In this document: one piece after another, positions 1 to 64,000 of the stretch | How positions within the stretch are numbered: position 1 is the first letter of the stretch | How the letters are laid out: the number at the start of each line of letters is the position of its first letter | Origin: Carboxylicivirga marina | GTDB lineage: Bacteria > Bacteroidota > Bacteroidia > Bacteroidales > Marinilabiliaceae | DNA length: 64,000 nucleotides | Assembly: GCF_016612505.1 (NCBI RefSeq) | Contig: NZ_JAENRR010000016.1 | Span: forward strand, 1-64,000 | Direction of reading: 5' to 3' | Notes under the pieces: model-generated | The model's input: the letters and a program-made list of their open reading frames with translations, nothing else | Database searches by the model: none | What the model was told of the DNA's origin: nothing | Program-made: the position numbers and the translations under genes

Positions 1-63
1 CAGAACACTCTTCGGGCTGTATGGGAAAAATATGTCCAAACCCCAATAATTGACTTTATGTAA
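1..63 (+). CDS. Possible C-terminal tail of a gene entering from the left
   Basis: Frame 1 is open from the first base to a TAA at 61-63 and encodes 20 residues ending PIIDFM. It could be the 3' end of a gene that starts outside the window. Twenty codons are too few to identify a family, and an open stretch of this length also occurs by chance. No terminator hairpin follows it. Confidence 0.25.
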   Translation, partial: QNTLRAVWEKYVQTPIIDFM

Positions 64-208
64 GTGTGCTTGCGACGTGCATAGGGCAAAATACGGGTCT
101 GAATTCGGACTTTTGTCAAATTAATGATCAATATGGCAGTTGAAGATGACTCCTTAAATTAAATATTGAGTCCATTTCTTCTTAAATTTGGTTCATGAAT
201 TATTCAGG
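64..208. other. Intergenic, nothing recognised
   Basis: AT-rich spacer between the possible incoming gene and the 3' end of the MBL-fold gene. No hairpin, promoter element or open frame stands out. Confidence 0.4.
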
Positions 209-1027
209 TTAAATGAGGATTTCTTTTCCACTGCCACAGTACATTACTTGTTCAGGAAAAGCCTTTAAAAAACTATTAAACGCCACATCACCCGTGCAGT
301 GGTTTAGGGCCCATTGCTTGATATTAAACGGTGCTAACCCATCGATTACAAATTGAACTTGTTCATGTTTATTGCCATTTAAATGCAAGCCACCAGCAAC
401 TAAATCAAAGGTATCAAAACCTTTGCGTTGCTTAATCTCATGCAAAATATTGACGATGCCGGTATGGGCACAACCACATAAAACAATCGGATTTTGCTGC
501 CTTTTGGCCACCAGTATCATTTCATCATCGAAGCAATCGGGTGTGTAACTGTTGCCATGTTTAACAACCAAGCGTTCATTTACAATTTCAAAACCGATTT
601 TAGGTTGAATGTTTGTCAGAAGGAAGAGACTGTCAGTTAATGCCACATCATTCTCAATAAACATTACTCTATTAGCAAATTGTGAAAGCTCACTGACCCA
701 GGTAATGCCGTTGGGTTTCACCATTTGCGTAGAGCTCGAAAAGCGCTCTTTTAATGCTTTTTTATGAATGATGACTTTTGCTTTTTTATTGTGATTCAGA
801 AATGCTGGTAATCCTCCGGTATGGTCGTAATGACCATGGCTTAGTACGACATAATCTACAGTGCTTAAGTCGATGCCTAGTTTCTGAGCGTTGGAAAGAA
901 ATTTATCAGATTGCCCGGTGTCAAACAAGATGCTTAGTTCATCCGTTTGTAAGAGAAACGAAAGACCATGCTCACATTTTAATTGCTTCTGGCTTTGCTT
1001 GTTGTCAATAAGGGTCGTCAATCTCAT
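209..1027 (-). CDS. MBL-fold metallo-hydrolase (COG1237-like)
   Basis: A 272-aa cytosolic metallo-beta-lactamase-fold hydrolase. The N-terminal half has the dinuclear-metal motif LSHGHYDHTGG (about residues 62-72). Further candidate metal ligands are the His in GCAHTG, the His in GGLHL and the His in NHCTGD. This layout resembles the family annotated as 7,8-dihydropterin-6-methyl-4-(beta-D-ribofuranosyl)aminobenzene-5'-phosphate synthase, a name carried over from archaeal pterin biosynthesis; the bacterial substrate is unknown. ATG start, divergent from priA with a 118-bp gap. The fold call is firm and the substrate is not. Confidence 0.85.
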   Translation of the reverse strand: MRLTTLIDNKQSQKQLKCEHGLSFLLQTDELSILFDTGQSDKFLSNAQKLGIDLSTVDYVVLSHGHYDHTGGLPAFLNHNKKAKVIIHKKALKERFSSSTQMVKPNGITWVSELSQFANRVMFIENDVALTDSLFLLTNIQPKIGFEIVNERLVVKHGNSYTPDCFDDEMILVAKRQQNPIVLCGCAHTGIVNILHEIKQRKGFDTFDLVAGGLHLNGNKHEQVQFVIDGLAPFNIKQWALNHCTGDVAFNSFLKAFPEQVMYCGSGKEILI

Positions 1028-1145
1028 AAAGCTTATTCTTGATTACGAATGTAGCAAGATGTTTTGGACTTGCGTCTTTTGATGGCAGGATACTATCTAA
1101 AAAAACGAATGAAGTATTGTATCTTTAACGCTTCAAAATTCTGGG

Positions 1146-3617
1146 ATGACTAATAAGCCACTTTTTGCCGATATAATTTTACCCGTGCCATTGCCACGGC
1201 TATTCACCTACGCTGTTCCTGATGAGCTTTTGCATCTTACCAGTATAGGTAAGCGTGTGGTGATTCCTTTTGGTAAAAAGAAAGTTTACTCTGGCATTGT
1301 TTATCAGCTACATCATCATAAACCTGAAGAATACGAGACGAAAGATATCATCTCGGTACTGGATGAGGAACCGGTGGTTAATGCTTATCAGCTTAAGTTC
1401 TGGAATTGGCTGGCCGATTATTATCAATGTACGCTAGGGGAGGTTTATAAAGCTGCATTGCCTTCGGGCTTAAAGATGGAAAGTGAAACACGCATTATTT
1501 ACAACACTGATTTTGTCGCTGAGTCTCCTTTATCGGAAAAGGAGAACAAGGTGTTGGACATTATCGCTGGTAAAAAAGTGTGCTCCATCAATGATGTTAA
1601 TCAATTGAGTGGCCTGAAAAATAGTCTGCCAGTCATTAAGCGCTTGCTGGAATACAACGCAGTATTTATTAACGAGCATCTTAAAGAAAGTTATAAAGCT
1701 AAAAAGGAAAAGGTGATTTCGCTGCACCCGAAATGTCAGTCAGAGGAAGCCTTGCAACAGATATTTGACAAACTGGAACGCGCACCAAAACAGCAGGAGT
1801 TATTAATGACATTACTGTCGTTGGTGGGTGGATTAACAGGAGCCATCACCAATCAGTCGGTGGTAAAAGCTGAGCTGTTAAAAAAGGCCAATGCCAGCGC
1901 AGCAGCTTTAAAAGAACTATGTAACAAAGAAATATTGCTTGAGCAAGAGCGGTCAATCGACCGGCTTGATCTTGATGAGAAAGCTGTTGAGGTAGCTAAT
2001 GCGCTAAGCGAAGTACAGCAAATAGCGTATGACGAAATAAAGGCGGGTTTTGAGAACCACGATGTGACCTTGTTGCATGGTGTAACCTCGGGAGGTAAAA
2101 CCGAGATTTACATCCACTTAATTGAAGAGCAGTTAAAACAAGGGAAGCAAGTGTTGTATTTGCTGCCTGAGATAGCATTAACCACTCAGATAACCTCTCG
2201 ATTGCAAAAGCATTTTGGTAACAAAATGGGCATCTACCATAGTAAGTTTGCCGATGCTGAACGTGTGGAAGTATGGAGTAATCTCTTACAGCAGAAAAAC
2301 TATCAGTTGATTGTAGGTGTCCGTTCATCCATATTCTTACCTTTCGCTAATTTGGGCTTAATCATTGTTGATGAAGAGCATGAAAACACCTATAAACAGT
2401 TTGACCCTGCACCCAGGTATCATGCCCGCGATGCGGCAGTTGTACTAGCTAAATCGTTTGGGGCGAAAACGCTGTTAGGAACAGCAACGCCATCTATTGA
2501 GTCCTACTACAATGCGCAGCAGGGTAAATATGCTTTGGTGGAATTATCTCAACGTTTTGAAGGCATTGAAATGCCCGAAATTGTTGCTGTTGATGTACGT
2601 GAAGCCAAACGCAAAAAGCAGATGAGTTCGCATTTTACGCCTGTTTTGCTGGAAAAGATTGATAAAGCCTTAAAAAATGATGAGCAGGTTATCCTGTTTC
2701 AGAACCGTCGTGGCTTTAGCCCTTTTATCGAATGTGGGCAGTGTGCCTATGTGGCCAAGTGTGTTAATTGTGATGTATCAATGACCTACCACAAGCACCT
2801 AAATCAGTTGGTGTGTCACTATTGTAACCATAGCATGCAGCTGCCAACGGTATGTCCGGCCTGTCATAGTCCGGCGATTGAAACCCGAGGCTTTGGTACT
2901 GAAAAGATTGAGGAAGAAATGAGCCTGCTGTATCCTGACCATAAAGTAGCACGCATGGATTTAGATACTACGCGTAGTAAATCGGGTTACGACAAACTCA
3001 TTAAGAAGTTTGAAGATGGCGAGGTACATATTCTCATCGGCACGCAAATGATTTCTAAAGGTCTTGACTTTGATAATGTGAGTGTAGTGGGCATTCTGAA
3101 TGCTGATAACATGCTTAACTATCCCGACTTCAGAGCATTTGAGCGGAGTTACCAATTGATGACACAGGTAAGTGGTCGGGCCGGACGAAAGCGTAAGCAA
3201 GGATTAGTGGTATTACAAACATCCAACCCCAAGCACCCAGTGATAATGGATGTGATTAACCATAATTTTATCAACCATTATTCCGGGCAGTTGGAGGAGC
3301 GGCAAATGTTTAAATACCCGCCTTTCTATCGTTTAATATATATCACCGTAAAGCATAAAGACCAGCGAGTATGCAATAAGGCATCCCATCTGCTGGCTGA
3401 GCAACTGCGTGTTATTTTTGGAAGTCGCGTGCTTGGGCCACAAGCGCCAGTTATCAATCGCATCCAGAATCTTTTCATTAAGAAGATATTGATTAAGATG
3501 GAGAAAAAGGCTTCACCAGCGAAAGTAAAGCACCTGATGCGAGAAGCTATTTTTAGTTTGCAGGCACAACAGGAATTTCGTTACGTCAACTTTCAAATTG
3601 ATGTAGACCCGGCATAA
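1146..3617 (+). CDS. priA: Primosomal protein N' (replication restart helicase PriA)
   Basis: An 823-aa superfamily-2 3'-5' DNA helicase that recognises stalled forks and reloads the replisome. An N-terminal 3' DNA-binding domain is followed by a helicase core with Walker A GVTSGGKTEIY (about residues 312-322) and Walker B VDEEHENTYKQ. The zinc-binding insertion has paired cysteines (CGQCAYVAKCVNC, then CHYC and CPAC). The late helicase motif GTQMISKGLDF and QVSGRAGR are intact. The length is slightly above that of E. coli PriA, as is usual for Bacteroidota. Single gene, convergent with gmhA. Confidence 0.97.
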   Translation: MTNKPLFADIILPVPLPRLFTYAVPDELLHLTSIGKRVVIPFGKKKVYSGIVYQLHHHKPEEYETKDIISVLDEEPVVNAYQLKFWNWLADYYQCTLGEVYKAALPSGLKMESETRIIYNTDFVAESPLSEKENKVLDIIAGKKVCSINDVNQLSGLKNSLPVIKRLLEYNAVFINEHLKESYKAKKEKVISLHPKCQSEEALQQIFDKLERAPKQQELLMTLLSLVGGLTGAITNQSVVKAELLKKANASAAALKELCNKEILLEQERSIDRLDLDEKAVEVANALSEVQQIAYDEIKAGFENHDVTLLHGVTSGGKTEIYIHLIEEQLKQGKQVLYLLPEIALTTQITSRLQKHFGNKMGIYHSKFADAERVEVWSNLLQQKNYQLIVGVRSSIFLPFANLGLIIVDEEHENTYKQFDPAPRYHARDAAVVLAKSFGAKTLLGTATPSIESYYNAQQGKYALVELSQRFEGIEMPEIVAVDVREAKRKKQMSSHFTPVLLEKIDKALKNDEQVILFQNRRGFSPFIECGQCAYVAKCVNCDVSMTYHKHLNQLVCHYCNHSMQLPTVCPACHSPAIETRGFGTEKIEEEMSLLYPDHKVARMDLDTTRSKSGYDKLIKKFEDGEVHILIGTQMISKGLDFDNVSVVGILNADNMLNYPDFRAFERSYQLMTQVSGRAGRKRKQGLVVLQTSNPKHPVIMDVINHNFINHYSGQLEERQMFKYPPFYRLIYITVKHKDQRVCNKASHLLAEQLRVIFGSRVLGPQAPVINRIQNLFIKKILIKMEKKASPAKVKHLMREAIFSLQAQQEFRYVNFQIDVDPA

Positions 3618-3674
3618 CGATTCTCTTAAATACAAAGTGAATGGTCTTATTCCTATCGCCTTTACGCTGATGCT

Positions 3675-4253
3675 CTATTTTACTACTTCAGCCTCAATGT
3701 ACTGTATCAAAACATGAATGATTTTGATATGGATTTCCTGTATTCTATCCGAATAGCCCATGTGTGGTGCACGCAATTCGATATCGGCTACTTTTGCAAG
3801 TTCGCCACCTGATTTACCGGTTAATGCCACTACTTTAATGCCTTTGTCTTTGGCCGCTTTGGCCGCATTAAGTACGTTTGGCGAATTGCCACTGGTGCTG
3901 ATCGCCAGCAAAACATCGCCACTTTGCCCCATAGCCTCCACATAGCGAGAGAAAATATAATCAAAGCCATAATCGTTGCCCACACAGGTGATGTGTGTTG
4001 GGTCAGCAATGGCCACGGCGGCCAAGCCTTGTCGATTGTCACGAAAGCGTCCTGTAAGTTCTTCGGCAAAGTGCATGGCATCACTCATAGAACCACCGTT
4101 ACCACATGAAAGAACTTTACCGCCTTGCTTAATGGCATTGGCCATCAAATCACCGGCAGCCATCATTTTGTCCCAGTTGCTTTTATCATTTACAAAGCGG
4201 TTTAATACTTCCTGAGCTTCGTTAAATTCCTTTATGATATCTTCTCGTGTCAT
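3675..4253 (-). CDS. gmhA: D-sedoheptulose-7-phosphate isomerase GmhA
   Basis: A 192-aa SIS-domain isomerase, the same length as E. coli GmhA. It converts sedoheptulose 7-phosphate to D-glycero-D-manno-heptose 7-phosphate, the first step toward ADP-heptose for lipopolysaccharide or S-layer glycans. Diagnostic motifs are [18 protein letters not shown] (phosphosugar and zinc site) and [11 protein letters not shown]. The next enzyme, a heptose-7-phosphate kinase, is at 34270-35268, so the pathway is present but scattered. Convergent with priA and divergent from the ion-channel gene. Confidence 0.95.
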
Positions 4254-4324
4254 GCTGTTTATTTACGGTGTAAAAGTACAATGGCTTTTCTAAACTTAAA
4301 ATTTTTTTTAGCATCAAGGCTTCT

Positions 4325-4332
4325 TATCTTTG
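4325..4332 (+). promoter_or_regulatory. Predicted -7 element TATCTTTG
   Basis: TATCTTTG matches the Bacteroidota -7 consensus TAnnTTTG and lies 16 bp before the channel gene ATG, which implies a very short leader. No clear -33 TTG partner was seen. Confidence 0.5.
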
Positions 4333-4348
4333 AAAAGCGCACAAAAGC

Positions 4349-5161
4349 ATGTTTATGAATCCAGTAAAACGAAGACTACACCAACTCATATTTGAAGCAG
4401 ATACAAAAGCCGGAAAACGTTTTGATCTATTCCTTATCCTTCTTATTCTTCTGAGTATTGTGGTGGTAATGATTGAAAGCGATGACACCATTATTCCGCA
4501 GGCCGATAAATGGCTGGTTATAGCCGAATGGGCCGTTACCATATTATTTACAGTTGAATATGTTTTAAGGATATGGATAGTTGATAAACCACGAAAGTAT
4601 ATTTTCTCTTTCTTTGGAGTAATTGATTTACTGGCCATTTTACCAACATACCTTGGTCTGATTGTGGGTGGTTCGCAAATGCTTATCGTCGTTCGTGCCC
4701 TTCGCCTCATAAGGATATTTCGTATATTGAAATTAACCAGATATGTCAAGGAAGCCAGTGCTTTATGGAGTGCTTTGGTGACATCACGCAATAAAATTGG
4801 TGTTTTCTTATTTGTTGTGCTTATTCTGGTTACCATTATGGGTACAGTTATGTATATCATCGAAAACCCCTATAACGAAAGTTTCAGAAGTATTCCCGAG
4901 AGTCTTTATTGGGCCATTGTCACCTTAACAACGGTTGGCTATGGCGATATTGCACCGGTAACTATGTTAGGTAAATTTGTTGCAGGATTAATCATGATAA
5001 CGGGTTATGCCATTATTGCCGTGCCTACAGGTATTGTAACCAGTGAGTTAGTAAAAGAAAGCGGGCGTCCGTTAAATACACGTGTGTGTCCATCGTGCCT
5101 CGAAGAAGGACATGATTATGAAGCAGCTTTTTGTAAATATTGTGGCAATAAACTACAATAA
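4349..5161 (+). CDS. Voltage-gated-type potassium channel with C-terminal zinc ribbon
   Basis: A 270-aa six-TM cation channel subunit. The S4-like helix RALRLIRIFRILKLTRYV (about residues 115-133) has regularly spaced arginines, and the pore loop TLTTVGYGD (about 192-200) carries the K+ selectivity filter. After S6 a short cytosolic tail ends in two CxxC knuckles, CPSC and CKYC, that form a predicted zinc ribbon in the last 30 residues. It probably sets membrane potential as a homotetramer. The zinc-ribbon tail is unusual compared with KvAP or Kch, which lack one or carry RCK domains. The start could also be the ATG two codons downstream. Confidence 0.92.
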   Translation: MFMNPVKRRLHQLIFEADTKAGKRFDLFLILLILLSIVVVMIESDDTIIPQADKWLVIAEWAVTILFTVEYVLRIWIVDKPRKYIFSFFGVIDLLAILPTYLGLIVGGSQMLIVVRALRLIRIFRILKLTRYVKEASALWSALVTSRNKIGVFLFVVLILVTIMGTVMYIIENPYNESFRSIPESLYWAIVTLTTVGYGDIAPVTMLGKFVAGLIMITGYAIIAVPTGIVTSELVKESGRPLNTRVCPSCLEEGHDYEAAFCKYCGNKLQ

Positions 5162-5284
5162 AAAAGTTATTAATAGGATATGCACAGTAGGTGTTGGTAA
5201 ATCGTTTCATCTTCTCTACAAGGTGATTAAGCGCATTTTTATCGTCTTCAAAAAAGCTCATTTATATAATTAGCTATTACTTGT

Positions 5285-5292
5285 TATCTTTG
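5285..5292 (+). promoter_or_regulatory. Predicted -7 element TATCTTTG
   Basis: TAnnTTTG match in the 232-bp gap between the channel gene and the small membrane protein gene. It would give a leader of about 95 nt and may drive the small gene plus mutL. The -33 element is not clear. Confidence 0.5.
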
Positions 5293-5393
5293 CATAGGTG
5301 CGGATGCAATTAACTTGTTGCACAATGTCAGGATGGCTGAATGATGGCATTTGTATGTATTATTCATAAATCTTGGCACTAAAATTTTACGAG

Positions 5394-5723
5394 ATGAAAT
5401 TTACATTTTCAAAGGTATCGCGTCATCGGGTTTTTCAGCATGACCCAATTTATTACGATGAGCAGAAGGAGAAGAACGAAGCAAGACAAAGACGAATTAA
5501 AGAAGAACTTGGCTTGTTGGAAGATGAGGAGAAGGAAAAAGGATATGCTGATCGCATTAGAGGAGGCATGCGCCGTAGAATGAAATCACATTACGAAGTA
5601 GCGCGTAGTGAAAAACGACGCTCTAATCTTCGATTGGTGGTTATCTTAATCATCTTAATGATATTGGGTGTATACCTGATTCAGGAAGGTATGGTTTGGA
5701 TGGACTCATTCTTTGCAGAATAG
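5394..5723 (+). CDS. Small basic single-pass membrane protein upstream of mutL
   Basis: A 109-aa protein with a charged, basic N-terminal two thirds (many K, R and E, with HDPIYYDEQKEK early on) and one C-terminal transmembrane helix (about residues 80-99, LVVILIILMILGVYLIQEG). I place the start at the ATG at 5394 rather than the in-frame TTG at 5373, because the homologue-like sequence begins MKFTFSK. Similar small proteins sit next to mutL in many Bacteroidota and have been loosely labelled riboflavin synthase subunit beta, which nothing in this sequence supports. Only 55 bp precede mutL, so the two are probably co-transcribed. Function unknown. Confidence 0.8.
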   Translation: MKFTFSKVSRHRVFQHDPIYYDEQKEKNEARQRRIKEELGLLEDEEKEKGYADRIRGGMRRRMKSHYEVARSEKRRSNLRLVVILIILMILGVYLIQEGMVWMDSFFAE

Positions 5724-5778
5724 CTATATTGCTTCATCCGCTTTTATTAATTAAAGAACTAGAGAAGAGTTTTAACAC

Positions 5779-7692
5779 ATGTCAAATGTAATACAGTTGT
5801 TACCTGATTCGGTAGCTAATCAGATTGCTGCCGGCGAGGTAATTCAACGACCTGCATCTGTTATTAAAGAATTGATGGAAAACGCCATTGATGCAGGTGC
5901 CACAAATATTCAGGTTATCACCAAAGATGCAGGTAAAAGCCTGATTCAGGTTATTGACAACGGAAGTGGAATGGCCGAAACCGATGCCCGGATGGCTTTT
6001 GAAAGGCATGCCACATCAAAAATAAGTGAGGCCAGTGATTTGTTCGACTTGCGCACCATGGGTTTCCGTGGCGAAGCTTTAGCTTCCATTGCAGCCGTTG
6101 CTCAGGTAGAGCTTAAAACACGCCGTGCCGATGATGATTTAGGAGTGCAGATTAATATCTCGGCATCGCAGGTTGAATCACAAGAGCCGGTTCAGTGCTC
6201 AGTAGGCAGTCAATTCTGTATTAAAAACTTGTTTTTTAATGTGCCCGCTCGCCGTCGATTCTTAAAAAAGACATCAACCGAATTGCGTCATATCATTAAT
6301 GAGTTTCAGCGTGTTGCTTTGGCTAATCCATTGGTGGCACTGTCATTAACGCACAACGAAGTGCCTATGTTTAGCCTACCTGCTGGTAACAACAAGCAGC
6401 GTGTGGTAAATATGAACGGCAAGCAAATGGGCAATAATCTGATACCAATTAATACCGATACGGTAATGGTGAAGATATCAGGATTTATTGGTAAGCCCGA
6501 GTCGGCAAAGAAGTCCATGGGTGACCAGTTTTTCTTTGTCAACAATCGTTATATGCGCCATCCATACTTGCATAGAGCTGTGATGGATGCATATGATAAT
6601 ATTCTTCAACCGGAAACTATACCGGCCTATTTTATCTTTCTGGAAGTTGATCCACAAATTATTGATGTGAATATTCATCCGACCAAAACGGAGATTAAGT
6701 TTGAGGATGAACGCGCAATTTGGCAAATATTAAATGCGGCCATACGCGAAAGCTTGGGTAAATTTAATTTGATGCCATCCATTGATTTTGATACCACTGA
6801 CCAGGTGCATATTCCGGTATCGCACAAAGAAGGTGAATTGGTAGAGCCAAGCGTTGAGGTCAATCCTTTTTACAATCCTTTTGAAGAGGAAAGCAAGCAA
6901 TCGGCCCCAAGTTACAATGGCGGAGGTGGCGGAACAGCTACCTTTCAATCGAAAGCTTCAGCAGCTGGTTGGGAGAATCTTTATGAGGACAATAAAAGCA
7001 ACGAGCTGCCCGATTTTTCAGCATTGGCCAACGCCGAAATGGATAGGGAAGAAAAACCTTTTGAAGAGCAACAGCAGGAGCCAGTGCAGCAAACCTTTTT
7101 ATCATCAGGTTCTAAGGATGAGGCAATTGGAAATAGCCGCTTCTTTCAATTGAAGAATCGATATATTCTCACTTCGGTAAAATCGGGCTTAATGATGATT
7201 GACCAAAAGAGAGCTCATGAGCGAATTGTATTCGAGGGTTTTATTCGCACCTTACAAAGCGGTGCCTCTTTATCGCAAAAGAGCTTGTTTCCTGAAGAGT
7301 TGAGTTTTGGCCCTGAAGAAGTAGCTATGGTAGGTGAGCTAAAAGAGGACTTGATGACCTTAGGATTGGAGTTGGAACAAGCCAATGAAGAAACCTTTAA
7401 GGTATTATCAACACCAGCCGGTTTGGAAAATGTATCGGCAGCGCAATTGATTGATGGCATACTGACTGATTTTAGAGATGGCGAGGTAGACCTTCAAAAG
7501 GAGGTGACTGAACAAATAGCCATGTCAATGGCCAGGCGTGCCGCTATACCATATGGTAAAGTATTGTCAAGCCTCGAAATGGGAGAGTTGTTTGATCAGC
7601 TATTTGCTTGTCAGGTGCCTAATTTCTCACCTTCTGGTAAAACCATTATCTCCATCATGGATATGGATGAGATGCTAAAGCGCTTTGCCTAA
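5779..7692 (+). CDS. mutL: DNA mismatch repair protein MutL
   Basis: A 637-aa mismatch-repair ATPase that links MutS recognition to strand removal. The N-terminal GHKL ATPase is intact: ELMENAIDAGA, DNGSGM and TMGFRGEALASI. The middle (about residues 370-450) is a low-complexity linker rich in E, Q, N and S. In the C-terminal dimerisation domain the endonuclease metal motif DQHAxxE reads DQKRAHE (about 475-481, His replaced by Lys), and the CPHGRP-type motif reads NFSPSGKT. The nicking activity is therefore probably absent or altered here. No mutH is seen in the window. Confidence 0.96.
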   Translation: MSNVIQLLPDSVANQIAAGEVIQRPASVIKELMENAIDAGATNIQVITKDAGKSLIQVIDNGSGMAETDARMAFERHATSKISEASDLFDLRTMGFRGEALASIAAVAQVELKTRRADDDLGVQINISASQVESQEPVQCSVGSQFCIKNLFFNVPARRRFLKKTSTELRHIINEFQRVALANPLVALSLTHNEVPMFSLPAGNNKQRVVNMNGKQMGNNLIPINTDTVMVKISGFIGKPESAKKSMGDQFFFVNNRYMRHPYLHRAVMDAYDNILQPETIPAYFIFLEVDPQIIDVNIHPTKTEIKFEDERAIWQILNAAIRESLGKFNLMPSIDFDTTDQVHIPVSHKEGELVEPSVEVNPFYNPFEEESKQSAPSYNGGGGGTATFQSKASAAGWENLYEDNKSNELPDFSALANAEMDREEKPFEEQQQEPVQQTFLSSGSKDEAIGNSRFFQLKNRYILTSVKSGLMMIDQKRAHERIVFEGFIRTLQSGASLSQKSLFPEELSFGPEEVAMVGELKEDLMTLGLELEQANEETFKVLSTPAGLENVSAAQLIDGILTDFRDGEVDLQKEVTEQIAMSMARRAAIPYGKVLSSLEMGELFDQLFACQVPNFSPSGKTIISIMDMDEMLKRFA

Positions 7693-7713
7693 AGTGCCAC
7701 ATTGGCAGAAATT

Positions 7714-7746
7714 AAAGCAGCTTAGTTAACAAACATAGCTGCTTTT
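7714..7746 (+). terminator. Hairpin terminator after mutL
   Basis: AAAGCAGCT (7714-7722) pairs with AGCTGCTTTT (7737-7746) across a 14-nt loop, 20 bp after the mutL stop. It ends in a short T run, as expected for an intrinsic terminator. Confidence 0.65.
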
Positions 7747-7820
7747 GCGTTATTTTAGAGTGAGAATAAAATTGGCATTGATGTTGATGGTCAACGACCA
7801 ATAATTTAAAAATATTTCAG

Positions 7821-8558
7821 ATGAACTATCGTCCATCACCTTTGGCAGGCTTACCGCCTGTAACTAAAAATCTGTTGATAATTAATGCTTTGTTTTTACT
7901 GGCAACATGGGTGCTTCGTAATTCATTGGGTATTGACCTAAATAATTTTTTAGGCTTATATTATCCTGCTTCTGAGAATTTTCATCCTGCTCAGTTTGGG
8001 ACTTATATGTTTATGCATGCCGATTTTATGCATTTATTCTTCAATATGTTTGCGCTCTTTATGTTCGGTCGTGTATTAGAAGGGTACTGGGGACCAAAGA
8101 AATTCTTCCTTTATTACATCATTACCGGAGTAGGAGCTGCAGTCATTCAATTACTATTTAAATACATTGATTATAATAATGCCATCGCTCTGTTGACTGA
8201 TGAGCAGGTTGCAATTGTTTTTGAGCAGGGAGCACAGGCATTACGACAATACAAGAATTTTACTAATCCTGATATGGCACATTTTAATGCTGTGCTAAAT
8301 GGTTCAATGGTTGGGGCATCAGGTGCCGTGTTTGGTATTCTATTGGCTTTTGGTATGTTATTTCCTAACACAGAGCTGATGTTGTTGTTTCCGCCTATAC
8401 CAATTAAAGCTAAGTATTTTGTGATGATTTATGGTGTGGCTGAATTATTTATGGGCGTAGCTAATTTCTCGTTTGACAATGTGGCGCATTGGGCACATTT
8501 GGGAGGAATGGTTTTTGGTTTTATCTTAATCAAATATTGGGATAAGAAAGGAATTTAA
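7821..8558 (+). CDS. Rhomboid family intramembrane serine protease
   Basis: A 245-aa polytopic membrane protein with the rhomboid catalytic pair: Ser in GASGAVFG (about residues 165-172) and His in HWAHLGG (about 221-227). An early TM segment is followed by MHADFMHLFFNMFALF, the HxxxxHxxxN region that lines the active site. A roughly 45-residue loop (about 110-155) before the catalytic serine helix is longer than in GlpG. It probably cleaves transmembrane substrates, which are unknown. It is followed after 93 bp by a second rhomboid. Confidence 0.93.
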   Translation: MNYRPSPLAGLPPVTKNLLIINALFLLATWVLRNSLGIDLNNFLGLYYPASENFHPAQFGTYMFMHADFMHLFFNMFALFMFGRVLEGYWGPKKFFLYYIITGVGAAVIQLLFKYIDYNNAIALLTDEQVAIVFEQGAQALRQYKNFTNPDMAHFNAVLNGSMVGASGAVFGILLAFGMLFPNTELMLLFPPIPIKAKYFVMIYGVAELFMGVANFSFDNVAHWAHLGGMVFGFILIKYWDKKGI

Positions 8559-8651
8559 GAATCTTGGATGTGAGATTGAATGAATTAGAAATGATTTTTT
8601 GTAATTAGCAATATACCAGAAACTAGTAACTGGTAGTTTTAAATAAGTACA

Positions 8652-9539
8652 ATGGGAATACTCGATGAGATAAAACAATCGTATCGACAAGGAGGTGCAC
8701 TAATCAAGTTAATCTATATTAATGTTGGGGTGTTTGTTGCCATCCGCTTGTTACAAGTGTTTTTTAGTTTCTCATCCGGTTCGGCCAGTGTAAATGATTA
8801 CCCTTTACTTGAATGGCTTTCGGTACCTGCCGATTTATCTACACTATTGTTTAAGCCATGGACCATACTAACCTATATGTTTGTGCACTACGATTTTTTG
8901 CACATCTTGTTTAATATGATATACCTGTATTGGTTTGGGCGTATCTTTCTTGAGTTTTTAAATCCACGACAATTATTAGGCGTCTACATATTGGGTGGAT
9001 TATCGGGAACTGTCTTTTATCTGATTAGTTATAATTTAATTCCGTTGTTTCAACAACAGGTGCCTTATGCGATATTAATGGGTGCCTCAGGTTCTGTTAT
9101 GGCCATTTTGTTTGCGATTGCCCGATATGCACCAAATCATAAGATTTACCTGATGTTTTTTGGTGCTGTTCAATTGAAGTATGTGGCATTAGTTGCTTTG
9201 GTGATTGACTTAATTAGTATACCTGCACTTTCTAATACCGGTGGTCATTTGACACATTTGGGGGGTGCTGCTTTTGGTTATTTTTACGGAGGTCAAATTT
9301 CATCGGGTAAAGATGTAACCATTGGTTTTAATCGAATGATGGATGCCTTGGCCAGCTTGTTTAAGCGGAAGTCAAGATTAAAGGTGACACACAAGCGGGC
9401 GGTGACTGATATGGAATTTAATTCGCGCAAAGTGAATAAACAAAAAGAAGTTGATCGTATATTAGATAAAATTAAAGCAAGTGGGTACGATAGTTTGAGC
9501 AAGGATGAAAAGCAAACATTATTTGACGCTAGTAAATAA
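8652..9539 (+). CDS. Rhomboid family intramembrane serine protease with C-terminal extension
   Basis: A 295-aa second rhomboid. Catalytic Ser is in GASGSVMA (about residues 142-149) and His in HLTHLGGAAFGY (about 198-209). YDFLHILFNMIYLYWFGR is the oxyanion-side helix. Beyond the last TM a cytosolic tail of about 80 residues, basic and then helical, ends in DRILDKIKASGYDSLSKDEK, a short helical domain seen on many Bacteroidota rhomboids. It lies between another rhomboid and an EEP hydrolase in one tight direction (6 bp to the next start), suggesting co-transcription. Confidence 0.93.
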   Translation: MGILDEIKQSYRQGGALIKLIYINVGVFVAIRLLQVFFSFSSGSASVNDYPLLEWLSVPADLSTLLFKPWTILTYMFVHYDFLHILFNMIYLYWFGRIFLEFLNPRQLLGVYILGGLSGTVFYLISYNLIPLFQQQVPYAILMGASGSVMAILFAIARYAPNHKIYLMFFGAVQLKYVALVALVIDLISIPALSNTGGHLTHLGGAAFGYFYGGQISSGKDVTIGFNRMMDALASLFKRKSRLKVTHKRAVTDMEFNSRKVNKQKEVDRILDKIKASGYDSLSKDEKQTLFDASK

Positions 9540-9545
9540 AAAACA

Positions 9546-10655
9546 TTGTTACGCCGATTTTTTAAGTCTATAGTCACTATTATCAGCCTGATAGCATCAG
9601 GAGTGTTGCTGTTTTCGGTATTAACGGCGTATATAAGTCCTGAGCATACTTCTATTTTAGCTTTTACGGGATACATTTTTCCACTATTATGGTTCATCAA
9701 TTTTATACTCTTTGCCTTTTGGTTAGTTAAAAGACGATGGCAATCACTTATACCTCTTTTGGTCATTTTAATTACCTGGGTGCATTGGCAACATACATTT
9801 CAATGGAAAGGCCAGGTGAAGGATAAGAATGAATTTGTACAGCCTTTAAAAGTGATGAGTTTTAATGCTCGTATGTTTGATTACTACAAGTGGATAGGTG
9901 ATGATACCAATGAAAAAATTTTTGATTTAATCAGGAAAGAGAATCCGGATGTGTTGTGTCTGCAGGAATTTTTTACTTCGAAAAACAACAAAGCTTATAA
10001 CGAGCATTATATTCTCAGACGATTAAATCAGTTTCGCTATAAACACATCGAGTATCGTTCGGGGAAAAAAGGGAATCGTAATTTCGGCCTTGTTACCTTT
10101 AGCAAATATCCGATTGTAGAAAAGCACAGCCTGAAATTTGAACATACTTCAAACTTTAGTATTTATAGTGACATAAAAGTCGGTAAAGAACGGATTCGTA
10201 TTTTTAATAATCATCTGGAATCTATCAAGTTTAGCCGCCAGCAGCTTAATTTTCTTGATAGTTTAAACTACCAGGACGAGAAAGAGCGGAATGAAAAAAT
10301 TAAAGCCATCACGAGTAAGTTAAGTTTAGCCTTTGAAAATCGTGCTTCACAGGCCGAAACAATAGGTAAATACATTGCTAATTCACCATTTTCAACGGTG
10401 GTTTGTGGTGATTTTAACGATACGCCGGTTTCCTATGTTTATCGTAAGATGCGGGGTGGTTTAAAAGATGCTTTTGTGGAATCTGGTCAAGGTTTTGGAG
10501 GTACTTACAATGGGCCTTTGCCATCGTTTCGAATTGATTTTATTTTTCACGATAAAAAATTTAAGTCATATAATTTCAGGCGTTTAAAAGTTGATTTGTC
10601 TGATCATTATCCCATTGTCTCTACCCTTGAATTAGAACCGCAAAATGAAGAGTAA
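9546..10655 (+). CDS. Membrane-anchored endonuclease/exonuclease/phosphatase-family hydrolase
   Basis: A 369-aa protein with two or three N-terminal TM helices (about residues 5-90) and an EEP-fold domain outside or along the membrane. Motifs in order: KVMSFNARMF, CLQEFF (metal-binding Glu), NNHLES, VVCGDFNDTP (Asp and Asn) and the terminal LSDHYPIV (catalytic Asp-His). The family includes DNases, sphingomyelinases and inositol phosphatases, and the substrate cannot be assigned. The start is a TTG at 9546, 6 bp after the rhomboid stop; no ATG lies near enough to keep the first TM segment. Confidence 0.88.
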   Translation: MLRRFFKSIVTIISLIASGVLLFSVLTAYISPEHTSILAFTGYIFPLLWFINFILFAFWLVKRRWQSLIPLLVILITWVHWQHTFQWKGQVKDKNEFVQPLKVMSFNARMFDYYKWIGDDTNEKIFDLIRKENPDVLCLQEFFTSKNNKAYNEHYILRRLNQFRYKHIEYRSGKKGNRNFGLVTFSKYPIVEKHSLKFEHTSNFSIYSDIKVGKERIRIFNNHLESIKFSRQQLNFLDSLNYQDEKERNEKIKAITSKLSLAFENRASQAETIGKYIANSPFSTVVCGDFNDTPVSYVYRKMRGGLKDAFVESGQGFGGTYNGPLPSFRIDFIFHDKKFKSYNFRRLKVDLSDHYPIVSTLELEPQNEE

Positions 10656-11011
10656 CAAGCTGTCGTTTTATCAAAACAAAAGTGATTAAAAAACGTGCTT
10701 ATGCTTTTTATAAAATGGAGTTGTTTATTTGAGGTCTATTTCGTTTTTATGACACCCATAGTTCTTAATAATTTCTCTATTTTTACAAACGTTTTTTAAG
10801 GAGCGGATGGCTATGTTATACCAAATGTATAACAAAATGATTGATAAAGCATTTTGCTTATTACATGGGTTAATGCCGAAACAGAATCACAGATTGATTT
10901 TTCATCAATCGTTTTGATTCGTAATCGGTATTAATGGCTTGTTTCTTTTCAATATAGCTTTGGAACTTATTCAACAAAAGAACAGCATATTTATCATCAA
11001 ATAACAAAATA
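10656..11011. other. 356-bp intergenic region before thyA
   Basis: AT-rich spacer. A TAGCTTTG (10955-10962) fits the TAnnTTTG -7 element 50 bp ahead of thyA, but its -33 partner is not convincing. No open frame of interest or strong hairpin was seen. Confidence 0.4.
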
Positions 11012-11806
11012 ATGAAGCAGTACTTAGACCTACTTGAGAGAGTGTTAGATGAAGGATATAAGAAAGAAGATCGGACTGGAACTGGCACCATTAGTGTATT
11101 TGGTCACCAGATGCGATTTGACCTAAGCGAAGGTTTTCCATTGTTGACTACTAAGAAACTGCATCTGAAGTCAATCATTCATGAGTTGCTTTGGTTTTTA
11201 AAAGGCAGCACTAATGTTAAGTATTTGCAGGATAATGGTGTTCGCATCTGGAATGAATGGGCTAAGGAAGATGGTGAGTTGGGGCCTATCTATGGTTATC
11301 AGTGGCGTTCATGGCCCGATTATAATGGAGGACATATCGACCAGGTTAAGGAAGTAATAGAGAGTATTAAAAGCAATCCAAATTCGCGCCGACACATCGT
11401 GAGTGCTTGGAATGTTGGAGCTATTGATGATATGCAATTACCACCTTGCCACATAATGTTCCAATTTTATGTGGCCGATGGAAAGTTAAGTTGTCAGCTG
11501 TATCAGCGAAGTGCAGACATTTTTCTTGGGGTGCCATTTAATATTGCATCATATGCTATTTTAACAATGATGGTGGCACAAGTTTGTGGATTAAAACCAG
11601 GTACTTTTGTACATACTTTAGGCGATGCTCATATTTATTTAAACCATATGGATCAGGTTAAGCTGCAGTTAACGCGTGAGCCAAAAGCTTTGCCTCAGTT
11701 TAAGATTAACCCTGATCGTAAAAATATTGACGATTTTGTGTTCGAAGACTTTGAACTGGTAAATTATGAATCACATCCACATATAAAAGGAGCTATCTCG
11801 GTATAA
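11012..11806 (+). CDS. thyA: Thymidylate synthase ThyA
   Basis: A 264-aa enzyme, the same length as E. coli ThyA, that methylates dUMP to dTMP using 5,10-methylene-tetrahydrofolate and releases dihydrofolate. The catalytic cysteine is in [13 protein letters not shown] (about residues 142-154), followed by the dUMP-phosphate-binding [20 protein letters not shown]. The N-terminal [11 protein letters not shown] loop is conserved. folA follows 81 bp downstream and regenerates the folate cofactor, the usual functional pairing. Confidence 0.98.
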
Positions 11807-11887
11807 TCCAATTCTTACATTATTTTAATAGTTGCTAAAAGCCTATTGGCTTAAAGCACAGCATTCTGGTATCTAATATCTGTTTCT

Positions 11888-12379
11888 ATGATTCTATCAA
11901 TGATTGTGGCCATTGACCAAAATAATGGGATTGGCAAAGGCGACGACCAACTGGCTTACATTTCTGCAGACTTAAAACGTTTTAAAGCACTTACAACCGG
12001 TCATACTATTTTAATGGGGCGCAAAACTTTTGAGGCCCTTCCAAAAGGTGCTTTGCCAAAACGCAGGAATGTTGTGATAACACGTCAATCGGGTTATAAT
12101 GCACCAGGTGCAGATGTTGTCAATTCATTGGATGCGGCTCTTGCTTTATGTCAAAATGACGATAAGGTTTTTGTGATTGGTGGCGGCGAAATATACTCAA
12201 CCTTCTTACCAAAAACAGATGAACTGTATTTGACCCTCATTCATCATGCTTTTGATGAAGCTACAGTTTTCTTTCCGAAAATCGAACCGGGTGAGTGGAA
12301 TGTAGAGCACGAAGAAGGTCCCTTCAGCGATGAAAAGACTCAGTTGGCCTATTCCTATCAGAATTTGCGACGTAAATAG
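11888..12379 (+). CDS. folA: Dihydrofolate reductase
   Basis: A 163-aa NADPH-dependent reductase of dihydrofolate to tetrahydrofolate. It begins MILSMIVAIDQNNGIGKGD, the conserved N-terminal strand and Met20-type loop, followed by the cofactor-binding HTILMGRKTFEALP and VFVIGGGEIYSTFLP. Typical length. Downstream of thyA on the same strand, so the dihydrofolate released by ThyA is recycled next door. Confidence 0.97.
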   Translation: MILSMIVAIDQNNGIGKGDDQLAYISADLKRFKALTTGHTILMGRKTFEALPKGALPKRRNVVITRQSGYNAPGADVVNSLDAALALCQNDDKVFVIGGGEIYSTFLPKTDELYLTLIHHAFDEATVFFPKIEPGEWNVEHEEGPFSDEKTQLAYSYQNLRRK

Positions 12380-12415
12380 TGCCTGTAAGTCTCGTCAATG
12401 TACACGCATTATTGT

Positions 12416-13432
12416 TTATGTTGTAAGTGTTAGGCCTGATATGGTTTGAGGCATGTGTTTGTAAAAGATATCATCAATGATATCAGCTAGATTATCTGGA
12501 TATTGAATTTGCAGCCGTTCATCTGAACAAAGCCAGGTTTCCAGCATGTCTATATCTTTTGAGAAGCTATCTAATTTGGTAATGCCCATGGATGCCAGAT
12601 ACGCTGCATTACATTGCTGTTCGTATTGTCCTTTCATTGGAATAACGCACAACTTTTTTCCAAGGAATAGAGCTTCTGCTGGTGTTTCAAAACCGGCGTT
12701 ACAAAGGACGCCATTGCAACTTTCAAGACTCATTGTAAATTTTTCTTTGTTTACCGGTTTGATTTTAACATTGCCTGATGTGTAAGCTTCCGTTGAATGT
12801 TTTGAGAATACCTCCCACCTGACGTAATCAAATCGTGATAAAATACGAATGATTTTCTCATCGGAATAGGAAGGTAGATATACTGTGTAATGTCCGGCAT
12901 TAGTATTAATTGACCAACGAATATCGTCCCTGATAACCGGAGTTGTGACAGTGTTACCCATTTTCTCGAAATGAAAACCTTGAGAAACACTTGTTGGTGC
13001 GTAATACTTTAATATGGCATTACCTAGCAAATCTTTTTTTGCGGGTTTAGGTGCAAACGGATGTAAAACAGCACTTTGATGACTCAATCCAACACTTTTA
13101 ATATTTCGAATTCTACAAGCCCAGGCTGTTACTGGTTCAAAGTCATTTATCACCATGTCATATTTATGAACAGGCACAGAATACAGTTCCTTAAATAGTT
13201 CGAATGGTCTGAGTTGGGGCAGTGTTGCTTTCATGTCAACGCCGCCGTTCTTGCCAAAAATAAAACTCAATCCGTGATAGCGATATTTTACTTTCCAGGG
13301 GAGTTTTATATCGTATTGAGTACCGCTAATCAATATATCTAACTCGCCATGACGCCGTAATTGAGGTATCACATCAAATGAGCGTGCAATGTACCCATTG
13401 CCGGTTCCTTGAATGGCATATAGTATTTTCAT
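12416..13432 (-). CDS. GT28/MGT-like glycosyltransferase
   Basis: A 338-aa GT-B fold protein. The N-terminus MKILYAIQGTGNGYIAR is the glycine-rich acceptor-side loop of the MurG/UGT clan, and the C-terminal domain has the donor-binding block GVLCNAGFETPAEALFLGKKL (about residues 238-258) followed by KGQYEQQCNA. Similar proteins are annotated as glycosyltransferase family protein. The upstream gene encodes an LpxH-like phosphoesterase 33 bp away, so the pair may act on a glycolipid of the envelope. Donor and acceptor are unknown. Confidence 0.82.
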   Translation of the reverse strand: MKILYAIQGTGNGYIARSFDVIPQLRRHGELDILISGTQYDIKLPWKVKYRYHGLSFIFGKNGGVDMKATLPQLRPFELFKELYSVPVHKYDMVINDFEPVTAWACRIRNIKSVGLSHQSAVLHPFAPKPAKKDLLGNAILKYYAPTSVSQGFHFEKMGNTVTTPVIRDDIRWSINTNAGHYTVYLPSYSDEKIIRILSRFDYVRWEVFSKHSTEAYTSGNVKIKPVNKEKFTMSLESCNGVLCNAGFETPAEALFLGKKLCVIPMKGQYEQQCNAAYLASMGITKLDSFSKDIDMLETWLCSDERLQIQYPDNLADIIDDIFYKHMPQTISGLTLTT

Positions 13433-13465
13433 AATTAACTGTTGATAATTTCGTTAACCAGATTC

Positions 13466-14308
13466 TTAAAAAAGTACTTTGTGGTTGGGAATCAGAAAGT
13501 CATCGCCCACTAATTGCTCTTCTTCGCTTGCAGTGTTATTTACCTTTTCATTACTATGGTGATATAAATGCCAGTCACCATCATAATATTCAATGGCTGT
13601 GTTGTTTTCAACCCAATCGCCACGATTTAAATAGCACATTTGACCATGCGTGTTACTTAGCGATTTCTTCTCCGGCCAATGGATGTGGCCGCAAATGGCA
13701 TAATCGTATTGTTTCTCAATAGCCAGATTTGATACCGTAAGTTCAAACTTTGAAGTGATATCATTTCTTCCTTTCTTAACAGGTTTTTTAATATCATTCG
13801 ATAGGGATACTTTTTTAAGCCGAAGGATGCTAAGTGCAAAATTGGTAAACCGATTTATCTGGGTGAGCATGCCATAGCCGATTACTCCAAGTTTAGCCAG
13901 CCACTTCGAATGATGCATAAACACATCAAATACATCACCATGAAAAATCCATGTTTTCTTTCCATCTAATTCAAGTATGAGTTTATTCTCAATTCTCAGG
14001 TTGCCAACTTTTAGCCCATTAAAGCGGCGCAAATGCTCATCATGATTACCAGTTAAGTAGTATACATGTGTCCCTTTTTCCATCATTTTTATAATCTGGC
14101 GTATGACCTTGAGATGGGACTTAGGGAAAAAGGATTTAGAAAACTGCCAAATGTCAATTATATCACCGTTAAGCACCAATATTGGAGTTGAAATGCTCTG
14201 CAGGTAATTAACAATATCATTGGCTTTACACCCATACGTGCCAAGGTAGGTGTCAGAAATAACTACTGCTTCTACTTCTCTGACTTGTTTTTTTGAATTA
14301 TTGCTCAT
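13466..14308 (-). CDS. LpxH-like metallophosphoesterase with altered first metal site
   Basis: A 280-aa calcineurin-type phosphoesterase related to UDP-2,3-diacylglucosamine diphosphatase. Motifs in order: SDTYLGTYG (about residues 18-26), LNGDIID, LTGNHDEHLRRF, WIFHGDVFD and CGHIHW. The family motif is DxH, but here it reads D-T-Y, so the first metal-ligand histidine is tyrosine (Tyr21). A second His expected shortly after, in GCHA, is lysine (GCKA). All later ligands remain. Activity may be reduced, use one metal, or be lost. The ATG at 14308 is preferred over an in-frame TTG two codons earlier. Confidence 0.85.
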   Translation of the reverse strand: MSNNSKKQVREVEAVVISDTYLGTYGCKANDIVNYLQSISTPILVLNGDIIDIWQFSKSFFPKSHLKVIRQIIKMMEKGTHVYYLTGNHDEHLRRFNGLKVGNLRIENKLILELDGKKTWIFHGDVFDVFMHHSKWLAKLGVIGYGMLTQINRFTNFALSILRLKKVSLSNDIKKPVKKGRNDITSKFELTVSNLAIEKQYDYAICGHIHWPEKKSLSNTHGQMCYLNRGDWVENNTAIEYYDGDWHLYHHSNEKVNNTASEEEQLVGDDFLIPNHKVLF

Positions 14309-14369
14309 TGTCAATTAATTATTATTGACAATGATAGTCTTTGATTAAGAACTAAGTGTTATGCGATTG

Positions 14370-14377
14370 CAAAGTTA
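14370..14377 (-). promoter_or_regulatory. Predicted -7 element TAACTTTG (minus strand)
   Basis: Reads CAAAGTTA on the plus strand and TAACTTTG on the minus strand, a match to TAnnTTTG about 62 bp before the LpxH-like start. It gives the phosphoesterase/glycosyltransferase pair its own promoter, downstream of the preceding gene's terminator. Confidence 0.5.
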
Positions 14378-14433
14378 GCGCGAAGATATTTTTGAAGGTA
14401 TGGATGTATTAACTATTAGCTAACAGCTATTTA

Positions 14434-14463
14434 ATAAAAAAGCCGCCTGTGGTAGGCGACTTT
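14434..14463 (-). terminator. Intrinsic terminator after the aminotransferase-like gene
   Basis: On the minus strand GTCGCCT pairs with AGGCGGC across a short ACCAC-type loop and is followed at once by a run of six T (14436-14441). It lies 20 bp beyond the stop of the 14484-15170 gene and separates that gene from the next one. Confidence 0.8.
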
Positions 14464-14483
14464 CAACTTAGTAGTAATATATT

Positions 14484-15170
14484 TTAGATGGCCATCGGTT
14501 TGATGCCCGGTTTCCTTCTGTATAATGTTTTTTGCCAGTAATTATAAAGGTCTAAACGCTCACTTCGTGAGATGCCTTCGGTTTGTACGAGTTGACTTCG
14601 GCGAGCAATCACCACTGAACTTATAAAGCTACTCATGCCGTTACTGACCATAAAAGCGATGTTTAATTCACTCACTTCATTTAATTCCATTGGGCTACGT
14701 CGGCAATGAACAATAAGCTTGATAGATGTTTTGCTAAGTTCATTGGCCAGCTTACGAATGCGTTCTTTGCATTCTGGTGTATTAACATCACACGATATTA
14801 AAATGTGTGAGTAAATATGTTGCTGATTGTATGCTGATATAACCGCCTCTAACTCATCTTCAGATTCAGGTAAGTTAACAAGTGAATTGCTTACACCGTA
14901 CAGATTACAAAGCTTTTGGATGTGTAAATCATCCGAATTATTAGCAATAATTAAAATGTCTTTGTCAAATGGAATAACAGAAGAAATGACGGTTTCAAGG
15001 GCAAATTCTCTGGTGCGTTTGAAACTGATGGTTTCATAGCCTGTAAGATAAAAGTCCTCAGGATCCATCGTTGTTTTCGTCATTAACGAGATTAATTCCT
15101 TGTCAACAACGTCATCAAGCTCTATTTTCTCGGGAAAACCGTAATGTGTTGAATTGATTAATCGCATCAT
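14484..15170 (-). CDS. Class-V aminotransferase-like protein lacking the PLP lysine
   Basis: A 228-aa protein I match by eye to the large domain of 2-aminoethylphosphonate/alanine-glyoxylate-type aminotransferases. GYETISF corresponds to the cofactor-phosphate region, LIVHCRRSP (about residues 152-160) to the strand that normally reads LIVDAMSS, and MVSNGMSSFISSVVIARRS (about 174-192) to the block normally reading SSANKCxQGVPGFxFVIAR. The terminal SRSERLDLYNYWQ matches the usual RSLSLDLYxQW. The PLP-anchoring Lys is Gly178 and the ring-binding Asp is His155, so this should not be a working transaminase. It is also far shorter than the usual 360 residues. Monocistronic, with its own terminator. 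Confidence 0.6.
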   Translation of the reverse strand: MMRLINSTHYGFPEKIELDDVVDKELISLMTKTTMDPEDFYLTGYETISFKRTREFALETVISSVIPFDKDILIIANNSDDLHIQKLCNLYGVSNSLVNLPESEDELEAVISAYNQQHIYSHILISCDVNTPECKERIRKLANELSKTSIKLIVHCRRSPMELNEVSELNIAFMVSNGMSSFISSVVIARRSQLVQTEGISRSERLDLYNYWQKTLYRRKPGIKPMAI

Positions 15171-15501
15171 ACTGCTGCTTCAATAAGTTAGTATTAGGTA
15201 CAAAGATATTCTCTACTCAGCTTTACCGGTTAATTGTAAATTAGCCTTTCGTTAATCTTACATTAATTGGACAAACCATGTGAATATCACACGTATAAAG
15301 TTAGGCGCTTTTTTTTGTTAAAGTGTAAGATAAACCCAAGCGTAGCTCAAAGCTTTTGGTGTTATAATCTTTAAAAAACAACTATTCGTCAAAATGTAGC
15401 TTGAAAATACACTTTGATGGTAGTATTGGACAAACTAAATTGGACGAAAAGGGAAAATCGAGGGATTAATTATCGGAATGTTATAATCAGGTATTTGAAG
15501 C
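15171..15501. other. 331-bp intergenic region
   Basis: Holds the promoter of the aminotransferase-like gene near its left end and the inverted repeat TGTGA-ATA-TCACA at 15279-15291. The rest is AT-rich with no convincing gene. Confidence 0.4.
15201..15208 (-). promoter_or_regulatory. Predicted -7 element TATCTTTG (minus strand)
   Basis: CAAAGATA on the plus strand reads TATCTTTG on the minus strand, 31 bp ahead of the aminotransferase-like ATG. It is a clean TAnnTTTG match, but the -33 element is weak. Confidence 0.55.
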
Positions 15502-16842
15502 TTAGATATAACCTCTGGCTTTCAATTCAAGGTACTTGTTTATCGTTTCAACGGTTAAGTCTTCAGGAGGGGTTAGTACCGAATGAATTCCGTAACGCTC
15601 CAATTCTAAAACAATGCGCTTTTTATCGTAGGCAAACTTCTCAGCTATGGTTTTCACATATATACCTTCAATATCCGACGCTTTAGAATTGGTTAGTGTT
15701 TTTAATTCAGTGTTTTCGAAAAAGACGACTACAACCATATGGTCATTGGCTAATTTCTGAAGCATTGGTAATTGTCGTTTGGCAGCACTCAGGCTTTCAT
15801 AGTTGGTGTAAATAACTAATAAGCTACGTTGATGAACTTTTCGACGTAAGGTAGTATACAAAGCCTGTATGCTTTGCTCTTCAAACTGCGTGGTTTGATT
15901 ATACAAAGCTTCCATAATGATTTGCATTTGCTTGCTGTTACGTTGCGGAGGCACAATGGTTCTGACTTCATTGTTGAAGGTAATTAAGCCTGCCTTATCC
16001 TGTTTTAGCATTGCAATTTTTGAGAGTACCAATGAAGAATTAATCGCATAATCAAGTAATGTCATTCCTTCAAATGGCATTTTCATAGTACGGCCCAAAT
16101 CAACAATTGAAATCACTTGCTGCGATTTCTCATCCTGATACTGATTAACCATCAGGCTACTTTTGCGAGCTGTGGCTTTCCAGTTAATGGTTCGGTAATC
16201 ATCGCCTTTAGTATATTCGCGTATTTGGTCAAATTCCATTTGATGACCTATGCGCCTTATCTTTTTAATGCCAACCTCTGTTAATCGGTTTGAAATAGCC
16301 AGCATCTCAAACTGGCGCATTTCTTTAAAGGCAGGGTAGACCTTTACCATTTCATTTTTGGCATATTGCAAGCGTCGTTCAATCAGACGCAGTGGCGATT
16401 TGACAAAAATATTCAATGCACCAAACCAATATTCGCCTCTCTCAACAGGTCGCAATTGATATTCATTCGTAACGGTTTCGCCCGATTTAATGCTGTGACT
16501 CATTTTAAAGTCACGTTGTTGAAATTGGATTGGTAATTCATCAATGACCTTAACCGTAACCGGAAATGGAAAGTTGTTGGATAATGACAAACTAACCGAA
16601 TTATTATCACCATTGGAAAAGCGTTCATCAACTTTTCGATTGGCTACAAAGCTGTTTTTAGGTTTGATAAAAAGTAACAGGCATTCAATAATAATGAGTA
16701 GAATAAAACAGCCAAGCGCCATTAATCCCAGCTGAAAAAACATAGCTCCGAATTGCCCTAAAGCTAAAAGGAATATAACAGCGGCCATTGCATAATAAAA
16801 CAATGGTGAGAAATAGGCATGATTACGTATTCTGATACTCAT
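15502..16842 (-). CDS. DUF58 / von Willebrand A-like domain protein
   Basis: A 446-aa protein with two N-terminal TM helices (about residues 10-60), a beta-rich middle and a DUF58 core. The signature GDDYRTINWKATARKSSLMV (about 213-232) is complete, followed by the vWA-like strand QVISIVDLGRTM. DUF58 proteins pair with MoxR ATPases, here encoded 14 bp upstream, and the pair is thought to act as a chaperone/adaptor for metal loading or complex assembly at the membrane. Last gene of a six-gene minus-strand run. Confidence 0.93.
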   Translation of the reverse strand: MSIRIRNHAYFSPLFYYAMAAVIFLLALGQFGAMFFQLGLMALGCFILLIIIECLLLFIKPKNSFVANRKVDERFSNGDNNSVSLSLSNNFPFPVTVKVIDELPIQFQQRDFKMSHSIKSGETVTNEYQLRPVERGEYWFGALNIFVKSPLRLIERRLQYAKNEMVKVYPAFKEMRQFEMLAISNRLTEVGIKKIRRIGHQMEFDQIREYTKGDDYRTINWKATARKSSLMVNQYQDEKSQQVISIVDLGRTMKMPFEGMTLLDYAINSSLVLSKIAMLKQDKAGLITFNNEVRTIVPPQRNSKQMQIIMEALYNQTTQFEEQSIQALYTTLRRKVHQRSLLVIYTNYESLSAAKRQLPMLQKLANDHMVVVVFFENTELKTLTNSKASDIEGIYVKTIAEKFAYDKKRIVLELERYGIHSVLTPPEDLTVETINKYLELKARGYI

Positions 16843-16856
16843 CTAATTTGTTTGAC

Positions 16857-17843
16857 TTAACGTGGAACTTCTACCGAATCAACTATTTGTTGAATGATTG
16901 TTTCTGGTTTAATACCTTCCATCTCTTTCTCTGGAGTTAAAATCACACGATGATTTAGAACCGGAGCGATGACTGTTTTGATATCGTCAGGTGTGGCAAA
17001 ATCACGCCCCTCCAATGACGCAAAAGCCTTTGCTGCATTTAATATGGCCAAAGAAGCTCGTGGGCTTGCACCAAGAAACAAAGCTGCATGTGTTCTGGTC
17101 TTTTCAACTATTTGAGCAATGTAGCGCAGTAGGTCATCTTCAACAATCACTTTGGCGGCCATCTCCTGATATTTAACAATCTCTTCTCCTGTAATAACGG
17201 CGTTAATATCGCTCAACTCATCCTTTTCTTCCCGCTTTTGTGCATTTGAAAGGATAGATATCTCTTGTTCAAGATTTGGATAGTCGATCTTAATTTTAAA
17301 CAGAAAACGATCAAGCTGTGCTTCTGGTAAACGGTAGGTTCCTTCGTGCTCAACCGGATTTTGTGTTGCCATAACTAAAAATGGAGGAGCCATTTTACGT
17401 GTTGTTCCATCGATGGTTACCTGACGCTCTTCCATCACTTCAAACAGTGCAGCCTGAGTTTTAGCCGGTGCACGGTTGACTTCATCAATTAAAACAAGGT
17501 TAGAGAAAATAGGTCCTTTATTGAACTCAAAGGCTGATTTGCCAGTGTTAAACACCATGGTTCCTAATACATCCGATGGCATTAGATCTGGTGTAAACTG
17601 TATTCGCGAGAAATCTGATGACGACGATTTAGCTAATAACTTGGCCATCATTGTTTTGGCCACACCCGGGACTCCTTCAATTAACACATGGCCATTGGCA
17701 ATTACGGCAGTTAACAGTAGGTCAAGAATTTTTTCCTGGCCCACAATCACTTTATTTATTTCGTTGCGAATGCGAAAAGCTGAATGGTTAAGCTCTTCAA
17801 GTGGTAATCGGTTTTCAAAAGGTGTTGGAGTCTGTTGGTCCAT
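16857..17843 (-). CDS. MoxR-family AAA+ ATPase
   Basis: A 328-aa AAA_3 ATPase. Walker A GVPGVAKTMMAKLLAKS (about residues 57-73), Walker B LVLIDEVNRAPAKTQAAL, sensor 1 VMATQNPVEHEGTYRLPEAQ and the lid motif GASPRASLAILNAAKA are all present, as in canonical MoxR. It is thought to remodel or mature partner proteins together with the DUF58 protein encoded downstream. A conserved Bacteroidota gene order (MoxR, DUF58, membrane partners) surrounds it. Confidence 0.96.
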   Translation of the reverse strand: MDQQTPTPFENRLPLEELNHSAFRIRNEINKVIVGQEKILDLLLTAVIANGHVLIEGVPGVAKTMMAKLLAKSSSSDFSRIQFTPDLMPSDVLGTMVFNTGKSAFEFNKGPIFSNLVLIDEVNRAPAKTQAALFEVMEERQVTIDGTTRKMAPPFLVMATQNPVEHEGTYRLPEAQLDRFLFKIKIDYPNLEQEISILSNAQKREEKDELSDINAVITGEEIVKYQEMAAKVIVEDDLLRYIAQIVEKTRTHAALFLGASPRASLAILNAAKAFASLEGRDFATPDDIKTVIAPVLNHRVILTPEKEMEGIKPETIIQQIVDSVEVPR

Positions 17844-17854
17844 ATCTCTAATGT

Positions 17855-19045
17855 TTATTTACACTGTTCGTAAAAGAATTCGATGCGTCGGTTAAATTGC
17901 TCTAAATCTTCTTCGCTGATTCGTTGCATGTTATTTAGGTTCTGTCCTAGCTCGAATAATTGTTTAATAGCCCTCACGGGAATAGATGATTTGTCCGCCA
18001 ATTGCTGAAATAGCTCATCATCCAATTCGGATATATTGATGTAGTATTTTGAACGGATAAATTCCTTCAGATAACTAAAGCGTTTTTGTGCGATATCAAG
18101 ATGGTTCTTACGACTGAAATACAATCGCCCAATGGTTTCGATAAAAATAACCGTACTATTGCGTGGTGGTTTCACTATTGGCACAACACGCTGTCGTCTG
18201 GCCGATTCAAACAAAAAGAAAATGAGTATACCTATCAACAGCACATACCAGGCAATACGCAGTGGCGTACGATCCAGAATATAGCTCAAAGTTGATTTAG
18301 GCAGGTGTTTATACTTTATTTTATAATGCTCATCCCAAACGGTGGTTTTGTTTGGTAGGTATGACAGGCATTTAAACGTATACTCATAATTGTCGTTGAT
18401 GAGTAAATTGTAGTTGGTAAAAGCCTGTGGATTAAGGTTGATGTACAACCAACCTTCGCCTTGTTTTATCCGAATGAAATTGCTTTTCCCATTATTATTA
18501 ATACCTAAAACTGATGTTTGCAAGGTGTCATAATTGAGAAAATAATTATCAGTGATGCCTTTTCTGTACCAATAGCCAAGTTGTGTTTTAAGTTTCCTGT
18601 TAGCCAGATTATAACTGATAGAATCGTTAAACTCAGTATTGAAACTAAGGCTCTGGTGATAATCAATGTCAAGCCACTCTTTGACATTATCCGAAAAATC
18701 TTGCGCCGCGATAAACACGTCATGGCCTTCAAACAGCAGTTCTTCCAGCTTTTCAATGTCGGCTGGCTCCGGATAAAAGCCTTTATTTATAATTATAAGG
18801 TTGGCATTTTCAGCATCATCGTTAAAGAATTCATGAATGGCTCCATACGATGTTTTAATATCCTTATCAGTAAAAAGAGTTGGTAATAATTCATATAATA
18901 ATTTGCTGCCATAAGGTTGTGTATCTTGCTTCGAGTAGCTTAATGTCCAGTCGATGGCTTTTGGTGAATAAGCCAAAACGAAAGCTACGAGCACCACTAA
19001 AAGAGGTACGCCAATCAGCGTTATATTTCCTGAACGTTTACCCAT
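17855..19045 (-). CDS. DUF4350 domain membrane protein
   Basis: A 396-aa protein with an N-terminal TM helix (about residues 9-26), a long extracytoplasmic region and a second TM helix near 263-280 (YVLLIGILIFFLF). The segment after the first TM (SYSKQDTQPYGSKLLYELLP) fits the start of DUF4350, a GATase-like domain found beside MoxR genes. The C-terminal helical part is cytosolic. One base overlaps the stop of the upstream gene and 11 bp separate it from MoxR, so it is translationally tied to the cluster. Biochemical role unknown. Confidence 0.8.
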   Translation of the reverse strand: MGKRSGNITLIGVPLLVVLVAFVLAYSPKAIDWTLSYSKQDTQPYGSKLLYELLPTLFTDKDIKTSYGAIHEFFNDDAENANLIIINKGFYPEPADIEKLEELLFEGHDVFIAAQDFSDNVKEWLDIDYHQSLSFNTEFNDSISYNLANRKLKTQLGYWYRKGITDNYFLNYDTLQTSVLGINNNGKSNFIRIKQGEGWLYINLNPQAFTNYNLLINDNYEYTFKCLSYLPNKTTVWDEHYKIKYKHLPKSTLSYILDRTPLRIAWYVLLIGILIFFLFESARRQRVVPIVKPPRNSTVIFIETIGRLYFSRKNHLDIAQKRFSYLKEFIRSKYYINISELDDELFQQLADKSSIPVRAIKQLFELGQNLNNMQRISEEDLEQFNRRIEFFYEQCK

Positions 19046-19779
19046 TAGCTTGCTTTTCTATTTTCAAGATGATTGGTGAAATGGGCAAAATTGGCTTTCA
19101 AAAATTCGAAATCAGCAGCGCTAATCTCAAATTTTCCATACCATACGTATTCGTATTGGCGAATGATTTGAAGAAACTCTTGCTTTATCGACTTGTCATC
19201 CAGTTCAAAAAAATAATCCCTATCAGTTTTGAATGCATTCCATTGAATAAGACCTTTTCGATTTAGAGTACGCAATATTTGTAAGAATATTATCCGTGTA
19301 GCTTCGCGGTACGCCTGATTATTAATAAATACTTCGAGCATGTTATCAAGCTTCTGGTCTTCGATATTGGCCTTAGACTTTCCGAAGTTTAGCTGTGTTA
19401 CCTTAGTAGACTTTGAAAAAACGAAGAGCCCTTTTATTGGGATGCCTGCAATTTTAATAATAAGTGCCAGCAATGCTAATACTGCTGCAATAATTAATAA
19501 CCAGCCTAACACGGTAATACCTTCACCACTAACAGTGAAAAAGGAGGATACCCATCTTAATACTTTCGAGAGGATAGACTCCGGTTCTTTGACCAAATCG
19601 TATTTATACTCAGGTAATGCTCTGTAATAATTAACAGTATCAACACTTGGGCATCGGTAATTGACCACACTATTATCCCAGGCCTGTATACTATCAGATG
19701 CAAGCATTGCTCCATCGGCTTGCACATTAAATGCAAGTAATAGAATAGTAACGATAGATAGCAACCTGATTATCTTCAT
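19045..19779 (-). CDS. DUF4129-type membrane protein
   Basis: A 244-aa protein with a signal peptide (cleavage near NVQADG), a short periplasmic part, one TM segment (about residues 92-113, VLGWLLIIAAVLALLALIIK) and a C-terminal cytosolic helical domain with YREATRIIFLQILRTLNRKG, resembling DUF4129. In the MoxR/DUF58/DUF4350 cluster DUF4129 proteins usually take this position. The stop overlaps the next start by one base. The family is assigned by context and shape, not by a catalytic motif. Confidence 0.7.
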   Translation of the reverse strand: MKIIRLLSIVTILLLAFNVQADGAMLASDSIQAWDNSVVNYRCPSVDTVNYYRALPEYKYDLVKEPESILSKVLRWVSSFFTVSGEGITVLGWLLIIAAVLALLALIIKIAGIPIKGLFVFSKSTKVTQLNFGKSKANIEDQKLDNMLEVFINNQAYREATRIIFLQILRTLNRKGLIQWNAFKTDRDYFFELDDKSIKQEFLQIIRQYEYVWYGKFEISAADFEFLKANFAHFTNHLENRKAS

Positions 19780-19782
19780 TGT

Positions 19783-20655
19783 TTATGCTTGGTTTTCTTC
19801 CGATTGACCGATTTGGTTTATTTTATCCATGATACTTTGCGAGCCATCAGTTGCACTAAGGCTAAAGTATTGAAAACCGATAATGGTGTACAATACAATG
19901 TAAAGCATATAAGTGCCTACCGTTGAAATAATGGAGAAGATACTTAATGAAATATGGTTAATTTCAGGAGCGCCACCTTGTGCTGTCGTAACGCCTTGAA
20001 CAATACCATATACTACTGCTGGCATGCCAAACACCATAGATGCCATGGAAACGATTATATACGCAACGATTATTATTCCAAAGGTTATCCACCAGTTGTT
20101 ATTGATGAGTTTAAAGCATCGCCCCCAGTTAACAGAGAACCCATTTCTTTCAACTGTTTTTACAATAATTATCATGGATAAAGGAACAGCCATGTAGATG
20201 CCAGGGATAATGAAAAACAAGAATGCAAACAGCAAAACAATGCCTACAATAATATTATAACCTATAATTGGAAAGAAATCTTTGCACAAGGCTTTAATGA
20301 CATCTGCATTAGAAAAATTACCACGCCCATATTTATGATACATGGCCATGTATTCGTAGGTGATGCCTACAATTAACACATTTGATATCAGGCCAATGAG
20401 CATCATCAAGCCATAAATCCAAAAATTAGGAGCTTCTAAGTCAGGCGTATTATTTAATAAGCCCTGGAAATATACTTGCCAAACATCCACCGAGTGAAAT
20501 GCTGCCATTAAACTGCTCCCAACCAACGGAACGATGGTGTATAAAAATACCATGCTGAATAGCGGCTTAAATTCCTGTCGTATAAAACGGAAAGATGCAT
20601 TTAATACATCACTAAAGTCTCGTCGTTCACGAAGTATGAGTTCCTGTTGCTCCAT
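19783..20655 (-). CDS. Polytopic membrane protein of the MoxR/SpoIIM cluster
   Basis: A 290-aa integral membrane protein with about six hydrophobic segments, resembling the glycerophosphodiester-phosphodiesterase-type membrane domain. It has no catalytic motif. The N-terminus RERRDFSDVLNASFRFIRQE is amphipathic and cytosolic. It sits 3 bp from its downstream gene and 2 bp from its upstream gene, so it is part of one transcript with the SpoIIM-like and DUF4129-type genes. Role unknown; a structural subunit of the membrane complex is an inference. Confidence 0.65.
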   Translation of the reverse strand: MEQQELILRERRDFSDVLNASFRFIRQEFKPLFSMVFLYTIVPLVGSSLMAAFHSVDVWQVYFQGLLNNTPDLEAPNFWIYGLMMLIGLISNVLIVGITYEYMAMYHKYGRGNFSNADVIKALCKDFFPIIGYNIIVGIVLLFAFLFFIIPGIYMAVPLSMIIIVKTVERNGFSVNWGRCFKLINNNWWITFGIIIVAYIIVSMASMVFGMPAVVYGIVQGVTTAQGGAPEINHISLSIFSIISTVGTYMLYIVLYTIIGFQYFSLSATDGSQSIMDKINQIGQSEENQA

Positions 20656-20657
20656 TG

Positions 20658-21632
20658 TTAATTTATTTTGTCTGCTTTAAATTTTCTATAAACGATTTCA
20701 GGATAGATGAAAAAGTACCAAATAATAAATACGAAAGAAGCAAGAATGATAAAAATATTTAACCAATGCTCCATCGTATTATAATAGCGGGTTACAAAAC
20801 CCTCAATAAAACCTGCCACTATAAAAACAGGAACGAGGCCTATCATTATTTTAATTCCCTTTTTAACTCCATAAACAAAAGAATCTTTCCGTGGAAAAGT
20901 GCCAGGGAATAAGAGGTATTTACCCAATATTATACCTGCACCGCCAGCAAGAACAATCGCTGAAAGTTCTAGGGTTCCATGTATCATAATCGCATATGTT
21001 GAAACGCCCAGCAAGTTCTTTTGATAAAAGAAGGCTTGAAAAGCACCCACCATAACACCATTTCTAAATAATTGGAAAATTGAACCAAGCGGAGTGAGTA
21101 ATCCAAACAGGAATACATTAAAAGAAACAAACACATTATTGAATGTAATGGCAATAAACATTGGTGTTTCGGCCATTTGTCCGTATACCGCCATCGGGTC
21201 GCCTTTTTCGATGTTATTCAATGTCATGTTGACATATTGGTCACCCATTATCATGCGTACAAAGTCATCATTGGTGAGGGCCGATACAACTCCCAGTGCC
21301 CAGGCCGCCATAAATACCACAAGCGAAATAAGAAAGTACGGACGAGCTGAGCGCAGTATAAGTGGTAGTTCTGTTTTTATAAATGCAGGAATACGGCTGC
21401 CACGCTCTCGTTTATTTCGATATATTTCCTGGTGTGTTTTTTGCGAAAGGCTATTTAAGTATCTTAATGTGTGACTTCTGGGGTAGAAAGTGCGTGCAAA
21501 TGCTAAATCATCAGTTAACTGAATAAATTGATCAGCCAAGCTATCAGGGTTAACCTTTGATGGCTTTTTTAGTTGCTGTTCAAAAGTTTCCCAGCGGGCT
21601 TTATTGCGGTTAATAAATGTAATTTCCTTCAT
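20658..21632 (-). CDS. SpoIIM-like (stage II sporulation protein M) membrane protein
   Basis: A 324-aa protein with a soluble N-terminal helical domain (about residues 1-95) and five or six TM helices. The core FNNVFVSFNVFLFGLLTPLG and GTLELSAIVLAGGAGIILGK is characteristic of SpoIIM/DUF95 proteins. I start it at the ATG at 21632 (MKEITFINRNKARW), because the longer frame adds an atypical Cys-rich 31-residue leader. SpoIIM homologues outside spore formers go with RDD and MoxR genes, as here. First gene of the minus-strand cluster, divergent from the RDD gene. Confidence 0.85.
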   Translation of the reverse strand: MKEITFINRNKARWETFEQQLKKPSKVNPDSLADQFIQLTDDLAFARTFYPRSHTLRYLNSLSQKTHQEIYRNKRERGSRIPAFIKTELPLILRSARPYFLISLVVFMAAWALGVVSALTNDDFVRMIMGDQYVNMTLNNIEKGDPMAVYGQMAETPMFIAITFNNVFVSFNVFLFGLLTPLGSIFQLFRNGVMVGAFQAFFYQKNLLGVSTYAIMIHGTLELSAIVLAGGAGIILGKYLLFPGTFPRKDSFVYGVKKGIKIMIGLVPVFIVAGFIEGFVTRYYNTMEHWLNIFIILASFVFIIWYFFIYPEIVYRKFKADKIN

Positions 21633-21694
21633 TGGGCAGGTGCATGAGCATTGCGAATAAATGAATTTTTCTGCACATAAAAAACTTATTTTGC

Positions 21695-21702
21695 TACTTT
21701 TG
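21695..21702 (+). promoter_or_regulatory. Predicted -7 element TACTTTTG
   Basis: TAnnTTTG match in the divergent SpoIIM/RDD spacer, 40 bp before the RDD ATG. No clear -33 TTG at the right distance. Confidence 0.4.
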
Positions 21703-21742
21703 AACAGCAATATTACCAAAATCACTATTTCGTATATCAGAA

Positions 21743-22468
21743 ATGGAAAACCTTAGCATCTCTACTACGCAAAATGTCGATATTGATTATCAACTGGCAA
21801 GTGTTGGCGATCGAATTCTGGCCAATATCATTGATGTATTTATAAAAGCAAGCTATGCCATCGTAATAAGCTTACTCACTTTTCGACTAAATGATAGCGA
21901 ACCACAGTGGTGGTTGGGATTAATTATGTTACCGGTGGTTTTTTATAATTTACTGTGTGACTTGTTTTTAAGTGGACAAACGTTTGGTAAAATGCTAATG
22001 AAAATTAGAGTGGTACGGCTTGATGGTGGTGAGCTGAATTTTGGCGCCTGCTTTATTCGTTGGATTTTTCGCCTGGTTGACATTAGTTTTACCTATGGTG
22101 TTTGTGCTTTGCTTACTGTAGTAATTGGAGGTAAAGGACAGCGTGTTGGTGATTTAGCCGCCAAAACAACTGTTCTGAAAATTAATCCAAAAGGAAGTTT
22201 ATCAGGAACGGCTTATGTAGAGATAGAAAGTGATTATCAGCCCAAATATGCTGAAGTAAGCTTGCTTTCTGATAATGATATGCAAACCATCAAAGAAGTA
22301 TTATTGATTGCTTCGAAAGATAATTCATACAGCAGTATTGGAGCTCCGCACCCATTGGTGTTAAAAACAAAAGAGGTGGTGATTAAAAAAATGAAGATCA
22401 AAAGTAAGCAACCATCTAAAGAGTTTTTGAATACGGTATTAAAGGATTATAATTATTACCATCAATAA
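21743..22468 (+). CDS. RDD family membrane protein
   Basis: A 241-aa protein with the RDD domain: the founding motif region VGDRILANIIDVFI (about residues 20-33), two or three further TM helices, and LFLSGQTFGKMLMKIRVVR followed by GGKGQRVGDLAAKTTVLK. The last 75 residues are a soluble cytosolic tail rich in Lys and Ser. RDD proteins are proposed ion or small-molecule transporters. Divergently placed from the SpoIIM-like gene, it completes the conserved RDD/SpoIIM/DUF4129/MoxR/DUF58 neighbourhood. Confidence 0.9.
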   Translation: MENLSISTTQNVDIDYQLASVGDRILANIIDVFIKASYAIVISLLTFRLNDSEPQWWLGLIMLPVVFYNLLCDLFLSGQTFGKMLMKIRVVRLDGGELNFGACFIRWIFRLVDISFTYGVCALLTVVIGGKGQRVGDLAAKTTVLKINPKGSLSGTAYVEIESDYQPKYAEVSLLSDNDMQTIKEVLLIASKDNSYSSIGAPHPLVLKTKEVVIKKMKIKSKQPSKEFLNTVLKDYNYYHQ

Positions 22469-22498
22469 AAATGCGGTATTAAATGAATAACACCGCAT
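22469..22498. terminator. Bidirectional terminator-like hairpin
   Basis: ATGCGGTATT pairs with AACACCGCAT (nine of ten pairs) across a short AT loop. It sits between the convergent ends of the RDD gene and the zinc peptidase gene, with A/T-rich flanks on the RDD side. Confidence 0.6.
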
Positions 22499-22521
22499 CG
22501 TATATGTCAAATCTTCGTTAA

Positions 22522-23229
22522 TTAGTCTCGGCTACTTCCTAAAAATTGCATTACAAAAAATAACAGTGTGGCCAATGCCGATAATGCAGCAACTACATAA
22601 GTGTAAGCAGCCCATTTAAGTGCATCCTTTGCTTTGTCGTGCGTATCATGTGTTGTTATGCCAGCCGTATTAAGCCAGGCAAGTGCTCTTTTACTGGCAT
22701 CAATTTCTACCGGTAAGGTGATGAACGCAAATAGAGTAAATACACCATAACAAGCAATGATGATTTGTAAAGCCAGATTCGGGCTAAAAAAACTATCTAT
22801 GGCAAATACACCAAATATCATGGCATAAAACATGATATTTAAAATCTTCGAACTAACATTCTGGATAGGTACCATTGCCGAGCGAAACTCCAAAAAGGGA
22901 TAACTGTTCGCGTGCTGTATGGCGTGACCGGTTTCGTGTGCAGCAACTGCCGCCGACGCAACACTACGTCCATTGTATACTTCAGGGCTTAGATTAATAG
23001 TACGCGAGGCTGGGTTGTAATGATCACTTAAGCGACCTTGAACACAATTAATCTGAACGTTCATTAAACCATTCTGTTGTAGCATCTTTGCTGCTACTTC
23101 TTTGCCCGTCATACCATGGTTAATAGGTATTTGCGAGTATTTTTTGAATTTATTTTTTAGCCTTGAGCTTACTATCCAGCTAAGGAGTGCAAAGCCAATA
23201 AAAATTATTAATAAAACTGGTGAAAACAT
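22522..23229 (-). CDS. YugP-type membrane zinc metallopeptidase
   Basis: A 235-aa protein with an N-terminal TM helix (about residues 3-20), the zinc site VAAHETGHAIQHA (about 91-103, HExxH-type), and two or three C-terminal TM helices. A Glu downstream in LPVEIDASKRAL (about 172-183) is the likely third ligand, as in the YugP/DUF2268-like family. Probably a membrane-embedded protease of unknown substrate. Monocistronic, convergent with the RDD gene. Confidence 0.9.
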   Translation of the reverse strand: MFSPVLLIIFIGFALLSWIVSSRLKNKFKKYSQIPINHGMTGKEVAAKMLQQNGLMNVQINCVQGRLSDHYNPASRTINLSPEVYNGRSVASAAVAAHETGHAIQHANSYPFLEFRSAMVPIQNVSSKILNIMFYAMIFGVFAIDSFFSPNLALQIIIACYGVFTLFAFITLPVEIDASKRALAWLNTAGITTHDTHDKAKDALKWAAYTYVVAALSALATLLFFVMQFLGSSRD

Positions 23230-23274
23230 AGTCTATAATTTAGACGATTTCCATAACAAAAATGTTGCCAATTA

Positions 23275-26200
23275 TTATTTTGGCAGATGAACATTAAACG
23301 TCGTTCCTTCGCCAACTGTGCTTGCACAATTAATGGAGCCACTAATGTTATCGAGGTAACGTTTTACGATGTACAATCCAAGGCCTGATGATGCTGTGCC
23401 TGGCTTATTACTCGCTTGTACTTTTTTGTATTTGGTAAATAAATCCGGGATAAGGGATTCTTCAATTCCGGGACCCTCATCACCGATGCTTATGCTTACA
23501 TCCTCATCTTCAGAAGAGATGGTAATGGTTATATTCGATTCGTCTGGTGAAAACTTAATAGCATTTGAAAGAAGGTTTGATAATATCTTCTCTAATATCG
23601 TATAGTCAGACTCTACGATTACCTCACTAATTTCCCATTGGATATTTATTTCTCTTTCGGTCAGTGTATTTGTGTATTGAGCCGCCACTTCCTGCATCAG
23701 CTTCGATACTGGAAATTGACTTTTGTTAATGGCAAATGTGCTTTTTTCGAGTCGCTTAATCTCACTTACCTGATTCACCATTTCTTTAATTTGCCATAAG
23801 GCGTCAAACACATACTGTAATGCTTCATCTTTTTCCGCTTCTTCAATATTGTCCTCATTTTTAAGGCTACTGATTAAGGCTACAGATGATGTAATTGGTC
23901 GCTCAATCTCCTTTGTAAAGAGTGAGATTAGGTGGTTGTTTTCCTGATTTAATCGGTCAACATCACTTTGTTGCTTCAGTATCAGCTGATTTTGCTCAAA
24001 AGCATTCTTGTTAATCTCTTCAAGCGATAGTTGTTGCTCTTCTAATCTGCTGAAAGCATTGGCATTCTCCCAGGCAATACTGGTGTATATGCTAATATTG
24101 CGCATGAAATTCAGGTGATACGAACTGTAGGCTTTTTTATCAGCGCTTTGAACAGTAATAACCCCAAAAGGAGCGCCATTGACTTTAAGAGGAATGTAGA
24201 TTATTGACTGACTGTTAATATCACCTGGAACAGGACGTATCTCTTGCACATAGTTCTTATACTCATTGTCAAAGTCGTTGATAAATATTTCCTTATCCTT
24301 GATTAGGCTATGTATCGCCAGCCGTTCAACATCATCAAGCGGGAAGGTTAAAAAAGGCATTCGCTCACCTTTTAAGATAACATTGTTAAAGTCAAGTGAG
24401 TTGGTCTTTTGTACATAAAGCCCTACGCCAAACAAGTAGGTATCCATAATCTCACTCGCTGCCTTATATACCAGATCAAATATACTGTCAGTTGACAAAT
24501 TGGCAGTCAGAATTTTGCCTATCTCTGTCAGTTTCTCTAAATCAGTCAGTGAACTGGAAATGGATTTTGCTTGTTTCTCAATTTTACTATTCTGTTGTTT
24601 TAGCTTCTCATTTTGAAGCGAAATCTCTTTCTTCTGAAGGTTAATCTCTTTTGTTTTAGAACTGATTAACGTTTCCAGTTCAAAGCGAAGCGCTTTTGTT
24701 CGCTGTTGCCACGAAATAATTAATGCAGCAAGAAGTCCCATTATCAACACAATAATGAGTGCCCTAAAGGAAGTTGTTCGATACCATTCCGGATGGATGC
24801 TGAATTCATAAATAGCACCCTCTTCATTCCAGATATTGCTATTGTTGGCAGCACTTACTCTAAAGGTATAATCGCCTGAAGGTAAAGATGGATAAGCTAC
24901 TGTGTTGCTTGAGCCTTCTATCCATTCTGTTTCAATTGGTTCAAGTCGCCATCGGTATTTAATCTTTTCAGGAACAGAATAACAAAGTGCATCAAATGTA
25001 AATGAGATATTACTGTCAGAACTTGAGAGGTTTAACCTGTCAGGAATGCCAAACCATGGTACAATAGAGTCAAAAGCACTTGTGTATTCCTTCGATTGCC
25101 AGTCAGGACGTTTGTATGACAATTCAATATCTCTGATGTAAATATTAGGCGCTAAAAAATTTGTGCGTTTTTCCATTGGGTTGTATCGCATTGCCCCTTT
25201 TATGGTGCCAAACCATAAATGCCCTTCATTGTCAAGCAAATTGGCAGTGCCATTATTTTCTATCCCAATAAATCCATCGTGCTTGTCGTAATGGATTACA
25301 TCAATAACACTTCCAGAAGTGGAAATACTTATTTTATCGATACCATTTTGAGCACCGGCAAATACATTTCCATCTATATCTGAAATGACTGAATAGATAT
25401 TGTCGCTCGACAATCCTTTTTCAGTATCAAATACTTTCCAGTTTTCTCCATCATACCTAATTAAGCCGTTTGTGTATGTGGCAAACCAAATGTTTCCGGC
25501 TTTATCTTCGGTACTTTGTAAGATATATGAAGACGCAATTTGTTGTCCTTCGGTAAATTGACTAAACTTTCCCTTGTCATACAATGTAATGCCTCTGCCT
25601 GATGAAAGCCATAATCGGTTTTTACTATCAGAATAAATATGAAAGATGGTATTATCCTGCATATTTGAGTTATAGGTGTTGTAGAATGTTGCTTTCCCTT
25701 TGTGGCTTTTAATAATCCCATGTTTGTAGGTGGCAAAAAAGAAAGTGTCTTTCTGAACAACAATATCACTGATTGGCTGATCCTTTTTCCATCCGTATTG
25801 TTCATTAACCGGATGCATTTTCGAGCCATTAAATTCCCACAGGCCATTCATTGTCGCCATTAGAATGTTGCCATTACTAAGCTCATAAAATTCTTTGATG
25901 GCTGCTAAATCTGGTAATTTATTGTTTGGGTACTGTTTAATCGTTTGGTTTTTTAAGGTGTTAAAACCACCTTCGCTATCGGCTAAATAATAGGTGCCTT
26001 TAGAATCCTGATAGATGGAACGAATAATATCATCGGTTAAACCATTGCTTCGATTTAACGATACAAATAAATTACCACTATACCTTACTAATCCCGCACC
26101 GAGCGTACCGAGCCAAATGTTCCCTTCGGCATCTTGCAAGATGTTAAATACCATGTTAATTGGCAGGCCGTTATTTTTATTGAAATGTTGCCACCCCTCT

Positions 26201-27060
26201 TTTTTGCTGAATTTGGCAACTCCTCCATTTTCTAATATGAACCAATAGGTGCCTTCTCTATCTTGAAAGCCTTTAAAAATAACTGATTGGGCTATTTCAT
26301 CGGGCACTTTAATGACTTTATCGCCTTTGCCATCGATGTGAATAATTAACTGATGCTCATCACCTGGCCCCATTAGCGAAAGCCAAAGGTGGTTGTTCCT
26401 ATCTCTAAATAAAGGATAGCGAAATACGCGCTTATCTTTAGCTATAAGGCCATTGTCATAAGGTTCTAATGTATTGTTTTGTAATATCAGAAGTTGCTTT
26501 GATGTGGCGAGTAACAAACCATTTTTACTGTCAGGTAATATTTTATAGATGGGACCTTTTTCGATTAGTTGCTCTTTGAGTGATTCGGTCATATCGATCA
26601 CTTTAGAGTGTTCTACTTTATAGAGGCGTCGTTCACCAGAAATCATCCGGGCAAGACACCAGATACTGCCGTCAAGAGTTTCGCAAAAAGTAACATTATC
26701 GGTAAAAATGGTAGTATCCGATGAAAGAACAGGATTGAACTTTAATCCATCGTATCGTTGAATGCCTTTGGGGTTAGCAACCCATAAGTTGTAGTCACTA
26801 TCATGGATGATGCCCAATATGATATTATCAAATAAACCATCCTTTTTGGTATATACCTCAAAATTTTTACCGTTGAAGCGACACAGTCCACCACCATTTG
26901 TCCCCACCCATAAGTAGCCAAACTGGTCTTCAGCCATAGAAGCAACTTCCGACTGCGGCAACCCTTCTTCCAAAGAGTACTGCTTAAAGTGGAAATGTTG
27001 TGCTTCACTAAATTGAAAAACCAGCCAAAATATTAGTGTGATTATTAAGGACTGTCTCAT
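23275..27060 (-). CDS. Reg_prop/Y_Y_Y sensor histidine kinase-like protein without H-box histidine
   Basis: A 1261-aa one-protein sensor. After a signal peptide come two seven-bladed Reg_prop propellers (about residues 25-680, repeated GNIWLGT/GHLWFGT strands), a Y_Y_Y domain (about 690-755), one TM helix (about 762-782), a coiled coil, a GAF domain (about 840-1007), a DHp-like helix pair and a HATPase domain (about 1140-1261). N box NLLSNAIKFSP, G1 DEGPGIEE and G2 SGLGLYIVK are intact. The H box, normally SHELRxPL, reads TKEIERPI, so the phospho-accepting His is Lys (about residue 1050). No receiver or DNA-binding domain follows. It may signal by another route or be a decoy. Confidence 0.9.
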   Translation of the reverse strand: MRQSLIITLIFWLVFQFSEAQHFHFKQYSLEEGLPQSEVASMAEDQFGYLWVGTNGGGLCRFNGKNFEVYTKKDGLFDNIILGIIHDSDYNLWVANPKGIQRYDGLKFNPVLSSDTTIFTDNVTFCETLDGSIWCLARMISGERRLYKVEHSKVIDMTESLKEQLIEKGPIYKILPDSKNGLLLATSKQLLILQNNTLEPYDNGLIAKDKRVFRYPLFRDRNNHLWLSLMGPGDEHQLIIHIDGKGDKVIKVPDEIAQSVIFKGFQDREGTYWFILENGGVAKFSKKEGWQHFNKNNGLPINMVFNILQDAEGNIWLGTLGAGLVRYSGNLFVSLNRSNGLTDDIIRSIYQDSKGTYYLADSEGGFNTLKNQTIKQYPNNKLPDLAAIKEFYELSNGNILMATMNGLWEFNGSKMHPVNEQYGWKKDQPISDIVVQKDTFFFATYKHGIIKSHKGKATFYNTYNSNMQDNTIFHIYSDSKNRLWLSSGRGITLYDKGKFSQFTEGQQIASSYILQSTEDKAGNIWFATYTNGLIRYDGENWKVFDTEKGLSSDNIYSVISDIDGNVFAGAQNGIDKISISTSGSVIDVIHYDKHDGFIGIENNGTANLLDNEGHLWFGTIKGAMRYNPMEKRTNFLAPNIYIRDIELSYKRPDWQSKEYTSAFDSIVPWFGIPDRLNLSSSDSNISFTFDALCYSVPEKIKYRWRLEPIETEWIEGSSNTVAYPSLPSGDYTFRVSAANNSNIWNEEGAIYEFSIHPEWYRTTSFRALIIVLIMGLLAALIISWQQRTKALRFELETLISSKTKEINLQKKEISLQNEKLKQQNSKIEKQAKSISSSLTDLEKLTEIGKILTANLSTDSIFDLVYKAASEIMDTYLFGVGLYVQKTNSLDFNNVILKGERMPFLTFPLDDVERLAIHSLIKDKEIFINDFDNEYKNYVQEIRPVPGDINSQSIIYIPLKVNGAPFGVITVQSADKKAYSSYHLNFMRNISIYTSIAWENANAFSRLEEQQLSLEEINKNAFEQNQLILKQQSDVDRLNQENNHLISLFTKEIERPITSSVALISSLKNEDNIEEAEKDEALQYVFDALWQIKEMVNQVSEIKRLEKSTFAINKSQFPVSKLMQEVAAQYTNTLTEREINIQWEISEVIVESDYTILEKILSNLLSNAIKFSPDESNITITISSEDEDVSISIGDEGPGIEESLIPDLFTKYKKVQASNKPGTASSGLGLYIVKRYLDNISGSINCASTVGEGTTFNVHLPK

Positions 27061-27170
27061 GGGTTTGTTATTACCTGATAAATATACCGTTTTACTATAA
27101 GCTTCACAAATGACTTTTATTAATTAGCTATTAATTGCCTGGAAATGCAATATTGTTGTTAATTAATACT

Positions 27171-28673
27171 TTAGAAGCGGAAATAGATAAAAGGCAGTAA
27201 GGTGCTTTGGTGAAGCGTATAGATTAAATATAGCGTGATAGATGTAAATATGATTTTAACTAACAAGGGGGCCTTAATGAATCGAATTTTACTTCTCTTA
27301 AGGAAACGTTCGGGTAACCAATGTAACAAGTAACCTATCAGAAGTAAGGCTAAAAGATATGGTATTGAACTTAGAACAGCCCACATGCTAAAAGGCATAA
27401 AGGCACGATGAATACGATCGAGAATAATCTGCAGGTTATGCAAAGAATCAACCCTGAAAATAATCCATGTAAAGGCCACGAAGTTAAAAGTGATAAACCA
27501 TCCGATGGGTTTTAATAGGAGATAATCCTTTTTTATGAATCCGTTAATCAGGCGATTCATCATTAAGCCAAAACCGTGCAATCCACCCCAAACAATGTAT
27601 TTTAAGGCTGCGCCATGCCATAGCCCACCTAATAACATTGTTAGCATAAGGTTGATAAGAGTTCTTAAATTTCCTTTTCGATTTCCTCCTAATGGGATAT
27701 ATAAGTAATCGCGCAACCAACTTGATAAGCTCATGTGCCAGCGCCTCCAGAAGTCGGATAATGATATGGCTTTATAAGGGTGGTTAAAGTTTTTGGGCAG
27801 GCGGAAGCCTAATAATAATGCTACACCAAGAGCAATGTCGGTATAGCCAGAAAAGTCGCAGTAGATCTGAAGTGTATAGGCATAAATGGCAAGTATTATT
27901 TCAAAACCTGAATACGAAATAGGGTGCTCAAAAACTCTGTCGACCAGATTAACTGACAGGAAATCGGAAATCAGCATCTTTTTAAATAGGCCGCCTATAA
28001 TTAAAAGGATTGACCACCAAATCCATTTTTCTGATAATACCAATTGTTTGTATATCTGAGGGATAAAATGTTTGGCTCTTACAATTGGACCGGCAATTAA
28101 CTGAGGAAAAAAGGATACGTAAAAGCCAAAATCGACGATGTTAGTTACCGGTTTTAACTCTTTGCGATAAACATCAATGGTGTAACTGATGGTTTGAAAG
28201 GTAAAAAATGAGATGCCGACAGGTAGAATTATCTTATCGATATTAAAACTGGTTCCAAAAAGATTATTTGAAAAAGCTGCAAGAAAATCATAGGTCTTTA
28301 TGTCGGTAGCGTAAAACTGTTCAAAAACATCAATCAGAAAATAGGTGTATTTGAAATAGCCCAGTACCCCCAAGTTGATGATTAAACTTATTCCTACTAA
28401 TAATCGCCGGATTGCTTTTCTTGAATTATAGTGTAAGGCTCTGCCGATGCTGTAATCAACAATGGTAGATATAATTAATAGACTAAAAAAGTAACCTCCG
28501 GTCTTATAGTAAAAGAATAGGCTGGCCATCAGGAGGAAAGCAATGCGAACAATTCTTTTTTTGTAAAGTATAAAGTTAAATATCAGAATGGCACCAAAGA
28601 ATAGCCAAAACCCTATGTGTGTAAATAGGAAAATATCGGATTGTGCCAGCAACTCTTTTATAAACTCAATCAT
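27171..28673 (-). CDS. MBOAT-family O-acyltransferase (AlgI-like)
   Basis: A 500-aa polytopic membrane O-acyltransferase. The catalytic region GGLWHGAALKYIVWGGLHG (about residues 357-375) has the conserved His pair, and FNHPYKAISLSDFWRRWHMS is the AlgI/DltB active-site loop. The start is the ATG at 28673, which overlaps the TGA of the upstream SGNH gene as ATGA. It should pass acyl groups across the membrane to the SGNH partner for O-acetylation of an exported polysaccharide or peptidoglycan. The target polymer is not shown here. Confidence 0.93.
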   Translation of the reverse strand: MIEFIKELLAQSDIFLFTHIGFWLFFGAILIFNFILYKKRIVRIAFLLMASLFFYYKTGGYFFSLLIISTIVDYSIGRALHYNSRKAIRRLLVGISLIINLGVLGYFKYTYFLIDVFEQFYATDIKTYDFLAAFSNNLFGTSFNIDKIILPVGISFFTFQTISYTIDVYRKELKPVTNIVDFGFYVSFFPQLIAGPIVRAKHFIPQIYKQLVLSEKWIWWSILLIIGGLFKKMLISDFLSVNLVDRVFEHPISYSGFEIILAIYAYTLQIYCDFSGYTDIALGVALLLGFRLPKNFNHPYKAISLSDFWRRWHMSLSSWLRDYLYIPLGGNRKGNLRTLINLMLTMLLGGLWHGAALKYIVWGGLHGFGLMMNRLINGFIKKDYLLLKPIGWFITFNFVAFTWIIFRVDSLHNLQIILDRIHRAFMPFSMWAVLSSIPYLLALLLIGYLLHWLPERFLKRSKIRFIKAPLLVKIIFTSITLYLIYTLHQSTLLPFIYFRF

Positions 28674-30067
28674 AATTGTGGCGTTTGAGTAAATAAAATA
28701 GAATCGACATACTGTAGCTGCTCCATCTGTTTCCAAAGTGCAGTGGTTAATAAATTAGCAGCCTGCTTACCACCTTTACGTGATAGGTGAATGTAATCAG
28801 TTAAAGCCCATGGTGGATTTTTCTGGCTCCATTCAATGATTGAGCCTTTGCCACCCATCGCTTCATAAAGATCAAAGAATGCAAAGCCATATTCCAAGGC
28901 TATCTCTTTCTGTGCATCTCTAATACGATGAAGGTGAGCGTATGATTCAAGTTGACCATTGTTGACATGCGCTGCATCTGAGAGGCCAATGATGATAACC
29001 GGAGTATTTGGTAAATAGGTTTTTAACAGGTCAAATTGCTTTGCCATTTGTACTTTATAGAAATGATAATTAGGCGCAACGGTTGGGATAATGTTGGTGC
29101 CAAACTGAAAAAAGACCATGCCAATATCCAGGTGCTCGCCCATTGCTTTGAATAAGTCACCATCAGTGCGATGAAGCAAGGGGGTACTTTGCCCACGCAA
29201 TGCAATGTTATCAACCGAAACACCCGATGTACTATCTAATGCACAACCAAGAATATGAGTGTCGCCATTACTAAATAGCTCAAACTTTAAGGTGGGCGAT
29301 AGCTGTTCAAATTCCCAGTTTATCTCTGTCAGATTTTTCGATGGAGCAATAGAATCATTAATGACCTCTGTGTTTTTGATGTTTCCCTTGATGATTAAAG
29401 TATCGACATGTGGTGCGATAAATAGTCGAACTTTTTGATAGTGGGAGGCATGCTTCTCGGCCCATGGGGATGCGCTTATTTTAAATTGGCCATTGGAATT
29501 GGCCTGAAGTGTGGCAGTTTGCCCCATTAGACCATAGGTTTTACTAGGCAGACGATACCGACGGTTATAGATGCTATTAATTTTCCAATGACCTTTACTG
29601 TCGAGCCATACCGAAGGATTAATGTGCTGTGGGTCATATATAGTTGTAAGACCAGGTCCACTTCCTCCAAAACGACTTTGAAAGGATTCACGAATATAGG
29701 CTGTAATTCTGTCGCCTTCAATTTGAGAATCGCCATAATGCAATATCCGGATGTTTCGCTTTGTTTCAGCTGAGGACAATAGTTGTTGGTGCAAATTATC
29801 AAGCTGTTGAAGAAAGACTGTTGGGCAATTCAAATGTGCGATGGTAATGATCGTATCTTTCAATTCTACCTGGGGAGGAATAGTTATTGTGTCAGTGTTT
29901 TCTTCCAAAATGAGAGCTGTGCTATCGACATCTTTAATATCAATAGGATCTGCCGTAGGTAATTGCCATTGGGCTGGCGTAAAAGGGAATGTGACGTATT
30001 TAGTTAAAACCAAAGTCAGCCCTGCTATCATTACAAAATAGATAAGTATGCGAAGCTGTTGGTTCAT
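28670..30067 (-). CDS. Membrane-anchored SGNH/GDSL-hydrolase-like acyltransferase partner
   Basis: A 465-aa protein with one N-terminal TM helix (about residues 6-24) and an extracytoplasmic SGNH-like domain. Block I is LHYGDSQIEGDR (nucleophile Ser in GDS), block III is FQFGTNIIPT, and the final DYIHLSRKGGKQAA holds the Asp-x-x-His. Start chosen at the ATG at 30067 just before the TM helix. The ATGA overlap with the MBOAT gene marks translational coupling, matching AlgI/AlgX or PatA/PatB pairs that acetylate surface polymers. Confidence 0.87.
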   Translation of the reverse strand: MNQQLRILIYFVMIAGLTLVLTKYVTFPFTPAQWQLPTADPIDIKDVDSTALILEENTDTITIPPQVELKDTIITIAHLNCPTVFLQQLDNLHQQLLSSAETKRNIRILHYGDSQIEGDRITAYIRESFQSRFGGSGPGLTTIYDPQHINPSVWLDSKGHWKINSIYNRRYRLPSKTYGLMGQTATLQANSNGQFKISASPWAEKHASHYQKVRLFIAPHVDTLIIKGNIKNTEVINDSIAPSKNLTEINWEFEQLSPTLKFELFSNGDTHILGCALDSTSGVSVDNIALRGQSTPLLHRTDGDLFKAMGEHLDIGMVFFQFGTNIIPTVAPNYHFYKVQMAKQFDLLKTYLPNTPVIIIGLSDAAHVNNGQLESYAHLHRIRDAQKEIALEYGFAFFDLYEAMGGKGSIIEWSQKNPPWALTDYIHLSRKGGKQAANLLTTALWKQMEQLQYVDSILFTQTPQL

Positions 30068-30118
30068 AGATTGTTGAAATTTAATTGTAAAATAAACAAT
30101 ATTCATATAATAAACGGA

Positions 30119-30158
30119 ACAAGGGGTGAATATTACTTGTGTAATACTCACCCCTTGG
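30119..30158 (-). terminator. Strong hairpin terminator
   Basis: ACAAGGGGTGAATATTAC pairs with GTAATACTCACCCCTTGG over about 16 bp with a four-base loop, right after the MltD-like stop on the minus strand. The T-rich end is modest. It separates the transglycosylase gene from the SGNH/MBOAT pair. Confidence 0.7.
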
Positions 30159-30178
30159 TTTACTATCTTAACGCTTCT

Positions 30179-31720
30179 TTATGATTTTGGTCTTATTTTT
30201 AATTTCTGCCCAACCCATAGTTTTGATGACTCACTTAAGCCATTCAGGCTCATGATATTTTTATTTGAGATGCCAGGGTATTTCTTAGCAATAGTCCAGA
30301 GATTGTCACCAGAGCGAACTGTGTAATATTCGTAATTCGAATCAATTGGCTCATTCTTTTTGGGAGCAGCACTGTTTGATGTTACTGTTTTACTGCTCAA
30401 TTTTTGTTTTTGAGCATACGACATATCATTGATCGCACTGTAATATTCTGTTTTGTCCTTTGGTACATATACCTTAAGCTTTTGTCCAACCCGAATCACA
30501 TTTCGTCTGACATTGTTCCAGTACCTCAGGTCAGAAGTGCGAACATCATACCAATCAGCAATTAGTCCAACTGCATCACCCGATTTAACGGTATAGTATA
30601 CAGTGGCTTTGTTTTTAGGCGTATCAGGTGAATAGGCGGTGTATTGTGGTTTAACGGTTGACTTACCATTAACAAAATAAGTGTCGCGCTTATGTGCATA
30701 AATGCTATCCTCAATAGCTGCAAAGTCCGATGCATCATTAATGGTCAGGCGTAAAGCATAATTAGTACCTGCTGGAATAAGATCTTTACGGTACTGAGGA
30801 TTTAATGTACGCAAGTAATCAACTTTAACATCCAGCATCTCGGCTACCTGCTTGAAGTGTAAAGGCTGATTAATGGCAATGGTATCAGTTACAACTGGCA
30901 GTGTATTAGGGTTTGCATATAAGTTATGCTCTTTGGCATACATAAATGAATAGGTAGCAGCGATAAAAGCGGGCACATAACCACGTGTTTCGCGCGGAAG
31001 GTGATAGTATATCTTCCAGAAATCGCGATGACCACCCGAACGACGAATAGCTTTGTTGACGTTTCCAGGGCCACAGTTATAAGCTGCAATTACCAGAAAC
31101 CAATCTTTGTATATCGCATATAAATCATCTAGGAAGTCAATGGCAGCTACGGTCGATTTGTATGGGTCACGTCGTTCATCCACATATGAATTAATGGTTA
31201 ATCCGTATTGTTTGCCCGTGTAATACATAAATTGCCACAGACCAGATGCACCTGCTCTTGAATAGGCTTTAGGGTTTAAAGCTGATTCAATGATGGGCAG
31301 ATATTTAAGTTCCATCGGCATTTGGCGCGCATCCAGCTCTTGCTCAAACATCGGGAAGTAATATTCCGATAATCCCAGCATGTTTTGAACCAGTTCGCGA
31401 CGACGAATCGTATATAATTCGATGTGGCCTCTTACTATTGAGTTATAGGTGTAAGGCATTGGCGAGCTAATGGCTTCAATGCGTTTGATATATACCGAAT
31501 CGGGTAGTTTTCCGACTGTTGTACCTTCAGGAATAGAATCCAAAATGATATTATCAGCTGTTTTTTTAATGTACCACTGATTAACAAGGCTATCAAGGCA
31601 TTCTTCCAAATAAGGAGGCGTATCTATTTCGGGGAGCGAATCAATATCACTTTGTGCATTTGTAACAAATCCAACAACTACCATACAGGCTATTAAAGCC
31701 AGCTCTTTCACCTTTTGCAT
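30179..31720 (-). CDS. MltD-like lytic transglycosylase with LysM repeats
   Basis: A 513-aa secreted peptidoglycan lyase. A signal peptide (about residues 1-22) is followed by an SLT domain (about 115-240) with catalytic Glu in LPIIESALNPKA and the motifs GASGLWQFM and AAYNCGPGNVNKAI. The C-terminal half carries LysM repeats for glycan binding: YTVKSGDAVGLIADWYDV and YYTVRSGDNLWTIAKKYP. It probably cleaves glycan strands during growth. Upstream on the same strand are DUF5683, parB and parA, a common Bacteroidota order. Confidence 0.95.
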   Translation of the reverse strand: MQKVKELALIACMVVVGFVTNAQSDIDSLPEIDTPPYLEECLDSLVNQWYIKKTADNIILDSIPEGTTVGKLPDSVYIKRIEAISSPMPYTYNSIVRGHIELYTIRRRELVQNMLGLSEYYFPMFEQELDARQMPMELKYLPIIESALNPKAYSRAGASGLWQFMYYTGKQYGLTINSYVDERRDPYKSTVAAIDFLDDLYAIYKDWFLVIAAYNCGPGNVNKAIRRSGGHRDFWKIYYHLPRETRGYVPAFIAATYSFMYAKEHNLYANPNTLPVVTDTIAINQPLHFKQVAEMLDVKVDYLRTLNPQYRKDLIPAGTNYALRLTINDASDFAAIEDSIYAHKRDTYFVNGKSTVKPQYTAYSPDTPKNKATVYYTVKSGDAVGLIADWYDVRTSDLRYWNNVRRNVIRVGQKLKVYVPKDKTEYYSAINDMSYAQKQKLSSKTVTSNSAAPKKNEPIDSNYEYYTVRSGDNLWTIAKKYPGISNKNIMSLNGLSESSKLWVGQKLKIRPKS

Positions 31721-31727
31721 AAAATCA

Positions 31728-32405
31728 CTAAAATTTAAGTTTCAACTGAAGGCCAACACCTGCGAAGTCTCCGGGCATTGGTGCCATCATAGACGGCTGT
31801 ACAGCCATTGATAAATCATCACTAATATCAAAATTGTAGAAGTGGGCATCTACTGCGGCATCCACTATTTGTATAACATAAATACCTATCATACCAATGT
31901 AACTTAAGTCACGATAACGACGGTAATATTGCTTTTTGCTGTTAAGGGCTTCTTCAAACCACTGTTCGTATTCGCCATATATCTGCTCCTCACTAAGCCC
32001 TGGAGGGATAAATTCTAAATAACTTTTATTGGCAGGGTCCCGAATAATAAAATCGCGGTAAGCAGATTTGTACTTGTTGTAATATTTAGTATTGAAGCTA
32101 ATACCATATGCAACACCACCAATACCAGCATATAATAATGGTATTTTCCAGTATTTTTTATTGTAGGCCTGACCTAAGCCGGGCAATATAGCGGCATAAA
32201 AAGAAGCCTTGTGCGGCGAATGCTTTTTTTCCACCACTGGCGTTTCAATAATCTCGCCTTGTATTAATGCCGTATCACCCTGTGAGATAAAGGCGTCTGT
32301 TTGTTGTGCTTTGAGTGAGAATGAGAAAGTCATAAACACTAAAAAGCACCACAGCCATTTGTAATATTGTTTTGTTGTGGTCAAATCGTCTTTTCTTTTA
32401 AGCAA
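31728..32405 (-). CDS. DUF5683 membrane protein
   Basis: A 225-aa DUF5683 protein. A signal-like N-terminus (KWLWCFLVFMTFSFSLKA) precedes the DUF5683 core, KASFYAAILPGLGQAYNKKY (about residues 67-86) with repeated Tyr/Lys, then hydrophobic segments and NKYKSAYRD. No ATG precedes the signal region, so the start is probably the TTG at 32405 or the TTG at 32384. Members often sit between parB and the transglycosylase in Bacteroidota. Function unknown. Confidence 0.82.
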   Translation of the reverse strand: MLKRKDDLTTTKQYYKWLWCFLVFMTFSFSLKAQQTDAFISQGDTALIQGEIIETPVVEKKHSPHKASFYAAILPGLGQAYNKKYWKIPLLYAGIGGVAYGISFNTKYYNKYKSAYRDFIIRDPANKSYLEFIPPGLSEEQIYGEYEQWFEEALNSKKQYYRRYRDLSYIGMIGIYVIQIVDAAVDAHFYNFDISDDLSMAVQPSMMAPMPGDFAGVGLQLKLKF

Positions 32406-32416
32406 ATAAAAAGCTA

Positions 32417-33301
32417 TTATTTAGCTTTATCCAGAATGCTTATAATTTTTTCCAAGTCATCGTCAGAGCCAAAAGGAATAACAATTTTTCCTTTCCCATT
32501 GTCTGTGCGAGAGAATTGGATGTTCGTTCTAAAGAACGTAGACAACTGAGATTTCAATGCCTCGTATTCTTCAGGTAGATTTTTTTTCGATTTGGAAGGT
32601 TTTTTTTCATCGACACCATTGTTTAAATCACGTACCATTTGCTCAACTTTACGAACAGATAGGTCATTTTTAACGGTTTCGTCAAATATCATCAATTGAG
32701 CTTTGGGGTCTTCAACGCTAATAATAGCGCGCGCATGCCCCATGCCAATTTGTTTTTCAACAAGGCCTAATTGTACCTCAGCCGGAAGTTTTAGTAAGCG
32801 CAGGTAGTTGGCAATTGTAGAGCGTTTCTTTCCAACACGCTCCGACATACTTTCCTGGGTAAGCTTACATTCTTCAATTAAGCGTTGGTAACTAATCGCT
32901 ACTTCGATGGGGTCAAGGTCTTCACGCTGAATATTTTCAACCAAAGCCATCTCCAGCATGGTGTCATCGTCAGCTGTTCTTACATATGCCGGAATCTTTG
33001 TAAGGCCTGCAAGTTTCGATGCTCTGTAACGACGTTCACCAGCAATTAGCTGGTATTTGTCCGGACCAATTCTTCGAAGTGTTAATGGCTGAACAATACC
33101 AATTTGCTTAATAGATTCGGATAACTCATTTAAACGCTCCTGATCAAATTTGGTACGTGGCTGCCATGGGTTAACTTCAATTTTTGCAATATCAATTTCG
33201 TTAATTGATGCAGCAGGTTTGGTTTCTCTTTTTTGAGTTACCTCATCAGCATTTTCAATTAATGCACCCAATCCACGTCCTAAAGCGTTTTTTCTTGCCA
33301 T
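32417..33301 (-). CDS. parB: Chromosome-partitioning protein ParB
   Basis: A 294-aa ParB/Spo0J CTPase-clamp protein that loads at parS and spreads along the origin region. Box I is QLIAGERRYRASKLAGL and box II is ALVENIQREDLDPIE (about residues 118-132). The HTH region is LTQESMSERVGKKRSTIANYLRLL. The N-terminal RNALGRGLGALI is the conserved ParA-interacting peptide. Downstream of parA with 51 bp between. No convincing parS was found in the window. Confidence 0.97.
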   Translation of the reverse strand: MARKNALGRGLGALIENADEVTQKRETKPAASINEIDIAKIEVNPWQPRTKFDQERLNELSESIKQIGIVQPLTLRRIGPDKYQLIAGERRYRASKLAGLTKIPAYVRTADDDTMLEMALVENIQREDLDPIEVAISYQRLIEECKLTQESMSERVGKKRSTIANYLRLLKLPAEVQLGLVEKQIGMGHARAIISVEDPKAQLMIFDETVKNDLSVRKVEQMVRDLNNGVDEKKPSKSKKNLPEEYEALKSQLSTFFRTNIQFSRTDNGKGKIVIPFGSDDDLEKIISILDKAK

Positions 33302-33352
33302 CTTTTATCTATCGTTTGTTCTAATCTATTATTTATCTGTCTGATAAGTAGT

Positions 33353-34132
33353 TTATTTCTTTTCTGACAGGTTGTTTTTCTTTAAAAGTTCGCGTGCTAA
33401 GTTAAGATAATTAACCGCACCTTTTGATGTAGCATCGTACATTACTACTGCTTTACCATAACTTGGCGCCTCACTTAGCTTAATGTTACGTGATACCAAT
33501 GTTTCAAATACCATATCCTGGAAATGACGCTGTACTTCCTCTACTACCTGATTCGACAGGTTTAAGCGAGAATCGTACATGGTTAATAGGAAACCTTCAA
33601 TCTCCAATTCAGGATTTAATCGGCTTTGAATTATTTTTACAGTGTTTAATAATTTACCTAATCCTTCTAAGGCAAAGTACTCACATTGAACAGGAATAAT
33701 AACCGAGTCGGCAGCTGTTAGTGCGTTAACGGTAATCAATCCTAGCGACGGTGAACAGTCAATCAGGATGAAATCATATTGGTCGCGCACTTGTTCAAGC
33801 ACCTTGCTTAATACTTTCTCTCTCTCAGGCAGATTAAGCATTTCAATTTCGGCACCTACCAAATCAATGTGCGATGGTAATACGTGCAAATGCTCTATTT
33901 CGGTCTGAAGAGTGGCTTCCCTGGGATCAGTGCCATCAATAATACATTCGTATATACTGTTCTCAACTTCTCTTAAATCAAAACCAAGTCCTGATGTGGC
34001 ATTTGCCTGAGGATCTGCGTCAACGATTAGAACGTTATATTCTAATACAGCTAAGCTTGCAGCCAGGTTAATTGCTGTAGTTGTTTTTCCAACGCCTCCT
34101 TTTTGGTTTGCCAGAGCTATGATTTTCGCCAT
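33353..34132 (-). CDS. parA: Chromosome-partitioning ATPase ParA
   Basis: A 259-aa ParA/Soj Walker-type ATPase. The deviant Walker A is KGGVGKTTTAINLAAS (about residues 11-26), with A' VDADPQANATSGLG and Walker B FILIDCSPSLGLITVNAL. It lacks the N-terminal HTH of plasmid ParA, as expected for a chromosomal Soj. It drives origin segregation with ParB. Probable promoter at 34212-34219. Confidence 0.97.
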   Translation of the reverse strand: MAKIIALANQKGGVGKTTTAINLAASLAVLEYNVLIVDADPQANATSGLGFDLREVENSIYECIIDGTDPREATLQTEIEHLHVLPSHIDLVGAEIEMLNLPEREKVLSKVLEQVRDQYDFILIDCSPSLGLITVNALTAADSVIIPVQCEYFALEGLGKLLNTVKIIQSRLNPELEIEGFLLTMYDSRLNLSNQVVEEVQRHFQDMVFETLVSRNIKLSEAPSYGKAVVMYDATSKGAVNYLNLARELLKKNNLSEKK

Positions 34133-34211
34133 ATTATGGTGTTTTTTAGTATTGAAGTTAAGGGCTACAAAATGGTTATTTATTTTCTGAAAGCCAAAGT
34201 TAAAATTTTCT

Positions 34212-34219
34212 CAAATATA
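34212..34219 (-). promoter_or_regulatory. Predicted -7 element TATATTTG (minus strand)
   Basis: CAAATATA on the plus strand reads TATATTTG on the minus strand, 80 bp ahead of parA. It matches TAnnTTTG and may drive parA-parB and perhaps the genes after them. Confidence 0.45.
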
Positions 34220-34269
34220 TAGGCTAGCTACGCAGAAAAATACCTGATGTTTCAATTTTTTTCTAGTAA

Positions 34270-35268
34270 TCAATTAGTCAACTTAATAAAGCACTCCTCC
34301 AATAACTCCTGTTTGTCAATTGGCACAACACCCGGATGTTCACAAACCAATCCTCCTGCCATATTGGCTATGCCGGCTACCAGTTTAGATTCCAAAGCCG
34401 ATGCTAAACAGAGGGCACTCACACTAATAACAGTGTCGCCAGCTCCCGAAACATCAGCTATGTCACGCACTTCAGCAGGTATGAAATGATGTTCTTTATT
34501 GTTGATTATCATCACACCTTTTTCAGCCATGGTAACCATAAAATTGCGGATGCCCTGTTCTGAAATAAATTGTTTGGTAGCGTTCAGCATGCCTTCTTTA
34601 TCGTCACTGCTAACATCAACTTTTGCTCCCTCTCTAAATTCCTTTAAGTTAGGTTTGAAGAATGTGACACCTTTGTAGTCAAGGAAGTTTCGTTTTTTAG
34701 GATCGACCAATGTTGGGATGCCTTTATTTTGTGCTAATTCAACAGTTTTTAGAATTGAAGCAGGTGTTAATACCCCTTTGTCGTAATCTTCAAAGATGAT
34801 GGCGTCTATTTTATAGGTATTCAGTAAGTCTTCAATGTGGGCCTGAAGTTTCTTTTCTAGAACACTATCTAAAGGTGTGTTTTCTTCTTCGTCGATACGT
34901 AATAAGTGTTGGTTTTGACTGATAATACGAGTCTTAACCGTTGTCTTACGCTGACTGGCAGAGACGATGCCTTGAGAAGGTAAATTATTCTCTTCTAACA
35001 AGTTTTTAAAAATATCACCTGCTTCATCGTTAGCAATAACCGAGCATAGAATCGGTGTGGCTCCTAATGATTGAATGTTTAAGGCTACATTGGCAGCTCC
35101 TCCTAGTCGGTTTTCACGACCAGTAGTGGCAATGATGGGCACCGGAGCTTCTGGCGAAATGCGATTGACATCTCCCCATAGGTACGAATCAACCATTACA
35201 TCTCCAATAATTAATATGTGCATATCGTCAAATGCATCAAAAACCTGAGTCAGCTCCTTTCTTGTCAT
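34270..35268 (-). CDS. D-glycero-beta-D-manno-heptose-7-phosphate kinase (RfaE1-type)
   Basis: A 332-aa PfkB-family kinase that phosphorylates heptose 7-phosphate to the 1,7-bisphosphate in ADP-heptose synthesis. The N-terminal substrate region has EAPVPI and GGAANVALNIQSLGA (about residues 54-70). The C-terminal ADP-binding anion hole is DVSGAGDTVISV (about 268-279). It corresponds to the kinase half of E. coli HldE; the cytidylyltransferase half is absent and must be encoded elsewhere. GmhA is at 3675-4253. Confidence 0.93.
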   Translation of the reverse strand: MTRKELTQVFDAFDDMHILIIGDVMVDSYLWGDVNRISPEAPVPIIATTGRENRLGGAANVALNIQSLGATPILCSVIANDEAGDIFKNLLEENNLPSQGIVSASQRKTTVKTRIISQNQHLLRIDEEENTPLDSVLEKKLQAHIEDLLNTYKIDAIIFEDYDKGVLTPASILKTVELAQNKGIPTLVDPKKRNFLDYKGVTFFKPNLKEFREGAKVDVSSDDKEGMLNATKQFISEQGIRNFMVTMAEKGVMIINNKEHHFIPAEVRDIADVSGAGDTVISVSALCLASALESKLVAGIANMAGGLVCEHPGVVPIDKQELLEECFIKLTN

Positions 35269-35285
35269 GCCTTTTAATTTTGCAG

Positions 35286-35293
35286 CAAAGATA
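35286..35293 (-). promoter_or_regulatory. Predicted -7 element TATCTTTG (minus strand)
   Basis: CAAAGATA on the plus strand, read on the minus strand as TATCTTTG, 18 bp before the heptose kinase ATG. This implies a leader of about 10 nt. Clean TAnnTTTG match without a clear -33 partner. Confidence 0.5.
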
Positions 35294-35336
35294 GAAAATT
35301 GAAAGTCTTGATGAAAGAACTGTGATTAGCCTTGTT

Positions 35337-36512
35337 TTAAATCAAGCTTAAGGGCTTGAATTGCGTTCCAACAATTGATTTATAATCGCTTTTCAGCCAG
35401 TCATGTATCACCGATGAGTATATTGTGCGGAAATCAACAGAATGCAGGAGGTCGTTGTCTTCGCTCAGCTGTAAATTGCTTATTGGATTGTAAAAACCCG
35501 GGTTGGCTAATCGTCCGCCCAATAACCATACATTATTTGCTTTACCATGGTCGGTTCCTTTACTGCCGTTCTCAGAGATGCGCCTGCCAAATTCTGAGAA
35601 TACAAGGATAAGGGTGTTGTGCCATGAATTGGATTGTTGTAAGTCTTTTTTTAAAGCAGCCAGGCTTTCATCTAACTGTGTGAGTAATTGTTGTTGTCGT
35701 GTATTTTGATTGGTGTGGGTATCAAATCCACCCATTTCAGTGTAATAAATCTGCGTTTCAGTGTTTGAACCAATTAATGAAGCAATCATTTTTAACGATT
35801 GTGCCAATTTGTGTTTGGGATACTCTGTTTTAGTTGAATAGGTTTTTGAAGTGTTGAAAATATACTCGGTAGATTGCTGTGTTTGTGTCAATGTTTTATA
35901 TAGATAGGCCAACTCGCCTGTTTTATCGTTTGTTGATGCACTTAGTTCATGTATGAAACTTTCGTTGCTAATGGTGTATAATTGGCGTGCATCGGTAAAA
36001 GCCATACCCAGACTTTTTTCACCTTTTAAGGCTAATGAGAGTTGAGTGCCCGACTGAATAGCATCATGAGGTGATTGACACTCCGCATCGAGATATCGCC
36101 CCAGCCAACCGTGCTGCAAGTATTCTTGTGAATCGCTGGCGCTTAGCCAAATATCACTTGCTCTAAAATGTGATTTGTTTTGATTAGGGTAGCCCACCTG
36201 ATTAACAATACTTACTTCACCCTTTTCAAACATCTGAGCAAGATTCTGTAATGATGGGTGAAAGCCTGTCTCATCATTCACCTTTAAAAGTTTATTCTTT
36301 GCCAGTGATATGGATGGTCTGTTTTTATAATAATCATCTGAACGATAGGGGGTGATGGTGTTGAGCCCATCATTACCTCCTGCCAGCTGAATAATAATTA
36401 GCTTGTTTTGATTGAGATTTAGCGAACGCTTGTTAAATGCTTGCAAGAAACCTGGGAGCATCAGTGTTGTTCCTGCTATCGCACTTTTATGTAAAAATTC
36501 TCTTCTTTTCAT
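35337..36512 (-). CDS. DUF1501 family secreted protein
   Basis: A 391-aa protein. The N-terminus MKRREFLHKSAIAGTTLMLP is Tat-like (twin Arg and a hydrophobic stretch), so it is probably exported. The domain shows QLAGGNDGLNTITPY, VFSEFGRRISENGSKGTDHG and GGFDTHTNQ, all conserved in DUF1501, an alkaline-phosphatase-superfamily-like group. The start at the ATG at 36512 keeps the signal peptide; an upstream in-frame start would overlap the preceding gene. It forms a pair with the DUF1800 gene. Substrate unknown. Confidence 0.9.
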   Translation of the reverse strand: MKRREFLHKSAIAGTTLMLPGFLQAFNKRSLNLNQNKLIIIQLAGGNDGLNTITPYRSDDYYKNRPSISLAKNKLLKVNDETGFHPSLQNLAQMFEKGEVSIVNQVGYPNQNKSHFRASDIWLSASDSQEYLQHGWLGRYLDAECQSPHDAIQSGTQLSLALKGEKSLGMAFTDARQLYTISNESFIHELSASTNDKTGELAYLYKTLTQTQQSTEYIFNTSKTYSTKTEYPKHKLAQSLKMIASLIGSNTETQIYYTEMGGFDTHTNQNTRQQQLLTQLDESLAALKKDLQQSNSWHNTLILVFSEFGRRISENGSKGTDHGKANNVWLLGGRLANPGFYNPISNLQLSEDNDLLHSVDFRTIYSSVIHDWLKSDYKSIVGTQFKPLSLI

Positions 36513-36529
36513 CTTATTGTATTTGCAGC

Positions 36530-37873
36530 TTAACACATTTGGTATTCGGGCAACGACATTAATTTCAACAGGTAGTTTTGTTTGTTGTTGCTATTGAGCA
36601 TTTGTAGCGCTGTGGCATCCGGTGTTTTACCAATAGTAATGATATGTAGCTCTTTTTTGGAAAGTGAATCAAGCCGCTGGTTTAAGCTTTCCCAATCAAT
36701 GTTGGCCTTTAAATAATCACGTTTGCGCTTTTTGGTCATTTGATTCTCTTCCATTGGTAGTTCCGAATCAATTGAACCACCATTAAATAAGAGTGATGGT
36801 AATCGCAATCTGAACATCAAAGTATTACTGTCAATCCAGCTTCTTCCACCAGGCCAGCCTGCTACGTTTGGTGGCTGAAGCAAGGTTTGCCCCATAATGC
36901 GTTGCAGTGCTAGCAATCGTTTTGGTTTATCCATGCTAAAAGGAACGATGTACTGCATACCACACAGTAATTCAATGGGTGATTTGATTTTACTGGCCAT
37001 ATACTCATCATGATAAAACCATTTTGATTGAAATAAGTGGCGCATGAGCTTTTCAATGTCGTAGTCAGTGTAAAAAACCTCAGTGAGTTCATTGATGTGT
37101 TTCTGATTTGGCGTATCACTAACAAAATGCTTAAACACGCGTGAGCAGATGTATCGTGCACATTCTTTCTTTTCTAAAATAATTCGAATGATATCATCCC
37201 CATTGAAATCTCCTTTTTGCCCCAGGAATTTTTTGCTTCCATAATCGTGCTGGCGTTGTGCTTCAATAAACTCACCTTCAGGAGTGAATCGCCAACCCGT
37301 AAATGCCCTGGCCGCTTCTTTTATATCACCTTCGGTATACAATACATCGCGCCCTAATGTGAATAGTTCCATTAGCTCGCGTGCAAAGTTTTCGTTGGGC
37401 TTTTGTTTCTTGTTTTTGTTGTTGTCTAAATAGTTAAGCATGCTGGCTTCTTTCGAAATAGCAGTGACTAAATCTTTTAAGTGGCCGAGAGCATTTGTTC
37501 TTAGCACATTATTAAAGGATTCAGTGAATCGGATATTTTTGCTTGAGACAACAAAGAGGTTGGACCAAAAGAAAACCATACGCTCTCTCAAGAAATTGGG
37601 GCTTGTAGCCATTCGCTCGTACCATGCCAGATTGTATTCAATTATTTTTTCCCGGTTTAGCTTTTGATACTTCCGCTTTTCTTGTTCATTGAGATTTCTG
37701 ATTTCCTGATTGCTAAGTTTGGGGTAGGTGATGTTTAGCGGGATTGATTTATTATGATTGACGAAGAGATGATCAATAATTTTTTGTTTAGATTCTTTGG
37801 CTTGGCTAAGACTATTAATATCAACGCCAAAGCCTGCTCTGCGCATTAAATGACAATACTCTTCTATTTTCAT
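36530..37873 (-). CDS. DUF1800 family protein
   Basis: A 447-aa protein. YCHLMRRAGFGVD at the N-terminus, NFARELMELFTLG (about residues 163-175) and the late QPPNVAGWPGGRSWIDSNTL are DUF1800 hallmarks. There is no signal peptide or cysteine motif. DUF1800 and DUF1501 genes occur as a conserved pair in many Bacteroidota and Planctomycetota, probably acting together on an unknown extracytoplasmic substrate. Here they are separated by 17 bp, DUF1800 first. Confidence 0.9.
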   Translation of the reverse strand: MKIEEYCHLMRRAGFGVDINSLSQAKESKQKIIDHLFVNHNKSIPLNITYPKLSNQEIRNLNEQEKRKYQKLNREKIIEYNLAWYERMATSPNFLRERMVFFWSNLFVVSSKNIRFTESFNNVLRTNALGHLKDLVTAISKEASMLNYLDNNKNKKQKPNENFARELMELFTLGRDVLYTEGDIKEAARAFTGWRFTPEGEFIEAQRQHDYGSKKFLGQKGDFNGDDIIRIILEKKECARYICSRVFKHFVSDTPNQKHINELTEVFYTDYDIEKLMRHLFQSKWFYHDEYMASKIKSPIELLCGMQYIVPFSMDKPKRLLALQRIMGQTLLQPPNVAGWPGGRSWIDSNTLMFRLRLPSLLFNGGSIDSELPMEENQMTKKRKRDYLKANIDWESLNQRLDSLSKKELHIITIGKTPDATALQMLNSNNKQNYLLKLMSLPEYQMC

Positions 37874-37951
37874 AAGGCAAGTCGATTACAACAAAAATCA
37901 ATATTTATCGTACTTTATTTATACACACCCAAACGAATAAAATTCTATTAA

Positions 37952-38521
37952 ATGGTAAAATACCAAAAAAAAGCCAGTATTGTTATTGGCTGTATCTTAA
38001 TTATGTGCCTTAGTTGTACCACTAATCAATTTAGCACTAACAATGAAGCGCAACTACACCAATTAAAAGATGGTTCGATAGTCGTACTGAATAAACATTC
38101 AGCCGTACAATGCAATATCAATGATGAGAAACGCATTATTGTGCTAAAAGGTGAAGCTTTTTTTAAGGTGAGAAAATTAGATGTGCCTTTTGAAGTGCAT
38201 ACACCAACTGGCGTTATAAAAGTTCTTGGCACCTCTTTTAATGTATCGGCATCGGAAGAGGAATTAGGAGTGGAGGTGGATGAAGGTATGGTGAATGTTG
38301 AAACTGTTAAAGGTAATAAGCGCCTGCGACGTGGAGAGAAGCTCTTTTATGATGATGTGAAGCAAGTACTAAAAAAAGGACAAGCAGAATTTAAGCATCA
38401 TATCTGGACGGATGCCTTTAAGAATGACATGCATAAGTTGTATAAGGAAATTGAAAAAGGCGGCAAGCAACTAGGCAAAGAAATTGAAAATATCAGGAGA
38501 GAATTGAAGATAAAGCTCTAA
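37952..38521 (+). CDS. FecR-domain lipoprotein
   Basis: A 189-aa protein with a lipoprotein-like signal (hydrophobic residues about 9-20, lipobox LSC with Cys22) and a FecR domain (LKDGSIVVLNKHSAVQC, IIVLKGEAFFKVRK, FEVHTPTGVIKVLGTSFNV). It lacks the cytoplasmic anti-sigma segment and TM helix of a normal Bacteroidota FecR, and no sigma factor or SusC/D genes adjoin it. The last 45 residues are Lys-rich and probably helical. A stand-alone periplasmic ligand-binding module is an inference. Convergent with lytT. Confidence 0.82.
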   Translation: MVKYQKKASIVIGCILIMCLSCTTNQFSTNNEAQLHQLKDGSIVVLNKHSAVQCNINDEKRIIVLKGEAFFKVRKLDVPFEVHTPTGVIKVLGTSFNVSASEEELGVEVDEGMVNVETVKGNKRLRRGEKLFYDDVKQVLKKGQAEFKHHIWTDAFKNDMHKLYKEIEKGGKQLGKEIENIRRELKIKL

Positions 38522-38524
38522 TTT

Positions 38525-39250
38525 TTATTCAATGCTTTTTTTATCGAGTAGGCTTAATACCTGCTCTTTGTAGTTGCGTCCAATGGGTACGTTTGCTCCA
38601 GAAATGTTGAGGTTACCACTGGTATAGCTTTCAATTTTATCGATGGCGATAAGATACGATCGATGAACGCGAAGGAAGTGAGTCTCGGGTAATTTTTCCT
38701 CGATATTACTGATGGTATTCATGGTTTTAACTTCTCGGCCATCGTTAAGGTATATAGAAACGTAGTTGCGAAGGCTTTCGATATGTGTGATGTCCTGAAG
38801 GACTACTTTTACCATCATTTTATCTGATTTCACAAAGATAAAAGCCTCATTAAAGGTGTCGTTTGATGTGCTTTGCGGAATCTCCGTTTGTTGATGATTT
38901 TTGAAATAACGGTTTACAGCCTTGATAAATCGTTCGAATGAGATAGGTTTAATAAGATAATCCAGAGCTTCCAATTCAAAACCTTCTAAAGCATACTCGG
39001 AATAGGCTGTGGTAAATATCACTTCGGGTCGATGACTTAAGTTGCGAATGAGTTGTAAACCTGTTAGTCCAGGCATTTGTATGTCAAGAAAAAGCAGGTC
39101 AATCTCTTGTTCGTTGAGTATGTGCATGGCTTCAACGGCGCTATTGCAGGTGGTAACCAGATGCAGGTTATCCAGACGACTGATGTATTCCGAAATAACA
39201 TCTACCGCTAAGGCTTCATCATCAACAACAAGGCATTTTACCGCTTTCAT
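38525..39250 (-). CDS. LytTR-family response regulator
   Basis: A 241-aa response regulator. The receiver domain (about residues 1-120) has phospho-acceptor Asp in LLFLDIQMPGLTGLQL and the conserved Lys in LDYLIKPI. The C-terminal LytTR DNA-binding domain includes FIFVKSDKMMVKV, LRVHRSYLI and VPIGRNYKEQVL. It overlaps the upstream LytS-like kinase by 4 bp, so it is its cognate regulator. Target genes are unknown. Confidence 0.94.
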   Translation of the reverse strand: MKAVKCLVVDDEALAVDVISEYISRLDNLHLVTTCNSAVEAMHILNEQEIDLLFLDIQMPGLTGLQLIRNLSHRPEVIFTTAYSEYALEGFELEALDYLIKPISFERFIKAVNRYFKNHQQTEIPQSTSNDTFNEAFIFVKSDKMMVKVVLQDITHIESLRNYVSIYLNDGREVKTMNTISNIEEKLPETHFLRVHRSYLIAIDKIESYTSGNLNISGANVPIGRNYKEQVLSLLDKKSIE

Positions 39251-40314
39251 AATTGTTCTTTTAATTTTAGTTTTAACACAACCTGATGCGAGTCTGTCGA
39301 TGACTCTATTTTCAACTCATGATTATTAGGATACATTAAATTAAGTCGTCTTTTAACATTTTGCAAACCAATTCCGCTGGCAGCCGGTGATTCGGTGATT
39401 TCTTCGGGCATGCTGTTTTCAACTTTTAATACAAAGTCATTTTCTTTAATTCCCATTTCAATGGTTATCCAGGCTTGCCCATTGAAACCGCGTGTACTAT
39501 GCTTAAAACTGTTTTCTAAAAATGGTAAAATAAGCATGGGTGCAATGGCCTGGCCTGTTTGTTCGCCCCAGATATTAAGACTCAGTTCTACGCGCTTGCC
39601 ATAGCGGATTTTCTCAAGTTCCAGGTAGCTTTTAATGCTTTCAATCTCCTTGTGTAACTGCACTTGTGCGGCATTGGTTTCGTAAAGCATGTAGCGCAAC
39701 AGGTCGGAGAGCTTTAAGACAACTTCCAACGATTGGTCTGACTTTTTAAGAATGAGCGAATATAAGCTGTTAAGTGTATTAAACAAGAAATGTGGTTGTA
39801 CCTGATTTTTTAAAAAGGTTAGCTCTGCTTCCAGTTTGTCCTTAGCTAATATTTGCTGACGCTGTTGCACGCTCGAAATGTACTCCATCAATTTAACGGT
39901 CATTGGAATGGCCAAAACAGAACTGGTATTAACAGCACTTCTTACTATTTGCACAAAATTAAAAGTTGGTACTTTCCCCCATTCGGGAAAAAAAACATCA
40001 ACAATAATAAGGTTGTCTGTTATGCGCTGTAAGGCAGCTGCCACAAATAAACTCAATACGAATAATGGAATAAATGTCCATAGTTTTTCCTGGTATAAAT
40101 ATTTGGGAAAGAGAAAGTAAATAACAAAATACACCAAGATGATTTTCACAGGAAGGTTAATTAATTCAACCTTTAAAGTGAGTATGTAATCATTGTCGTG
40201 AGTGCCCCAGGCAAAGGCAAAAAACAGAACAAACAACACCCAGTAGCTGATATGCTGAAACCAGCGATTATTGATGAAACGTGCTAAAAGGCTATGGTTG
40301 TTGATTATCTGCAT
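39247..40314 (-). CDS. LytS-like sensor histidine kinase
   Basis: A 355-aa membrane kinase with four TM helices (about residues 15-155), a His_kinase domain with phospho-acceptor His in QVQPHFLFNTLNSLYSLI (about 172-189) and a HATPase with ILPFLENSFKHS. Unlike the sensor at 23275, this one keeps its histidine. Overlap with the LytTR gene marks a two-gene operon. The signal is unknown. Confidence 0.93.
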   Translation of the reverse strand: MQIINNHSLLARFINNRWFQHISYWVLFVLFFAFAWGTHDNDYILTLKVELINLPVKIILVYFVIYFLFPKYLYQEKLWTFIPLFVLSLFVAAALQRITDNLIIVDVFFPEWGKVPTFNFVQIVRSAVNTSSVLAIPMTVKLMEYISSVQQRQQILAKDKLEAELTFLKNQVQPHFLFNTLNSLYSLILKKSDQSLEVVLKLSDLLRYMLYETNAAQVQLHKEIESIKSYLELEKIRYGKRVELSLNIWGEQTGQAIAPMLILPFLENSFKHSTRGFNGQAWITIEMGIKENDFVLKVENSMPEEITESPAASGIGLQNVKRRLNLMYPNNHELKIESSTDSHQVVLKLKLKEQL

Positions 40315-40633
40315 TCGATTGTTTTGCTGGCAATTTAGGTAATTATTATCTGAACATCGCTTTTTATGGACAAACGACCAACGATGAAGGACGGACAGCT
40401 GTTTCCTGTTCGTCGTTTTAAGTTGTTGAACCTTAAATACAGTACTCTAAACTCACAACCCGAAACTTATAAGTTGACAGCCAACACTCACAAGCTATTT
40501 TGTCTTTCGTCCTTTAATCATTGTTGTTTGTCCTTAATACTTGTAATGATGATTGGGTTTGTTTTGATTTGACAATGTAAACTATCGTCATGAACTTTAG
40601 TGGAAGACAATTGGCGATGCTAATTAGAAATTT
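40315..40633. other. 319-bp intergenic region with an imperfect long inverted repeat
   Basis: Contains the arms 40370-40394 and 40508-40532, about 20 of 25 bases paired after inversion (GGACAAAC ... AAGGAC against GTCCTTTA ... TTTGTCC). The interior is made of short ACTCA/CACAA-like words. No gene was recognised. Confidence 0.45.
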
Positions 40634-41530
40634 ATGAGACAAGTACTCTTTTTAATCTTCTTATCAACATTTGCTTGTATGCATGCACAAAAAGTAAAGG
40701 TATCTTCTGGTAAAGTTGTGCGCCATGAATTATTTGATTCGGAATATGTTGATGCGCGAAATGTGGATGTATGGTTGCCAGAAGGGTATTGTGCCGAAAA
40801 GCAATATGCTGTTATTTATATGCACGATGGACAAATGTTGTTTGATGCCTCATCCACATGGAATAAACAAGAATGGGGTGTTGATGAGGTGATGAGTGAG
40901 TTGATGAAAACTAAGCGCATTCGTGATTGTATTGTTGTTGGCATTTGGAATAATGATGGGAAACGTAATGCTGAGTATTTTCCACAACGGGCATGGGAGA
41001 TGCAATCAAAAGAAAGACAAAAAGAAATATTAAGTGATGATAAAGTTTTAAATAATCCTGCAGGAACAGAGCATGGTTTATTGGCCAATGATTACCTGCG
41101 TTTTATTGTTCGTGAATTAAAGCCGTTTATTGATGCCCACTACAGTACGAAATCCGCTAAGACGAACACCTTTATTATGGGTTCCAGCATGGGTGGTTTA
41201 ATAAGTGCTTATGCTATTTGTGAGTATCCAGGCGTGTTTGGCGGTGCTATTTGCATGAGCACACACTGGCCTGCTGCCGATGGTGTGGTGCTTGCGTATA
41301 TAAAAGATAACTTACCAAATCCTGATACCCACAAAATATACTTCGATTATGGCACTGCGACTCTTGATGCTTTATATGAACCATATCAGTTAAAAGTGGA
41401 TAAAATGATGGTGGAGCGTGGTTATAAAAAGGAAAAAAATTTCAAGTCGGACAAGTTTGAAGGAGAACCACATACTGAAGAAGCCTGGAATAAACGCCTG
41501 CATATACCCTTAGCGTTTATGCTTAAATAA
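40634..41530 (+). CDS. Secreted alpha/beta-hydrolase esterase
   Basis: A 298-aa protein with a signal peptide (about residues 1-18) and an alpha/beta-hydrolase fold of the Fes/esterase D clan. The nucleophile elbow is GSSMGGLISAYA (about residues 184-195). YMHDGQMLFD is near the oxyanion hole, DYGTATLD holds a likely acid, and EPHTEEAW the catalytic His. It precedes a GH13 enzyme by 21 bp on the same strand, so it may de-esterify a glycan substrate for that enzyme. Confidence 0.87.
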   Translation: MRQVLFLIFLSTFACMHAQKVKVSSGKVVRHELFDSEYVDARNVDVWLPEGYCAEKQYAVIYMHDGQMLFDASSTWNKQEWGVDEVMSELMKTKRIRDCIVVGIWNNDGKRNAEYFPQRAWEMQSKERQKEILSDDKVLNNPAGTEHGLLANDYLRFIVRELKPFIDAHYSTKSAKTNTFIMGSSMGGLISAYAICEYPGVFGGAICMSTHWPAADGVVLAYIKDNLPNPDTHKIYFDYGTATLDALYEPYQLKVDKMMVERGYKKEKNFKSDKFEGEPHTEEAWNKRLHIPLAFMLK

Positions 41531-41551
41531 GAATAGAAACTTAAACATAAT

Positions 41552-43423
41552 ATGATGAGAACATTCAAATTATTTCTTGCCATTGCAATGCTTGTATCAA
41601 GTGTTTCGACAATGGCTGCCTATAAGATTGACCGCCTTGAGCCTGCATTCTGGTGGGCTGGTATGGAAAACGAAAACCTGCAGATATTGGTTTATGGCGA
41701 GGGTATTTCCGAATTACGACCAAGTATCGATTACCCGGGCGTGAGTCTTGAGCAAACAGTTCAGGTGAAATCGCCCAACTATCTGTTTTTATACCTAAAA
41801 GTAGATAAATCGGCCAAAGCTGGTTCATTCGATATCCTCTTTAAGCGCAATAACAAAACCATGGTGAAATATAATTATGAGCTTAAGCAGCGCGTAGCTG
41901 GTTCGGCCAGTCGTCAGGGTTACGATAATTCTGATGTAATGTATTTGATTACACCCGACCGTTTTGTGAATGGTGATACGTCTAACGATGAGGTTGAGGG
42001 TTTGAAAGAAGGTTTGGATCGTGCCGACGATTTTGGTCGTCATGGTGGCGATTTGGCCGGTATTATGCAAAGCCTCGATTACATCGAAGACATGGGTTAC
42101 ACCACATTATGGCTCAATCCGGTGATGGAAAATGATATGCCCGAAGGGTCGTATCACGGTTATGCCATTACCGATTTTTACGAAACAGATGCCCGCCATG
42201 GAAGCAATGAAGACTACGTGCAGTTATCAAAAGAACTGAAAAAGCGCAATATGAAACTGGTGATTGATATGATTATGAATCACTGTGGTTCGCATCACTG
42301 GTGGATGGAAGACTTACCAACGGATGATTGGTTAAACTTTCAGGATGGCTGGCAAGTTACCACTCACTTGCGCGAGACCAATATGGATCCATATGCTTCT
42401 GAGTACGATAAGCGCAACCATGCCGATGGTTGGTTTGTGGAGTCAATGCCCGACCTCAATCAGCGCAACCCATTGATGGCCGATTACTTGATTTATAACA
42501 CCATTTGGTGGATTGAGTATGCCGATTTGGATGGCATTCGCATGGATACTTATCCTTATCCCGACAAAGCATTTATGAGCGAATGGACGCGTCGAGTGAT
42601 GGAGGAATATCCTAATTTCAATATTGTAGGCGAGGAGTGGAGCTCAAACCCCGCCATTGTATCGTATTGGCAAAAAGACAAAATAAATGCCGACGGTTAT
42701 GTGTCGTATATGCCTGGCGTGTTTGACTTTCCTTTGCAGGATGCTTTGGTAAAAGCCTTAAATGAAGATGACAGCCAATGGGGACAGGGCTTACCGAAAT
42801 TGTATGCCACGCTGGCCGATGACCATTTGTATGCCGACCCTACACAATTGGTTATTTTCCCTGATAACCACGATATGAGCCGTTTCTATACGCAGATTAA
42901 TGAAGACTTTGGGATGTTTAAAATGGGCATGGCTTTTACGGCTGTTTGTCGAGGTATTCCTCAGATATATTACGGAACCGAAATATTGATGACCAACCCC
43001 AATTCGGACTCTCACGGCGAGATTCGTGCTGAGTACCCAGGTGGTTGGGACGACCATACGGCCAATGCTTTTACAGGCGAAGGTCTAACGGCCGACCAGA
43101 AGGAAGCGCAAACCTTCACAAAGATCTTATTAAATTGGCGTAAGGGTTGTTCGGCTGTTCATGATGGCTGCTTAAAGCATTTTGCCCCTAATCATGCCAA
43201 TGGTTTATACACTCTATTTCGCTACGACGATAAATCGGTGGTGATGTTGGTGATGAATAAAAACTCGGAAGCAAACGATGTCAATATCCTGCCGTTTAAA
43301 GTCGAGGTAATTGGCGCTGCCACCGAAGGTGTAGATGTGATTACGGGTAATAATGTATCCTTAGCCGGCGAAACTGTTAAAGTTGAAGGGCGTTCATTTT
43401 TGTTGGTGGAGATTAAGAAGTAA
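41552..43423 (+). CDS. GH13 alpha-amylase-family glycosidase (SusA/cyclomaltodextrinase-like)
   Basis: A 623-aa glycoside hydrolase with a signal peptide (about residues 1-23), a beta-sandwich N domain (about 25-110) and the catalytic barrel. GH13 residues are visible: nucleophile Asp in DGIRMDTYPY, acid Glu in IVGEEWSS and third Asp in FPDNHDMSRF. HYGxA-like HGYAITD and MIMNHCG are also present. It probably degrades maltodextrins or pullulan at the cell surface or in the periplasm. The upstream secreted esterase gene is in the same operon. No SusC/D pair is in the window. Confidence 0.94.
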   Translation: MMRTFKLFLAIAMLVSSVSTMAAYKIDRLEPAFWWAGMENENLQILVYGEGISELRPSIDYPGVSLEQTVQVKSPNYLFLYLKVDKSAKAGSFDILFKRNNKTMVKYNYELKQRVAGSASRQGYDNSDVMYLITPDRFVNGDTSNDEVEGLKEGLDRADDFGRHGGDLAGIMQSLDYIEDMGYTTLWLNPVMENDMPEGSYHGYAITDFYETDARHGSNEDYVQLSKELKKRNMKLVIDMIMNHCGSHHWWMEDLPTDDWLNFQDGWQVTTHLRETNMDPYASEYDKRNHADGWFVESMPDLNQRNPLMADYLIYNTIWWIEYADLDGIRMDTYPYPDKAFMSEWTRRVMEEYPNFNIVGEEWSSNPAIVSYWQKDKINADGYVSYMPGVFDFPLQDALVKALNEDDSQWGQGLPKLYATLADDHLYADPTQLVIFPDNHDMSRFYTQINEDFGMFKMGMAFTAVCRGIPQIYYGTEILMTNPNSDSHGEIRAEYPGGWDDHTANAFTGEGLTADQKEAQTFTKILLNWRKGCSAVHDGCLKHFAPNHANGLYTLFRYDDKSVVMLVMNKNSEANDVNILPFKVEVIGAATEGVDVITGNNVSLAGETVKVEGRSFLLVEIKK

Positions 43424-43452
43424 AGATATAGCTCTGAAGGAGCGACACGTAA

Positions 43453-43719
43453 TAACCCGAGTTCGACATAAAATTAATAGCTCAGACCGCTTGTAGATAA
43501 TTGTTTTCAAGGAATCTTTGCGAAGGCATAGCGGGCTATGCTAAGCAAATATGACGAAGAAAACAGTTGTTTACAAGTGGAAAACTTGGCTTTTCATTAA
43601 ATAACTGATCTACTTCTCTAAATTTTATCAACATAGCTCGCTATGCTTCCAAAAATTCATATTGTATATCAGTCATTTAATAAAATCTGAGCTGTTTAAT
43701 TTTAATCGAACTCGGGTTA
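43453..43719. repeat. MITE-like element with two internal hairpins (cloverleaf-like)
   Basis: Terminal arms 43453-43486 and 43686-43719 are inverted copies (28 of 34 matches, the outer 14 identical: TAACCCGAGTTCGA). Inside are two hairpins in tandem. The first pairs 43490-43508 with 43559-43577 (16 of 19) and has tip GCATAGC-gg-GCTATGC near 43526-43541. The second pairs 43597-43609 with 43668-43680 (12 of 13) and has tip CATAGC-tc-GCTATG at 43632-43645. No open frame is present. It is best described as a non-autonomous mobile or REP-like element. Confidence 0.7.
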
Positions 43720-43833
43720 ATAGCATAGGTCGCAGGCCTATGTTTTAGATGATGAAGGTCAAGGGCTGTAGGCTTCATACGTGATAACTAAAATATTTGA
43801 CTGTTTACAATGCTAAACGTAGCATTGCTTAAT

Positions 43834-43875
43834 AAAACCCAACTACAGGTAGAGGTGCTGAGTAGTTGGGTTTTG
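43834..43875. terminator. Terminator-like hairpin
   Basis: AAAACCCAACTAC pairs with GTAGTTGGGTTTT (13 bp, perfect) across a loop of about 15 nt, with A and T runs on the outer sides, so it can end transcription in both directions between the GH13 gene and the convergent gene at 43973. Confidence 0.7.
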
Positions 43876-43972
43876 TTGTATATGCTTGTTTTAAAACTTA
43901 CATTGATGTGTAGTTGAATCAGGCCGGAGGCCTTGTTTATCATGACGTAGCGAGACGCTACGCTTAACGGGG

Positions 43973-44764
43973 TTATTTAGGTTTAGTAATTGCAATTTCT
44001 ACATGTGCGGGTTCGTAATTTTTATGCTTTACTTTCATTAAAAGAGGTAGCTTCGGAAGTTCTCTGTTGGCAATCTTTTGTACCTCTTTGAGCAAGATGC
44101 TATTCTCATCATTCGGATATTTTACTTCATAGCCAATAAGCTTGCCATCGTTGCCGAAACCAATGCCTAACAATACATGTTCACCATTTTGAATATTGTT
44201 TAGCGCTGCACTACTGGCAAGCTTAGCGTTAATAATGGAGGTAATGGTGTCTTTTAAAAAACGTTCGGCCGGAAAGAGTTTATGAGCATCAAAAGTAACA
44301 TTCTCGTTTACTTCTTTCTTTTGGATTTTGCCATCAATTACCTGATAGTGAACATCTGTTTCGTATACTGAAGCAAAAGGTCGATGATTGTACTGAATAA
44401 GTTCACCTTGAGGGCTGTATAAAGTGCCGGTATACCAATTGGCAAATGTTTTATGCTCAAAAAATTCTTCTGCGAGTGGGATTGATTTCTTGCCCTGCTG
44501 TATATTTAAAAGATAGAGTTTCCCTTCTTCGATGCTCCATGTGGCAACATAACCTCTGTTATCAATAAGGCCACTTCTTTTTAACTCAATTTCGCCAATA
44601 AACCGGTCGCCTTTGATGTCGAAATAATAGTCTAAAGGAGTACTGTATAGTACGAATGTGTCTTTGTTTGATACTAAGTAATCAGGTGCAACAGGTGATG
44701 CAATAATGCTTTGTGGATTAATAAATAGCAATGCAAAAACAAGGTAACTAAAGGCGTTTTTCAT
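43973..44764 (-). CDS. Secreted protein of unknown function
   Basis: A 263-aa protein with a signal peptide (cleavage near IIASPVAP). The first half is beta-rich, with repeated Tyr and Asp (LYSTPLDYYFDIKGDRFIGE). The last 70 residues, LLGIGFGNDGKLIGYEVKYP onward, resemble a TonB C-terminal-like fold of the kind used to detect periplasmic self-association, but this is a shape impression only. I start at the ATG at 44764; the codon before it is GTG. No recognised family. Monocistronic on the minus strand. Confidence 0.65.
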   Translation of the reverse strand: MKNAFSYLVFALLFINPQSIIASPVAPDYLVSNKDTFVLYSTPLDYYFDIKGDRFIGEIELKRSGLIDNRGYVATWSIEEGKLYLLNIQQGKKSIPLAEEFFEHKTFANWYTGTLYSPQGELIQYNHRPFASVYETDVHYQVIDGKIQKKEVNENVTFDAHKLFPAERFLKDTITSIINAKLASSAALNNIQNGEHVLLGIGFGNDGKLIGYEVKYPNDENSILLKEVQKIANRELPKLPLLMKVKHKNYEPAHVEIAITKPK

Positions 44765-44829
44765 CACTTGGTCATTTTGATAGAGTTAATAAATATAAGA
44801 TTAATTGATTATTCTTAGGTTGCGTCATC

Positions 44830-44872
44830 GGATGCGATCTTTATTTGCGAGATGGCAATAAAGATCGCATCC
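44830..44872 (-). terminator. Long perfect hairpin after the 224-aa gene
   Basis: A 16-bp perfect stem (GGATGCGATCTTTATT against AATAAAGATCGCATCC) with a small bulged TGC/GCA extension and a GAGATG loop. It lies 15 bp past the stop of the gene at 44887-45561 on the minus strand. It has no T run, so it may act as a processing or stability hairpin as well as a terminator. Confidence 0.6.
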
Positions 44873-44886
44873 TTAAACTCCTGTCT

Positions 44887-45561
44887 TTACTCTTCTTCCA
44901 CCACTTTCATACCGGCACGCAGGTCAACAATAACCCGTGCTGCCAGGTAAGTATTGTACACCTTGGGCTGGCTGGCTTTTAACAATTCCATCAACTTATC
45001 AATTTTGTTACGTAATAAGTCGTTGGCTTCACGCATCAAGCTATCCAGCTCTCTGGTGGCTTGCGAGCGGGTGACTATGGCCGAGCGAGGCGATGCAATA
45101 AGTGCCGAGAAATCGTCAATTTCTTTCTTCAGCTTCGTCACATCTTCCACTGTTTGTCCATAATCAACCAATCCACCTCCCAGTTTTACCGCTTCATCAT
45201 ACACATTTAAGCTCGTGACTTTTACTTCTCCATCGGTCATACGCTCCAGTTGCGAGGCCGAAATAGCGCATTTGGCTTGCAGGTCGGGCATGTCGTTCAC
45301 CTGTGCATACACATACATGGTGGCCGCCAACTTTACAGTTGCCTCAATCATCTCTGCCTCTTCTTTCAATTTCAACTGCCTGGCACCGGTGGTATTGCCT
45401 TGTTGAATCTGGTGTACGGCTTCAATTTGCGCCAGCAGGTCATTAAATTTTACAATAAAACTTTCAAGGGCTTTAATCAGGCTTAGTTCGGCAGGGTAGG
45501 TGCCAAACACATTTCTCACGGCCAAAAACATGGCCAATCGGTTGCGTTGTATCGCATTCAT
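44887..45561 (-). CDS. Helical protein of unknown function
   Basis: A 224-aa cytosolic, almost wholly alpha-helical protein with no Cys-rich or catalytic motif. Two long amphipathic regions, residues about 30-90 (ESFIVKFNDLLAQIEAVHQI) and about 140-205, suggest a coiled coil or helical bundle. The N-terminus MNAIQRNRLAMFLAVR is a hydrophobic, basic helix. A perfect 20-bp palindrome lies 37 bp upstream, so expression is probably controlled. Function unknown. Confidence 0.7.
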   Translation of the reverse strand: MNAIQRNRLAMFLAVRNVFGTYPAELSLIKALESFIVKFNDLLAQIEAVHQIQQGNTTGARQLKLKEEAEMIEATVKLAATMYVYAQVNDMPDLQAKCAISASQLERMTDGEVKVTSLNVYDEAVKLGGGLVDYGQTVEDVTKLKKEIDDFSALIASPRSAIVTRSQATRELDSLMREANDLLRNKIDKLMELLKASQPKVYNTYLAARVIVDLRAGMKVVEEE

Positions 45562-45597
45562 AGTTTAACATTTAGTTAGTTAATAAAAATGAGCCTC

Positions 45598-45617
45598 ACT
45601 AATGAGTACTCATTAGT
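45598..45617. promoter_or_regulatory. Perfect 20-bp palindrome, TetR-type operator candidate
   Basis: ACTAATGAGTACTCATTAGT is identical to its reverse complement. It is centred about 46 bp before the ATG of the 224-aa gene, where it would overlap or adjoin that gene's promoter. The core AATGAGTACTCATT has the size and symmetry of TetR-family operators. Confidence 0.6.
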
Positions 45618-45774
45618 TAATTGCAGAAAACGAAAAACGTAACATGCTTTTTATGGGTTATTTTACATAGATGTGATGAATGCATTTATTTCTTATGTAA
45701 ATGAATAATTATTAGAGACTAATGGATAGTAAATTAAATACTTCGAGTTAACAGTATGTATAATAGGCTATTAT

Positions 45775-46170
45775 TCATGGCCGATATGTAACAGTAGTAG
45801 GGAAGTATGTAAGGCCATTAGAATCGTATGTAAGCCTGTGAGCATTCAATGTAATCCCAACAGCGAAATATGCATGGTCAATAGCCGCGTATGTAAGTGC
45901 ATCAGCGTCGTATGCAAAGGCAACAGTACGATATGTATTGACCTTAGTGCTGTATGTAATCAAAACAGCATTGTATACAGCAACCTCAGCGCGATATGTA
46001 AGACCATTAGCAGCGTATGTAAGCTCAATAGTGTCGTATGTATGACTAACAGAGCGATATGTAAGGCCGTTAGCAGTGTATGTAATCACAACAGCAGCGT
46101 ATGTAAGACCAACAGAATGATATGTAAGCCTGTCAGCACTCACATATTCAAATCTTCCCCAGGGAAGCAT
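45775..46170 (-). CDS. Possible heptapeptide-repeat protein encoded by the tandem array
   Basis: The minus strand of the tandem array is open for 131 codons and reads about 16 imperfect copies of a heptad of the type LTYAANG/ITYSTKV, with Tyr at a fixed position. It begins MLPWGRFEYVSAD. The plus strand is also open over much of it (ICKxxSxVCKxNS heptads), so an open frame alone proves little: a 21-bp repeat free of stops in one frame stays open by construction. I saw no promoter or family match. Low confidence that it is translated. Confidence 0.25.
   Translation of the reverse strand: MLPWGRFEYVSADRLTYHSVGLTYAAVVITYTANGLTYRSVSHTYDTIELTYAANGLTYRAEVAVYNAVLITYSTKVNTYRTVAFAYDADALTYAAIDHAYFAVGITLNAHRLTYDSNGLTYFPTTVTYRP
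45785..46141. repeat. 17-unit 21-bp tandem repeat array
   Basis: Seventeen consecutive units start at 45785, 45806, 45827 and so on to 46121, every one exactly 21 bp with no insertion or deletion. The approximate consensus is TATGTAAGNCCANYAGCRNC plus G. Columns 1-7 (TATGTAA) and 15-16 (AG, 17 of 17) are conserved, while columns 8-11, 13-14 and 17-20 vary. The identity is degenerate, so the array is old or under selection on only part of the unit. It is not a CRISPR: there is no conserved long repeat with unique spacers, and no cas genes. Confidence 0.9.
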
Positions 46171-46295
46171 TGATTCACATTGTATAAAGAGAATTCTGTG
46201 CCTCGGCGTTTGTATAATAAATTACACCCGAAGAAGCAAGGTTCATGTCTAACAGTCTATAGTCTAACCGTTTTTATCAGTAAGCTGCCTAAAAC

Positions 46296-46325
46296 AAAGC
46301 CCCACATCCAACGATGCAGGGCTTT
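46296..46325. terminator. Terminator-like hairpin near carB end
   Basis: AAAGCCC (46296-46302) pairs with GGGCTTT (46319-46325). On the minus strand it follows the carB stop by 82 bp and is followed by TTGTTTTAGG, so it may end carB transcripts. It could work in both directions. Confidence 0.5.
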
Positions 46326-46406
46326 TGTCTTGAGTCTTATGTCTATTATCTTAAAGCCAAGCTGTAACTAACTTCGGTCTCCGGACTTCAAGCTTCGGAC
46401 TTATTT

Positions 46407-49400
46407 CTACTTATATTCATCCCAATGCTTAATGCTAATATTATCCTGTCCCCATTTGCAGAACGAATAGATAAAGGCACTCGCTAAGCGGGCGTTGGTA
46501 ATCAACGGAATGTTAAAGTCAATGGCATCACGACGAATCGAGTAACCATTCTTCAACTCATCCTTACTCAGGTTCTTCGGAATGTTAATCACAAAGTCAA
46601 TCTTCTTATCGCGGATATACTCCACTGTGTTTGGCGACTTTTTCTCGCTTGGCCAGTGAAGCAAGGTTGTTTCTACGCCATTCTCAGCAAAGAACTTGTG
46701 CGTACCTCCTGTGGCAAATAGGTTGTAGCCTCGCTCTTTTAACATCTTGGCACTTTGTAGCAATTCCAGTTTTGAACGTGCCGGACCTGATGATATCAAA
46801 ATATTCTTTTCAGGAATACGGTAGCCAACGGCTAGCATCGATTGAAGGATGGCATCGTAATAGTTATCGCCAATACAACCAACCTCACCGGTAGATGACA
46901 TGTCAACACCCAATACAGGGTCGGCCTTGGCCAATCGGGCAAACGAGAACTGAGGAGCTTTGATACCTACGTAATCCAGTTCGAACGAGCTTTTGGTCAG
47001 TTTCTCAACCGGCAAGCCAAGCATGGCACGAGTAGCCATGTCAATTAAGTTCACCTTCAATACCTTCGATACGAATGGAAAACTACGCGAAGCACGCAGG
47101 TTACACTCAATCACTTTTATATCATTGTCTTTGGCCAGCAGCTGCATGTTAAACGGACCGGTAATATTTAATCCTTTAGCAATCTCGCGAGCAATGCGCT
47201 TCACACGGCGAATGGTTTCCACATATAATTTCTGTGGTGGGAACACGATAGTTGCATCACCTGAGTGTACGCCGGCAAACTCAACGTGCTCACTAATGGC
47301 GTAACCTACCACTTCGCCGTTGTTAGCTACTGCATCTACCTCAATCTCTTTAGCTTGCTCGATAAATTCCGATACAACAACAGGGAATTCCTTCGATACA
47401 TTAGCAGCCAAGGTTAAGAAATGCTCCAGTTCGTCTTTGTTTGATACCACATTCATGGCAGCACCCGAAAGAACGTACGACGGTCGAACCAATACCGGGA
47501 AACCTACTTCATCAACAAAGGTAAAGATGTCCTCGATGGATGTTAGTTCGCTCCAACGTGGCTGATCAACACCCAGGTCATCCAACAGGCTTGAGAATTT
47601 CTGACGATTCTCAGCGCGGTCAATATCTTCTGGTGATGTTCCTAAAATAGGTACTTGCTGACGGTGAAGTTTCATGGCCAGGTTATTCGGTATCTGTCCT
47701 CCTACCGACACAATTACTCCTTTAGGCGTTTCCAGGTCGATAATATCCAATACGCGCTCTTGTGTTAACTCATCAAAGTACAAGCGGTCGCACATGTCAT
47801 AGTCGGTACTCACCGTTTCCGGGTTGTAGTTAATCATCACCGAGCGATGATTCTCTTGCTTATTAATGGTATTCAATGCATTTACACTACACCAGTCAAA
47901 CTCTACCGACGAACCAATACGATAAGCCCCCGAACCTAGTACCACAACAGATTTACCATCTTTTTCGTAGTCGATGTCATGAGTAGCTCCGCTATAGGTT
48001 AAATACAGGTAATTGATTTGTGCCGGAAACTCACCGGCCATGGTATCAATTTGCTTCACCACAGGCGTAATGCCATTGGCCTTACGGAAGTCGCGAACTT
48101 TTAACAAGCCCTCTTCCATGTTCTTCGAGTTCAACACCAATCGTGCCACCTGAAAATCGGAGAAGCCCATCTTTTTGGCATCTAAAAGAGCCTCTTCCGG
48201 TAATTTATCTAATGCATCGTGCTTGCCAAGTAAGTTGGCGTGGTCCGATATATTCTTTAGTTTCTCAAGGAACCATTTGTCGATACGTGTCAATTCATGG
48301 ATTTCATCAACACTGGCGCCTTCTTCAAAGGCTTGTGCAATGGCAAATACACGCTGGTCGGTTGGTTCTTCCAGCTCTTTCTTCACGTCTTGGGCGAATG
48401 GTTGGTTACCCACAAAGCCGTGCATGCCTTGTCCTACCATTCGCAATCCTTTCTGAATGGCCTCTTCAAAATTACGACCAATGGCCATAATCTCACCCAC
48501 CGACTTCATGCTCGAACCAATCTCTTTCGATACACCGGTAAACTTACCCAAATCCCAACGAGGAATTTTACAGACGATGTAGTCTAATGCCGGCTCAAAG
48601 AACGCAGTGGTTGTTTTGGTTACTGAGTTCTTCAACTCGTGTAAGCTATAACCTAATCCAAGCTTAGCAGCGATAAATGCCAATGGATAACCGGTTGCTT
48701 TTGATGCTAGTGCCGATGAGCGCGATAAACGGGCATTCACCTCAATCACACGGTAATCTTCTGAGTAAGGGTCTAATGCATATTGTACGTTACACTCACC
48801 CACAATACCAATGTCGCGTATAATTTTAATGGCTAACTCACGTAATTTATGGTATTCAGCGTTAGACAATGTTTGTGATGGAGCTACTACGATGGACTCA
48901 CCGGTATGAATTCCCAGCGGGTCGAAGTTTTCCATGTTACAAACGGTGATACAGTTGTTGTAAGCATCACGCACCACTTCGTACTCTACCTCTTTCCAGC
49001 CTTTTAGTGATTCTTCAACCAATATCTGGTTCGAATAAGAAAAGGCATTTTCAGCCCGTTCAATCAGCTCTTCGGTAGAGTGGCAGAAGCCAGAACCCAT
49101 GCCTCCTAGTGTGTAGGCAGCACGAACAATGATTGGGAAACCAATCTTTTTAGAAGCTTCAACAGCTTCGTCAACTGTTGTTACGGCTATGCTGACCGGT
49201 GTTTTAACGTCAATTTTTCGAAGCTGGTTGGCAAAAATCTCACGGTCTTCGGTGTTGATGATGGCCTGAACAGGAGTTCCTAATACTTCAACATTGTACT
49301 TCTCTAAAGTTCCTGCCTGATATAGTGCAGTACCGCAGTTAAGAGCTGTTTGACCACCAAATGCCAACAGGATACCTTCTGGCTTTTCTTTCTTAAACAC

Positions 49401-49622
49401 CTCTTCAACGAAGTAAGGGGTTACCGGCAGATAGTAAATCTTATCGGCAATGCCTTCTGATGTTTGAACAGTAGCAATGTTCGGGTTGATTAAAACCGTT
49501 TCAATGCCTTCTTCTTTAAGAGCTTTTAAGGCTTGGGAACCTGAATAATCAAATTCACCCGCTTCACCAATTTTCAGCGCGCCCGACCCCAGAACTACGA
49601 CCTTTTTGACGTTCTTCTTCAT
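46407..49622 (-). CDS. carB: Carbamoyl-phosphate synthase large subunit
   Basis: A 1071-aa enzyme, full length, that makes carbamoyl phosphate from bicarbonate, ammonia (from the CarA glutaminase) and two ATP. It has the two homologous halves: VLGSGALKIGEAGEFDYSG near the N-terminus and VVLGSGAYRIGSSVEFDW near residue 555 are the paired halves' first ATP-grasp strands. The C-terminal allosteric domain begins around residue 930. carA is not adjacent, which is unusual. The product feeds pyrimidines and the nearby arginine genes. Confidence 0.97.
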   Translation of the reverse strand: MKKNVKKVVVLGSGALKIGEAGEFDYSGSQALKALKEEGIETVLINPNIATVQTSEGIADKIYYLPVTPYFVEEVFKKEKPEGILLAFGGQTALNCGTALYQAGTLEKYNVEVLGTPVQAIINTEDREIFANQLRKIDVKTPVSIAVTTVDEAVEASKKIGFPIIVRAAYTLGGMGSGFCHSTEELIERAENAFSYSNQILVEESLKGWKEVEYEVVRDAYNNCITVCNMENFDPLGIHTGESIVVAPSQTLSNAEYHKLRELAIKIIRDIGIVGECNVQYALDPYSEDYRVIEVNARLSRSSALASKATGYPLAFIAAKLGLGYSLHELKNSVTKTTTAFFEPALDYIVCKIPRWDLGKFTGVSKEIGSSMKSVGEIMAIGRNFEEAIQKGLRMVGQGMHGFVGNQPFAQDVKKELEEPTDQRVFAIAQAFEEGASVDEIHELTRIDKWFLEKLKNISDHANLLGKHDALDKLPEEALLDAKKMGFSDFQVARLVLNSKNMEEGLLKVRDFRKANGITPVVKQIDTMAGEFPAQINYLYLTYSGATHDIDYEKDGKSVVVLGSGAYRIGSSVEFDWCSVNALNTINKQENHRSVMINYNPETVSTDYDMCDRLYFDELTQERVLDIIDLETPKGVIVSVGGQIPNNLAMKLHRQQVPILGTSPEDIDRAENRQKFSSLLDDLGVDQPRWSELTSIEDIFTFVDEVGFPVLVRPSYVLSGAAMNVVSNKDELEHFLTLAANVSKEFPVVVSEFIEQAKEIEVDAVANNGEVVGYAISEHVEFAGVHSGDATIVFPPQKLYVETIRRVKRIAREIAKGLNITGPFNMQLLAKDNDIKVIECNLRASRSFPFVSKVLKVNLIDMATRAMLGLPVEKLTKSSFELDYVGIKAPQFSFARLAKADPVLGVDMSSTGEVGCIGDNYYDAILQSMLAVGYRIPEKNILISSGPARSKLELLQSAKMLKERGYNLFATGGTHKFFAENGVETTLLHWPSEKKSPNTVEYIRDKKIDFVINIPKNLSKDELKNGYSIRRDAIDFNIPLITNARLASAFIYSFCKWGQDNISIKHWDEYK

Positions 49623-50032
49623 CTTATTCTATAATTATTATTGTTTCTTCTTTTACAATAAAACCTGCTTAAACCAACAAGCAAGTTCCAAACATCTAAG
49701 ACAATAAACAACCTTATAAGTGCATAAATCAACCGGTTTTTTTAACATCTTTTGTCTATAATTATGCAATTATTTGTAGCATGATGACATATGTTACCTT
49801 CTTTTTCTACAAAATCTTTCATTTTTATGCATGCTAATACGCTCGCCCTGTTAAAGTGAGTTATTAGGTTTGAGATAATAGGAAAATGAAAGAAAAACAG
49901 TGGGGATACCCCTTGTAGAGTGTAGTCAGATAAGTGTATGTACAGACCAAATTTAGTCACCCGTTGACTGCTGTTTTATGCGTTTTATAAATTATTGTCG
50001 TGCAAAAATACATATTTTTTGCAAAAAACCAC

Positions 50033-50062
50033 TTTGAAATTAATAATTATTGAATAAATTTG
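50033..50062 (+). promoter_or_regulatory. argR promoter (-33 TTTG, -7 TAAATTTG)
   Basis: TTTG at 50033-50036 and TAAATTTG at 50055-50062 with an 18-bp spacer fit the Bacteroidota TTTG/TAnnTTTG promoter. The predicted start of transcription is about 40 bp before the argR ATG. Confidence 0.7.
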
Positions 50063-50087
50063 CATCGTCGATGTATAAATATACATT
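50049..50087. promoter_or_regulatory. Tandem ArgR operator (two ARG boxes)
   Basis: Box A core TGAATAAATTTGCA (50051-50064) and box B core TGTATAAATATACA (50072-50085) each match 12 of 14 positions of the ARG-box consensus TGAATWWWWATTCA. Box B is a near-perfect palindrome. Their centres are 21 bp apart, leaving 3 bp between the 18-bp boxes, the spacing used by E. coli ArgR hexamers. Box A overlaps the -7 element, so binding should block argR transcription. Confidence 0.75.
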
Positions 50088-50107
50088 CAACAAAGAAGAA
50101 GAACCAA

Positions 50108-50587
50108 ATGAAGATTAAAGCACAACGATTATTAGCAATCAAGCAAATTATTAGTTCCCGAAAGGTAAGTTCACAAGAGGAGCTGGTGGTTATGCTTGAA
50201 GCCGAAGGGTATAAGATTACGCAGGCTACCTTGTCGCGTGATTTAAAATACCTGAAAGTGGCAAAAGTGCCAGATGCTGAAACGGGGTATAAATACATTG
50301 TACCTGAAACAGCACAAAAAAATGATGAACCGGCCAAGCATGAAGAGTTTCCGGTGAGTGGTGTTGAATCAATTGAGTTTTCAGGTCATCTGGCCATCAT
50401 GAAAACTCGCCCAGGCTTTGCCAATGGCATTGCTTCGGTAATTGATAGCCATGGGCCGTATGAGATTTTAGGAACCATTGCAGGCGACGATACAATATTA
50501 TTAATCAGTCGTGAGGGGGTTTCCAAATCTGATGTCATCAACGCTTTATCATTGTTTATGCCGGGATTGAAAGAAAAGACCTTGTAG
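50108..50587 (+). CDS. argR: Arginine repressor ArgR
   Basis: A 159-aa ArgR/AhrC-type regulator. The N-terminal winged HTH is LLAIKQIISSRKVSSQEELV with the recognition helix in YKITQATLSRDLKYLKVAKV. The C-terminal arginine-binding and hexamerisation domain includes GIASVIDSHGPYEILGTIAGDDTIL with the GDDT acidic motif. The ATG at 50108 is preferred over the in-frame TTG at 50060, which lies inside the operator. It should repress argR and the arg operon when arginine is abundant. Confidence 0.96.
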   Translation: MKIKAQRLLAIKQIISSRKVSSQEELVVMLEAEGYKITQATLSRDLKYLKVAKVPDAETGYKYIVPETAQKNDEPAKHEEFPVSGVESIEFSGHLAIMKTRPGFANGIASVIDSHGPYEILGTIAGDDTILLISREGVSKSDVINALSLFMPGLKEKTL

Positions 50588-50637
50588 GGAATTGATTTTC
50601 GGTATGTAAATCAATTTGGACTAACAGAATAATTAAC

Positions 50638-51288
50638 ATGAGTAAGTTTAACATATTTGTCGCAGCGAAAGAACATCTCAATTATGTAGATGTGGTGTTG
50701 GATACCATAGCAGAAGCTGCTAAGGTGCGAGGAACGGGTATTGCCAAGCGAAGTCCTGAATATCTTCAAAAGAAGATTGAAGAGGGGAAGGCTGTATTGG
50801 CATTGCAAGGTGATGAATTTGCCGGGTTTTGTTACATCGAAACTTGGGGGCACGACAATTTTGTGGCCAACTCTGGGTTAATTGTGGTTGATAAGTTTAG
50901 AGGTCACGGTTTAGCCAAAGCTATTAAAACGAAGGCTTTTGAATTGTCACGCGAAAAATTTCCACACGCTAAAATATTTGGTTTAACCACTGGTTTGGCG
51001 GTGATGAAGATAAATTCTGACCTGGGATATCGCCCTGTGACATTTTCTGAGTTAACCGATGACGAACAGTTCTGGAAAGGTTGTCAGAGCTGTGTTAACT
51101 ATGATATATTAGTTCGAACCGAAAGAAAGCATTGTTTATGTACCGGTATGTTGTTCGATCCTGATCGCAACAATCATTCGGTAAAAGGTAAGAAGTCAAA
51201 CAATGTATTGTCCCGAATAAAAAAAGCTGTCACTAAAAAGGATGGTAAAATAGGAAAGACTTTAAAAGCAATAACGGCATTGTTTTAA
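50638..51288 (+). CDS. GNAT acyltransferase, probable first step of arginine synthesis
   Basis: A 216-aa GNAT protein. The acyl-CoA-binding motif is VVDKFRGHGLAKAIKTKAF (about residues 83-101, RGHGLA core). A Cys-rich stretch, GCQSCVNYD then KHCLCTG (about 143-170), could bind zinc. The tail is Lys-rich. It lies between argR and argG and no argA or argJ is present, so it is the best candidate for the N-acylglutamate synthase, probably using succinyl-CoA given the downstream carbamoyltransferase type. Substrate is inferred. Confidence 0.8.
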   Translation: MSKFNIFVAAKEHLNYVDVVLDTIAEAAKVRGTGIAKRSPEYLQKKIEEGKAVLALQGDEFAGFCYIETWGHDNFVANSGLIVVDKFRGHGLAKAIKTKAFELSREKFPHAKIFGLTTGLAVMKINSDLGYRPVTFSELTDDEQFWKGCQSCVNYDILVRTERKHCLCTGMLFDPDRNNHSVKGKKSNNVLSRIKKAVTKKDGKIGKTLKAITALF

Positions 51289-51312
51289 GTAGATATTGAT
51301 AAATATATAACG

Positions 51313-52530
51313 ATGAAGGAAAAGGTAGTTTTAGCGTACAGCGGTGGTTTAGATACTTCATTTTGTGTGAAGTACTTAGCTGAGGAGAAGAGTCTGGAGA
51401 TTTACTCAGCAATAGCCAATACCGGTGGGTTTAGTGATGATGAACTAAACGATATTGAGACAAAAGCTTACGAATTGGGCGTTGCAAAGCATGCGACACT
51501 TGATGTCACAGAGCGCTACTACCGACGCTGTATTCGTTATATGATTTTTGGAAACGTATTAAAAAATAATACTTATCCGCTTTCAGTTAGCTCAGAGCGT
51601 ATTTTTCAGGCTTTAGCAATTGTTGATTATGCACGTTCGGTTGGAGCAAAATACATTGCTCACGGAAGTACCGGTGCAGGTAACGATCAAATTCGTTTTG
51701 ATCTGACTTTTCAGGTCTTAGCACCAGAAATTAAAGTGATTGCACCAATTCGTGATTTAAAACTGTCGCGCGAAGCTGAGATTGATTACCTGAAAGAGCG
51801 TGGCGTGGTTCGAGACTGGACCAAAATGGAATATTCCATTAATAAAGGACTATGGGGAACCAGCGTTGGAGGAAAGGAAACATTGACTTCTAATTTGACT
51901 TTACCTGAAGGTGCATACCCTAGTCAACTGAAGAAAGAAGATGAGGAAACGGTAGAGCTTGGATTTGTAAAAGGTGAATTGGCAACTGTGAACAATGCGG
52001 CCTTTGACGATCCGATTGAAGCAATTAAAGAAATAGAAACTCTGGGTGCTGCTTATGCCATTGGGCGTGATATGCACGTAGGTGATACCATCATAGGAAT
52101 TAAAGGTAGAGTTGGCTTTGAAGCAGCTGCACCACTTATAATCATTAATGCTCACCATGTTTTGGAGAAGCATGTGTTAACCAAGTGGCAAATGCATTGG
52201 AAAGAGCAATTGTCAAATTGGTATGGCATGTTTTTACATGAATCGCAATATCTGGAGCCGGTTATGCGCGATATTGAGAAGTTCCTTGAGAGTTCGCAGC
52301 AAAATGTAACTGGTAAGGTTATCATTAAGTTAAAGCCTTATCGTTTCGATGTGGTAGGAATTGAGTCAGATCATGATTTAATGAGTAGTGCCTTTGGTGA
52401 GTATGGCGAAATGAATAAGGCATGGACGGCACAAGATGTAGAAGGTTTTACAACGATTATGGCCACGCCAATGAAGATTTTTAATGCAGTTAACAAGGGG
52501 CAACTCGATTTAAAGGATGGCAATGATTAA
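51313..52530 (+). CDS. argG: Argininosuccinate synthase
   Basis: A 405-aa ATP-dependent ligase of citrulline and aspartate. The N-terminal P-loop is VLAYSGGLDTSFCVKYLA (about residues 4-21), followed by KYIAHGSTGAGNDQIRFDL, the substrate loop. Usual length. The start lies 24 bp after the GNAT stop. The 3' end overlaps argC, so the two are translationally coupled. It makes argininosuccinate, which ArgH cleaves to arginine. Confidence 0.97.
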   Translation: MKEKVVLAYSGGLDTSFCVKYLAEEKSLEIYSAIANTGGFSDDELNDIETKAYELGVAKHATLDVTERYYRRCIRYMIFGNVLKNNTYPLSVSSERIFQALAIVDYARSVGAKYIAHGSTGAGNDQIRFDLTFQVLAPEIKVIAPIRDLKLSREAEIDYLKERGVVRDWTKMEYSINKGLWGTSVGGKETLTSNLTLPEGAYPSQLKKEDEETVELGFVKGELATVNNAAFDDPIEAIKEIETLGAAYAIGRDMHVGDTIIGIKGRVGFEAAAPLIIINAHHVLEKHVLTKWQMHWKEQLSNWYGMFLHESQYLEPVMRDIEKFLESSQQNVTGKVIIKLKPYRFDVVGIESDHDLMSSAFGEYGEMNKAWTAQDVEGFTTIMATPMKIFNAVNKGQLDLKDGND

Positions 52531-53485
52531 AGTTGGAATAATTGGTGGAGCAGGTTATACCGCTGGTGAGCTTATCCGGATCTTATTAAATCATTCGCAA
52601 GCCGAAATTGCATTTGTGCAGAGTACGAGTCAGGCAGGTCTGCCAGTTACTGATATTCATAGAGATTTGATCGGTGAAACCACTCTGGTATTTGTCGATG
52701 AGGTCAATTACTCAGTAGATGTGCTGTTTCTATGCATGGGTCACGGGCGTTCGCGCAGCTTTGTGGAAGCCATTCCAGCTTCGTTTAATGGTAAAATAAT
52801 CGACCTGAGTAACGACTATCGCTTGAAAGATTCTGCTGAAGGCTTTATTTATGGTCTGCCAGAGCTTAATCATGAGCTTATTAAGCAGAGTGATAAAATT
52901 GCCAATCCCGGATGCTTTGCTACCGCCATACAAATTGCACTGCTGCCCTTGGCTGATGCTGAGCAGTTAAATGAGGTACATATTCATGCGATAACGGGTT
53001 CGACCGGAGCCGGTCAGGCATGCTCGTCTACCACGCATTTTAGCTGGCGTAATAATAATGCATCTGTTTATAAGTCGTTCGAACATCAGCATCTTGGTGA
53101 AATTGGAGAGTCGATGCTGCAATTGCAGCCAGACTTTAGTGAGGATATCAATTTTGTACCTATTCGAGGGAATTATCCTCGCGGTATTTTAGCATCAGTA
53201 TATATTGAAAGTGAGTTGTCAGAAGAAGCTGCAAAATCACTTTTTGAAATATTCTATCAGGGGCATCCTTTCACTTTTGTGGTAAATGAAAATCCAGATG
53301 TGAAGCAAGTGGTTAATACCAATAAGGCTCTTGTTAGTGTTAAGAAATATGGAACAAAACTTCATATAGTCAGTGTGATAGATAATTTGCTCAAAGGAGC
53401 ATCTGGTCAGGCTGTGCAAAATATGAATCTTTTATTTGGTTTGGATGAAGCAGAGGGTCTTCATTTAAAATCTGTGGCATTTTAG
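52523..53485 (+). CDS. argC: N-acyl-gamma-glutamyl-phosphate reductase
   Basis: A 320-aa NADP-dependent reductase. The N-terminal Rossmann strand is KVGIIGGAGYTAGELIRILL and the catalytic Cys is in NPGCFATAIQIALLP (about residues 134-148). It reduces the acyl-glutamyl phosphate made by ArgB to the semialdehyde. I choose the ATG at 52523 (MIKVG); an ATG two codons earlier also fits. It overlaps the argG stop by 8 bp. Confidence 0.96.
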   Translation: MIKVGIIGGAGYTAGELIRILLNHSQAEIAFVQSTSQAGLPVTDIHRDLIGETTLVFVDEVNYSVDVLFLCMGHGRSRSFVEAIPASFNGKIIDLSNDYRLKDSAEGFIYGLPELNHELIKQSDKIANPGCFATAIQIALLPLADAEQLNEVHIHAITGSTGAGQACSSTTHFSWRNNNASVYKSFEHQHLGEIGESMLQLQPDFSEDINFVPIRGNYPRGILASVYIESELSEEAAKSLFEIFYQGHPFTFVVNENPDVKQVVNTNKALVSVKKYGTKLHIVSVIDNLLKGASGQAVQNMNLLFGLDEAEGLHLKSVAF

Positions 53486-53644
53486 AATGTTATTATCCCA
53501 CAGATTATTTGGTTTAAATTTAGGTGTTCATTCTTCTTTGGATGAAGGCCAACTGCTTTGAGTACCATGGGCTTTAGCTCATGGTACTTCATCCTGTTTT
53601 TCGATTGAATCTTACTTTTATTTTATATAGAAAGGGCCATTGTT
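53486..53644 (+). promoter_or_regulatory. argC-argD spacer with nested hairpin
   Basis: AGTACCATGGGC (53561-53572) pairs with GCTCATGGTACT (53577-53588), 11 of 12. GGATGAAG (53540-53547) pairs with CTTCATCC (53587-53594) around it. The structure is followed by TGTTTTT, so it looks like an intraoperonic terminator or attenuator. Confidence 0.5.
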
Positions 53645-54775
53645 ATGGAACTATTTGATGTATACTCACTGTTTGATATTACACCAGTTCGTGGTGAAGA
53701 CTGTTATGTGTGGGATAATGAAGGCAATAAGTACCTCGATTTGTATGGTGGTCATGCCGTCATTTCAGTAGGGCATAGTCATCCGCATTATGTCGATAGA
53801 ATAAACTCGCAACTCCAAAAAATAGGGTTTTATAGTAATTCTGTAGAAAACCCTATGCAACAAGAGTTAGCTGATAAATTGGGGCAGCTATGCGGAATGG
53901 ATGATTACCAATTGTTCTTATGTAATTCTGGTGCTGAAGCAAACGAAAATGCTTTAAAATTGGCATCTTTTCATACAGGTCGAAAAAAAATTCTGGCCTT
54001 TGAGAGAGGGTTTCATGGCCGTACCTCAGGGGCAGTAGCCATTACAGATAACGAGAAAATAATTGCTCCATTCAATGCTGGGCATGAGGTTGAGATTGTT
54101 CCATGGGAAGATATTGAAGCTGTTGAAAAATCCGTGGCATCTAAAGGTGTTGCAGCCGTTATTATTGAAGGTATTCAAGGAATTGGTGGTATTTATGTGC
54201 CTTCACCTGATTTTCTCATGGCATTACAAAAGTTGTGTCGCGATACGGGGACCTTATTAATATTGGATGAGATTCAGTCAGGTTACGGAAGAAGTGGAAA
54301 GTTTTTTGCCTTTCAATATGCAGATATAGAGCCTGATATGGTAACGATGGCTAAGGGGATGGGCAATGGATTTCCGATCGGTGGTGTTCTTGTAGCTCCT
54401 CACATAAAGCCTTCCAAAGGATTATTAGGAACGACCTTCGGTGGCAATTATCTGGCATGCGCTGCAGGTTTAGCTGTATTAGAGATAATGCAGGATGAGA
54501 ACTTGATTGCAAATGTTAATAAAAGTGAAAAATACCTTTTAAGCAAATTGCGTAAAAGCATTGATATCAAGGATATACGAGGGATGGGCTTAATGTTGGC
54601 AATTGAAGGGTATGAAAAAATAGCTGGCATAAGACAGGAATTATTGTTTAAAAGTTATATTTTTACCGGCGTTTCCGGCACATATACAATGAGGTTACTG
54701 CCTCCAATGACTCTCAATGAGAGCCATATAGACTGTTTTATATCCAGTCTTGAGGCTGCTGTTGATAGTGGTTAA
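53645..54775 (+). CDS. argD: N-acylornithine aminotransferase
   Basis: A 376-aa class-III PLP aminotransferase. The PLP-phosphate loop is CNSGAEANENALKLAS (about residues 98-113), Asp in ILDEIQSGYGRSGKF binds the ring, and the PLP lysine is in TMAKGMGNGFPIGG (about 238-251). It converts the N-acylglutamate semialdehyde to N-acylornithine. Usual length. It precedes the HNH-like gene by only 12 bp. Confidence 0.96.
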   Translation: MELFDVYSLFDITPVRGEDCYVWDNEGNKYLDLYGGHAVISVGHSHPHYVDRINSQLQKIGFYSNSVENPMQQELADKLGQLCGMDDYQLFLCNSGAEANENALKLASFHTGRKKILAFERGFHGRTSGAVAITDNEKIIAPFNAGHEVEIVPWEDIEAVEKSVASKGVAAVIIEGIQGIGGIYVPSPDFLMALQKLCRDTGTLLILDEIQSGYGRSGKFFAFQYADIEPDMVTMAKGMGNGFPIGGVLVAPHIKPSKGLLGTTFGGNYLACAAGLAVLEIMQDENLIANVNKSEKYLLSKLRKSIDIKDIRGMGLMLAIEGYEKIAGIRQELLFKSYIFTGVSGTYTMRLLPPMTLNESHIDCFISSLEAAVDSG

Positions 54776-54787
54776 TATCATAATAAG

Positions 54788-55375
54788 ATGGTAAGATCGT
54801 ACTGGAACGAAGAATGGAAAGAAGTAGAGTTTGAAAAAGGTGCATTGAAGAAAAGATATGCAATTTCAAGCTACGGTAGAATTATTAGTTACACCGACAA
54901 AATTGAAGCTGGAGATTATATCAGAGGCGGTAAATTAAGAGGTTATCCAACCTTGCCGTTGAGGCCTTTCGGTAAATCAAAAACCTTCTATGTACACAAG
55001 TTGGTTGCTGAATTATTTTTACCCAAAACTTCTCCTGATCAAGAGTTTGTAATTCATCTGGATTACAATAAATCAAACAACTTTATTGAGAACCTTCAGT
55101 GGGCTAATAAAAAGGAAATGTTTGCACATCAGCAAAATAATCCTTCGGTATTAGAAGCTCGGGAGAAACAAAAAGGACGCAAAACACAGCAAGGCCATAA
55201 ACTTACTGCTACCCAGGTGATGCGATTAAAGATGAAGATTAATGATCCGAATCGCAAAACAAGATTAAAGTTAATAGCTAGGGAATTTGGGATTAGCGAA
55301 ATGCAACTTTATCGTATTAAATCTGGTGAGAACTGGTCTCATGTGAAAGTAGAAGCTCCGAACGAAGAGAGTTAG
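54788..55375 (+). CDS. NUMOD4/HNH-like protein with C-terminal HTH
   Basis: A 195-aa protein. The N-terminal NUMOD4-type block is EEWKEVEF, then YAISSYGRIISY. An HNH_3-like segment, YVHKLVAELFLP, then FVIHLDYNKSNNFIENLQW (about residues 85-103), keeps His but replaces the usual NH with IH. The C-terminal half is basic and ends in a resolvase-like HTH, LIAREFGISEMQLYRIKSG. It resembles a homing-endonuclease-derived DNA-binding protein. It sits in the arg/pro operon, and a regulatory role is only an inference. Confidence 0.75.
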   Translation: MVRSYWNEEWKEVEFEKGALKKRYAISSYGRIISYTDKIEAGDYIRGGKLRGYPTLPLRPFGKSKTFYVHKLVAELFLPKTSPDQEFVIHLDYNKSNNFIENLQWANKKEMFAHQQNNPSVLEAREKQKGRKTQQGHKLTATQVMRLKMKINDPNRKTRLKLIAREFGISEMQLYRIKSGENWSHVKVEAPNEES

Positions 55376-55477
55376 TAGGCTTTCTGCAGGACTTTTTGTT
55401 TGTTTTTGTGTAGGTTTGTAAGTACAAGCATTCTTTTTCTTATAGGTTGACACGAGGGCAACACAAAAAATGATAGC

Positions 55478-56278
55478 ATGAAAGTTAATAAAATAGCTAT
55501 AATTGGTGGTGGTAACTTAGGTACTGCCATCGCAAAGGGGTTATTGTCAAATGGTTTATTAAAACCATCACAAATTACCATTACCAGGCGTCGTACTTCT
55601 TTATTGGCTGATTTTGCCGATAAAGGAGTTGTTGTTACTAAAGACAATAAAGCTGCTGCCAAAGGGGCCGATATTGTCTTTTTGGGTATAAAACCATATC
55701 AGTTAGAAGAGGTTGTAAAAGAAATTACAACAGAGTTGGCTGAGAATACATTGTTAATTTCTTTAGCTACAGGTGTTTCATCTGAACTAATTCAATCGTA
55801 TTGCGGACTTAGTTTGCCAATATTCAGAGCTATGCCAAATACAGCCATTGAAATTGGGGAATCGATGACGTGTATTTCGGCATATAATGCGACAGAAGAG
55901 CAGGAAGAGAAAGTCTTAAAACTGTTTTCAGAGATGGGACAGGCTTTAATAATTCCTGAAGAGTTAATGGCAGCATCTACCGTTTTGGCAGCTTGCGGAA
56001 TTGCTTATGCCATGCGTTTTATACGTGCTGCTACACAAGGAGGGATAGAAATTGGTTTCGGATCGAAACTGGCGCTGCAAATTTCTGCTCAAACCATTAA
56101 GGGAGCTGCTGATTTATTAATTCAAAAAGGCACGCATCCCGAAGATGAAATTGATAAAGTTACCACGCCTCGTGGTGTCACTATTTCCGGTCTTAATGAG
56201 ATGGAGCATCAGGGTTTTAGCTCATCCTTAATTAAGGGCTTGCTGACGTCTTTTAATAAGATAGAAAACGGGAAATAG
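55478..56278 (+). CDS. proC: Pyrroline-5-carboxylate reductase
   Basis: A 266-aa NAD(P)H-dependent reductase of pyrroline-5-carboxylate to proline. The N-terminal Rossmann motif is IAIIGGGNLGTAIAKGLL and the signature TTPRGVTISGLNEME (about residues 229-243) matches ProC. It opens the proline cassette proC-proB-proA inside the arginine block, with 5 bp to proB. Confidence 0.95.
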   Translation: MKVNKIAIIGGGNLGTAIAKGLLSNGLLKPSQITITRRRTSLLADFADKGVVVTKDNKAAAKGADIVFLGIKPYQLEEVVKEITTELAENTLLISLATGVSSELIQSYCGLSLPIFRAMPNTAIEIGESMTCISAYNATEEQEEKVLKLFSEMGQALIIPEELMAASTVLAACGIAYAMRFIRAATQGGIEIGFGSKLALQISAQTIKGAADLLIQKGTHPEDEIDKVTTPRGVTISGLNEMEHQGFSSSLIKGLLTSFNKIENGK

Positions 56279-56283
56279 CAGCC

Positions 56284-57372
56284 ATGTACGATAAGATTTG
56301 TATTAAAATAGGTTCAAATGTATTGGCCAATTCAGAAGGAGGGCTTAATAAAAGTCGCATAAATGAATTGGTGATGCAAATTGCACGCCTGCATCAGCAG
56401 GGAAAGAAGGTCGTGTTGGTTTCGTCAGGAGCTGTGGCGTCTGCCCGTGGTATTGTTGTGCCCGATAAAAAAACAGATCGTGTTTCTCAGCGTCAGCTTT
56501 TGTCTTCTGTGGGGCAGGTTAAGCTAATGAATTTATATGCTCAGCTGTTTGATTTGCACGATATTCAAATTGCCCAGGTGTTGGTAACAAAACAGGATTT
56601 TAGCACTCGTGAGCATTACCTTAATATGAAAAATTGCGTCAATGCCTTGTGGGAAAATGGCGTTTTGCCTATCGTCAATGAAAACGATGCGGTTTCGGTT
56701 ACAGCTCTGATGTTCACCGATAATGATGAGCTAAGTGGCATGATGGCCTCAATGATGGGGTGTCAGGGCTTACTTATACTCTCTAATGTCGATGGTATTT
56801 ATAATGGACATCCGAATGATGCTGGCGTTTCTGTTATCCCTGAGATTAGTGCTGAGGAAAAAGATCTCGAACAATTTATTTCGGCCGCTAAATCAGATTT
56901 TGGTAGAGGCGGCATGTTAACCAAGTGTCGTGTAGCACAAAAATCAGCCATGTCGGGTATTAATGTGCACATTGCTAATGGACAAAAAGAGGGTATCATT
57001 ACTCGTTTAATGGAACAAGAACAAGTAGTAGAACATACGCACTTTAAGGCTGGTGAAGGTTATCCGGCCGTTAAACAATGGATTGCCTATTCTGAAGGTT
57101 TTGCCAAAGCAGAAGTAGTTATTAATGCAGGCGCGTTAACTGCGCTGTGTTCCAATAAAGCTGTTAGTCTGCTCTTGGCCGGTGTTACAAGTTTGCCAAC
57201 TGACTTTGAAAAAGGAGATTTACTAAAAATAATGGATTCAGATAAACGTGTCATTGGGATTGGTCGGGCTGCATATGGTAAGACGAAGGCTGAAAAGCAC
57301 CTGAGTGACAGTAAATATAAACCCTTGATTCATTATGATTACCTATATGTTTTCCCAGAGTTTTTGAGTTAA
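56284..57372 (+). CDS. proB: Glutamate 5-kinase with PUA domain
   Basis: A 362-aa enzyme phosphorylating glutamate to gamma-glutamyl phosphate, the committed proline step. The kinase domain has IKIGSNVLAN and VLVSSGAVASAR near the N-terminus, and MMGCQGLLILSNVDGIY. The C-terminal PUA domain spans about residues 270-350. Normally feedback-inhibited by proline. 18 bp before proA. Confidence 0.96.
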   Translation: MYDKICIKIGSNVLANSEGGLNKSRINELVMQIARLHQQGKKVVLVSSGAVASARGIVVPDKKTDRVSQRQLLSSVGQVKLMNLYAQLFDLHDIQIAQVLVTKQDFSTREHYLNMKNCVNALWENGVLPIVNENDAVSVTALMFTDNDELSGMMASMMGCQGLLILSNVDGIYNGHPNDAGVSVIPEISAEEKDLEQFISAAKSDFGRGGMLTKCRVAQKSAMSGINVHIANGQKEGIITRLMEQEQVVEHTHFKAGEGYPAVKQWIAYSEGFAKAEVVINAGALTALCSNKAVSLLLAGVTSLPTDFEKGDLLKIMDSDKRVIGIGRAAYGKTKAEKHLSDSKYKPLIHYDYLYVFPEFLS

Positions 57373-57390
57373 TAAGCAAATCCTATCATC

Positions 57391-58638
57391 ATGTATGAAT
57401 CCTATTTTCAAAAAGTAAAGGAAGCTTCTCGTGGTCTGTTACGATTGCGTGATGAGCAGGTGTCTTCCATTCTTAAATCACTAGCCAAGGAGCTTTGTCT
57501 TGCAAAAGATTCAATAATAGACGCCAATAAGATTGATTTAGAACGTATGTCAGTCGAAGATCCTAAATATGATCGACTGAAATTAACAAAAGAACGCATA
57601 GAGGCTATAGCTGATGATGTTGAAAACGTAGCAACTCTGCCTTGCCCTGTTGGGGAAGTGTTGGAGAAAAAAACATTATCAAATGGTCTTGAATTGGAGA
57701 AAAGGCGTGTGGCACTTGGTGTTGTAGGTGTTATTTATGAAGCGCGCCCCAATGTGACCATTGATGTATTTTCATTGTGTTTGCGTTCGGGTAATGCCTG
57801 TGTACTCAAAGGCGGAAGTGATGCTGAAAACAGCAATGCTGTATTGGTGGATATTATTCGAAATGTTTTAGAAAAGCATCAGGTGAGTGTTGATGTTGTA
57901 CAGTTATTACCTGCAGATAGGAAGGCGACTGATGAATTAATGAATGCAGTTGCTTATGTGGATGTATTGATTCCACGTGGTTCACAGGGATTAATTAATG
58001 CCGTGCGCGATAATGCTAAACTTCCGGTTATTGAAACAGGTGCTGGTATTGTGCATACTTATTTTGATGTATCTGGAGATCTTGATATTGGACAGCAGGT
58101 TGTGTTAAACGCAAAAACAAGGCGGGTGAGTGTTTGTAATGCCTTGGATTGTCTGGTACTTCACCAGAGTCGATTGAGTGATTTGCCAGTGCTAATTCAT
58201 GCTATGGCTAAGGAGCATGTTGAAGTATTTGCCGATGATAAAGCTTATCAGAAATTAAAAGGATTATATCCTGATGAATTATTACATCAAGCCACAGCTG
58301 AAGATTTCGGAACGGAATTTCTATCCTTAAAACTATCAATTAAAACGGTTGAAGATTTTGAATCGGCACTTAACCATATTTACCAATATAGTTCAAAGCA
58401 CAGTGAGGCAATTATTGCTGAAGATGCTGCTGTAATTGAGCGATACCTTAATGAAGTGGATGCAGCAGCTGTTTATGTTAATGCAAGCACTGCTTTTACC
58501 GATGGCGCACAGTTTGGTTTAGGTGCTGAAATTGGAATAAGCACCCAAAAGCTACATGCTCGCGGGCCAATGGGCTTACGGGAGTTAACTTCATATAAAT
58601 GGATAATTAAAGGTCAGGGACAGGTACGTCCTGCTTAG
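57391..58638 (+). CDS. proA: Gamma-glutamyl phosphate reductase
   Basis: A 415-aa aldehyde-dehydrogenase-fold reductase. Cofactor region: [19 protein letters not shown] and [14 protein letters not shown]. The catalytic Cys is in [15 protein letters not shown] (about residues 245-259). The late signature [17 protein letters not shown] is present. It yields glutamate semialdehyde for ProC. Confidence 0.97.
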
Positions 58639-58686
58639 AATTGAATAACTGCATTGTTCCATAACTGATTACTTGAAACGAATAAA

Positions 58687-59637
58687 ATGAAACGATTCTT
58701 AACAGTAAACGATATTGGCGATTTAGATGTTGCTCTCAAAGAGGCGGCTGAGGTCAAGAAAAATCCATATGCTTTTGATGCTTTGGGTAAAAACAAAACC
58801 ATCATATTAATATTTTTCAATTCGAGCCTTCGCACGCGTTTGAGTACGCAAAAAGCAGCTATGAACCTGGGCATGAATGTGATTGTTCTGGATGTTAATA
58901 AGGATGGCTGGAAGTTGGAAACGGAGTTTGGTGTCATTATGGATGGTGATAAACCTGAGCATTTGCGCGAAGCAGTGCCGGTTATAGGTCGCTATTGTGA
59001 TATAATTGCCGTGCGTTCTTTTGCTTCTTTTGAAGATAAAAAAGCTGATTACGAAGAGCAGATTTTGTCTCAGTTTATTGAATTTGCAGGTGTTCCGGTA
59101 ATCAGTATGGAGTCAGCTACACGTCATCCATTACAAGCTTTTGCCGATTTATTCACGATTGAAGAACACAAGAATAAAGAACGACCAAAAGTGGTATTGA
59201 CATGGGCACCACATCCCCGTGCATTGCCTCAGGCGGTCCCTAATTCCTTTGTAGAGTGGATGAAAGAAGCTAATGTGGATTTGGTGGTGACACACCCTGA
59301 AGGATACGAGTTAGCACCAGAATTTTCTGATGGTGTCACTGTTGAGTACAATCAGAAAAAAGCTTTTGAGAATGCAGATTTTATCTATGCTAAAAACTGG
59401 GCATCTTATTCTGACTATGGACAAATTTTGAGTCAGGATAAAAGCTGGACGGTTGATGAGGAGAAAATGGACTTAACTAATAATGCCAGGTTTATGCATT
59501 GCTTGCCCGTTCGTCGTAACATGATTGTGAGCGATGCGGTAATTGATAGTGAAAATAGCATTGTGATAGATGAAGCTGCCAATAGGGTGGTATCAGCTCA
59601 GCTTGTGATTAAACGTATGTTAGAATCTTTAAAATAA
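58687..59637 (+). CDS. argF': N-succinylornithine carbamoyltransferase (ArgF'-type)
   Basis: A 316-aa transcarbamylase. Carbamoyl-phosphate site FFNSSLRTRLST (about residues 43-54), then HPLQAFAD and MHCLPVRR. In this family the residue after GDK decides acyl specificity: acetylornithine enzymes have Glu (about residue 92 in Xanthomonas), succinylornithine enzymes Pro. Here GDKPEHL gives Pro90, so N-succinylornithine is the predicted substrate. It carbamoylates acylornithine before deacylation, unlike ordinary ornithine carbamoyltransferase. Confidence 0.93.
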   Translation: MKRFLTVNDIGDLDVALKEAAEVKKNPYAFDALGKNKTIILIFFNSSLRTRLSTQKAAMNLGMNVIVLDVNKDGWKLETEFGVIMDGDKPEHLREAVPVIGRYCDIIAVRSFASFEDKKADYEEQILSQFIEFAGVPVISMESATRHPLQAFADLFTIEEHKNKERPKVVLTWAPHPRALPQAVPNSFVEWMKEANVDLVVTHPEGYELAPEFSDGVTVEYNQKKAFENADFIYAKNWASYSDYGQILSQDKSWTVDEEKMDLTNNARFMHCLPVRRNMIVSDAVIDSENSIVIDEAANRVVSAQLVIKRMLESLK

Positions 59638-59641
59638 AGCT

Positions 59642-60424
59642 ATGCACGATAGATTAACAATTGTAAAGGTTGGTGGTAAAGTAGTTGAAGAACTTGATTC
59701 TTTAAAGGCTTTTATTAAAGATTTTGCCAGTATTGCCGGGCAAAAAATATTGGTGCACGGAGGTGGTCGTTCGGCTACTGCAATAGCTCAGCAATTGGGT
59801 TTGGAAACAAAAATGGTTGAAGGTCGACGCATTACCGATCAGAACATGCTGGATGTTGTTGTGATGGTTTATGGCGGGTTGGTCAATAAAAATATTGTGG
59901 CTCAGTTACAGGCCTTAAATAAGCAAGCTGTGGGTCTAACTGGTGCTGATTTAGATTTGGTTAGAGCTGTTAAGCGACCGGTGAAAGATATTGATTATGG
60001 TTATGCTGGAGACGTAACTGGAGTCAATACTGAGCAAATAGAAGATCTCATTAAGAATGGGGTGATTCCTGTTGTAGCGCCACTAACGCACGATGGTAAG
60101 GGGCAGATGTTAAATACCAATGCTGATACAATGGCAGCAGAGCTGGCTAAGGCTTTTGCTTCCGTTTTTAGGGTGTCATTGGTGTATTGTTTCGAAAAGA
60201 AAGGGGTGCTGTCGAATCCTGCAGACGATGATTCGCTTATCGCAAATCTATCATACGAAATGTTTGATGAATACAAAGAGTCTGGTGTTATCAACGATGG
60301 CATGGTGCCAAAGTTGGATAATGGATTTGCGGCATTAAAACGTGGCGTTTCGGAGGTGTTTATAACAAATATAAAAGGATTGAGCAGTGGTTTGTCATCC
60401 GGAACACTGTTGTCGTTAGATTAA
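59642..60424 (+). CDS. argB: N-acylglutamate kinase
   Basis: A 260-aa amino-acid kinase. KVGGKVVEELDS and LVHGGGRSATAIAQ (about residues 38-51) bind ATP and substrate. MVEGRRITDQNMLDVVVMVY is the ArgB substrate loop. Phosphorylates N-acylglutamate (N-succinyl predicted) for ArgC. Starts 4 bp after argF' and runs 4 bp before argE, so tightly coupled. Confidence 0.95.
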   Translation: MHDRLTIVKVGGKVVEELDSLKAFIKDFASIAGQKILVHGGGRSATAIAQQLGLETKMVEGRRITDQNMLDVVVMVYGGLVNKNIVAQLQALNKQAVGLTGADLDLVRAVKRPVKDIDYGYAGDVTGVNTEQIEDLIKNGVIPVVAPLTHDGKGQMLNTNADTMAAELAKAFASVFRVSLVYCFEKKGVLSNPADDDSLIANLSYEMFDEYKESGVINDGMVPKLDNGFAALKRGVSEVFITNIKGLSSGLSSGTLLSLD

Positions 60425-60428
60425 AATC

Positions 60429-61499
60429 ATGGAAGAAAAGCAAATTAAATATACCAACGAAGCTATTGAATTGCTCGTTCGGCTAATACAAATACAATCT
60501 TTTAGTCGCGAAGAAAATGATGTGGCGAACGCAATGGCTGATTACCTCACGCATAATGGATTAAGCGTGCAGCGTCAGGGCAATAATGTGTGGTGTTGGG
60601 CTAAGGAAAAGGATAATAACAAGCCAACAATTCTGTTTAACTCACATTTAGACACTGTTAGGCCATCTTCAAAATGGACCTATGATCCTTTTGGAGCCAC
60701 TGTAGAAGGTGATAAATTAACCGGATTGGGTAGCAATGATGCAGGCGGTCCTTTGGTTGCTCTGATGGCAACTTTTTTATGTTTGAAGGATGAAGATTTA
60801 CCATATAACCTGGTTTTTGCCGCTACGGCAGAAGAAGAGATCTCCGGAGCCAATGGTGTTGCATCGATATTGTCTGAATTGGGAAAGGTTGATTTGGGTA
60901 TTGTAGGTGAACCGACTCAAATGCAGATGGCTGTCGCAGAGAAAGGTTTGATGGTGCTGGATTGTGAATCGCACGGCAAAACGGGGCATGCAGCACGAAA
61001 TGAAGGAGAAAATGCTTTGTACAAAGCCATGCAGGATATTGAGTGGTTTCGTTCATACAAGTTTGATAAGGTGTCGCCACATCTAGGTGCTGTTAAAATG
61101 ACAGTTACACAAGTAGAGTGCGGCAGTCAGCATAATGTGGTGCCTGATTCATGTCGTTTTGTTGTGGATGTGCGCCTAAATGAGTGTTATAGTAATAAAG
61201 AGCTTCATCAAGTCATTGAAAGTAATGTCGATTGCGATGTGAATCCACGCTCTTTTCGCTTGAATAGTTCATTTATTCCAATGGAACACCCTTTGGTTAA
61301 ACGTGGAATTGAACTAGGATTATCGCACTATGGTTCTCCAACAACATCCGATCAGGCAGTGATGGATTTTACAAGCATAAAAATGGGTTGTGGCGATTCA
61401 GCTCGTTCACACACCCCCGATGAGTATATTCTCCTGTCTGAAATAAGGGAGGGAATAGATATTTATCTGAAACTTCTAAAGGACTTAGATATTAGATAG
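60429..61499 (+). CDS. argE: N-acylcitrulline/acylornithine deacylase (ArgE-type M20)
   Basis: A 356-aa M20-family zinc hydrolase. Metal sites: FNSHLDTVRPSS, GLGSNDAGGPL and ATAEEEISGANG (catalytic Glu), with GEPTQMQMAVAEKG after them and a late SARSHTPDEYI. In this pathway it should remove the succinyl group from N-succinylcitrulline to give citrulline. The deacylase takes the place of the recycling enzyme ArgJ. argH has its own promoter downstream. Confidence 0.93.
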   Translation: MEEKQIKYTNEAIELLVRLIQIQSFSREENDVANAMADYLTHNGLSVQRQGNNVWCWAKEKDNNKPTILFNSHLDTVRPSSKWTYDPFGATVEGDKLTGLGSNDAGGPLVALMATFLCLKDEDLPYNLVFAATAEEEISGANGVASILSELGKVDLGIVGEPTQMQMAVAEKGLMVLDCESHGKTGHAARNEGENALYKAMQDIEWFRSYKFDKVSPHLGAVKMTVTQVECGSQHNVVPDSCRFVVDVRLNECYSNKELHQVIESNVDCDVNPRSFRLNSSFIPMEHPLVKRGIELGLSHYGSPTTSDQAVMDFTSIKMGCGDSARSHTPDEYILLSEIREGIDIYLKLLKDLDIR

Positions 61500-61689
61500 T
61501 TTTAAGGATATAAGTTGTTTATATACAATCAAAATAATGACAAAAGTCATGTAAAGTTGATAAAAGTGTATAATTATAAATAAAAAGTGAATATATTTGC
61601 CAATTCGAAAGATGGAGGTTTTTATTTCTTTCAGATAGTAACTCTCCTTGGTTGGTGATTAAGATTGTTAACAATTAAAGAGTTAAGGT
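61500..61689 (+). promoter_or_regulatory. argH promoter and tandem ArgR operator
   Basis: A -7 element TATATTTG (61592-61599) is present. Two ARG-box-like cores, TGTATAATTATAAA (61567-61580, 11 of 14) and TGAATATATTTGCC (61588-61601), lie 21 bp apart centre to centre, as upstream of argR; the second overlaps the -7 element. The leader is then about 85 nt. The -33 element is not clear. Confidence 0.65.
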
Positions 61690-63021
61690 ATGAAGTTATG
61701 GGATAAAGGAACTTCCGTTGATAAACGAATTGAGGAATTCACCGTCGGACGCGACCGTGAGCTGGATGTTTTTCTGGCGCCTTTCGACATTTTGGGAACC
61801 ATGGCGCACATTACCATGCTTGAAAGTGTTGGTCTTTTAGAGAAGAGTGAACTGGATGTTCTTTTGCTAGAATTAAAGTCTTTATATAAGAATTCACTTG
61901 GAGAAAACTTCAAAATTGAGGACGGTATTGAGGATGTGCACTCGCAGGTTGAACTAATGCTAACCCGCAAATTGGGAGATGTAGGAAAAAAAGTACACAG
62001 TGGTCGTTCACGTAACGATCAGGTACTTCTCGACCTGAAATTGTATACTCGTCATCGTATTGAGGAGTTGGTTAAAGCCATCGATAAACTGTTTATTGTG
62101 CTTCAACAAAAGAGTGAAGAACAAAAGTCGGTTTTGATTCCAGGTTATACACACCTTCAAGTGGCTATGCCATCATCCTTTGGTGTTTGGTTTGGTGCCT
62201 TTGCCGAAAGTTTGGCCGATGACTTGTTATTGATGCAGGCAGCCTGGCGGACAGCCAATCAAAACCCTTTGGGTACTGCAGCTGGTTATGGCTCTTCATT
62301 TCCATTAAATAGAACAATGACGACGGAGTTGTTGGGCTTTGAGGATTTGAATTATAACGTTGGTTATGCACAAATGGCACGCGGTAAGATGGAACGAACT
62401 GTTGCTTATGCCATGTCATCTGTAGCGCAAACGATAGGGAAATTAGCAGTTGATGGATGTTTATTTACAAGTCAGAACTTTGGATTTTTAAAGTTGCCAG
62501 ATGAGTTAACAACTGGTTCGAGTATTATGCCCCATAAAAAGAATCCAGATGTGTTTGAATTACTTCGGGCACATTGCAATAAGTTGCAGGCATTACCAGA
62601 ATCCATTGGCATGATTACAGCCAATTTACCAACGGGGTATTTCAGGGACTTGCAGTTGATAAAAGAGGTGTTTATGCCTGCATTTGATGAATTACTCGAC
62701 TGTTTGGAGATTGCCACTTTTGCCATTGAAAATATCGATGTGAAAACGGATGTGATGGAGGATAACAAGTATAAATTGGCATTCAGTGTTGAAGAAGTAA
62801 ATAAGTTGGTATTAAGTGGTGTGCCATTTAGGGATGCCTATAAGCAAGTTGGTTTAGCAATTGAAGCAGGCCAGTTTGAAACAGATTACCAGGTTAATCA
62901 CACGCATGAAGGTTCTGTCGGTAATTTGTGTAATGATAAGATTGAACGAAAAAAGAATAAGATAATTAAGGAATTTGGTTTTGAAAAGGTGACTGAGGTC
63001 ATTCAAAACTTATTAAAATAA
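61690..63021 (+). CDS. argH: Argininosuccinate lyase
   Basis: A 443-aa fumarase-superfamily lyase that splits argininosuccinate to arginine and fumarate. The signature GSSIMPHKKNPDVFELLRAH (about residues 277-296, catalytic Ser loop) and HSGRSRNDQVLLDLKLY (about 99-115) are complete. Usual length, slightly short. Start ATG 61690, with its own promoter region. The citrate synthase gene follows after 7 bp. Confidence 0.96.
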   Translation: MKLWDKGTSVDKRIEEFTVGRDRELDVFLAPFDILGTMAHITMLESVGLLEKSELDVLLLELKSLYKNSLGENFKIEDGIEDVHSQVELMLTRKLGDVGKKVHSGRSRNDQVLLDLKLYTRHRIEELVKAIDKLFIVLQQKSEEQKSVLIPGYTHLQVAMPSSFGVWFGAFAESLADDLLLMQAAWRTANQNPLGTAAGYGSSFPLNRTMTTELLGFEDLNYNVGYAQMARGKMERTVAYAMSSVAQTIGKLAVDGCLFTSQNFGFLKLPDELTTGSSIMPHKKNPDVFELLRAHCNKLQALPESIGMITANLPTGYFRDLQLIKEVFMPAFDELLDCLEIATFAIENIDVKTDVMEDNKYKLAFSVEEVNKLVLSGVPFRDAYKQVGLAIEAGQFETDYQVNHTHEGSVGNLCNDKIERKKNKIIKEFGFEKVTEVIQNLLK

Positions 63022-63028
63022 ACAACAT

Positions 63029-64000
63029 ATGGCAATATTTGAGAAATTGGCAAAGGATGCAGTGGTATCCAGTGATATTGATAAGACATTGTTTGATGAA
63101 TACAGTGTGAAGCGAGGATTGCGTAATGCCGATTTTTCTGGAGTACTAGTAGGCTTAACAACCATCGGTGATGTAGAGGGTTATGACAAAGTAGATGGAA
63201 AGCTTGTCCCAAAAGACGGAAAGCTGTTTTACCGGGGTGTAGAGCTTAAGGATTTGGCCAAAGGCTTTCAATCGGCCGGGCGACATGGATTCGAAGAAAC
63301 AGCATATTTGCTCTTGTCTGGACAATTGCCAAGTGTCGAAGAACTAAATGCATTTACAGCTGAGTTAGAGCTGGAGCGTCATTTGCCGCCATTCTTTTCA
63401 AAAAATATGATTCTTTCGCTTCGTGGGAGAGATATTATGAATATGCTGGCACGTTCGGTTCTGGGACTTTATACTGCTGACGAAAAAGCTGAGGATTTAT
63501 CGCCTGAAAATTTGATTCAGCAGTCGATAAGTTTGATTGCTAAGTTTCCCGTGATTGTGGCTTACTCCTATTTCGGAATGCGTCATTCGTACCAAAAGAA
63601 ATCATTGGTTATTCGTCACCCACAACCGCATTTGAGTACAGCCGAGAACTTCTTGTATATGCTCAAAGGTGATAATTACACGCAGTTAGAAGCCGATTTG
63701 CTGGATTTATCATTAGTGATACATGCCGAGCATGGAGGTGGTAATAATTCATCGTTTACAACACGTGTGGTTAGTTCGGCACAAACCGATACTTACTCAG
63801 CCATTGCGGCAGCATTAGGTTCACTTAAAGGAGGTCTTCACGGAGGTGCCAACCTGAAAGTGATGGACATGATGGAGAATATTAAGGTCAATGTGAAAGA
63901 TTGGCGCGATGAGAAAGAAATTAAAGCGTATTTACTTAAGCTTTTAAATAAAGAGGCGTTTGATAATACAGGTAAGATATACGGAATTGGTCACGCTATT
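63029..64000 (+). CDS. Citrate synthase, cut by the window end
   Basis: The first 324 codons of a citrate/2-methylcitrate synthase. It starts at the ATG at 63029, 7 bp after argH. Recognisable are DGKLFYRGVELKDLAK, the catalytic-His region VIHAEHGGGNNSSFTTRVVS, the loop LGSLKGGLHGGAN and the beginning of the second His block, GIGHAI, where the window ends. It makes citrate from oxaloacetate and acetyl-CoA. The C-terminus lies beyond the window. Confidence 0.93.
   Translation, partial: MAIFEKLAKDAVVSSDIDKTLFDEYSVKRGLRNADFSGVLVGLTTIGDVEGYDKVDGKLVPKDGKLFYRGVELKDLAKGFQSAGRHGFEETAYLLLSGQLPSVEELNAFTAELELERHLPPFFSKNMILSLRGRDIMNMLARSVLGLYTADEKAEDLSPENLIQQSISLIAKFPVIVAYSYFGMRHSYQKKSLVIRHPQPHLSTAENFLYMLKGDNYTQLEADLLDLSLVIHAEHGGGNNSSFTTRVVSSAQTDTYSAIAAALGSLKGGLHGGANLKVMDMMENIKVNVKDWRDEKEIKAYLLKLLNKEAFDNTGKIYGIGHAI

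Follow-up and report, generated by a model that had tools for sequence, protein, structure and literature searches.

A probable IS982-mobilised MITE of Carboxylicivirga marina with two inverted hairpins, probably selected as RNA

Introduction

Cardinium belongs to the Bacteroidota. The element MITECca01 of Cardinium, which measures about 240 bp, has no transposase and is present in 169 copies that are mostly intergenic, is described in the excerpted text of its report as a MITE derived from IS982/ISCca4 (PMC9769881), and IS982-derived MITEs are thus already known. As for the IS982 family itself, the available excerpt states that the ends mostly begin with AC, that the direct repeats, if present, are 2–10 bp long, and that the elements span 845–1282 bp (PMC7335449). 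Structured MITE RNAs have been described for Neisseria and enterobacteria, and RNase III cleavage is reported for the Neisseria elements, again in excerpts of the sources (PMC10969869, PMC2229807).

It is easy to regard the folding of a bacterial MITE as a by-product of its palindromic ends. The polarity of wobble pairs is a test, which requires nothing but sequences, of whether a fold is selected on a single strand. In the element described here, both hairpins give a positive result, and the two directions are opposite.

Borders and layout of the element

The window, that is, the whole stretch of C. marina DNA that was analysed, is 64,000 nucleotides long. The initial annotation had delimited in it a 267-bp unit (43453–43719) with inverted arms and two hairpins. 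The unit itself stands, but its borders do not: the outer TA is part of a direct repeat of 5 bp, TAATA, which is present on both sides of an element of 263 bp (Table 1). This element starts 31 nt past the stop codon of a 623-aa gene of the alpha-amylase/cyclomaltodextrinase type. The outer 34-bp arms do match at 28 of 34 positions, as counted by eye, the two hairpins with CATAGC/GCTATG tips are present where they had been seen, and the unit is indeed devoid of open frames (no ORF of 80 aa or more).

Table 1. Coordinates of the element and of its parts in the window
Feature	Position	Strand	Basis or remark
Left target-site duplication, TAATA	43450..43454	.	repeat of 43718–43722; single TAATA at the G004 empty site
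MITE, 263 bp, A-end to B-end	43455..43717	+	12 full-length own-genome copies
A-end terminal inverted repeat, ACCCGAGTTCGACATAAAATT...	43455..43486	+	IS982-type end by comparison
Hairpin 1, + strand wobble kept	43488..43579	+	RNAalifold, pair counts; GU 304 vs AC 21 cells, 80 copies
Tip of hairpin 1, CATAGCGGGCTATG	43527..43540	+	sequence
Hairpin 2, inverted homologue of hairpin 1, - strand wobble kept	43596..43681	-	RNAalifold, pair counts
Tip of hairpin 2, CATAGCTCGCTATG on +	43632..43645	-	sequence
B-end terminal inverted repeat	43686..43717	-	sequence comparison
Right target-site duplication, TAATA	43718..43722	.	direct repeat; G004 empty site

The element consists of an end, a hairpin, a spacer, an inverted hairpin and an inverted end, and its interior is made of two inverted halves of about 130 bp, each of which contains one hairpin unit of about 95 nt. 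The comparison of hairpin unit with reverse-complemented hairpin unit gives a score of 34, against a mean of -16.5 and a maximum of 14 in shuffles (n=500), and by this measure each half is an inverted copy of the other. Full-length copies of the family span 259–269 bp, and the tip loop of hairpin 1 reads CGGG in 61 of 81 sequences.

Short matches to the sequence that flanks the element (43424–43449 and 43723–43743, around ATATAGCTCTGAAGGAGCGACACG) occur at other places in the own genome (G000), in G004 and, three times, in G007, as if this flank were another dispersed repeat. Degenerate tandem repeats of 21/42/63 bp, open on both strands, occupy 45775–46170.

Copies and target sites

A search of the host genome and of related genomes returned multiple copies with conserved arms and variable flanks, which is what had been expected of a MITE. 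The host genome contains 12 full-length copies (11, plus one at C143) as well as fragments. Matches are found in 11 of the 14 genomes of the genus, including G003, which has fragments only, and in 13 of 60 near relatives, the own genome being counted; copies are also present in other genera. An order-wide search, in which two candidates were scored per genome, gave 17 positive genomes, 12 of which only have matches of about 50 bp or less that we do not count as members. No BLAST match to the MITE was obtained in phage and plasmid collections.

The full-length set consists of 81 sites picked by a script that required 250–272 bp and the A-end motif, which leaves out the 293-bp copies of G039, variants of 187–336 bp and end-only copies. 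Among these picks, L192 is a chance pick, L074 is half a copy whose apparent right end is due to chance, and L278 has diverged strongly. Gene context and loops were counted over all 81 picks, wobble pairs over 80 copies (without L192, with L074 and L278), and target duplications over 78 sites.

Identical 5-mers are present on both sides at 52 of these 78 sites, and TAATA/TATTA accounts for 47 of them; the two 5-mers differ by one base at 16 sites and by two to four at 10. Since the flanking 5-mers are inverted in none of the 81 picks, they represent a target duplication rather than a part of a longer inverted repeat. Past the same gene, G004 has one TAATA at the equivalent position and lacks the element, and this empty site is also without 18 bases of the palindrome that lies to the right. 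Another own-genome copy, L010, sits in a frame, and the G004 version of this frame is without the element. The copies, the conserved ends, the differing flanks, the 5-bp duplications and the empty site together identify the segment as a non-autonomous transposon (MITE), which was one of the two readings first offered, and a transposase family with such ends (see below) agrees with it. The sequence is neither single-copy nor free of compensatory changes in its stems, given the 12 full copies and the covarying pairs, and the observation that had been named as one that would count against either reading was not made.

Short derivatives of 33–50 bp, with little beyond the ends, were noticed at L012 (1510–1559), L110 (4528–4560), L112 (4304–4336) and L115 (4282–4314), and 5-bp duplications surround those of L012, L112 and L115; they look as if the stem had been deleted. 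In variants of 123–295 bp (L129, L131, L036 and L137 (G039)), GCTCCGCTGAGCTCGTCCTTTGTCCTCGGTTGATATA lies beside one end, which suggests that modules have been exchanged within the element.

A MAG labelled Chlorobiota (G423) contains elements of 262 bp (281–542 of L187) with the same two-hairpin plan, a similar tip and a mostly different sequence, whose interior folds with a z of -6.8. They occupy 37 places of at least 45 bp, with 96–100% identity; six are nearly full length and many lie at contig ends, and the copy number is perhaps 20–37. No IS982 above cut-off was detected in the G423 contigs of at least 3 kb, and we regard these elements as a recent burst without a detected IS982. The interior scores 26 (forward) and 38 (reverse) against the window copy, with a shuffle maximum of 38, and 39 against L009, with a shuffle maximum of 40; the comparison with L129 (47, shuffle maximum 43, n=300) is the only one above shuffles, and a common origin of the Chlorobiota element and the MITE family is suggested.

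Ends shared with IS982-family elements

The search for a transposase with matching terminal repeats, which had been proposed as a check, led to the IS982 family: the end of the MITE family, ACCYGAGTTCGA, matches the ends of IS982-family elements. The commoner form of the MITE end is ACCTGAGTTCGA, and that of the window copy, ACCCGAGTTCGA (ACCC), differs from it by one base. The own genome encodes an IS982 element of 1031 bp, with an open frame of 309 aa, a 6-bp duplication (TAATTA) and ends ACGTGAGTTCGA that agree with the family end ACCTGAGTTCGA at 11 of 12 positions and with the window copy ACCCGAGTTCGA at 10 of 12. In G110, from the same order, an IS982 element of 1041 bp has ACCTGAGTTCGA on both sides (12/12 to the family end, 11/12 to the window copy) and a 5-bp TAATA duplication of the same length as that of the MITE. 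The transposases of these two elements are 62% identical.

Such ends are found on both sides at 8 or more of 30 IS982 loci taken from 295 genomes of the order, the own locus included. A 1110-bp element of Thioploca (L205), with the end ACCTGAGTTCGATATAAAATT, encodes an IS982 transposase (NF033520, E 8.2e-68). At least 112 stretches match the pattern TAACCYGAGTTCGAYRTAAAATT, and among the 80 matches listed the organisms range from Bacteroidota to Geminocystis, Thioploca and Acinetobacter; the Thioploca match delimits the 1110-bp element. We infer from these ends that IS982-family enzymes move the MITE.

Within the genus, no IS982 with such ends was detected in 13 of the 14 genomes, and the own genome is the only one in which it was found, as it also is among the 16 genomes searched. 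The complete genome G002 contains 8 full copies with 96–98% identity, yet no PF13612 match. MITE copies can be recent in genomes without a detected IS982. Other candidate partners were set aside. A PF13612 match in G004 (29.9 bits, cut-off 27) is better fitted by DDE_Tnp_1, and no such end pair was seen around it. As to the PF01609 transposases, the end pair was present at one of 30 loci only, L154, which is the own IS982; loci L173 and L177 have one end-like sequence each.

Folding and covariation

The folding and covariation analysis of the copies, also proposed at the outset, gave values beyond chance. The whole unit folds with -99.2 kcal/mol, compared with -47.4 +/- 4.7 for 60 dinucleotide shuffles (z -11.1), and when 25 nt are trimmed from each end the z against dinucleotide shuffles is still -8.1. 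With a consensus of 73 pairs and 32 representative copies, 96.0% of the cells are paired (85.8% in shuffles), 37 of the 73 pairs show double-sided changes (20.5 in shuffles), and the covariation is 0.311 (0.125 in shuffles); each of these three values was reached by none of 500 shuffles. When the partner is slid by one base, pairing falls to 42–46% and covariation to 0.046–0.069, a control that favours the consensus structure because the latter was derived from the same 32 sequences. From these data, we infer that selection keeps the hairpin units in shape.

No Rfam family matches the 64-kb window at the gathering threshold. Four weak hits (three microRNA models and Acido-Lenti-1) have E values of 0.02–0.13 and scores far below their gathering thresholds, and were discarded.

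Strand polarity of the wobble pairs

Folding is strong on both strands, the + strand being more stable in 25 of 32 copies. Since the energy of a strand mixes both hairpins, we relied on pair classes instead of folding energy. The positions used are the pairs found on both strands without G-U, together with symmetric mismatches, so that the choice of pairs favours neither strand.

The copies are related to one another and the cell counts are therefore not independent, but the counts of GU against AC cells are strongly uneven: 118/9 in hairpin 1, 6/68 in hairpin 2 and 3/8 in the outer stem for 32 copies, 304/21, 29/218 and 12/37 for 80 copies, and 307/23, 28/194 and 14/39 for 81 copies. An AC cell on the + strand is a GU pair on the - strand, which means that in each hairpin wobble is tolerated on the strand that is read inward from the nearer end of the element. 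Over the 80 copies, parsimony origins from paired states amount to 47/17 in hairpin 1, 19/68 in hairpin 2 and 11/33 in the outer stem, and columns that retain the wobble to 7/0, 1/11 and 0/0, respectively. The uneven origins of the outer stem imply that origin counts alone are no proof, and that retention is the stronger sign. In the Chlorobiota element, the set available for this test (two distinct elements, each in both orientations, and three of other organisms) is too small.

A strand bias of mutation was considered as the cause of the polarity and rejected, because within the hairpins both strands show similar numbers of transitions (38/45, 50/40, 49/52 and 46/44). The left arm of the outer stem does have uneven transitions (16 vs 28). 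The bases that are unpaired on the inward strand are purines in 70% and 62% of the cases in the two hairpins; a high share of purines at unpaired positions is common in structured RNA.

The polarity suggests selection on RNA, or on single-stranded DNA, that is read inward from either side. We consider RNA as the likely selected form because the wobble pairs that are kept lie almost only on the inward-reading strand. The other initial reading, that of a structured RNA element, therefore receives support from the covariation and from the strand-polar wobble pairs.

Gene context and possible role

The 81 picks comprise 64 sites between ORFs, 12 inside an ORF call and 5 that are unplaced (4 with short flanks, 1 without neighbours). 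The intergenic picks lie between converging genes in 23 cases, between diverging genes in 13, and between tandem genes in 28 (13 and 15 according to orientation), and this lack of preferred orientation fits a symmetric device. The raw distance has a median of 67 nt to 3' ends (n=74, of which 19 are at 9 nt or less) and of 117 nt to 5' ends (n=54).

In the mechanism that we propose, an IS982-family DDE transposase (of the ACSTGAGTTCGA type) would recognise the ends of the MITE in trans and insert it at TAWTA, thereby duplicating these 5 bp. When transcription of a neighbouring gene runs into the MITE, from either side, the first hairpin that is met would fold correctly, and the folded hairpin would probably shield, end or process the message, either as a barrier to nucleases or as a site of RNase III cleavage. 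Insertions beside genes would thereby be tolerable in either orientation. We give this effect on the neighbouring message, with the tolerance that would follow from it, a little less than an even chance. More tentatively, and with clearly less than even credence, the element may consist of two inverted copies of one RNA device, each functional only on its inward strand and serving whichever neighbour reads in, and selection for harmless or useful insertion may have kept it across lineages independently of a resident transposase. If the wobble polarity holds, selection would have acted on this transposon family through what it does to the messages of its neighbours, and dozens of its natural copies lie beside genes. 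Recent MITE copies in genomes without a detected transposase are a puzzle that is left.

Alternative explanations

It may be that the hairpins are passive palindromes of an IS982-driven MITE, the compensatory changes resulting from template switching between the arms at replication (quasi-palindrome correction) with no selection on structure. The terminal repeats, indeed, covary too (column pair 4-276 is UA in 21 and CG in 10 of 32 sequences), and the 33–50-bp derivatives suggest that deletions through the stem occur. However, template switching should remove wobble pairs equally on both strands, whereas hairpin 1 keeps G-U at three columns in 25–29 of 32 sequences and, of the columns that retain wobble, 18 do so in the inward direction and 1 in the other, with no strand bias among the hairpin transitions; we find this explanation rather unlikely. 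The hairpins could also act as DNA, in the form of cruciforms or of single-strand hairpins that aid the transposase or a host protein, an option to which we attach a small probability. Both strands fold strongly, single-stranded DNA would yield the same polarity, and a structured interior (z -3.8 to -5.6) is present in five of six other elements that have IS982-type ends, as it is in the Chlorobiota element, so that folding may serve mobility after all. Against this, a cruciform exposes both strands and should not lead to polarity, and a Kordia element with such ends has an unstructured interior (z -0.5).

That the mover is a transposase outside the IS982 family, or one that was not recognised here, would explain why copies are numerous or nearly identical in genomes in which no IS982 was detected. 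Against it, the ends, and in G110 the target duplication as well, agree with IS982 elements of the same order, and among two-ended elements of 700–2500 bp collected outside the IS982 search, an IS982 transposase is encoded by L154, from the own genome, and by L205, and other frames are present in L134, L206 and L263; together with the single end pair among the 30 PF01609 loci, this makes another mover quite improbable. As for a stationary, immobile structured RNA gene, the strong covariation would be expected of it, but the target duplications, the empty site with a single TAATA and the unrelated flanks make it hardly conceivable. We hold the part of the explanation that concerns the MITE and IS982 with great confidence, and we consider it very probable that the whole, an IS982-moved MITE with two inverted hairpins selected probably as RNA, is correct.

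Comparison with known systems

Neither this MITE family nor polar twin hairpins were met in the open-licence literature on IS982 MITEs and on MITEs, as far as the available excerpts extend. The closest described element is MITECca01, which has a similar size, IS982-type ends and many copies, and no transposase (excerpts of PMC9769881). MITECca01 is described from one Cardinium strain only and shares sequence with its parent IS, unlike the family described here, which spans genera and is mostly without a visible parent; twin hairpins are present in the latter and are not part of the excerpted description of MITECca01. Compared with the IS982 family as excerpted from PMC7335449, the MITE has an AC-type end and a direct repeat in the range of the family, and lacks the transposase. 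The end motif AC(N)6T(N)5TT is partly matched: T9 and T15 fit, and position 16 is an A.

Regarding structured MITEs, NEMIS/Correia, ERIC and CIR are, in the excerpted descriptions, small mobile repeats whose transcripts form long stem-loops, some of which are cut by RNase III, and the CIR RNA consists of two arms with a linker between them. As far as these descriptions go, the MITE of C. marina is set apart from them by its other hosts and by its two inverted copies of one hairpin, with opposite strand polarity.
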